Source of the DNA: Bdellovibrio sp.
Lineage (GTDB): Bacteria > Bdellovibrionota > Bdellovibrionia > Bdellovibrionales > Bdellovibrionaceae
DNA: 29,992 bases
Direction of reading: 5' to 3'
Assembly: GCA_019104905.1 (NCBI GenBank)
Contig: JAHRXB010000292.1
Span: 1-29,992 of the forward strand
Positions within the stretch are counted from its first letter, which is position 1. Each line of letters opens with the position of its first letter. The position numbers were made by a program, and so were the translations under genes. Of the stretch, positions 1 through 29,992 are shown piece by piece. The notes beneath the pieces were generated by a model. It searched no databases and was not told the origin of the DNA. It saw nothing but the letters and a program-made list of their open reading frames with translations.

Positions 1-567
1 TACGGGGACGGGTGCATTCGAAATCAATCCCCTTGTGGGCCGGCTATCTACATGGGAGCGGAAAAGCTCATCGCCATTGGGGTGAGACGTCGTCAGGACA
101 CGTTGTATGCGTACCATCAGGGAGTTGAGTCCCGAGTGCCAACGGTTTCAAAGGTGGCGAATGTTTTAATGAATGCCGTCATGATGGATGGGTTGGAATC
201 AGACATTCATCGTATGGAGCAAATCAATCAAAGCTATTCATTGCTTACCGCGGAGGAAAAGAAAAGAGTTTCCTTTCGAGAAATTGAGAATCTGTGGATC
301 TCTCCCTCGGTGAATTTTGCGGAATTGGCTCATCAAAAAGATGGAGAGCTGCCTCGGATTATCCGTTACCTATTGCGCGGACCTGGGGCGTTGGAAGAGT
401 CTGCAGAAATGCTGAGTTATTTATTATTTACGCCCGCCTATTGTAAGCAGCTTATTGATATTGGATTTTCCGATGGAATGAAAGAAAGGGACAGAATTGA
501 AAATATTCTCTTATCTAGCCAAGAAAATCAATCCACGGAGCGAAAGAACTCATTAACATCGCATTGA
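1..567 (+). CDS. Patatin-like phospholipase, C-terminal part (partial, 5' end outside window)
   Basis: The frame is open from base 1 through the stop TGA at 565-567, so the gene starts upstream of the window; 188 residues remain. The first visible residues, YGDGCIRN followed by PAIYMGAEKLIAIGVR, match the end of the catalytic region of patatin-like (NTE/RssA type) phospholipases, where the Asp of a DG(G/A) motif forms the Ser-Asp dyad and is followed by a PA(I/L)xxGA segment. Here the motif is D-G-C, a slight variant. The GxSxG nucleophile must lie before the window. The remainder is mostly helical, as is common in bacterial homologues. These enzymes deacylate phospholipids or lysophospholipids. 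The ATG at 52 could be mistaken for a start, but the conserved motif lies before it. A terminator follows 17 bases after the stop, so this is the last gene of its transcript. Confidence 0.75.
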   Translation, partial: YGDGCIRNQSPCGPAIYMGAEKLIAIGVRRRQDTLYAYHQGVESRVPTVSKVANVLMNAVMMDGLESDIHRMEQINQSYSLLTAEEKKRVSFREIENLWISPSVNFAELAHQKDGELPRIIRYLLRGPGALEESAEMLSYLLFTPAYCKQLIDIGFSDGMKERDRIENILLSSQENQSTERKNSLTSH

Positions 568-584
568 ATCTTGCATTGCAATAC

Positions 585-609
585 AAAAAGGTACGGCGTA
601 CCTTTTTTT
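585..609 (+). terminator. Rho-independent terminator after the patatin-like gene
   Basis: A perfect 10-bp stem (585-594 with 598-607) with a 3-base loop GGC runs into a 7-base T-run. The stem is A-rich on the left arm and T-rich on the right, so it could act on both strands. Its T-run ends directly at the Shine-Dalgarno of the next gene (G-rich stretch 610-616), leaving no room for a promoter between the two. The next gene is therefore either read through from upstream or transcribed from a promoter inside the phospholipase gene. Confidence 0.8.
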
Positions 610-624
610 GGGGGAGAGTTTTTT

Positions 625-1134
625 ATGAGTGATATTTTTGTGCGGGCGCGGGGGATTTCTCCGGTTGTGGCTGAGGATGTTTTTATTGCCGATAATGCGC
701 GTATTATTAGTGATGTGGAGATCGGTCCGGGGTCTTCTGTCTGGTACAATGTGGTGATTCGCGGTGATGTGATGCCCATTCGTATCGGGAAAGAGGTCAA
801 TGTTCAAGATGGCTCGGTCATTCATGGGACCTATGGTAAATGGGGAACGACGCTCCATGATCGCGTGACTATTGGGCATTTGGTCATGCTTCATGGCTGT
901 GAAATTGGTCGAGGGACGCTAGTCGGAATGGGCTCTATCGTGATGGATGGGGTCAGGATTGGGGAACACTGTTTAATTGGAGCGGGCTCTCTGGTGACGG
1001 AGGGAACACAGATTCCTCCGCGCAGTCTGGTTGTTGGGCGTCCTGCCAAGGTTAAAAGACCTCTGACGGATGAAGAAGTTGAGGCTTTAGAAAAATCCGC
1101 GGATAACTATTTGCTCTATAAAACTTGGTATTAA
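625..1134 (+). CDS. Gamma-carbonic-anhydrase family protein (YrdA-like, hexapeptide repeat)
   Basis: 169 residues from ATG 625, preceded by a GGGGGAG Shine-Dalgarno at 610-616. An upstream in-frame ATG at 571 lies before the terminator hairpin and is unlikely to be used. The protein is a left-handed beta-helix built of hexapeptide repeats (for example IGPGSSVWY, IGRGTLVGMGS, IGEHCLIGAGS). The three expected zinc histidines are present: His67 in SVIHG, and His85 and His90 in IGHLVMLHGC, the spacing seen in YrdA and archaeal gamma carbonic anhydrases. Family members are trimers with metal sites between subunits; many YrdA-type proteins show weak or no CO2 hydration, so the activity is not certain. 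The C-terminal helix (LTDEEVEALEKSADNY) is typical. Cytoplasmic, no signal peptide. Identity is confident; the physiological substrate is not. Confidence 0.88.
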   Translation: MSDIFVRARGISPVVAEDVFIADNARIISDVEIGPGSSVWYNVVIRGDVMPIRIGKEVNVQDGSVIHGTYGKWGTTLHDRVTIGHLVMLHGCEIGRGTLVGMGSIVMDGVRIGEHCLIGAGSLVTEGTQIPPRSLVVGRPAKVKRPLTDEEVEALEKSADNYLLYKTWY

Positions 1135-1157
1135 ATAACAGACTTCTATTGAACTCT

Positions 1158-1190
1158 GCAGGGTTTCATCTGAGAATGAGGAAACCCTGC
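1158..1190 (+). promoter_or_regulatory. Perfect 10-bp inverted repeat abutting the guaB ribosome binding site
   Basis: GCAGGGTTTC (1158-1167) is followed 13 bases later by its exact reverse complement (1181-1190). There is no T-run after the second arm; instead the guaB Shine-Dalgarno AGGAG (1192-1196) begins one base later, with ATG at 1204. It could be an mRNA hairpin that affects ribosome access, or a protein operator. I see no purine-riboswitch core around it. Confidence 0.55.
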
Positions 1191-1203
1191 CAGGAGTGAG
1201 TTT

Positions 1204-2667
1204 ATGGAACGCGAAGTCCCTTATGCCTTAACGTTTGATGACATTCTTTTAATTCCTCAATATTCCGAGATTACTCCCACCGAAGTGGTTCCTCGCTCTC
1301 TATTTGCCCGAGGAAAATATTTAAATACTCCCATTATCTCCGCAGCTATGGACACGGTGACTGAAAATCGAGTGGCTCGTGTGATGGCGCAAAATGGGGG
1401 CCTTGGGATCATTCATAAGAATCTCGACATCGATAAGCAGGCTTTGGAAGTTGAAAAAGTTAAAAAATACGAAGCCGGAATGATTCTCGATCCGATCACT
1501 TTGGGCCCTGATCACCTGGTGCAAGAAGCGGTCAATCTGATGGAGAAGTTTTCAATCAGCGGCGTGCCGATCACAGTGGATGGGACTTTGATTGGCATTT
1601 TAACGAATCGCGATTTACGTTTTGAAGAAAATTTTGATCAACCTATTCGCAACTTGATGACCAAAGAAAATCTTGTAACTGCGAAGATGGGGACCACTCT
1701 TGAAGAAGCAAAAAAGATTTTGCAAAAACATCGCATTGAAAAGCTGCCTGTCGTGGACGACAAGGGGAAACTCAAAGGTCTGATTACGATCAAGGACATT
1801 GAGAAGGCGAAAAACTATCCTCAAGCCACCAAAGACGAACATGGTCGTCTGTTTGTTGGGGCGGCTCTGGGCGTGGGCGCGGATTCGCGAGATCGCGCGG
1901 AGGCTTTAGTGGTTGCGGGGGTCGATGTGCTGTGTGTGGATACGGCTCATGGGCACTCTAAAAACGTGATAGAGATGGTTAAGTATATCTCGCAGAAACA
2001 CAAAGATGTGATCGTGGTGGGTGGCAATGTGGTCACAGCCGATGGTACCAATGCGCTTCTTGATGCGGGTGCTGAGGTGATCAAAGTGGGGGTCGGTCCC
2101 GGAAGTATTTGCACCACTCGCGTTGTTGCGGGCGTGGGAATGCCGCAGATTTCCGCCATTGTTGAGTGCGCAAAAGCCGCCAAGGCTCGGGGTAAAACCA
2201 TCGTGGCCGACGGGGGAGTTAAGTATTCCGGAGACATCACCAAGGCTCTGGCTTTGGGAGCAAACTCTGTCATGATTGGAAATCTTCTGGCGGGTGCAGA
2301 AGAGTCTCCTGGGGAAACGATTTTATTCCAAGGTCGAACGTATAAAGTTTATCGTGGCATGGGTAGTATTGGAGCCATGTCGAGAGGTTCTAAAGACCGC
2401 TATGGTCAAATGGATGTCGAAGAAAACGAAAAACTTGTTCCTGAGGGGATTGAAGGAAAGGTGGCCTACAAAGGGGCCGCTTCCGGAATCATTCATCAGT
2501 TGGTCGGCGGTTTAAAATCCGGCATGGGTTATCTGGGCGCGCGCAATATTGATGATCTGCAAGTGAAAGCGAAGTTTGTGCAAATCACCGCCATGGGTCT
2601 TCGTGAGTCTCATGTTCACGATGTCAGCATCACCAAAGAAGCTCCAAACTATCGTATGGAGTCTTAA
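1204..2667 (+). CDS. guaB: Inosine-5'-monophosphate dehydrogenase
   Basis: 487 residues, the usual length for bacterial GuaB (E. coli 488). It oxidises IMP to XMP with NAD+, the first committed step of GMP synthesis. Visible hallmarks are the N-terminal TFDDILLIPQYS and SAAMDTVTE strands of the TIM barrel, two CBS repeats at roughly 95-205 (MEKFSISGVPI and LQKHRIEKLPVV), the catalytic loop GVGPGSICTTR with the nucleophilic Cys303, and the mobile flap ending in SRGSKDRYGQ. The start ATG has AGGAG at 1192-1196. It is followed after three bases by guaA, so the two form the classic guaBA operon. The CBS pair is the known site of adenine and guanine nucleotide allostery in the family. Nothing is truncated. 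Confidence 0.98.
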   Translation: MEREVPYALTFDDILLIPQYSEITPTEVVPRSLFARGKYLNTPIISAAMDTVTENRVARVMAQNGGLGIIHKNLDIDKQALEVEKVKKYEAGMILDPITLGPDHLVQEAVNLMEKFSISGVPITVDGTLIGILTNRDLRFEENFDQPIRNLMTKENLVTAKMGTTLEEAKKILQKHRIEKLPVVDDKGKLKGLITIKDIEKAKNYPQATKDEHGRLFVGAALGVGADSRDRAEALVVAGVDVLCVDTAHGHSKNVIEMVKYISQKHKDVIVVGGNVVTADGTNALLDAGAEVIKVGVGPGSICTTRVVAGVGMPQISAIVECAKAAKARGKTIVADGGVKYSGDITKALALGANSVMIGNLLAGAEESPGETILFQGRTYKVYRGMGSIGAMSRGSKDRYGQMDVEENEKLVPEGIEGKVAYKGAASGIIHQLVGGLKSGMGYLGARNIDDLQVKAKFVQITAMGLRESHVHDVSITKEAPNYRMES

Positions 2668-2670
2668 GGT

Positions 2671-4191
2671 ATGCGCGGATTTATTATTTTAGATTTTGGT
2701 TCGCAATTCACTCAATTGATTGCCCGTCGTTTGCGGGAGTTGGGTTTTTACTCAGAGATTCATTCTTATCAATATCCTACGGAAGAGATTATTAAAAAAA
2801 ATCCTTATGGGATTATTTTAAGTGGTGGGCCTAATTCTGTTTATGAAGAAGGATCCCCACAAAGAAACATTCAAGAGCTTCGTAACATAAAACCTTTATT
2901 GGGAGTGTGTTATGGGATGCAACTTTTGACTCATCAGTTGGGTGGAAAGGTTGTGAAAGCAGAACATCGTGAGTACGGCTTAAATTATGTAACATGGACT
3001 TCGGTCGTAAAAGGTGTTCCGCAAAAACAAAAAGTGTGGATGAGTCACGGGGATGTTGTTGAAAAGGTACCGGATGGCTTTCAGGTGATTGCAAACTCTG
3101 ATGGAAATCATCCAGCGGCAATGCAGGGCCCCGGTGTTTTGGCGTTGCAGTTTCATCCTGAGGTGGCGCACACGGATCATGGAAATGATTTGTTAAAGCA
3201 TTATGCCGAAGAAATGTGTGGGGCCGTTGCAGATTGGGATGCTCCGCACATTAAGGATATGCTGATTAAAGAAGTTCAGCAAAAAGTGGGGTCTTCAGAT
3301 CACGTTCTGGTGGGTCTTAGTGGTGGTGTTGATTCAACGGTGGTGGCCACTCTTTTAACGAAAGCTTTGGGGGCTGAGCGAGTTCATTGTGTTTTTGTCG
3401 ACAATGGCCTTCTTCGCAAGAATGAGTTTGAAACGGTCCTGGAGAGCTATCGTAAAATTGGATTAAATGTTCGTGGTGTGGATGCCTCTGAAGAGTTTTT
3501 GTCGGCACTGGCGGGCAAGTCCGATCCTGAAGAAAAACGCAAAATCATTGGACGAGTGTTTATTGAAGTCTTTGATAAAAGTTATGACCACAAATTGCCG
3601 ATCAAGTGGTTGGCGCAAGGGACTTTGTATCCGGACGTGATCGAAAGTGTTTCTTCCGTCGGAGGCAGTGTGACCATTAAATCCCATCATAACGTCGGTG
3701 GATTGCCTGAGAAAATGAAGTTGGGATTGGTTGAACCTGTGCGAGAACTTTTTAAAGATGAGGTTCGTGCATTAGGGGCGGAGCTGGGGCTGCCGCACGA
3801 GATGCTGTGGCGTCATCCGTTCCCAGGGCCTGGTCTGGCCATTCGCGTGTTAGGGGAAATCACCAAAGAAAAACTGCGCATCTTGAAAGAGTGCGATGAA
3901 GTGTTTATTTCAGAACTTCGTCGTCGAGGATTGTATGAAAAAATCTGGCAGGCCTTTTGTGTGTTGTTGCCGGTAAAAACAGTCGGAGTTCAAGGAGATT
4001 CTAGAACCTACGATCATGTTCTGGCTCTTCGCGCGGTGACCTCCAGTGACGGGATGACTGCGGATTGGTATCCGTTTGAGTTTCAGTTCTTGCGCGAGGT
4101 TTCAAATCTCATCACCAACAAAGTGAAGGGTGTGAATCGTGTGGTGTATGATATCACCAGTAAGCCCCCGGGGACGATTGAGTGGGAATAA
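2671..4191 (+). CDS. guaA: GMP synthase (glutamine-hydrolysing)
   Basis: 506 residues. It converts XMP to GMP using ATP and glutamine-derived ammonia. The N-terminal class I glutamine amidotransferase domain (about 1-190) has the nucleophile Cys80 in GVCYGMQLL and the His162/Glu164 pair in FHPEV. The ATP pyrophosphatase domain carries the PP-loop SGGVDS at 217-222, and the C-terminal dimerisation domain has the conserved GPGLAIRVLGE and the terminal KPPGTIEWE. Its SD, GGAG at 2658-2661, lies inside the end of guaB, and only three bases separate the stop of guaB from this ATG, so expression is coupled. No terminator is visible in the 76 bases after the stop, so read-through into the next gene is possible. 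Confidence 0.98.
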   Translation: MRGFIILDFGSQFTQLIARRLRELGFYSEIHSYQYPTEEIIKKNPYGIILSGGPNSVYEEGSPQRNIQELRNIKPLLGVCYGMQLLTHQLGGKVVKAEHREYGLNYVTWTSVVKGVPQKQKVWMSHGDVVEKVPDGFQVIANSDGNHPAAMQGPGVLALQFHPEVAHTDHGNDLLKHYAEEMCGAVADWDAPHIKDMLIKEVQQKVGSSDHVLVGLSGGVDSTVVATLLTKALGAERVHCVFVDNGLLRKNEFETVLESYRKIGLNVRGVDASEEFLSALAGKSDPEEKRKIIGRVFIEVFDKSYDHKLPIKWLAQGTLYPDVIESVSSVGGSVTIKSHHNVGGLPEKMKLGLVEPVRELFKDEVRALGAELGLPHEMLWRHPFPGPGLAIRVLGEITKEKLRILKECDEVFISELRRRGLYEKIWQAFCVLLPVKTVGVQGDSRTYDHVLALRAVTSSDGMTADWYPFEFQFLREVSNLITNKVKGVNRVVYDITSKPPGTIEWE

Positions 4192-4267
4192 GTTTATAAA
4201 GAATTAGATCGCCGTCATGAAGGGTTTGTAACTCGTCAGGTATGAGTGAGTTTTGTAGTTTTCACGC

Positions 4268-5236
4268 ATGAAAACAAAAATACTTGCCCGTACCTCAAAA
4301 ACCATCACATTCATTATTGTTATCTCTTGCCTTGCAGCCTTGGCCGGAACCAGCCAGCTTCTTTACGAAAGCTCAGGGATTGCAAACTTCAAATTGATTC
4401 AACATTCAGAAGGAGGTCGTACGATCACGAAGACCTCTCAGGACTATGAGGTTTTTCGCGACTACACCGAGCAAGGTGGTGAGGAACTCTATTTAGTCAG
4501 CAGCGCAAAAACAGTGACGCAATATTTAGATGCCGAAGGCATCACGGGAGGCGTGTCCTGGAGCGTGCGCAAGGGGCCACGGTTGGAAAATGTTTTGTGG
4601 GGAAAGTCAGAACAAGCCACAGAGTTGAATGTGCATGGAGTTCAGCCAGTGATGGTTTCGGGTTTGGGAGGATGTTGCGCGGAAATGACGGGCTATCGTC
4701 TTTTTGATATTCCTTCAGGACGTTTGTTGATGTCGTTTAATGATTTTTCATGGCGCGAAAAGGTGACTCAGCCGTTTTCTTTAGAGGTCCCAAACTCCAC
4801 CTTGGCGTTTCGCTATATCGGGGCTATCTCTCAAGACAGCACCCGAGACCGCGACTTCGTTGATCCTACGCCCGGAAAACAAGCGGCATTGTTGCTTAAA
4901 TATGCGAATGAATCTTTAAAACAAAAAATTCAGGTCGATATGGAAGTGGAAGCGGGATATGGAGTGAGTGTTTTAGAGTTTAAGTTGGAAAAAGACCCCA
5001 CAGCCCCCAACAGCGACAAAGTGGAAATCCAAGACAATCAGGTGCGCCTTTGGAATATCGACGGGGCGACGAACCCCAGTCAAATTAGCGGAGTCCTTCT
5101 TAAAGTCGTTCTGGATGCGGGAAAAGGCGAAAAAATTCTCAAAATTCCAGTAAAAAATGATCAATTAGATCTGAATCAAGCGATAATTCCCTCAGGAGTC
5201 ACCATTCATCCCATCGTTCAGTTTAGAACCCTTTAA
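4268..5236 (+). CDS. Exported or membrane-anchored protein of unknown function
   Basis: 322 residues; I do not recognise a family. The N-terminus has a basic stretch (KTKILARTSKT) followed by a hydrophobic segment at about 13-32, which fits either an uncleaved membrane anchor or a signal peptide ending near the GTSQ stretch. The remainder looks like a beta-rich periplasmic domain. A Gly-Gly-Cys-Cys motif (about residues 136-139) could form a disulfide or bind metal. No Shine-Dalgarno is evident before ATG 4268; the ATG is chosen because it gives the export signal directly. It lies 76 bases after guaA in the same direction, without a terminator between them. Function unknown. Confidence 0.7.
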   Translation: MKTKILARTSKTITFIIVISCLAALAGTSQLLYESSGIANFKLIQHSEGGRTITKTSQDYEVFRDYTEQGGEELYLVSSAKTVTQYLDAEGITGGVSWSVRKGPRLENVLWGKSEQATELNVHGVQPVMVSGLGGCCAEMTGYRLFDIPSGRLLMSFNDFSWREKVTQPFSLEVPNSTLAFRYIGAISQDSTRDRDFVDPTPGKQAALLLKYANESLKQKIQVDMEVEAGYGVSVLEFKLEKDPTAPNSDKVEIQDNQVRLWNIDGATNPSQISGVLLKVVLDAGKGEKILKIPVKNDQLDLNQAIIPSGVTIHPIVQFRTL

Positions 5237-5262
5237 CGCGGCGAGAGAAGTGGCTCTTTGCT

Positions 5263-5289
5263 CCCCCTTTTATTGAATAAGAAAGGGGG
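5263..5289 (+). promoter_or_regulatory. Hairpin upstream of dnaE with a G-run in its 3' arm
   Basis: CCCCCTTT (5263-5270) pairs perfectly with AAAGGGGG (5282-5289) across an 11-base loop. The 3' arm contains the only purine-rich Shine-Dalgarno-like stretch before dnaE. It is 18 bases from the dnaE ATG (5308) but 7 bases from an out-of-frame ATG at 5297. There is no T-run, so it is not an ordinary terminator. A -10-like TAAGAT follows at 5291-5296. Confidence 0.45.
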
Positions 5290-5296
5290 CTAAGAT

Positions 5297-5353
5297 ATGA
5301 AATTATCATGTCTTTTGTACATCTTCACGTTCACTCTGAGTATTCCCTTTTAG
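5297..5353 (+). CDS. Possible 18-codon leader peptide overlapping the start of dnaE
   Basis: ATG 5297 opens a short frame ending with TAG at 5351-5353. It encodes MKLSCLLYIFTFTLSIPF, a strongly hydrophobic peptide. Its start has better Shine-Dalgarno spacing (AAAGGGGG, 7 bases) than the dnaE ATG 11 bases further on, and it overlaps the dnaE coding region in another frame. Such an arrangement could dampen or couple dnaE translation. It may equally be a chance frame, since part of its sequence is fixed by the conserved dnaE N-terminus. Confidence 0.2.
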   Translation: MKLSCLLYIFTFTLSIPF

Positions 5354-8300
5354 AAGCGGCTTGCCGGGTAAAAGCTATTGCTAAAAAAGCTGCGGCTTTG
5401 CAGATGCCGGCCGTGGCATTGACCGACAACGGCAATATGTTCGGTGCTGTCGAATTTTATTTTGCCTGCAAGGACAACGGCGTAAAGCCTTTGGTGGGTC
5501 TGGATGCGTATGTGGCTCCGGGATCTCGTTTAGAAAAAAAGCAGGATCGCGATCAGGTCAATGTAGGGCCTCGTCGTTTGGTGTTCTTGGCGCAAAATAC
5601 GGATGGGTATAAAAATCTTTGTAAGTTATCGACCATCGGCTATCAAGAAGGCTTCTATTGGAAACCTCGTATCGACTACGAGGTCATTCAAAAGTACAAC
5701 GAAAATCTGATCTGCCTGACCGGGGGCTTGCGTGGTGAAGTGGCTGATGCTTTTTTGCGTGAAGGTCCTGATGCCGCGTTAGCGAAAATTCGTCAGCTCA
5801 AAGAGATCTTTGATGATCGCCTGTATCTGGAGATGTGCCGAACCGGGGTCTCTGAGTGGGATCAAATCAATCCCTTCTTGCTAGAGGCCTCCAAAATCAC
5901 CGGCGTTCCAGTTGTGGCCAGCAACGATGTTCACTACATGACTCAAGACGATCAGTTGGCTCAGGAAGTTTTGATCTGTATTGGTTCGAATAAAACTCTC
6001 AGTGATGAATCCCGTTTTCGTTTGGGAACGGATGAGTTCTACTTCAAAAAGCCCGAGCAGATGCAGGAACTTTTTGCGGATATCCCTGAGGCTATTAGCA
6101 ATACTCTGCAAATAGCCGAGCGCTGTGATGTTAAATTTAAAATTAAAGATGACAGTGGAAAACCCATTTACCACTTGCCGACCTTCCCTACAGAGGGTGG
6201 CGAAACTCTGAAAGAGTATATCGCCATTAAATCTCGTGAAGGCTTGGCAGAGAGATTTGAAGAGGCCGCCGCTCGCGGAGAAGCAGTCCCTGAAGGTAAA
6301 AAGCCTGATTATGATGCGCGTTTGAATTATGAACTGGGCATTATCGATCGCATGGGCTTTAACGGTTACTTCCTGATCGTTCAAGACTTCATCAACTGGG
6401 CGAAGAGCAATGATATTCCCGTCGGTCCAGGCCGTGGTTCCGGAGCGGGTTCTCTTGTCGCGTACTGTTTAAAGATCACGGACTTGGATCCGCTTCCCAA
6501 CTTTCTTCTGTTTGAGCGTTTCTTGAATCCAGAACGTATCTCAATGCCGGACTTTGATATCGACTTCTGTCAGGACCGTCGTCAGGAAGTGATTCAGTAT
6601 GTAACTCAAAAATACGGGCAAGAGTCCGTATCGCAAATCATCACCTACGGAAAACTTCAGGCGCGCGCGGCGATCAAAGACGTCGGCCGTGTTTTAGGAA
6701 TGACCTTCCCTGAAGTCGATGCGGTGACTAAACTGATCCCCGAAAAATTAGGAATCACTCTTAAAGAAGCCCTTGAGATGGAGCCGCGAATTAACGAGAT
6801 GATGGAAATGAATCCTACCGTCGCCACCTTGATGGATCTGGCACAACGGATTGAGGGGATGGTTCGTCATGCGGGGATTCACGCGGCCGGGGTGATCATT
6901 GCCGATGGGCAGTTGGTTCGTCATGCGCCTCTTTATAAAGGCGCAGATGGGGAACAGGTTGTTCAATACGATATGAAACACGCTGAGAAGATCGGATTGA
7001 TTAAGTTCGACTTCTTGGGACTAAAAACTTTGACTCATATCAATCATGCGTTGAAGTTGATTAAAAAGAACCGTGGCAAGACTTTAACGACAAAACAAAT
7101 TCCCATGAACGACATGGCCACATTCGAGATGATGTCGCGCGGGGACACCGCAGGGGTGTTCCAGTTCGAAGGTGAGGGCATCACCGATGCCACTCGTAAG
7201 ATTCGTCCTTCAAGTTTTGCCGATATCACCGCCATCACGTCTTTATATCGTCCGGGTCCGATGGCGAACATCCCTGACTTTACTGATCGTAAACATGGTA
7301 AAGCCCCGGTTGAATACCTTTTGGAAGATACACGCGAAGTGCTTTCTGAGACCTACGGGATCATGGTTTACCAAGAGCAAGTTATGGGGATCGCCTCACG
7401 CATTGCCGGGTATTCCTTGGGTGAAGCGGACATGCTTCGTCGTGCGATGGGTAAAAAGATCAAGGAAGAGATGGATCGTCATCGTGAGCGCTTCATGCAA
7501 GGGGCGACAGAGCGAGGACATGATAAACAAAGATCTTCGGATCTGTTTGATTTGATGTATAAGTTTGCCGATTACGGATTTAATAAATCCCATGCGGCTG
7601 CTTATTCAGTTGTTACGTTACAGACCGCTTACTTAAAGTGCCATTACGCGGCTGAGTTCTTTGCGGCTCTTCTAAGTACCGAACTTTCAGATACAGATAA
7701 AATCGTAAAATACTCCAAGGATGCGGCAAAACGTGGTTTGACGGTGAAGTCTCCTCACGTGAATTTTTCTGATTATCTTTTTGATGTGCATGGCGATGAA
7801 ATCTACTTTGGTCTTGGGGCGATCAAGGGCGTAGGGCAAAGTGCGGTGGAAGCCATTATTGAAGCGCGCAACTCGTTGCCTGAAAAGAAGTTTGGCTCCT
7901 TGGATGAGTTTTTTAACTCTATCGATCTTCGTCGGGTGAATAAAAAAGTGATCGAGTGTTTGATCAAAGCCGGAGCCTTTGATGGGTTCGGAGGACACCG
8001 AGCACAGTTGATTGCGGGATATCAAAAGTATTTGGATCGCGCCCAAGGGCTTCAAAAAGACAAGGAGCTAGGTCAAGCATCCTTATTTGATTTGGGTCCC
8101 TCTGCAGAGACCAAAGTAAGTCTTGAAGAAACCAAACCATGGACGCGAACGGCGTCATTGGCCTATGAAAAAGAAGTTCTGGGATTCTATCTGAGTGATC
8201 ATCCCTTAAAGGGATTTGATACTTTGTCAGAGCTGTGGACGACTTGTAAGGTGGTGGACTTGCCGGCACAGATGCCTGCGGCGGGAAGTCCTGAGGCGGA

Positions 8301-8847
8301 GGCCTTAAAAGCGGCGAAAAAGGATTGGAAAAATCGCGACGCCGGAAAAAAACGGGTGGTGGTCTCGGGGCTTATTACGGAGCTTCGTGAACTCATCACA
8401 AAAAAAGGAACGCGCATGGCTTTTGGTAAGATTGAAGATCTTACGGGAAGCTGTGAGCTTGTGATCTTCCCCGACTCTTTTGCGCGATTTGAAATGCAAC
8501 TGCGCGATGAAAGACCTGTTCTTATTGGGGGCGGTCTTGAAGTTGAAGAGGGCCTTGCTAAAATCATGGTGGATACCGTGTCGCCCTTGGAAGATATTCT
8601 TAAAAAAACCAAACGAATGGTCTTCCACTTGGATAAGATTGATCCGATGGATTATGGTCGTTTGCAGTCCTTTATGAAGGATTATCCAGGATCAACATCG
8701 GTGAGCTTTGAAATTGATGTGCCAGATTTGAATCGACGTGTTTTGATGGAAACACAGGATGTTCAGGGGATCACTATTAATAGCGAATTCTTTGAGGGAA
8801 TTCATTTGTTGTTTGGTCGAACTGATTTTATTGAGTTGAGAGGTTAA
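5308..8847 (+). CDS. dnaE: DNA polymerase III subunit alpha
   Basis: 1179 residues, close to the usual 1160 of DnaE1. It is the replicative polymerase subunit. The N-terminal PHP domain begins FVHLHVHSEYSLLEA, which fixes the start at ATG 5308. The palm and fingers are clear: GRGSGAGSLVAYCL, then PDFDIDF with catalytic Asp415 and Asp417, and the third carboxylate Asp568 in IKFDFLGLKTL. A helix-hairpin-helix region and an OB-fold (about 1000-1080, VVVSGLITELRE then RMAFGKIEDLTG) follow. There is no 3'-5' exonuclease insertion, so this is DnaE, not PolC. No well-placed Shine-Dalgarno precedes 5308; translation may be leaderless from TAAGAT at 5291-5296 or coupled to a short upstream frame. The next gene starts two bases after the stop, forming an operon with two envelope genes. 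Confidence 0.98.
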   Translation: MSFVHLHVHSEYSLLEAACRVKAIAKKAAALQMPAVALTDNGNMFGAVEFYFACKDNGVKPLVGLDAYVAPGSRLEKKQDRDQVNVGPRRLVFLAQNTDGYKNLCKLSTIGYQEGFYWKPRIDYEVIQKYNENLICLTGGLRGEVADAFLREGPDAALAKIRQLKEIFDDRLYLEMCRTGVSEWDQINPFLLEASKITGVPVVASNDVHYMTQDDQLAQEVLICIGSNKTLSDESRFRLGTDEFYFKKPEQMQELFADIPEAISNTLQIAERCDVKFKIKDDSGKPIYHLPTFPTEGGETLKEYIAIKSREGLAERFEEAAARGEAVPEGKKPDYDARLNYELGIIDRMGFNGYFLIVQDFINWAKSNDIPVGPGRGSGAGSLVAYCLKITDLDPLPNFLLFERFLNPERISMPDFDIDFCQDRRQEVIQYVTQKYGQESVSQIITYGKLQARAAIKDVGRVLGMTFPEVDAVTKLIPEKLGITLKEALEMEPRINEMMEMNPTVATLMDLAQRIEGMVRHAGIHAAGVIIADGQLVRHAPLYKGADGEQVVQYDMKHAEKIGLIKFDFLGLKTLTHINHALKLIKKNRGKTLTTKQIPMNDMATFEMMSRGDTAGVFQFEGEGITDATRKIRPSSFADITAITSLYRPGPMANIPDFTDRKHGKAPVEYLLEDTREVLSETYGIMVYQEQVMGIASRIAGYSLGEADMLRRAMGKKIKEEMDRHRERFMQGATERGHDKQRSSDLFDLMYKFADYGFNKSHAAAYSVVTLQTAYLKCHYAAEFFAALLSTELSDTDKIVKYSKDAAKRGLTVKSPHVNFSDYLFDVHGDEIYFGLGAIKGVGQSAVEAIIEARNSLPEKKFGSLDEFFNSIDLRRVNKKVIECLIKAGAFDGFGGHRAQLIAGYQKYLDRAQGLQKDKELGQASLFDLGPSAETKVSLEETKPWTRTASLAYEKEVLGFYLSDHPLKGFDTLSELWTTCKVVDLPAQMPAAGSPEAEALKAAKKDWKNRDAGKKRVVVSGLITELRELITKKGTRMAFGKIEDLTGSCELVIFPDSFARFEMQLRDERPVLIGGGLEVEEGLAKIMVDTVSPLEDILKKTKRMVFHLDKIDPMDYGRLQSFMKDYPGSTSVSFEIDVPDLNRRVLMETQDVQGITINSEFFEGIHLLFGRTDFIELRG

Positions 8848-8849
8848 AA

Positions 8850-10025
8850 ATGCGTTTATCTTTGATCCTGACAACAGCTTTGATTTTTCTTCTTGGAGGT
8901 CCGGTCAAGGCGCAACAAACCGAATTGATCGATAGAACTTTTTCGGGAGTTTCCAAAGAAAAAACTCCTCAAGGAGCTAAGAAAGAGATTCAAGATCAGG
9001 CGGCTCAGAAAATTTCCGAGGAAATTATTAAAGAGCTGATCGGTGAAGAGCGTTTCCTTAAAAACAAGTCACTGATTCAAACCAAGATCATCAAAAATTC
9101 GGCTCAGTACATCCCGTTTGCAAAACCGTCCCCCATGACTCAAGAAGGGGAAGAGTTTAAAATGTCCGTGGCCTTGAAGGTTTCTTTGCGAGATCTCAAG
9201 CAGATGCTTCAGAATAATACTCTTTTAAATGAAAATGACGCCATTCCAGTTGTGTTGCCGGTGATCAGTTGGTCGGACCGCGTGCAGGGACGGAGTTATC
9301 GTTGGTGGATTCCTGGAGAAAAGAATCAACAAGCCTTTTTGTTGAAGGAAGGCCGTCTGCTAGAGAATGCCTTAAGGACGTCGTTTCAAAAAAACAACTT
9401 CTACGTCATTAAGCCCATTGAGTCCGGTCTTGGAACAAATGTCCCCGCAGATTTTCACAATGAAAAAATCGCCGGGGAAGATGCTCAGTTTTTTGCGCAA
9501 TACTTTAACGCCCCCCTGTTGATTGACGGGCAGGTTCTTTTGACTAAAGGAGAGCGTGGAAACAACTATCGTATTGAAATTCGAATGACCGCAGTTCAAG
9601 TCAGTAATGGGCGAGCGATCGCCGATGTATCCCGTCGCTTTGATACCGAGTCAGGATCTTTGGAAAATGCAGTCGATAAAAAACTTCGTGAGGTCGCAGA
9701 AACCACGGCGAATGATTTGTCTTCGCAGGTTTTGGAAGCTTGGCAAAGAGGCTCTTTAGGGACTTCGACAATTCGTGTGACGATTCAAGGACGCAACGCT
9801 CTTCCGTTGATGGAGGGGGTAAAAGAAAAGATTCGTTCTCAAATCACGCAGGTGAAAAATATTCGAGAACGTTTGGTGAGCTCTGAATCTGTGAGTTTTG
9901 AGGTCGACACCTCGGTGTCTGCCGCAGAGCTATTGGGAAAACTAGAGGCTTTGGATGTCAATGGAAAGAAGCTTTCCAAGGTGTCTGAAGAGCGCGATGA
10001 AATTGTTTTGAAATGGGTTCAGTAG
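8850..10025 (+). CDS. Exported protein resembling the N-terminal and middle parts of FlgT
   Basis: 391 residues with a clear signal peptide (hydrophobic core LILTTALIFLLGG, probable cleavage after VKA at about residue 21). A helix-rich segment at about 35-70 (GAKKEIQDQAAQKISEEII) followed by a strand with the pattern Y-IPF...FKMSVALKVSL is like the N-terminal domain of the flagellar protein FlgT and related LPP20/CsgG-associated domains. A second alpha/beta domain (about 130-270) begins with hydrophobic strands (AIPVVLPVISW) and includes LLENALRTSF and APLLIDGQVLL, the layout of the FlgT middle or CsgG-like fold. The SD GAGAGG (8838-8843) lies inside the end of dnaE, and the ATG is two bases after its stop, so it is co-transcribed with dnaE. 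The FlgT resemblance is by pattern only. Confidence 0.6.
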   Translation: MRLSLILTTALIFLLGGPVKAQQTELIDRTFSGVSKEKTPQGAKKEIQDQAAQKISEEIIKELIGEERFLKNKSLIQTKIIKNSAQYIPFAKPSPMTQEGEEFKMSVALKVSLRDLKQMLQNNTLLNENDAIPVVLPVISWSDRVQGRSYRWWIPGEKNQQAFLLKEGRLLENALRTSFQKNNFYVIKPIESGLGTNVPADFHNEKIAGEDAQFFAQYFNAPLLIDGQVLLTKGERGNNYRIEIRMTAVQVSNGRAIADVSRRFDTESGSLENAVDKKLREVAETTANDLSSQVLEAWQRGSLGTSTIRVTIQGRNALPLMEGVKEKIRSQITQVKNIRERLVSSESVSFEVDTSVSAAELLGKLEALDVNGKKLSKVSEERDEIVLKWVQ

Positions 10026-10036
10026 GAGTTGTGATC

Positions 10037-10963
10037 ATGAAAAGAATTATCTCGTCCCTTCTTCTTTTGGTTTTGTCTGCATGTACAACCTTGGATCGCA
10101 GCACTCCCTCAGTGCGACGTGAAATCAAAGACGTGAACTACGAGGCACGCAAAGAGGACGCTTCTCCTCGGAAGCGTTTGATGGTTCTTCCCTTTCTGGA
10201 TGCTTCGGAAGCTCGTCCTGTCCAGCTAAAGGAAAAGGCTCGCAATGCCTTTATCGCTGATTTAAATCGCACAGGTGAAGTGATTGCTTTAGATAGCAAA
10301 GAATTGAATGTGGATCTTTCTAAGATGACTCAAGGGGGTCAGTACAAACTGCCGGAAGTGGCAAAGCTGGCTCAGGCTTTGGGTGTGAATGCTGTTTTAG
10401 AGGGAAAGATCCTTGATATTCGCATTAAAAGAAAGTCTGACAACGTCGGCGTGGTTCGACATCTCTCGACGGCTTTTGAAGTTGTCGCGCAGGTGCGTGT
10501 GGTAACGGGCCGAGCGGGGCGTGAAGTTTTTAATACCGTTAAGACTGTGACGGTCGAAGAACAAGGGGTTCGCGTTGCTGAAAGAGTCGAGACAGACAAA
10601 TTTTTAGCGAACAATCCTGAAATGATTGAAGTCATCGTAAAAGATGCTTTTTTGGATTTTACGCCTCAAGTTCTAGCCTCTTTAGATAAAGTGACTTGGG
10701 AAGGACGTATTGCTGCGATCAACGGAGACCGTATCTATTTGAACGTGGGACGGGTATCCGGTCTTCAAGTGGGTGATCTTTTGAAAGTCACCGAAGATGG
10801 AGATGATGTTTATGATCCTGAAAGCGGCGGTCATATTGGTCGTGTGCCGGGACGCCTGAAGGGAACGCTGGAAGTTATCAGCTACTTTGGGAACGATGGG
10901 GCCATCGCTGTGATTCACTCTGGATCTGGATTTAAAGAGAACGACAGGATTGAATTATATTAA
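10037..10963 (+). CDS. CsgG/FlgT-like outer membrane lipoprotein
   Basis: 308 residues from ATG 10037, which has AGGAG at 10024-10028. An in-frame ATG at 10013 overlaps the previous gene and would spoil the lipoprotein signal. The signal peptide ends in the lipobox LSAC with lipidated Cys16. A CsgG-like alpha/beta domain follows (RLMVLPFLDAS, then LAQALGVNAVLEGKILDI). The last ~85 residues, with GRIAAINGDRIYLNVGRVSGLQVGDLLKV in outline and a DPESGGHIG turn, match the C-terminal beta-barrel-like domain of FlgT. FlgT builds the H-ring of sodium-driven Vibrio flagella. With the preceding gene, eleven bases away, it could make a two-protein version of FlgT; a CsgG-type secretion role is the alternative. 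Gene order dnaE then this pair suggests one operon. Confidence 0.65.
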   Translation: MKRIISSLLLLVLSACTTLDRSTPSVRREIKDVNYEARKEDASPRKRLMVLPFLDASEARPVQLKEKARNAFIADLNRTGEVIALDSKELNVDLSKMTQGGQYKLPEVAKLAQALGVNAVLEGKILDIRIKRKSDNVGVVRHLSTAFEVVAQVRVVTGRAGREVFNTVKTVTVEEQGVRVAERVETDKFLANNPEMIEVIVKDAFLDFTPQVLASLDKVTWEGRIAAINGDRIYLNVGRVSGLQVGDLLKVTEDGDDVYDPESGGHIGRVPGRLKGTLEVISYFGNDGAIAVIHSGSGFKENDRIELY

Positions 10964-11015
10964 TAAATCTAACCATAGTGGATTTGTTAATTGCTCGTAA
11001 TAATCGCGAGTAAAT

Positions 11016-11043
11016 TTGATATTTGGCGTCCCTTAAATATAAT
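11016..11043 (+). promoter_or_regulatory. Sigma-70-type promoter directly before a GTG start
   Basis: TTGATA (11016-11021), a 16-base spacer, and a consensus TATAAT (11038-11043). Transcription would begin about seven bases after the -10 box, at or next to the GTG start codon at 11051. No Shine-Dalgarno fits between them, so the mRNA would be leaderless. Confidence 0.7.
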
Positions 11044-11050
11044 GGTTTGA

Positions 11051-12808
11051 GTGAAAGCTCTTTCCATTTTGCTATTTACCACTCTCAATATCTGCTGTGT
11101 ATATTCTCAAGCGAAAACTTGGGATGTTTCAGTTCTTTATTGGAGCATGAAGATCGAAGGCCAGGTTGCGATGCGAAAGGGCTTCGAAGAAGAAATCGGT
11201 AATTTCAATAAAAAAAGTTCCGACAAAATCAAGATCACTCCCTATGTTGCGGGCGAGGGGCGAAAAGGTATCGTACAGCAGGTGTCGCAAATGGATGAGG
11301 CTGTCAAAAAAAAGCCCCATGCGATTGTAATTCAACCCACTGACAATTCAGCACTTGCCTCGGGGCTCTTGCTTGCCAATAAAGCCAATATTCCCGTCAT
11401 TGCTTATGATCAATACATTGTAAATGGGACATTGGCCTCATTTCTGACAAGTGACAACTATCAGGGAGGCTGGGATGACGGCCTTCATGTGGAGTCTCTT
11501 TTTGATCGTTCCCATGAGATTCAGATCGTTGTTTTCGAATACCCACGAGTGTCTTCCACGATTGATCGTGTGGATGGTTTCTTTGATGCTCTTCGCAGTC
11601 GAGGACAGAAGTTTCGTGTCTTAAAACGCTATGATGCTGTTGATCCGGAGTCTGGAGAAAAAGCCGCAAAAAAATTCCTTCAGGATTTTCCGACAAAAGG
11701 CAGTGTGGATTTGATTCTGACTGTGAATGATGGCGGAGGGATTTCAATCGTCAAAGCCCTCTGGGAAAAAAAGAGGACGGAAATTCGTCATGCCACGTTT
11801 GACGGTGCTCCAGAATCAATTCAAAACATAAAAGAAGAACGTTTGACCGTCGTCAATTCCGCTCAGTATTGCGCAGAGCTGGGACGGGAAACTGCTCGCA
11901 CACTCATCGCAGCCCTTCTGGGTAAGTCCATTTCCCCCAAAAAACTGATTCCCACCTTTCCGGTCACGAAGCAAAATGTAAAAGAATATCCCGGCTGGAT
12001 GGGACGTCCAACGGGGAATTTCGCTCAGCGGGATAATCAAAAATTATCAAGTGATCTGGATCGCCGACCATCCAGTCAAAAAAATAGGAATATATTGAAT
12101 ATTCGCATTGGTGTTGCGCCTCTCTGCCCCTACCTTTGTGAAACGGGGCCTGGAAAATGGAGTGGATACATCTATGACATTCTTACTGAGGTGGCGAAAG
12201 CTCGAGACTTTTCATTTCAACTGGAAAGCATTCCCAATACTCGTTTAGTTTCAGCTCTGCAAACGGGGAAGGTTAATTACATTATAGTTCCCTCCTATAT
12301 TGTGCGCTATTTGTCTGATATTCGGGTCATGGGTCCTAAGTTGGGGGTCAGCTATACCGGGGCGCTTCTTCCCAGTGCCGACAAAGAGTCTATTATTGAC
12401 GAAGAATCGTTTAGAAATAAGAAAGTCATCTTTGGGGATATGGCGACGGATCCAGAACTCAAGGTGGATCTTGGTAATGCTGTGAGAGGAACAAAGTTAA
12501 CGGGGGCCGATGTCTCAGAGCGTATGATCAAAATGATCGGTGACGGACGAGCTTCACTGGCCTTGGGGGATTATAATGTTCTTCGTTATTCCTTGATGAA
12601 AGACGCAAATCCATCTTTGCGTCTTACGGCCACGTCGCTGACGGGATTTAACTCTTTGGTATTGGTGGGGACACCCAAACAGCCTGAATTCGGTTATCTG
12701 CCCAAGAATTTAGATGACTGGTTCCGTGAGGCTCGAATCGATGGAACTCTTAAAAAGATTCTTGAAAAATACAATCTGCAGGATTGGGATATTTTTACCA
12801 GGGGATAG
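11051..12808 (+). CDS. Secreted fusion of a type I and a type II periplasmic binding protein
   Basis: 585 residues from GTG 11051, which is needed to give the signal peptide (core LSILLFTTLNICCV, probable cleavage after SQA at residue 21). Residues 25-320 are a ribose/galactose-type (Peripla_BP_4) binding fold: VLYWSMKIEG, AIVIQPTDNSA, IPVIAYDQYI, VDLILTVNDGGG and HATFDGAPES are the usual strands. A polar linker (about 330-350) leads to a second fold at 353-585 of the SBP_bac_3 type: IRIGVAPLCPYLCE, GYIYDILTEVAKARDF, LQTGKVNYIIVPSY, FRNKKVIFGDMATD, DGRASLALGDYN. No membrane segment, kinase or permease gene is attached, so it is probably a free periplasmic protein. What the two domains bind, and which partner reads them, is unknown. 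It ends four bases from the convergent tetR stop. Confidence 0.8.
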   Translation: MKALSILLFTTLNICCVYSQAKTWDVSVLYWSMKIEGQVAMRKGFEEEIGNFNKKSSDKIKITPYVAGEGRKGIVQQVSQMDEAVKKKPHAIVIQPTDNSALASGLLLANKANIPVIAYDQYIVNGTLASFLTSDNYQGGWDDGLHVESLFDRSHEIQIVVFEYPRVSSTIDRVDGFFDALRSRGQKFRVLKRYDAVDPESGEKAAKKFLQDFPTKGSVDLILTVNDGGGISIVKALWEKKRTEIRHATFDGAPESIQNIKEERLTVVNSAQYCAELGRETARTLIAALLGKSISPKKLIPTFPVTKQNVKEYPGWMGRPTGNFAQRDNQKLSSDLDRRPSSQKNRNILNIRIGVAPLCPYLCETGPGKWSGYIYDILTEVAKARDFSFQLESIPNTRLVSALQTGKVNYIIVPSYIVRYLSDIRVMGPKLGVSYTGALLPSADKESIIDEESFRNKKVIFGDMATDPELKVDLGNAVRGTKLTGADVSERMIKMIGDGRASLALGDYNVLRYSLMKDANPSLRLTATSLTGFNSLVLVGTPKQPEFGYLPKNLDDWFREARIDGTLKKILEKYNLQDWDIFTRG

Positions 12809-12812
12809 GATC

Positions 12813-13361
12813 TTATAAGGTCTTTAGCAGGTTCTTGGTAAATGCCTTAAAGGTTTCCGATTCTCCGCGAAGGCGGGCCATCTGCAATCCCCCTTGGATG
12901 CTAGCAAGAAGAAGGTCGGCCGTGGCGTCGATGTTTAGATCCTTGCGAAAGACCTTCTCTCGAACTCCCTGGCGAAGGGTGTCTTTAAGCCAGGCTCTTT
13001 GAAATTCGTGAAACTTTAAAAGTTGTTTTTTCATGTTCTTAGGCAGAGTGTTGAAGTCAGAACACAGAACTCCCGAGGGACAAATCTTTTCATCTAAAGC
13101 CATTTTGTAGAAGATCAGCAACATTTGCTCTAGTTTTTTTGGGGCGGGCAAGGATTCAACTTTTTCACTCCAATCTTTATAGGATCTTTCATATTCCTCT
13201 AACAAAGCCAACCCCAGGTCCTCTTTAGAGGCGAAATGATAGTGCAGACTTGCTTTCTTTATACCCAAAGCGTCAGCGATAGTCTGAAAGCTAAAGCCAT
13301 TAAATCCAAGTGTTTGTAAATAATGTCGACTTAGATTGAGAGCTCTAGTTCGAGTGTCCAT
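12813..13361 (-). CDS. TetR/AcrR-family transcriptional regulator
   Basis: 182 residues. The N-terminal helix-turn-helix (about residues 22-46, FSFQTIADALGIKKASLHYHF) is a textbook TetR DNA-binding domain, with the KASLHYHFASKEDL continuation typical of the family. The C-terminal ligand domain contains CPSGVLCSDFN, a two-cysteine stretch similar in position to motifs in NemR/YxaF-like regulators, so thiol- or electrophile-sensing is possible but unproven. A Shine-Dalgarno AAGGA lies six bases before the ATG. The gene is divergent from the thiolase gene, with interlocked promoters and two palindromes between the two, so it most likely represses both itself and the thiolase gene. Ligands of such regulators next to acyl-CoA enzymes are often acyl-CoAs or fatty acids; that is inference here. 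Confidence 0.92.
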   Translation of the reverse strand: MDTRTRALNLSRHYLQTLGFNGFSFQTIADALGIKKASLHYHFASKEDLGLALLEEYERSYKDWSEKVESLPAPKKLEQMLLIFYKMALDEKICPSGVLCSDFNTLPKNMKKQLLKFHEFQRAWLKDTLRQGVREKVFRKDLNIDATADLLLASIQGGLQMARLRGESETFKAFTKNLLKTL

Positions 13362-13370
13362 GATCCGTCC

Positions 13371-13399
13371 TTGTATTAAACAAAATACAGCTGTATTAT
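13371..13399 (+). promoter_or_regulatory. Promoter of the thiolase gene
   Basis: TTGTAT (13371-13376), a 17-base spacer, and TATTAT (13394-13399). Predicted transcription start is near 13406, giving a leader of about 48 bases with a good Shine-Dalgarno (AAGGAGA, 13443-13449). The -10 box overlaps the -10 box of the opposing tetR promoter. Confidence 0.6.
13384..13397. promoter_or_regulatory. Perfect 14-bp palindrome in the divergent promoter region
   Basis: AATACAGCTGTATT reads the same on both strands. It lies over the spacer and -10 of the thiolase promoter and over the -10 and predicted start of the tetR promoter. It is a second candidate operator, for the TetR protein or for another regulator. 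Confidence 0.5.
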
Positions 13400-13423
13400 C
13401 TACCTATCGGTAGGTAGAATCAA
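13395..13423 (-). promoter_or_regulatory. Promoter of the tetR gene, facing the thiolase promoter
   Basis: On the minus strand, TTGATT (complement of 13418-13423), a 17-base spacer, and GATAAT (complement of 13395-13400). Predicted start is near 13388, about 27 bases before the tetR ATG. The spacer is filled exactly by the inverted repeat at 13400-13417. Confidence 0.55.
13400..13417. promoter_or_regulatory. Probable TetR operator
   Basis: An 18-bp inverted repeat, CTACCTATC then GGTAGGTAG, with only one mismatched position per half-site; the ACC...GGT pattern is typical of TetR-family operators. It sits between the -35 and -10 of the tetR promoter and directly after the -10 of the thiolase promoter, so one bound dimer would block both. 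Confidence 0.65.
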
Positions 13424-13453
13424 GTTCTATTGATTTTTTAATAAGGAGAACAT

Positions 13454-14740
13454 ATGGCTCACAATAAAACATTCAGACCCGTGGCAATCCTAGGTGGGTC
13501 TAGAACTCCCTTCACCAAGTCCTTCACGCACTATTCCCGCACCTCCAATCGTGAACTTATGACGGCGACGTTGAAAGATCTTGTGGCAAAAACCAATCTG
13601 CAAGGGGAGCTTTTAGGAGATGTCTCTTTGGGGGCTGTCATGAAAAACGCCTCGGACTGGAACTTGGCACGGGAATCTGTCTTAAGTTCGGGCTTGGATC
13701 CTCACACTCCGGGATATGACGTTCAACGAGCTTGCGGAACAGGACTTGAGACGGCGGCTCAGATTGCATTGAAGATTGCCGCTGGACAAATTGAGAGTGG
13801 TATTGCCGGGGGAACTGATACAAACAGCGATATTGCCGGTGTTTTGCCTCACGAATTTTCATGGATCATGATGGAGGCGCAAAAAGAGCCTTCCCTGCTG
13901 GCGCGTCTTAAAAAATTCGGCGAATTGAAACCTCAATATCTAAAACCCCGCTTCCCCAATGTTCAGGAGCCCCGCACGGGACACTCCATGGGGGAACATT
14001 GTGAAATGATGGTGAAAGATTGGAGAATCACCCGCGAAGCCCAAGATGAGTTGGCGTATCACAGTCATATCAATGCAGCACGAGCTTATGAAGAAGGCTT
14101 CTATAAAGATTTGGTTTTTGATTTTAAAGGGCTTAGCAGGGATTCCTTCGTGCGAGGGGATACAAGTATTGAAAAACTGGCAAAGCTAAAACCCGCTTTT
14201 GACTTCACCGGAACGGGCACTTTGACGGCCGGAAATAGCACTCCTTTAAGTGATGGCGCTTCGGCGGTTTTGTTGGGCAGCGAGGACTTCGCCAAGAAAA
14301 AGGATCTTCCTATTTTGGCATATCTGGTTGATGCGGATTATGCCGCTGTTGACTTTGTGAAGGGCGAAGGATTGTTGATGGCTCCCACGCGGGCGGTGGC
14401 GCAACTTTTAAGACGAAATAATTTGAAGCTTCAGGATTTTGATTTTTATGAAATTCACGAAGCCTTCGCGGGACAAGTTCTTTGCACCCTCAAAGCTTGG
14501 GAGTCGGAGGAGTACTGCCGAACGCAATTGGGTGAAAGTAAGGCTTTGGGTTCCATTGACCGAAATAAGATGAATGTAAAGGGAGGCAGTCTGGCCTTGG
14601 GGCATCCCTTTGCGGCGACCGGAGGACGTATCCTGGCCAGTCTTTCTAAAATGCTCGTTCAAAAAGGTTCGGGCCGAGGATTGATCTCGATTTGCACGGC
14701 GGGTGGTATGGGAGTCGCGGCGATCGTAGAAAGACCTTAA
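13454..14740 (+). CDS. Acetyl-CoA C-acyltransferase (FadI-like thiolase)
   Basis: 428 residues, close to FadI (436). Thiolases cleave 3-ketoacyl-CoA with CoA, the last step of beta-oxidation, or run in reverse as acetoacetyl-CoA synthases. The catalytic residues are visible: nucleophile Cys94 in RACGTGLE, His335 in EIHEAFAGQ, His384 in GHPFAATGGR, and the second Cys414 in ICTAGGMG. The segments GNSTPLSDGASAV and NVKGGSLALGHP are also diagnostic. A strong Shine-Dalgarno (13443-13449) precedes ATG 13454. No FadJ-type partner is next to it; it appears to be a single-gene transcript between the TetR-controlled promoter and a terminator at 14753. Exact chain-length preference cannot be read from the sequence, so no gene symbol is given. 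Confidence 0.92.
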   Translation: MAHNKTFRPVAILGGSRTPFTKSFTHYSRTSNRELMTATLKDLVAKTNLQGELLGDVSLGAVMKNASDWNLARESVLSSGLDPHTPGYDVQRACGTGLETAAQIALKIAAGQIESGIAGGTDTNSDIAGVLPHEFSWIMMEAQKEPSLLARLKKFGELKPQYLKPRFPNVQEPRTGHSMGEHCEMMVKDWRITREAQDELAYHSHINAARAYEEGFYKDLVFDFKGLSRDSFVRGDTSIEKLAKLKPAFDFTGTGTLTAGNSTPLSDGASAVLLGSEDFAKKKDLPILAYLVDADYAAVDFVKGEGLLMAPTRAVAQLLRRNNLKLQDFDFYEIHEAFAGQVLCTLKAWESEEYCRTQLGESKALGSIDRNKMNVKGGSLALGHPFAATGGRILASLSKMLVQKGSGRGLISICTAGGMGVAAIVERP

Positions 14741-14752
14741 AAAAATTGCTCC

Positions 14753-14795
14753 GAAGGGGTTGGGCGGCTGCGTCACAGCCCCTTTTCGATTTTTA
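14753..14795 (+). terminator. Rho-independent terminator after the thiolase gene
   Basis: A hairpin with inner stem GGCTG (14766-14770) and CAGCC (14776-14780) around a 5-base loop. Outer pairing of GGGG (14756-14759) with the following CC-rich stretch can extend it. It is followed by TTTTCGATTTTT. Confidence 0.7.
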
Positions 14796-14831
14796 CACGT
14801 CTTGCAAGGCACACAAACTTACTTTTCCTAG

Positions 14832-14860
14832 TTGCCACTCTGAAGGCAGTAAGTTATTAA
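14832..14860 (+). promoter_or_regulatory. Promoter of the tRNA-Val gene
   Basis: TTGCCA (14832-14837), a 17-base spacer, and TATTAA (14855-14860). The predicted start near 14867 lies about 12 bases before the mature 5' end of the tRNA, leaving a short leader for RNase P. Confidence 0.5.
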
Positions 14861-14878
14861 TAATACTTCCTTCTTATT

Positions 14879-14954
14879 GGTCTGTTGGCGTAGTTGGTAG
14901 CGCGTTCCCTTGACATGGGAGAGGTCACTAGTTCGAGTCTAGTACAGACCACCA
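14879..14954 (+). tRNA. tRNA-Val (anticodon GAC)
   Basis: 76 bases folding into a standard cloverleaf. The acceptor stem GGTCTGT pairs perfectly with ACAGACC (14944-14950), followed by A73 and an encoded CCA (14952-14954). The anticodon arm has the loop TTGACAT, giving anticodon GAC, which reads valine codons GUC and GUU. The T arm is ACTAG-TTCGAGT-CTAGT, and the D arm contains the usual TAGTTGGTAG. It stands alone, not in a cluster. Confidence 0.96.
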
Positions 14955-14959
14955 ATTCT

Positions 14960-14988
14960 AAAAGAAAAGAGGGAGATTTCTCTCCCTC
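14960..14988 (-). terminator. Rho-independent terminator for the minus-strand gene 15027-16037
   Basis: GAGGGAGA (14969-14976) pairs perfectly with TCTCCCTC (14981-14988) across a 4-base loop. The adenine-rich stretch at 14960-14968 is a T-rich tail on the minus strand, so it terminates leftward transcription 38 bases after that gene's stop. It also lies 14 bases after the tRNA and could help end that transcript, though without a T-run on that strand. Confidence 0.75.
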
Positions 14989-15026
14989 AAACAGCGTTTA
15001 AATTTTCTTACAATCTTAAGTTGGTT

Positions 15027-16037
15027 TTATTCTTGAGAGGCACTAAGGCGCATCTCGATTTGGTCGATGTTGAGATTGTTGATTTTTTCTTCGACAGAGA
15101 TAAAGGCCTTTGTTTTTTCGTCCAAAGCGGCTTTCAGCTCATCAAGGCTCATGTCGTGGATTGATTTTTCGCCGAAGTTCAATTTATATCCGAAATAGGC
15201 AACGGCAGAAGTCAAAGCCGCGAAGGAAGCGCCCAGAAGAGTCTTCTTATAGATTTTCGCTTTTTCTCCGAACTGAACGAATTTACCTAAGTTTCGCATT
15301 TGGTAGATGTAGTCCTTGGTCAGTTTTGTGCGCATGACTTTTTGATTTTTTACCATGTCCAGAGATTTCTGAGAGAGAGCTTTTAACTCCAGTTCAGAAA
15401 CTTGAGGTTTCATGACGGCCGCGCGAAGCTCTTTGAGATGGGAAACATTTCCTTCGATGATCTCGCTATAGAGCAAAAGGCGGCGGGTGGCGACGGGATC
15501 ATTCACCTTTTTGGACTTCAGTAATTGTAAATTCGCCTCTAAAGAGGAGATCATAGAGTCCATTCGTGCTGTCACCTGATCGGCGGCAATATTGTTTGAG
15601 GCCATAAGCTTTTTTAATTCAAAAGATTGATACAGCATTTGTCTGTTATTTTTTAACAAGACCAAGGTGTTTTCTAGTTCAGCTTTTGAGCGTGCTCCGA
15701 CTTCGATGGTTGAGTTCATCTCATCGACGTGACTCATTACGGCCAAGACACTTCCTGTGAATGCCGCAAAGAGAAGAGCTGTCCCTGGGCCCGCCTTGAG
15801 GGTTTGGCCACCTTCTTTGGCGTCTCGATCCAAGAGTTCTTGATTTATTTCTAAAATATCGTGTTCTAATTGGCTCCGCAGTTCATGGGATTTTTTAAGA
15901 GTTTCATCGACAGATGGGGACGCTGCTGTTGAGGACGTTGCCGCAAGGGCAGAGACCTGCGCCTGGGCGATAGAGATGTTCATAGACAGCGCCATAACTA
16001 ATGACAGGCAAAGAGCCTTCTTGCTTTGATTTTTCAT
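15027..16037 (-). CDS. Exported coiled-coil protein with two hydrophobic segments, function unknown
   Basis: 336 residues from the ATG at 16037, which has a strong GGAGGA Shine-Dalgarno; the open frame extends further upstream without an export signal. A signal peptide (core LCLSLVMALSMNISI) ends in AQA at about residue 26. The mature protein is almost all helical and charged, with likely coiled coils at about 44-72, 115-175 and 290-325. Two hydrophobic glycine/alanine-rich stretches lie at about 83-102 and 266-284 and could span or associate with a membrane. I recognise no enzyme motif or family. A 7-bp inverted repeat upstream (16088-16106) may be an operator. A clear terminator follows on the minus strand. 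It could be a structural envelope protein, but that is only a guess from shape. Confidence 0.7.
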   Translation of the reverse strand: MKNQSKKALCLSLVMALSMNISIAQAQVSALAATSSTAASPSVDETLKKSHELRSQLEHDILEINQELLDRDAKEGGQTLKAGPGTALLFAAFTGSVLAVMSHVDEMNSTIEVGARSKAELENTLVLLKNNRQMLYQSFELKKLMASNNIAADQVTARMDSMISSLEANLQLLKSKKVNDPVATRRLLLYSEIIEGNVSHLKELRAAVMKPQVSELELKALSQKSLDMVKNQKVMRTKLTKDYIYQMRNLGKFVQFGEKAKIYKKTLLGASFAALTSAVAYFGYKLNFGEKSIHDMSLDELKAALDEKTKAFISVEEKINNLNIDQIEMRLSASQE

Positions 16038-16087
16038 AAATTCCTCCAATGCCTGATAAACAAAGCAACAAGTGGTCCAAAAGTGAA

Positions 16088-16106
16088 TTGTCTCAAAACG
16101 AGACAA
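16088..16106. promoter_or_regulatory. Inverted repeat upstream of the exported coiled-coil gene
   Basis: TTGTCTC (16088-16094), a 5-base gap AAAAC, and GAGACAA (16100-16106) form a perfect 7-bp inverted repeat about 50 bases before the start of the minus-strand gene ending at 15027. It has operator-like geometry. No convincing -35/-10 pair could be fixed next to it. Confidence 0.4.
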
Positions 16107-16210
16107 GATGATTTTCAAACTTGATTTATTGGAGATGGAGTGTGTGGGCAGAGGTCGCGAAGGACACACCCCGTTGAAACTTTATGCGGAGTCCGACAAA
16201 GATTGTTTTT

Positions 16211-16229
16211 CGAGAGCAAGCTGCTCTCG
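16211..16229. other. Stable hairpin downstream of ttcA, without a T-run on the transcribed strand
   Basis: CGAGAGCA (16211-16218) pairs perfectly with TGCTCTCG (16222-16229) around a 3-base loop, 17 bases beyond the ttcA stop. On the minus strand the hairpin is followed by five A's and not by T's, so it does not look like a normal terminator for ttcA. It may be a processing or mRNA-stability element, or act as a weak terminator. Confidence 0.4.
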
Positions 16230-16245
16230 AAGCTTGATATCTGTA

Positions 16246-17025
16246 TTAAGTCTTAAGATTTTTAAAATCCCAAAGTTCCTGATCCATCAACTGGCTGGGT
16301 TTTACATTCGACATCGCTGTCTGAATGGAGGCGTAGATATTAGGGATTTCTTTTTCGAGATCCCGCACAAGTCGCTTCACGCGTTGACGTTTTAACCCAT
16401 CCTGGGACCCGCAGAGATTGCAAGGCATCACCGGGAACGCCCAAGCCGCGGCCAGTTCTTCAATATCTCTCTCTGAAACATAACATAAGGGGCGAACTAA
16501 AATATTACGTTCATCATCAGACTTCAGCTTAGGCGGCATGCTTGCTGTTGTTCCCACGTAAAATAAATTTAGAAGAGCGGTATGAACCACATCGTCTCGG
16601 TGGTGACCTAAAGCCAGTTTGGTGAAGCCGTTGTCATGCGCATAATCGTATAAAATTGCGCGACGAAGGCGCGAGCACAAAGAGCAGTAAGTGTTTCCTT
16701 GAACTTTTTCTTTAACGATGGAGTAAGTATCGCGTTCAACGATATGCAGTTTCACGCCCAGGCTTTCAACCCAGAGTTTGAATTGACTGGGTTCAAATCC
16801 CGGCTGTTTTTGATCTAAAATGGCGGCTTCAAGTTGGAAGCGTCTTTCTGAGCGTCTTTGAATCTCGGTCATTAAAGCCAAGAGCACGCTGGAGTCTTTT
16901 CCTCCAGAAACGCACACCATGATTTTGTCGCCGTCTTCAATCATATTGAAGTCGTTAAGAGCTTGGACGATTTGTTTTCTGATTTTCACCGCTAAGGGGT
17001 GATTAAAATCTACTGCTGTTGTCAT
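16246..17025 (-). CDS. ttcA: tRNA 2-thiocytidine(32) synthetase TtcA
   Basis: 259 residues. TtcA is an ATP-dependent, Fe-S-containing enzyme that thiolates cytidine 32 in the anticodon loop of certain tRNAs. The PP-loop SGGKDS occupies residues 40-45. The cluster-binding cysteines are present as Cys114 and Cys117 (YCSLCSRLRR) and Cys202 and Cys205 (PCNLCGSQ), matching the C-x2-C pairs of E. coli TtcA. The GHHRDDVVHT motif after the PP-loop domain is also diagnostic. Its ATG overlaps the stop of the mechanosensitive channel gene in an ATGA quartet (17022-17025), so translation is probably coupled and the two share a promoter upstream of 18065. The C-terminus is shorter than in some homologues but complete. 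Confidence 0.95.
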   Translation of the reverse strand: MTTAVDFNHPLAVKIRKQIVQALNDFNMIEDGDKIMVCVSGGKDSSVLLALMTEIQRRSERRFQLEAAILDQKQPGFEPSQFKLWVESLGVKLHIVERDTYSIVKEKVQGNTYCSLCSRLRRAILYDYAHDNGFTKLALGHHRDDVVHTALLNLFYVGTTASMPPKLKSDDERNILVRPLCYVSERDIEELAAAWAFPVMPCNLCGSQDGLKRQRVKRLVRDLEKEIPNIYASIQTAMSNVKPSQLMDQELWDFKNLKT

Positions 17026-18065
17026 GATACGGGCGTTCTATCTGAAAGTTCGATCACTTGTCGAGCTAATTTCACACCCGCTGAGCGCAAAGACTCAACC
17101 CCGCGGACGTACACTTTATCTCCCACGCTGAACTGGGATCCGTAATTGTCGATAAAGTAAATAATTTTTAGTTCAATCCAGTGTTCATTCGTGTCGCTGA
17201 CATAGGCCCACGGAGCGGGAATACCTCGGACCTCTCCAATTCCCGCAGCGGTGCGCTCTAAAAGCTGTTTTGCCAGCTCGACATTTTCACCATAGGCAAT
17301 GCGAAAAATTTGGCGACGCAGAATGGGGGTGTCAGGCGGGGAGTAATTCGAGATCGTGGCATTCGCCATAAAACGATTCGGCAAAGTGATCAGCTCATCC
17401 GAGAAACCGACCAGGGTCGTTGAACGCCAGGTGATTTCACGCACCTGACCTACGGTCTTTTGAATACCGCTGACAATTTCGAGCCAGTCGCCGATTTCAA
17501 AGTTTCGATCCACCTGCAAAGAAATGCCCGCAAAAAGATTTCCCAAAGTGTCTTGCAATGCCAAACCTAGAATCACCGAGGCGGCCGCTGATGTTGCAAG
17601 CAAAGGCCCTACCTCAAGTCCGAAGACATGGGCAATACCCCAGAAGGTCAAAACAATAGAAAGGATTAAAGAGAAGATATTGACCAACAGGAGAGGGACT
17701 CCATGTTTCATGGATCCGAGGAAAAGATACTGTAAAACGATCAGTCGAGAGGTCTTAACAAAAACAACGTTTCCCCAGATAAATAAAACCACGGCGACAT
17801 AGGGAGTGACTTTGGCCATATTGCCAAGTTGAGGCTCGGAGGTTTGCAAAAATATGAAAAGTAAAAAAAGAAAACTGAGAACCACATAGTGACGAAGCAA
17901 AGTGCGGAAGTGATTGCGAATGCTGCGATGTCTTTCTTCGCTGGCCTCACGTAAAAAGAACTTATAAAAAACCCAGGTGATCGCAATTAAGCATCCAAGA
18001 AGAATGAAAGGTTCAAGCTCAAGAAGCCCATAAAGTGCCTGAATTCTGATAAACTTTTCTGCCAT
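17022..18065 (-). CDS. MscS-family small-conductance mechanosensitive channel
   Basis: 347 residues. Several membrane helices occupy about residues 15-180. The pore helix region is recognisable as SAAASVILGLALQDTLGNLFAGISLQ in outline, followed by the beta-domain entry FEIGDWLEI and the TTLVGFSDELITLPN segment that defines the MscS fold. The cytoplasmic alpha/beta domain fills the rest. Such channels open under membrane tension and release solutes during hypo-osmotic shock, protecting the inner membrane. Compared with E. coli MscS (286 residues) there are extra N-terminal helices, as in YbdG/YnaI-type paralogues. A purine-rich AAAAGGA sits before the ATG. It forms an operon with ttcA, overlapping by four bases, and a TATAAT box lies upstream on the minus strand. 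Confidence 0.93.
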   Translation of the reverse strand: MAEKFIRIQALYGLLELEPFILLGCLIAITWVFYKFFLREASEERHRSIRNHFRTLLRHYVVLSFLFLLFIFLQTSEPQLGNMAKVTPYVAVVLFIWGNVVFVKTSRLIVLQYLFLGSMKHGVPLLLVNIFSLILSIVLTFWGIAHVFGLEVGPLLATSAAASVILGLALQDTLGNLFAGISLQVDRNFEIGDWLEIVSGIQKTVGQVREITWRSTTLVGFSDELITLPNRFMANATISNYSPPDTPILRRQIFRIAYGENVELAKQLLERTAAGIGEVRGIPAPWAYVSDTNEHWIELKIIYFIDNYGSQFSVGDKVYVRGVESLRSAGVKLARQVIELSDRTPVS

Positions 18066-18090
18066 AGTGTGAAGGTCCTTTTAAAGTCCT

Positions 18091-18127
18091 ATTATAGTGA
18101 CTATTTTTTAGTCTAGTCGAGTCTAAA
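18091..18127 (-). promoter_or_regulatory. Promoter of the mscS-type/ttcA operon with an imperfect inverted repeat
   Basis: On the minus strand a consensus TATAAT (complement of 18091-18096) lies 18 bases after TCGACT (complement of 18115-18120). An inverted repeat, TTTAGTCT then AGTCTAAA across 5 bases (18107-18127, one mismatch), covers the -35 region and could be an operator shared with the divergent gene. Confidence 0.5.
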
Positions 18128-18176
18128 ATTTGTGAGGAGGGTCATCTGGCGACTCAGAGCTGCCGATAAAGTCAGC

Positions 18177-19763
18177 ATGAGAACTCACAGTATTTATTTT
18201 GCCCTTGGGGTAACGACGACCTTGATGATGACGGCCTGCGCCCCGAAAGGCTATGAAGCCGTAAATGATATCGCCTCCCAAACAGTTCAGGATATTGCCT
18301 GTAAAGACAACCAGCTTGAGACCAAGCTTTGGGATGGATTGAAGACCTATCTTTTAGAGCAAAAGTCGATTCCCGCGGCCGACACCATGAAGCAAGCGCT
18401 TCATGAGCAGTTAGAAAAATTGGCTAAGGAAAATCCTCAACTTAGCGAGAAAGACCTGGAGCTTCTCTCTAAAGATTTAGACAAGCTTGTGGAAGCTCTT
18501 TTGGAAGAAGCCCCTCAAGGGGAGCGCGTCGAGAGTCCTGAGCAGCTCTTAATACTGCTCTCTGCGATTGATGTCGGGGATCGTTCGACCGTTTTCCGTG
18601 CCTATATGCAAGATAAGGTTCGTGGAAGTTTTGGTCGTCTTCAGAAGACGGTTCAAACTTTTGATTTAAACTGCCCGACTCCTTCCACGGGTACGGGAGA
18701 CTCCAGCGCGGGGTCTGTCAGTGGAGGTGGTGCGACACCTGGAACCTCTGGGGAATCAGAGCCTCAACCTCCCGTTTCAACTCCAGAGCCGAATCGCGAT
18801 TATGAGTACCATAAAAGCCAAGCTTTGAGCAGTGGTTCTAATTTGACTGTTTTTGGTGGCCGCTGGGCCTTTGCGACGGCTTATCAGAGTTGTCAGAGTT
18901 TACAACTGCCCTCCATGAATGAGCAAACTCCGGAAGTGCAAGGAATCAGCATTGTGGGTAAGCATCCCGACGGCGTGGGCAGTAAGCGCATGATTGCTAG
19001 TCTTCCTCAAGTTCAAAGCACTCACTACTATATTCGCGACATGGGCAGCTACGGGCAGGGTTGCTTTAATGTGCGCCAAAGTCCTTTGATTTATGATTAT
19101 GGCGGAAAACCTTACGCCACCACGGCCGCAGATTCTCCGATAGATTTGTTTAAGAACAATGGAGATGGAACCAGTGTTTTAGGAATTGATTGCTCGGGAT
19201 ATGTCTTCACGTCGATGGCGACGGCGGGACTTCGTTTGAAGGCGGGGCGACCTTTAAAAGCCTCGGACTCTTGGGCCTGGGGTTCAAGTTCCTATGTAGA
19301 GCCGCAGGATAATGGTTTAACCTGTTTAAATAAAATCTCAGTGTCTGCGACAACAACCATGAAGGCCGGAGACATTGTGGCGGTCTATGGGCATGTGCTT
19401 TTGATTGATAAAGTCGGAGCGGATCCTTTTGGAATTTCATCAGTAAAAACAGAAGCGGACTGCTCTAAACTCACGTCAGATCGTTTCGATTTCGTGGTTG
19501 CGCAAAGTGCCCCAAGCAAGGGGGGGATCGGAATTAACTATTACGAAGCCCGCAATTATCTTCCCATCAGCGCCAAGATGAAGACCGGTCTTGAGAAGTA
19601 CGCCTACTATACTTGTTTAGCAAAATTCAACGGCAAGACGTACACACCCAATATTGGAACTCTCTCTGTTGTTCGCCACAAAGGGACTCCGGACTGTATG
19701 GCTCCTCGCGTGACCCTTGCTCGAGAAAGTTGCATTCAGTCTTGTTCGAGCATGAGTCGGTGA
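18177..19763 (+). CDS. Lipoprotein with a C-terminal NlpC/P60-like cysteine peptidase domain
   Basis: 528 residues from ATG 18177. The signal peptide (core YFALGVTTTLM) ends in the lipobox MTAC, giving lipidated Cys20. Residues 40-165 are helical; a Gly/Ser/Thr/Pro-rich linker (about 170-205) leads to the C-terminal half. There GIDCSGYVFTS carries the likely nucleophile Cys339, and AGDIVAVYGHVLLIDKVG carries His406, the Cys-His arrangement of NlpC/P60 and CHAP amidases that cut peptidoglycan stem peptides. Additional cysteines may form disulfides. No Shine-Dalgarno precedes ATG 18177; an AGGAGG at 18135-18140 follows a GTG (18132), and starting there would place 15 extra residues before the lipobox signal. 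A terminator candidate follows at 19801. Enzyme family assignment is by motif; the substrate is inferred. Confidence 0.7.
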   Translation: MRTHSIYFALGVTTTLMMTACAPKGYEAVNDIASQTVQDIACKDNQLETKLWDGLKTYLLEQKSIPAADTMKQALHEQLEKLAKENPQLSEKDLELLSKDLDKLVEALLEEAPQGERVESPEQLLILLSAIDVGDRSTVFRAYMQDKVRGSFGRLQKTVQTFDLNCPTPSTGTGDSSAGSVSGGGATPGTSGESEPQPPVSTPEPNRDYEYHKSQALSSGSNLTVFGGRWAFATAYQSCQSLQLPSMNEQTPEVQGISIVGKHPDGVGSKRMIASLPQVQSTHYYIRDMGSYGQGCFNVRQSPLIYDYGGKPYATTAADSPIDLFKNNGDGTSVLGIDCSGYVFTSMATAGLRLKAGRPLKASDSWAWGSSSYVEPQDNGLTCLNKISVSATTTMKAGDIVAVYGHVLLIDKVGADPFGISSVKTEADCSKLTSDRFDFVVAQSAPSKGGIGINYYEARNYLPISAKMKTGLEKYAYYTCLAKFNGKTYTPNIGTLSVVRHKGTPDCMAPRVTLARESCIQSCSSMSR

Positions 19764-19800
19764 TTTCGCTGACGAACTTTCTTACAAAGTGACAAGTTTA

Positions 19801-19834
19801 GGTCCTTGCAGAAGCGCAGGGACCATTTAATTTT
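19801..19834 (+). terminator. Probable terminator after the NlpC/P60-like gene
   Basis: GGTCCTTGC (19801-19809) pairs with GCAGGGACC (19816-19824) over all nine positions, with one G-U wobble and a 6-base loop. It is followed by ATTTAATTTT, a broken T-rich tail. Confidence 0.6.
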
Positions 19835-19901
19835 CAGATAGCACTTCAAAATGTTTTACAAAAAAATAAAGCCACAAAGCCATGCTTCAAGTGGTGGTCT
19901 G

Positions 19902-19910
19902 TGTTATAAC
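19902..19910 (+). promoter_or_regulatory. Extended -10 promoter immediately before the L,D-transpeptidase gene
   Basis: TGTTATAAC carries the TGn extension and a TATAAC hexamer (19905-19910). No good -35 is visible. The ATG (19919) starts eight bases after the box, so the transcript would begin at or one to two bases before the start codon. No Shine-Dalgarno is present. Confidence 0.55.
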
Positions 19911-19918
19911 TTCAAGTC

Positions 19919-20602
19919 ATGAAAAAGACTCTTCTGGTGCTTCTGGCTTTAAGTTCTCTATCTATCCACGCTCAGGCGGCTTCGAAAGCCGCAGACAAGA
20001 ACTATCGTTTTTGCGATGACATCACTCAGGTTGATAAGCTTTTGGATCGCTCGAATCAGACGGTTCAAAGACTTAAAGATGAAGGTGTGAAGATCGAGCG
20101 GATTGTGGTTTCCAAGGATCGCAAAGAACTTTACTTGATTTCGGGCGAAGTGGTCTTGCGATATTATCCGGTGGCTTTTGGTGGTAATCCCGTAGGGCAC
20201 AAACAATTTGAGGGCGATAATAAAACACCGGAAGGCGTGTATTTTGTCGACTATAAAAATCCCCAAAGTCAGTACCTCAAAAGTCTGCATATTTCATATC
20301 CCAACAAGAAAGACCTTGAATTCGCCAAAGCCCAAGGAAAGTCGGCCGGCGGTGACATCATGATTCATGGTTTTCCGACGGATAAACGCAAACGCTATTG
20401 GGTTGAAATGGCTCATCCCGCGAATTGGACCCAAGGTTGTGTGGCTGTGACGGATCAAGAGATCGAAGAGATCTATTCTTTGGTTAAAGAAAATACTCTT
20501 GTAGAGATCTGCAAGATGACGGTCGAGGATAAGGGGGATGACGAAAAGAACCCTCAAGAACCTAAGACGGTCATTTCAATTCCTGGAAAACGCACCAACT
20601 AA
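19919..20602 (+). CDS. L,D-transpeptidase (YkuD family)
   Basis: 227 residues with a signal peptide (core TLLVLLALSSLSI, cleavage after AQA at residue 20). L,D-transpeptidases form 3-3 peptidoglycan crosslinks or attach proteins or amino acids to diaminopimelate in the periplasm. The YkuD domain spans about 58-196: it begins RIVVSKDRKELYLISGE, includes KTPEGVYFV and MIHGFP (His150), and ends in the catalytic motif NWTQGCVAVTDQEI with nucleophile Cys174. A charged low-complexity tail (about 200-227) follows. Predatory bdellovibrios are known to carry many such enzymes and use some on prey walls; whether this one acts on the self or prey wall cannot be told. The start is fixed by the signal peptide, and a -10 box ends eight bases before it. 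Confidence 0.93.
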   Translation: MKKTLLVLLALSSLSIHAQAASKAADKNYRFCDDITQVDKLLDRSNQTVQRLKDEGVKIERIVVSKDRKELYLISGEVVLRYYPVAFGGNPVGHKQFEGDNKTPEGVYFVDYKNPQSQYLKSLHISYPNKKDLEFAKAQGKSAGGDIMIHGFPTDKRKRYWVEMAHPANWTQGCVAVTDQEIEEIYSLVKENTLVEICKMTVEDKGDDEKNPQEPKTVISIPGKRTN

Positions 20603-20669
20603 AGTCTGGCTAATCAAAGAAAACATCCTCAGTGAAGCCCCCTTCGTTTAGTATAAAAACGGAGGTCGG

Positions 20670-21413
20670 ATGACACAGGCAGAGCTTAAAAAGCCCGCGG
20701 GGATTTTTCTTTTAGCATATCTTTTCCTTTTAGCTCCCCTTGGTAATTTAGCGATCAGTTTTGCTGGTAGTGGAATCTCGGAGTGGTATAATCCTTCGGT
20801 TTTTTATGCATTTCTGCAGACGGTTTCTTCGTTAGATTGGTTCTGGTTAAGTCTTCTTTTTGTGACGGGTCTATTGCTTTTTCGTCCCCATAAAACCACG
20901 TGGTCCTTGGCGATCGGCGCCCTTTTTGTGGTTTTGGCAATCAATAGCTATCGTTTTTTAAGCCATGATCTTAATTATGAGGGGAATTTTGCCCAGTGGC
21001 AGTTGGGAATTTCTAGTTTAGTCACTGTTTCAATTTTATTTGTGGTTTTTTATTTCCGGTTTCCTTACTTGGATCGTCGGGCTCGTTGGCTTTTTCCGAC
21101 GGCGCATCGTTACGAATTCCGCACCTCCGTGGATGTGGTGGCTCAAGACATTTTTGCTGGGGTGACAGAGTCGATCTCAGTCAGTGGTGCGCGCATTCGT
21201 CTAAAACGCCATATGGCGGGGGGATCCCGGGACCTTCGTTATGTGGATGTGATCTTTCCTGAAATTCGCAATATTAAAATCAAAGCCAGGGTGGTCGAGT
21301 ATGGCGACAACCTTTTGCGCTTGAAGTTTAAAGGATTGGAAGGGCGGGATCGCGCTTACCTGCTGGACTGGTTTCGGTCTCAAATTGAGACAAATGAAGA
21401 AAGCTCAGGGTAA
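20670..21413 (+). CDS. Membrane protein with C-terminal PilZ domain
   Basis: 247 residues. Four hydrophobic helices (about 10-32, 56-71, 78-93 and 113-130) are followed by a cytoplasmic domain. That domain carries the PilZ signature: R147-Y-E-F-R151 (RxxxR) and S168-I-S-V-S-G173, a variant of (D/N)xSxxG with Ser in first position. PilZ domains bind cyclic di-GMP, the second messenger that in Bdellovibrio-type bacteria controls predation and motility. The first-position Ser could lower affinity. A canonical GGAGGT Shine-Dalgarno (20661-20666) precedes ATG 20670. It lies 67 bases after the transpeptidase gene without a terminator, and a TATAAA (20652-20657) lies just before its SD. It is probably a membrane-bound c-di-GMP receptor; its effector partner is unknown. 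Confidence 0.82.
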   Translation: MTQAELKKPAGIFLLAYLFLLAPLGNLAISFAGSGISEWYNPSVFYAFLQTVSSLDWFWLSLLFVTGLLLFRPHKTTWSLAIGALFVVLAINSYRFLSHDLNYEGNFAQWQLGISSLVTVSILFVVFYFRFPYLDRRARWLFPTAHRYEFRTSVDVVAQDIFAGVTESISVSGARIRLKRHMAGGSRDLRYVDVIFPEIRNIKIKARVVEYGDNLLRLKFKGLEGRDRAYLLDWFRSQIETNEESSG

Positions 21414-21476
21414 GTCTGGGTTCTTGTTAAGTTATTTAGAAAGTGTACCGAAAAGACTCAAAAGCATGAGGTCGTT

Positions 21477-23279
21477 ATGAGATGGAATTTTAAACCTGTT
21501 TCTCTATTAAAACAATTTGCTGCCGGGATCTCCGTTGTGACGATGTGTATTTCCCCCGTGGCAGAAGGCGCCGCGGCCGCGAATCAAAAGAAGCTGATCA
21601 ATCAATACTTAAAAGAAACAGCTCTGACTACTAAGAAAATGACAGTGGGTGAGTTCTGGAGAATGGTTCGCCATGTGTATCCTGCGACTTTGCAAAAGCA
21701 GATGGATCAGTGGGTGGCGTTGAATCACCAAGAGATGATGCCTTCCGTGGAAGCCACAAGCTTTAAAGATGCTGACGGCAAAGAACAGGTTCGTTTGACC
21801 TTGTCGAAGGACGGCCAAAGCACAAGTTTGACGTTCACAGGTGACGAAGAAAATCCATTGAAAGTCAATGGCGTTTCTTTTACGAAGAAAGAACTTCTTA
21901 ATTACAACAGCTTTAATGATCTTGCCGGAAAAATGGCGAAGCAGGATCCTATCGTAGGGAAAGCGCTCAAAACGGGGGCTCAGCCGGTTTTGGGTAAAAA
22001 TTCTGTTTTGACGTTTAAAGAATATAAAAGCCTGACTTCTTATCAGAAAGCGGAATACCTCATCCGTTTGCGTTTAGCGATGGAGTCTGCGCAACGTGTT
22101 TATAAAGTTATCTACGGCGCTCAGGCGTATAACGAAATCAATAAAAAGTATGAATGGGTTTTGCAGTACTTCTTCGGTGAAGAGGCTCAAGCTGCAGGAA
22201 CAGGTTTGACGGGAAAACCTTGTATCGTCGCGGGATACTTATCTATCTATGGTGAATCCGGATCTTGCGGTGGAAGCAGTCAAGGCGCTTTGGATTTAAA
22301 AGCGAAAATGCGTGATAGTCAGGCTAGTTGTGCGAACAATGGCGTGGCTTGTAACCCGATGGTTTACGGATTTGATCAAGGCGGGGGTGCGTACTGCGTA
22401 TCTCGTTCTGAAGTAAAGTATGCGACGCGCGTTTGTAACTCTAAATCTCCCCTGCAAAATGCAGATCCTAAAAAAGAGGGTGAGAATAAGAAACGCATTA
22501 TTGAGTCTTATCTGAAGAAAGTTAAAAACCAAGATATCAACTTAAAGCTCAATGACGAAGGGAAGATCTCGGAAGAGCAATATGCGCAGATCTCTTCATA
22601 TCTTGGTGACTTGCAAACTTATATTAACTCGGCCATTGCAGAGTGTGGACAGGCTCCTTTAAAAGATATTCAAAAGAAGCGTGAAGACCAAGTGTCTGCG
22701 TGTGAAGAAATTAAGACTCGTGCCTTCTCGCTTCAATCTTTTGCGGCGAACCCAGAACCTCCAGGCCCTCCGGGACCTCTTCCAAATCCCGGCGAACCTA
22801 ATTGTAACGACAAAATGCCGGGCTCGGTGGCCGGACCTGATGGAAAATGCGTATGTGCTGAAGGTTCTAAAGAAGGTGAGATCGGCGAAGGCGATAAAAA
22901 AGGCCCTGGTTGCGTGGTCGTTGATGCTGGTGGAAGTGGTGATTTGCCCGGTGGTAAAGACACTCCTCCAATCAAAGGCGAAGACAGCAGTTGTGGATTC
23001 TGGTGTCGCAACAAGAACTGGATTATTCCAGTAGGTATCGGAGCTTTGGCTTTAGGATTATTCTGGTGGATCACAAATAAAGACAGCAAAGCGAAAAACA
23101 ATAGTCCTGTCTATATTCCACCAGCTCCAGTGCCTGAGCCGACAGCGACGACAAGTCCGACGGTGACTCCGGCGCCGACAGTGGAGCCTCCTCCTGTGGT
23201 TGTGCCTCCTCCGACTCCGACAACCACTGAGGGCGGTTCAAAAACAGATTCTCCAGGAAGAGCGGGCGGCGTTCGCTAA
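21477..23279 (+). CDS. Large exported, C-terminally membrane-anchored Cys/Pro-rich protein, function unknown
   Basis: 600 residues. A signal sequence at about 9-32 ends near EGAAAA. The N-terminal 220 residues are mostly helical. A cysteine-containing region (about 248-322: KPCIVAGYLS, SGSCGGSSQG, QASCANNGVACNP, GAYCVSRS, TRVCNS) follows, then helices (330-420). A Gly/Pro-rich stretch (PEPPGPPGPLPNPGEP) comes next, and a small Cys motif (CNDKMPGSV then GPDGKCVCAEG). A hydrophobic helix at about 515-532 is followed by lysines and a proline/threonine-rich tail (545-600). The predicted topology places most of the protein in the periplasm. I recognise no enzymatic family. GAGGT before the ATG is a short-spaced Shine-Dalgarno. 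The RDD gene starts 20 bases after its stop, so the two are probably co-transcribed and may work together at the membrane. Confidence 0.7.
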   Translation: MRWNFKPVSLLKQFAAGISVVTMCISPVAEGAAAANQKKLINQYLKETALTTKKMTVGEFWRMVRHVYPATLQKQMDQWVALNHQEMMPSVEATSFKDADGKEQVRLTLSKDGQSTSLTFTGDEENPLKVNGVSFTKKELLNYNSFNDLAGKMAKQDPIVGKALKTGAQPVLGKNSVLTFKEYKSLTSYQKAEYLIRLRLAMESAQRVYKVIYGAQAYNEINKKYEWVLQYFFGEEAQAAGTGLTGKPCIVAGYLSIYGESGSCGGSSQGALDLKAKMRDSQASCANNGVACNPMVYGFDQGGGAYCVSRSEVKYATRVCNSKSPLQNADPKKEGENKKRIIESYLKKVKNQDINLKLNDEGKISEEQYAQISSYLGDLQTYINSAIAECGQAPLKDIQKKREDQVSACEEIKTRAFSLQSFAANPEPPGPPGPLPNPGEPNCNDKMPGSVAGPDGKCVCAEGSKEGEIGEGDKKGPGCVVVDAGGSGDLPGGKDTPPIKGEDSSCGFWCRNKNWIIPVGIGALALGLFWWITNKDSKAKNNSPVYIPPAPVPEPTATTSPTVTPAPTVEPPPVVVPPPTPTTTEGGSKTDSPGRAGGVR

Positions 23280-23298
23280 GACTCTTTGAAAGAGAAAA

Positions 23299-23934
23299 AT
23301 GAATATTGATAAACATCAAGATAGATTGACTCCGCAGCGGGCTCCTCTAAACAGAGAAGCCCCTGTGCCGTTAAGAGGGCCGGCTCCGCGCCGACGTTCT
23401 CCAGGAACCCCTGCGCCTTCAAGAATTAATAATCTTTTTAAAGATCGCCAGAATATTCAGTTTGATCAAAATACGGGATTTCATGGCGGCCCTTCCGCGC
23501 GTCGCAAAGGACACCGTTTGGCGCTATGGTCTTGGTTGGCGTCTCTTATTGATGGACTTATTTTGATTTCCGCAAGCTGTGTTTTTATTTTGATGTTTTC
23601 CCTTGTCGTGAAAACATCGGTCGGCGGTGTTTTTAAAGGGCTTTTGCACAGCCAACATGAAGCCACATTCTTTTTTGAAGTTTTCTTTGTTTGCGGTTGG
23701 ATCTACATGGTGACCATTCGCAGCTTGATGGGTTCCACCATTGGAGAGTGGTCCTGTGATTTACGCTTAGGGCAGCCCCATGAAAGACTTCAATCGGGTT
23801 ACCTGGCTCGAGTCGCCTTAAGAAGCACCCTGATCCTACTTACGGGGGTCGTTACGTTGCCTATTCTTTCTCTTTGTTTAGGGAAAGATCTCGCGGGAAT
23901 TATTTCCGGACTGCGTTTATTTTCTTTGAAGTAG
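23299..23934 (+). CDS. RDD-family membrane protein with a basic proline-rich N-terminus
   Basis: 211 residues. The first ~70 residues are polar, rich in Pro and Arg and predicted disordered. The RDD domain follows with hydrophobic helices at about 76-103, 118-138 and 172-195. Its hallmarks are WLASLIDGLILIS (the first Asp position) and GSTIGEWSCDLRL, equivalent to the GxTxGKxxxGLRV motif. The conserved Arg is less clear. RDD proteins are small membrane proteins, some implicated in ion transport; many have no known role. The gene lies 20 bases after the large exported protein. Its 3' end overlaps the convergent methyltransferase gene by 18 bases (23917-23934). Confidence 0.75.
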   Translation: MNIDKHQDRLTPQRAPLNREAPVPLRGPAPRRRSPGTPAPSRINNLFKDRQNIQFDQNTGFHGGPSARRKGHRLALWSWLASLIDGLILISASCVFILMFSLVVKTSVGGVFKGLLHSQHEATFFFEVFFVCGWIYMVTIRSLMGSTIGEWSCDLRLGQPHERLQSGYLARVALRSTLILLTGVVTLPILSLCLGKDLAGIISGLRLFSLK

Positions 23935-25077
23935 CGCTAAAACTTCGTAGTGCGAGGTCTGTGGAAACTGATCGACGATGTAGACCTCCTCTAAATCATA
24001 ACCACATTCTTTAAGTCGGACCACGTCCTTCGCCATGGATTCAGGAAAACAAGACATGTAAATGAAGAAGGGCGGCCTTTTGTTGGCAGAAAGCTCTTCA
24101 AGCGGATTTAGGAAATTCATAAGACCAGAACGGGGAGGATTCACCAAGACCCCATCGAATTGAGAAAAATCCTGAGTCAGCTTTTTTTGGAAATCACCGC
24201 GATGGATTTCAATCTTTTTGCGCAACACTTGTAAATCCTCAGGCAGATTTTCAAGTGTCTTCTGGAGACCCTCTAAAGACAAGGCATCAATTTCACATGC
24301 TGTCAGAGACTCTGCCGCAGCTAAAGCGGGCAACGTAAGGTTGCCGATACCAGATCCAAACTCAATCAAGCGTGATCGAGGAAAAGATTGAATCCAGCCA
24401 TTAATAACATCACAGATAATCTTATTGGCGCGAAGACTGGGCTGAGTGAAGCTCGCCACTTGGCAAAACAAATCAACGGGACGCTCGTCCATCCAGGTTT
24501 GAAACCAAACATGCATTTCAGGATCACGAAGTTTAAATTCACTTCCGGTCCAAACGGGGACCTTGCGGCGTTGGCCGACTTCCACAAAGGCCTCTTTTTG
24601 GAGTTCGTGTAAAATCGTCTTTTCATCAAGCAAAGTTCTAATGTCGATATTCGCAAAATCAAGCCAGACCCCCTTTTGTCCTTGGGGCCCGATGCGTAAG
24701 CGGATGGAACCTTTTTGAAAGGGCCATTGTATCTTTCGAAACTCTGAAAGCCAGGATTGTAAGGCTGGGGAAAGCTGGGGGCATTCCGGAATATCCAAAA
24801 TCTCACGTCGGTCTTTGCGGTAAAGCCCTAGGCGCCCCTCTTCAAGGCTGAAATCCAAGCGGTCCCGAAGGAACGCAGGACCGGCAGATAGGACCTGGAT
24901 GGACCCTGAATAGGGTAAACCAGATTCTGTAAATAATTGGAGTAATTGATCTTTTTTAAAGTCACACTGGGCCCCATAAGTGAGATCCAGATGTTGGCAG
25001 CCAGAGCACAGGTCTTGAAGGGGGCAAAGCACCCGCTCATCCCTGTTAAAACTTCCTTTTTTCAATAATTTGGCCAT
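23917..25077 (-). CDS. Class I SAM-dependent RNA (uracil-5) methyltransferase, TrmA/RlmC/RlmD family
   Basis: 386 residues. Four cysteines for a 4Fe-4S cluster are visible: Cys18, Cys24, Cys27 (C-x5-C-x2-C) and Cys99 (IPECP). The SAM-binding fold begins LIEFGSGIGNLTLPAL and includes FDGVLVNPPRSG. The catalytic Cys343 (YMSCFPES) and the general base Glu378 (SHYEVLALL) match the family. The enzyme makes 5-methyluridine in 23S rRNA or tRNA. Two deviations are notable: there is no N-terminal TRAM domain, and the residue after the catalytic Cys is Phe, where SCNP is usual. Which uridine is modified cannot be decided, so no gene symbol is given. The gene is divergent from the small secreted protein (66 bases apart) and overlaps the RDD gene convergently. 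Confidence 0.88.
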   Translation of the reverse strand: MAKLLKKGSFNRDERVLCPLQDLCSGCQHLDLTYGAQCDFKKDQLLQLFTESGLPYSGSIQVLSAGPAFLRDRLDFSLEEGRLGLYRKDRREILDIPECPQLSPALQSWLSEFRKIQWPFQKGSIRLRIGPQGQKGVWLDFANIDIRTLLDEKTILHELQKEAFVEVGQRRKVPVWTGSEFKLRDPEMHVWFQTWMDERPVDLFCQVASFTQPSLRANKIICDVINGWIQSFPRSRLIEFGSGIGNLTLPALAAAESLTACEIDALSLEGLQKTLENLPEDLQVLRKKIEIHRGDFQKKLTQDFSQFDGVLVNPPRSGLMNFLNPLEELSANKRPPFFIYMSCFPESMAKDVVRLKECGYDLEEVYIVDQFPQTSHYEVLALLQRK

Positions 25078-25084
25078 TGAATAC

Positions 25085-25111
25085 TTGCCCCTGGTCTGCT
25101 GCTGTTATATT
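25085..25111 (+). promoter_or_regulatory. Promoter of the small secreted protein gene
   Basis: TTGCCC (25085-25090) and, 15 bases on, TATATT (25106-25111) preceded by TG at 25103-25104, an extended -10. The predicted start is near 25118, giving a leader of about 26 bases that contains GGAG at 25131-25134. Confidence 0.5.
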
Positions 25112-25143
25112 CCTTGGGCTCATTTTACCAGGAGTTTGGGGGG

Positions 25144-25581
25144 ATGATGAGAGTTTTATTGCTGTCTATCGCGATGATTTTTTCGGGGGCGTCTTCAGGA
25201 TTTGCCGCTAGCAACCCTTGGATGAGAACTTGCCGTATTGATCTAGGTCAGTTCTGGGTTTTAAAAGCGGGCAGCGAAGAACTTGCCATGTGTTTCTTTG
25301 GAGACGCCGGAGTTGGAGCTGAGGCCTTCTTTCTTTTTAAAACAAACTCTGGAGTGACTGAAGCTATCGAAGCTTATAAGAGCAGAAACTCGTCTTCCGC
25401 TCGCGGGGGAGTTTGCGGTGCTTTCGGTGCGGAGTTGGTTGAAGGAAAAGACACCAACGGACAAACTTTCAATGTCTGCCGTTTTATGGATCAGTCTTTG
25501 ATTGAAGAAACCACTTTGTGGTTGGGACCTGGTTCTGCCGGACATGGCGGCTTGGACCGCGCCCTGTCATCGACTTACTAA
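25144..25581 (+). CDS. Small secreted cysteine-containing protein, function unknown
   Basis: 145 residues from ATG 25144 (a second ATG follows at once); GGAG lies ten bases upstream. The signal peptide has core VLLLSIAMIFSGASS and ends in FAA. The mature protein has four cysteines (in RTCRI, AMCFF, GVCGA and NVCRF), enough for two disulfides. The segment GGVCGAFGAELVEGK then QTFNVCRFMDQSLIEETTL has a loose likeness to DUF333-type secreted domains (Cys, about 20 residues, VC-F-D-S-IEE), but the match is too weak to name a family. The gene is transcribed divergently from the RNA methyltransferase. Its stop overlaps the stop of the convergent 2H phosphoesterase gene by four bases. Confidence 0.65.
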   Translation: MMRVLLLSIAMIFSGASSGFAASNPWMRTCRIDLGQFWVLKAGSEELAMCFFGDAGVGAEAFFLFKTNSGVTEAIEAYKSRNSSSARGGVCGAFGAELVEGKDTNGQTFNVCRFMDQSLIEETTLWLGPGSAGHGGLDRALSSTY

Positions 25582-26222
25582 TTTTTTTCGTTTTCTTCAG
25601 GACGCAAGGAATAGATACAAGAACTTGCGTCCTTGATCACCCCGTCTTCCAAGTGAAGATCTCTTTTGGTGAAGCCCAAGGTCACATGAGGATGATAAGT
25701 TTCGGGGCTGAAGTCTTCCGCGTTTCCGCCTTTTGAAGTGTAGAGCAGATGCACTGCTTTACGAATCTGGAAAAGTCGATCTGATTCAACAACAACGTAA
25801 TATGTGGACTCGTCCTTCCCGTGATCCTTCGCGGTCCCTTTTCCTACGCAAAGAAGCTTATAGGGAGCTTTATTTAAATCCATACTTTCTGCCAACGCAG
25901 AGATCTCTTTCATAGAGATCTTCTTCTGCATCTTTTTGTATTCCGGAGGAGTGATGACAGTGATATGCGCCTCTCCGCGATTTTGCAAAGAGGTGTGTTG
26001 TGATTTTTCCACATCATGGCGGATCTTTTCAAAGGCCGCGTAAGGCAGATCCAAAGAGAGATATGATTTATTCTCTTTTTTATGGTCAACCGAGGCGATG
26101 GATCGATTGGCTGTTTTTAGATCTTGAGGGGAGTAGCGCAGTTGAGAGAGGGCGTAGGGAGAAGGACTTGCACAGGCTGTCATTGAAAGGGAAATGATAA
26201 TCCAGTGAAACGTGCGCATCAT
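25578..26222 (-). CDS. Lipoprotein with a 2H phosphoesterase (LigT/CPDase-like) domain
   Basis: 214 residues from the ATG at 26222; an in-frame ATG at 26237 would add five residues. The signal peptide (core WIIISLSM) ends in the lipobox MTAC with lipidated Cys17. The rest, about 50-200, carries two His-x-Thr motifs: H86-I-T88-V (EAHITVITPPEY) and H179-V-T181-L (YHPHVTLGFT), about 93 residues apart. This is the signature of the 2H phosphoesterase superfamily, which includes 2'-5' RNA ligase/LigT, cyclic phosphodiesterases and 2',5'-phosphodiesterases acting on RNA ends or cyclic phosphates. Most known members are cytoplasmic; this one is exported and lipid-anchored. The substrate is unknown. 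It is divergent from the M28 peptidase lipoprotein gene, and the two share a 63-base promoter region. Confidence 0.75.
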   Translation of the reverse strand: MMRTFHWIIISLSMTACASPSPYALSQLRYSPQDLKTANRSIASVDHKKENKSYLSLDLPYAAFEKIRHDVEKSQHTSLQNRGEAHITVITPPEYKKMQKKISMKEISALAESMDLNKAPYKLLCVGKGTAKDHGKDESTYYVVVESDRLFQIRKAVHLLYTSKGGNAEDFSPETYHPHVTLGFTKRDLHLEDGVIKDASSCIYSLRPEENEKN

Positions 26223-26232
26223 AAGTTCTCTT

Positions 26233-26276
26233 TTCATAGGCGTTGAGTTGACTTCAGCAAGACCTCCTTTTAGCCT
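26233..26276. promoter_or_regulatory. Back-to-back promoters of the two divergent lipoprotein genes
   Basis: Plus strand: TTGACT (26248-26253), 17-base spacer, TAGCCT (26271-26276); predicted start near 26283, ATG at 26286. Minus strand: TTGCTG (complement of 26255-26260), 16-base spacer, TATGAA (complement of 26233-26238); predicted start near 26226, ATG at 26222. The two -35 boxes are one base apart. Neither gene has a convincing Shine-Dalgarno, so both mRNAs would be nearly leaderless. The plus-strand region even carries CCTCC (26263-26267), the opposite of an SD. Confidence 0.45.
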
Positions 26277-26285
26277 ACACACACT

Positions 26286-29201
26286 ATGAAAAAAGTGAAA
26301 GTTCTTCTTACAAGTGCCTGCATTTTCTCTGTAATTTCCTGCCAATTTAAGGAAGCCAAACCAGTAAAATCTCCCTCTGAGACTGGCTCTTCCCAAGGGT
26401 CTTTTTTGAATGAACCCAACGCTTTGGTGGGTGAAGCTCGTCAGATGACCTTCGTAGGTCCTAAGTCGGGAGAGGGGTATTTCAGTCCCGATGGAAAAAA
26501 GATGATTTTCCAAAGTGAACGGGAACCGGGAAATCCTTTTTACCAAATGTATGTCATGGATCTTCTCACCGGGAATACCACCCGCGTTTCTCCGGGGCAT
26601 GGCAAGACGACCTGTGGATGGATTCATCCGTCGATGACGAAGGTATTATACTCTTCAACTCATTTGGATCCCGAGACCCAAAAGAAAACTCAGGACGAAT
26701 ATGAAAATCGTAAGAAGGCAGTGAAGGCTCGTTACGCTTGGAGCTTTGATGATAACTACGACATCTTCACGTCGGATCTGCAAGGTAAGAACATTCAGCG
26801 TTTAACCAAGGAAAAGGGATATGATGCGGAGGGGTCTTACTCTCCCGATGGTCAGTGGATCGCCTTTGCCTCCAATCGTGCTGGTTATACGGAAACTCTG
26901 ACGGGGGAAGATAAAAAGCTTTTTGATCAGGACTCGTCCTATATGATGGATATTTACATCATGAAGGCGGACGGAACCCAGGTGAAACGCCTTACAAACA
27001 GTAAGGGATATGATGGGGGACCGTTCTTCAGTGCGGATGGCAAGAAGATCACATGGCGTCGTTTTTCTCCGAATGGTTCAACGGCTGAGATCTTTACCAT
27101 GAATGTCGATGGCAGTGATCAGAAACAAATCACTCACTTGAAGTCGATGTCTTGGGCTCCCTTCTTTCATCCTTCTGGTGATTACGTTATTTTTGGGTCC
27201 AGCGTTCTGGGTTATTCCAATTTCGAACTCTTTATTGTGGATGCAGCGGGAACTAAAGCCCCTGTGCGCGTGACTTTTGATGACGGCTTTGATGGACTTC
27301 CGGTCTTCACTCCCGATGGGAATGGACTTTCCTGGACTCATAGAAATGAAAAGGGCGAATCGCAAATTCTAATTGCGAAGTGGGATGATGCTTTAGCGAG
27401 AAAGCTTTTGGGTCTTCCGGTTCAGGATCCCGCCCTAGGCTCTTTAAGTCCCGATGTGCGAGTGGAAGATGTTAAGAAATGGGTTTACTATCTTTCGTCT
27501 CCAGAGATGCAGGGGCGTGGAACTGGTACTGGCGAAGAAAAGGTTTATACGGAAAAGCTCGCGCAACTCTTGAAGTCTTGGGGGCTTGAAGGAGCTGGAC
27601 CTAAGGGTTCCTTCTTTCAGACCTTCGAATTCACTTCAGGTGTGAATTTGGGAGCTCAGAATTCACTTGAAGTTGTTGGTTCTTACGCTAAGAAATTCGA
27701 ACTTTCTAAAGATTATGAGCCTGTGTCATTCTCAAAAACTGGAGAGTTTAGAGAAGCACCGATTGTTTTTGCCGGTTATGGAATCAAGGCGCCTGCCAGC
27801 GATAAAGAGGTGGAATACAATTCCTATAAAGGTCTGGATGTAAAAGGGAAGTGGGTTATGGTTCTTACGGACCTTCCTGCGGATATTTCCCCAGCACGCC
27901 GTCATTATTTGAATCTTTACTCTCGCCTGCAACATAAGGTGACCGTTGCGAAAAATGAAGGTGCGGTAGGTATTCTTGTTATCAACGGGCCTCTAAGTGG
28001 TGTGCCTGATAAGTTCGGTAAGGTGAAGTTCGAGGGATCTTTGTCTGAAAGCACTTTGGGTGTTTTGAGGCTTTCGACTTCGGCTGCGACAGATCTTTTA
28101 AAATATGCAGGACATGATTTAAGTTCTTTGCAGAAGACCTTGGATAAAGGCGGCTCTATCGAAGCTGTAAGTATTCCTTCAGCATATGTGAAGGCGAAGA
28201 TTGATTTGCAGTTCCAGAAGTCTCAAGGCACCAACGTGATTGCGAAACTTCCCATCAAAGGGGCGAAGTCCGCAGTGTTGATTGGGGCTCACGGGGATCA
28301 TCTGGGCTTTGGTCAGTTTGGCAACAGTTTGGCGCGTGGTGCAGAGGTAGGACGCCCTCATTATGGTGCTGACGATAATGCTTCGGGCGTTTCGGGCGTT
28401 ATGGAACTTGCGCATTACTATGCAAATCTCAAGAAGACATCACCGCATAAGATTCAAAAGAATTTGTACTTCGCTGTGTGGTCTGGGGAAGAGCTTGGCA
28501 ATTTAGGCTCCTCTCATTTTGCCAAAGAAACTGTGAAACATAATTTGGAGGCCTACATCAACATGGATATGATCGGCCGCTTGAAGGATCGCCTTTTTGT
28601 GCAAGGTCTAGGTTCTGCTGACAACTGGACCCGTATTGCTGAAGAAGTGGGAATTCGCACAGCGACGCCCATGATCATTCAAGAAGACCCCTACTTGCCA
28701 ACGGACTCTTTGGCTCTTTACATGGCCGGCGTTCCGACAGCGAACTTCTTTACAGGATCTCATGGGGAGTATCATACACCTCGAGATGTGGCGGATTTAA
28801 TCAACTATGAGGGTGTGGTTAAGGTCCTTAATGCTGTTCAAGGGTTTACGGATTTATTGACGGACTCAAAAGTGCAGATGGTCAAATACGTGAAGGTAGC
28901 CAGCGCCCAAAGTAAGATGGAAGGTCGTACGTTCCGTGTTTATCTAGGCACCATCCCGGATTACTCTCAAGAAGGAGTCAAAGGCGTCCGTATTACTGGC
29001 GCGTCCAAGGACAGCCCTGGTGAGGTTGCGGGATTAAAGGATAAAGACATCATCACTGAGTTTGATGGAACAAAGATTGAAAACCTTTATGATTACGTTT
29101 ACACGCTTCAGTCGGTAAAACCGAATAAAGAGACGACGATGAAAGTCTTAAGGGATGGTAAGTCGCTGGAGTTGAAGATCACTCCTAAGCTGAAAGAGTA
29201 G
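26286..29201 (+). CDS. Lipoprotein peptidase: beta-propeller, PA, M28 zinc peptidase and PDZ domains
   Basis: 971 residues. The lipobox VISC ends the signal peptide with lipidated Cys19. Residues ~50-390 contain TolB/PD40-type propeller repeats (YFSPDGKKMIFQS, SYSPDGQWIAFAS, FFSADGKKITWR, VFTPDGNGLSW). A PA-like domain follows at ~480-650. The M28 aminopeptidase domain (~650-860) has every expected zinc ligand and helper: His669 and Asp671 in HGDH, Asp696 in ADDNASG, Glu735/Glu736 in GEELG, Asp761 in NMDMIGR, and His830 in YHTPRD. A PDZ domain (~885-971: GVRITGASKDSPGEVAGLKDKDII) closes the protein. M28 enzymes remove N-terminal residues from peptides; the propeller and PDZ domains probably select or hold substrates. 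Located at the outer membrane or periplasm, it could digest peptides outside the cytoplasm. A strong terminator follows. Confidence 0.92.
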   Translation: MKKVKVLLTSACIFSVISCQFKEAKPVKSPSETGSSQGSFLNEPNALVGEARQMTFVGPKSGEGYFSPDGKKMIFQSEREPGNPFYQMYVMDLLTGNTTRVSPGHGKTTCGWIHPSMTKVLYSSTHLDPETQKKTQDEYENRKKAVKARYAWSFDDNYDIFTSDLQGKNIQRLTKEKGYDAEGSYSPDGQWIAFASNRAGYTETLTGEDKKLFDQDSSYMMDIYIMKADGTQVKRLTNSKGYDGGPFFSADGKKITWRRFSPNGSTAEIFTMNVDGSDQKQITHLKSMSWAPFFHPSGDYVIFGSSVLGYSNFELFIVDAAGTKAPVRVTFDDGFDGLPVFTPDGNGLSWTHRNEKGESQILIAKWDDALARKLLGLPVQDPALGSLSPDVRVEDVKKWVYYLSSPEMQGRGTGTGEEKVYTEKLAQLLKSWGLEGAGPKGSFFQTFEFTSGVNLGAQNSLEVVGSYAKKFELSKDYEPVSFSKTGEFREAPIVFAGYGIKAPASDKEVEYNSYKGLDVKGKWVMVLTDLPADISPARRHYLNLYSRLQHKVTVAKNEGAVGILVINGPLSGVPDKFGKVKFEGSLSESTLGVLRLSTSAATDLLKYAGHDLSSLQKTLDKGGSIEAVSIPSAYVKAKIDLQFQKSQGTNVIAKLPIKGAKSAVLIGAHGDHLGFGQFGNSLARGAEVGRPHYGADDNASGVSGVMELAHYYANLKKTSPHKIQKNLYFAVWSGEELGNLGSSHFAKETVKHNLEAYINMDMIGRLKDRLFVQGLGSADNWTRIAEEVGIRTATPMIIQEDPYLPTDSLALYMAGVPTANFFTGSHGEYHTPRDVADLINYEGVVKVLNAVQGFTDLLTDSKVQMVKYVKVASAQSKMEGRTFRVYLGTIPDYSQEGVKGVRITGASKDSPGEVAGLKDKDIITEFDGTKIENLYDYVYTLQSVKPNKETTMKVLRDGKSLELKITPKLKE

Positions 29202-29236
29202 CGACAAAGGAACAGTTTAGTTTTCAGATATTTATG

Positions 29237-29273
29237 AACCCACAATTCGGCAAAATTGTGGGTTTTCTTTTTT
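29237..29273 (+). terminator. Strong Rho-independent terminator after the M28 peptidase gene
   Basis: AACCCACAATT (29237-29247) pairs perfectly with AATTGTGGGTT (29254-29264) across a 6-base loop, followed by TTCTTTTTT. It is the clearest terminator in the window. Confidence 0.92.
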
Positions 29274-29420
29274 CAAAGGGCTCCCAAAGCCGTTCTGGTA
29301 TTGCCAATGACGGCAAGAGGGGCGGAGCATCAAACAAAAATAACCAAATCTGGACTCGATCCTTTTTAACCATTTGTGGTTTTATAAGAGTCTCCTTGTA
29401 AGTAGTGAGGCTCTGACGAA

Positions 29421-29819
29421 ATGTCATCTTTTGTAGAAGAATTCAAAAAATATCAAAAACAAGAAGGCATACTGACGGGTGCTATGGTGTTGGTCTCGGT
29501 TCTGTCGCCGGTGTCTTTCACGTGGATGATGGAACATAAATTCCACTGGATGCTTTCAGTTTCCGTTGGGGTGATGATGCTTCTTGCCGCCTTTTGGATT
29601 CAGGTGATTCGCAATCGTGTCTCCGCAAAGCTTCTGGGAAAATATGAAACCCTGGATGTCGGTTCTATTCTTTCAAAAAAAATAACGCCCAAGCAGCCTC
29701 GTCGTTTTGTGATAACAAACAGAGGCTATAATCACTACTATCTGAAATGCCTCAACACGGGGGAGCAGGTGCTTGTGTCTAAGCACAGAGTTCGGGAAGA
29801 TTTCGATATTGCAAATTGA
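29421..29819 (+). CDS. Small membrane protein with two helices and a C-terminal cytoplasmic domain, function unknown
   Basis: 132 residues. A charged N-terminus (EEFKKYQKQEG) is followed by two membrane helices at about 17-36 and 43-63 that form a hairpin. A basic stretch (RNRVSAK) then leads to a ~65-residue domain ending in a beta-type motif, FVITNRGYNHYYLKCLNTGEQVLVSKHRVREDF, given here in outline. That last part resembles a small SH3-like barrel by its strand pattern, but I cannot assign a family. GAGG at 29407-29410 is ten bases from the ATG. The 219 bases before it hold the terminator, a TTGCC/GGCAA inverted repeat (29301-29316) and a TATAAG (29393-29398) that may be a -10 box. Function unknown. 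Confidence 0.65.
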   Translation: MSSFVEEFKKYQKQEGILTGAMVLVSVLSPVSFTWMMEHKFHWMLSVSVGVMMLLAAFWIQVIRNRVSAKLLGKYETLDVGSILSKKITPKQPRRFVITNRGYNHYYLKCLNTGEQVLVSKHRVREDFDIAN

Positions 29820-29840
29820 TTTTTTAAAGGCCTCAAGGGA

Positions 29841-29859
29841 CCCTCTGTTTTATAGAGGG
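29841..29859 (+). promoter_or_regulatory. Hairpin containing the Shine-Dalgarno of the last gene
   Basis: CCCTCT (29841-29846) pairs perfectly with AGAGGG (29854-29859) across a 7-base loop. The 3' arm is the Shine-Dalgarno for the ATG at 29867, so folding would hide the ribosome site. The loop region also contains TATAGA (29851-29856), which could instead be a -10 box. Confidence 0.45.
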
Positions 29860-29866
29860 GGAAGCC

Positions 29867-29992
29867 ATGAAGACTCTATTTGTGATATCGCTCCTTCTGT
29901 GCGTTTCAGTGTCATCTCAAGGTTCTTTTGAGAATGAAGTTGAAATAGAAAAAAGAAATTACTCTTGCGGCAGTGAAAGCTTAAGCGGGATC
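29867..29992 (+). CDS. Exported protein of unknown function, N-terminal part (partial, 3' end outside window)
   Basis: Forty-two codons are visible before the window ends. ATG 29867 is preceded by AGAGGGGG (29854-29861), a strong Shine-Dalgarno that lies in a hairpin. The product begins with a signal peptide, KTLFVISLLLCVSVSS, with probable cleavage near SSQG (residue 16-18), followed by an acidic stretch (ENEVEIEKR) and one cysteine. Too little remains to assign a family. It follows the two-helix membrane protein by 47 bases in the same direction. Confidence 0.65.
   Translation, partial: MKTLFVISLLLCVSVSSQGSFENEVEIEKRNYSCGSESLSGI

Follow-up and report, generated by a model that had tools for sequence, protein, structure and literature searches.

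The window analyzed here, a 29,992-nucleotide stretch of Bdellovibrio sp. DNA, encodes a protein in which an apparent signal peptide is followed by an RbsB-like type I periplasmic binding fold and an SBP_bac_3 type II binding fold, as judged from profile matches and structure models. We hold, with moderate confidence, that this fused protein is a stand-alone periplasmic sensor with two sites, for which the membrane receptor gene lies elsewhere. Its role is probably in sensing signals and not in uptake, because relatives have a sensor kinase next to the first half where the second half would otherwise be.

Domain organization and candidate ligand sites

The fused gene and its parts are listed in Table 1. 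The type I and type II folds of the original prediction were recovered by profiles and by structure prediction of the full chain. The SBP_bac_3 profile matches the second half at 28.3 bits, against a cut-off of 26.4. The full-length model came without PAE, and we make no claim on the relative placement of the halves. The export signal without any other membrane helix, likewise predicted originally, agrees with the sequence and its hydropathy: no hydrophobic stretch is predicted beyond the signal peptide, and the model consists of two soluble domains. A permease domain in the same chain, as in GlnPQ, is absent by hydropathy and from the model. Cleavage was placed by eye after the Ala of SQA, the signal itself being based on sequence and hydropathy. 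Among the alignment rows, one of the 48 fused and two of the 46 free ones have a lipobox pattern, and the window protein has none.

Table 1. Fused binding protein gene of the window and its predicted parts
Feature	Position	Strand	Basis or remark
Fused two-domain periplasmic binding protein gene	11051..12808	+	585 aa, GTG start
Apparent signal peptide, residues 1-21	11051..11113	+	Hydropathy, helix 2-16 in model, N-termini of 19 fused proteins (window's included)
Type I (Peripla_BP_4, RbsB-like) domain, residues 23-320	11117..12010	+	Pfam, structure, alignment rows
Polar linker, residues 321-347	12011..12091	+	Mostly low pLDDT, constraint looser
Type II (SBP_bac_3) domain, residues 348-585	12092..12805	+	Profile match, R419 and D507 invariant, CPYxC motif

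Residues D120, R173, N226, D251 and Q272 of the first half align with D89, R141, N190, D215 and Q235 of RbsB, which we take to be its ribose-contacting residues, and are invariant in the 48 fused and 46 free rows. R90 and the N-terminal Phe pair of RbsB are altered. The first half has both an RbsB-type fold and polar ligand-contact residues, and its ligand is likely sugar-like. In the second half, the invariant D507 aligns with the amine-binding acidic residue of amino-acid binding proteins, and R419 is HMM-aligned two residues before the canonical Arg. The usual Ser/Thr motif, which together with Arg and Asp presumably forms the canonical alpha-amino-acid site of SBP_bac_3 proteins, is missing from the profile alignment. 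Because this motif is missing and the Arg lies two positions early, a normal amino-acid site is not established. An amino-acid-like ligand is plausible. The CPYxC motif is not kept in free proteins of the G034 type.

Distribution and conservation of the fusion

The original prediction had proposed looking for the same domain pair in related genomes. The fusion was found in 20 of the 368 Bdellovibrionota genomes searched, namely in 19 of the 24 genomes of the window's genus and in G077, which belongs to a different family. Ten of the 20 are single-contig assemblies; in one of them, G010, a frameshift away from the join spreads the fused gene (L047:8768-10629, plus strand) across two overlapping frames. 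A protein search, in which the best 7996 candidates were scored and the best 120 of 135 matches were taken, gave at least 64 fused clusters (P0002-P0065) among the matches listed, with identities down to 37%; these clusters include the window's own protein and some fragments. A contig scan with the fused protein as query gave one locus, and no plasmid copies were found at E 1e-20. Of the 20 fusion genomes, 8 have two or three fused copies, which stand in tandem in G011 and G013.

A homologue from a second Bdellovibrio MAG, 87% identical, served for comparison. Against it, dN/dS was 0.05 over the whole gene, the linker having 0.145 and the first and second halves 0.03 and 0.06; at a dS of 1.2-1.6 these ratios are rough. 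By this sequence comparison, both halves of the fusion are under purifying selection.

In free homologues, a W-x(3-10)-W tail occupies the place of the linker. Every one of the 56 free first-half proteins among the matches listed ends in this tail, and none of the 56 anchorable fused proteins has it. The check covered 65 fused proteins (with two entries, P0001 and P0002, for the window's), of which nine lacked an anchor, five of them truncated as judged by eye. Hydropathy gave no hydrophobic remnant in the linker of the signal peptide of the second protein.

A frameshift or error joining two originally separate genes, which the original prediction had named as a result that would overturn it, was checked for on these grounds. 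Two separate adjacent genes do occur in relatives, but an artefact of frameshift, assembly or sequencing at the join is ruled out by the recurrence of the fusion across genomes, half of them single-contig, and across clusters, together with the low dN/dS. A further point against it is that a linker stands in for the first protein's tail together with the signal peptide of its neighbor. The chance of such an artefact is negligible.

Exchange of partners among relatives

A profile of free first-half proteins (E <= 1e-60) located the first half in 33 of the 368 Bdellovibrionota genomes. Its partner is a type II protein in 26 of them, fused in 20 and encoded by the next gene in 6. In these split-pair genomes (G034, G108, G110, G111, G112 and G189) the type II gene lies directly downstream; with longest-ORF starts the two genes overlap by 1-8 bp in four of the six, and a fifth pair overlaps by 4 bp with the 265-aa start of P0122. 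An L-asparaginase II gene (L033:10589-11593, minus strand) lies 2 bp upstream of the split pair in G034, a possible hint of an amino-acid link.

In the other 7 of the 33 genomes the partner is a sensor histidine kinase, encoded by the next gene in six. In the seventh (G067) the contig breaks: the first half is near the end of one contig and the kinase sensor at the start of another. The neighboring kinases are about 700 aa long and begin 2-10 bp downstream of the first half in five of six cases (longest-ORF starts). All six kinases scanned have HisKA and HATPase domains by Pfam, with two predicted membrane helices flanking a periplasmic domain. This domain matched sCache_3_2 in four of the six, each time below the Pfam cut-off, and a modelled one (pLDDT 73, pTM 0.55) had the sensor domains of WalK and KinD as best matches. 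Both genomes of genus g17 that have a first half encode a single-domain response regulator ahead of the first-half gene (L034:8796-9236 and L035:8499-8891, plus strand), whereas the other four kinases examined have the receiver as part of their own chain.

The two partners were then traced with profiles of their own. The kinase sensor-domain profile matched 7 of the 368 genomes at E <= 1e-5, with 9.3e-83 as the weakest match, and all seven are kinase-paired first-half genomes; at this threshold, the idea that fused genomes conceal a copy of the partner kinase was thus rejected. One sensor domain used as query in a protein database returned eight proteins, one of them labelled Bacteriovorax. 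The second-half profile matched 26 of the 368 genomes at E <= 9.2e-75, exactly the 26 first-half genomes without the kinase. Eleven further genomes gave weaker matches (1.6e-27 to 1e-16), which we take as distant relatives, and 10 of these 11 have no first half. The kinase genome G116 has a weak second-half match (1.6e-22) with a stop inside. At the strong level, all 33 first-half genomes have one partner and none has both, each of the eight genera is pure for its partner state, and both the kinase sensor and the strong second-half matches are confined to first-half genomes among the 368 searched. Since the 33 genomes are related, they amount to far fewer independent cases.

A tree of 105 first halves was built, from which the frameshifted G010 copy was left out; the outgroup was too distant to root it. 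A branch with support 90/84, present in 87% of 200 bootstrap trees, sets the fusion apart from the rest; another (81/91) does the same for the kinase state, and the split state is scattered. The three partner states need only two changes on this unsurely rooted tree, and the fusion appears to have arisen once. Free first-half proteins are also found outside the phylum, for example in proteins labelled Rhodoferax or Magnetococcus. The W-x(3-10)-W tail is common to the kinase-paired and split forms examined, and its role may lie in contact with the partner or in the fold of the free protein itself.

This pattern indirectly supports the original prediction of a sensor for two ligands that would dock on a separate receptor: among the 33 genomes, the unfused first half accompanies a sensor kinase in 7, and the second half takes that place in the other 26. 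No receptor was found for the fused form with the kinase-core profile in 26 loci. Tentatively, a kinase-linked sensor and a kinase-free two-site sensor could be alternative states of one module in the Bdellovibrionota. A type II protein would have replaced the histidine kinase, or the reverse, and would then have been fused. One soluble protein would now integrate two ligands on behalf of an unlinked receptor, in predators that need to recognize prey or its contents.

Genomic context

Upstream of the first-copy gene, dnaE, a 391-aa gene and a 316-aa gene are present in all 14 first-copy loci with long flanks. The 391-aa neighbor gave no Pfam match, and the 316-aa protein (10013-10963 of the window, plus strand) is weakly FlgT/CsgG-like, at E 0.018-0.079 and below the cut-offs. 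The upstream genes are not partners of the fused gene, because the 316-aa gene persists in all five genus genomes without the fusion; with second fused copies sitting in other neighborhoods, a functional tie to the upstream genes is ruled out. In three of these five genomes (L132, L133 and L135) a gene in the tetR position and a thiolase come straight after, the former being in L135 a 190-aa gene without a match to the TetR of the window. A different gene of at least 477 aa comes next in L134 and L136. The fused gene is dispensable, since 5 of the 24 genus genomes are without it. Elsewhere in the window, a 2H phosphoesterase-like gene (25578-26627, minus strand) overlaps an M28 peptidase/PD40/PDZ gene (26286-29201, plus strand) in their longest-ORF forms, and no defence system was matched by PADLOC at E <= 0.01.

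For kinases, non-overlapping ORFs of at least 80 aa were scanned in 26 loci holding first and second half with a purpose-built kinase-core profile. A kinase adjoins the fused or split gene in none of the 26 loci, and the profile had no match among the window ORFs. Kinases lie at a distance in four loci (L048, L052, L033 and L088). In G003 (L048:14328-16940, plus strand) and G009 (L052:14044-16677, plus strand) a kinase-receiver gene follows the second fused copy at a distance of about 3.6 kb; the one in L048 has PAS, GAF, HisKA, HATPase and receiver domains by Pfam and no predicted membrane helix. The kinases of L033 and L088 are about 7-9 kb from the gene, and the other three second-copy loci gave no match to the kinase-core profile. 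A further free-standing SBP_bac_3 protein of 265-267 aa is encoded near the second fused copy in two genomes (L050:7811-8614 and L049:12953-13750, both plus strand). The gene stands alone as originally predicted, with neither a kinase nor a permease neighbor.

According to PMC11113362, the genes are adjacent or very close in 10 of 11 characterized couples of binding protein and kinase. The same study reports no binding in its own two adjacent cases, so adjacency can mislead and is not proof of partnership.

The lack of a linked kinase in the 26 loci, and of any other receptor seen, would also fit a scavenging, buffering or extracellular protein. Once secreted into the bdelloplast or periplasm, it would hold ligands or modulate another periplasmic process with no dedicated receptor. 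Dispensability of the gene points the same way. Such a role sits poorly, however, with purifying selection on both halves, with the exchange of the partner for a kinase among relatives and with the multiple fused copies in 8 of 20 fusion genomes, which suggest specificity. We regard it as quite improbable.

Permeases and the uptake alternative

Uptake was the other option of the original prediction, an uptake protein feeding two transporters, and it is the leading alternative to sensing. The halves would bring two ligands to a single ABC permease or a pair of them, encoded at other loci, in a GlnPQ-like but detached manner. Peripla_BP_4 and SBP_bac_3 are mostly transport families, which counts for uptake, and GlnPQ has tandem domains able to feed one permease. 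Two permease classes were covered, PF02653 and TIGR01726, and the permeases' own binding proteins were examined in the window genome and, for PAAT, in G003. PF02653 permeases are present in 29 of the 33 first-half genomes and TIGR01726 matches above the cut-off in 18. In the window genome, however, these permeases have binding proteins of their own. Its four PF02653 permeases belong to two operons, one of Liv type that includes a Peripla_BP_6 protein and one of Bmp type that includes a Bmp protein. Its sole PAAT operon encodes a dedicated SBP_bac_3 protein, and the same holds for the PAAT operon of G003. A CUT2 permease and ATPase partner was found neither in the locus nor to spare among the PF02653 matches of the window genome (88% complete). 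Moreover, TIGR01726 had no match in 12 of the 26 second-half genomes, all six split-pair genomes included, and only a sub-cut-off match in a thirteenth, G077. The split-pair genome G189 has neither class.

The uptake option is weakened by these results and appears unlikely. Sensing is favored over uptake because no cognate permease is evident in the window genome and because the first half is paired with kinases in seven genomes.

Comparison with known systems

XylFII-LytS, TorT-TorS and LuxP-LuxQ are systems in which a binding protein activates a sensor histidine kinase (PMC6321045). The fused protein resembles XylFII-LytS in its periplasmic type I fold with an export-type signal, but it is without a kinase neighbor and bears an additional binding fold of another kind. 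A further difference is that the relatives' kinase has a single sCache-like domain. An adjoining cognate kinase gene is lacking for the fused form and present in the unfused relatives of six genomes, with a seventh at a contig break.

GlnPQ likewise has two binding domains per chain and is the best solved sequence relative of the second half (6h30, E 1.3e-19). However, GlnPQ consists of two type II domains and a permease, whereas the fused protein is soluble and combines type I with type II. An RbsB-like fold also serves as sensor in 2x7x (E 7.6e-16 to the first-half profile), which we take to be a hybrid two-component sensor of Bacteroides; there the type I domain lies within the kinase chain, whereas the first half is a free protein.

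A type I domain followed by a type II domain is also the order in the extracellular region of ionotropic glutamate receptors. NMDA receptors were in the Foldseek list of the full-length model, with alignments of about 700 columns. At a query-normalised TM-score of 0.28-0.29 and an rmsd of 24.6 their arrangement is not shared, and the fused protein is without a membrane part. GlnH-GlnX of Corynebacterium has one domain and one ligand, and its architecture is not that of the fused protein. The likeness lies in a binding protein that signals via a transmembrane protein to a kinase, as PMC9769921 describes.

The original prediction had said that a system in which one soluble protein integrates two ligands would be new. 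The novelty lies in the soluble hetero-tandem form and in the exchange of a kinase for a binding protein. The general mechanism is that of known binding-protein/receptor signaling. No study of the fused protein, or of any soluble type I and type II fusion, was found in the top-ranked open-licence PMC literature.

Proposed mechanism and biological meaning

As a two-site sensor, the fused protein would close each half on its own ligand, the first sugar-like and the second perhaps amino-acid-like. The loaded protein would then contact an unlinked membrane receptor, which may be a chemoreceptor, a cyclase or a kinase. One soluble protein would in this way integrate two chemical cues, plausibly from prey or prey lysate. 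The W-x(3-10)-W tail may hold the free first half to its partner, a need that the fusion would remove.

Binding-protein-mediated receptor activation is widespread and hard to find, according to PMC11113362. In strain HD100 of Bdellovibrio, SBP_bac_3 proteins make up an unusual 69% of the binding-protein repertoire (PMC9602780). The available text of a predation transcriptome paper (PMC2797640) contains no mention of ribose or substrate-binding.

With its kinase-paired, pair-coupled and fused states, the first half offers a natural series on how a periplasmic sensor switches partner, and the same series bears on how one protein could read two ligands. The folds are ordinary, and their arrangement is unusual and informative: a candidate two-site soluble sensor kept in most of the genus. 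For Bdellovibrio, the fused protein is a defined candidate for chemical sensing.
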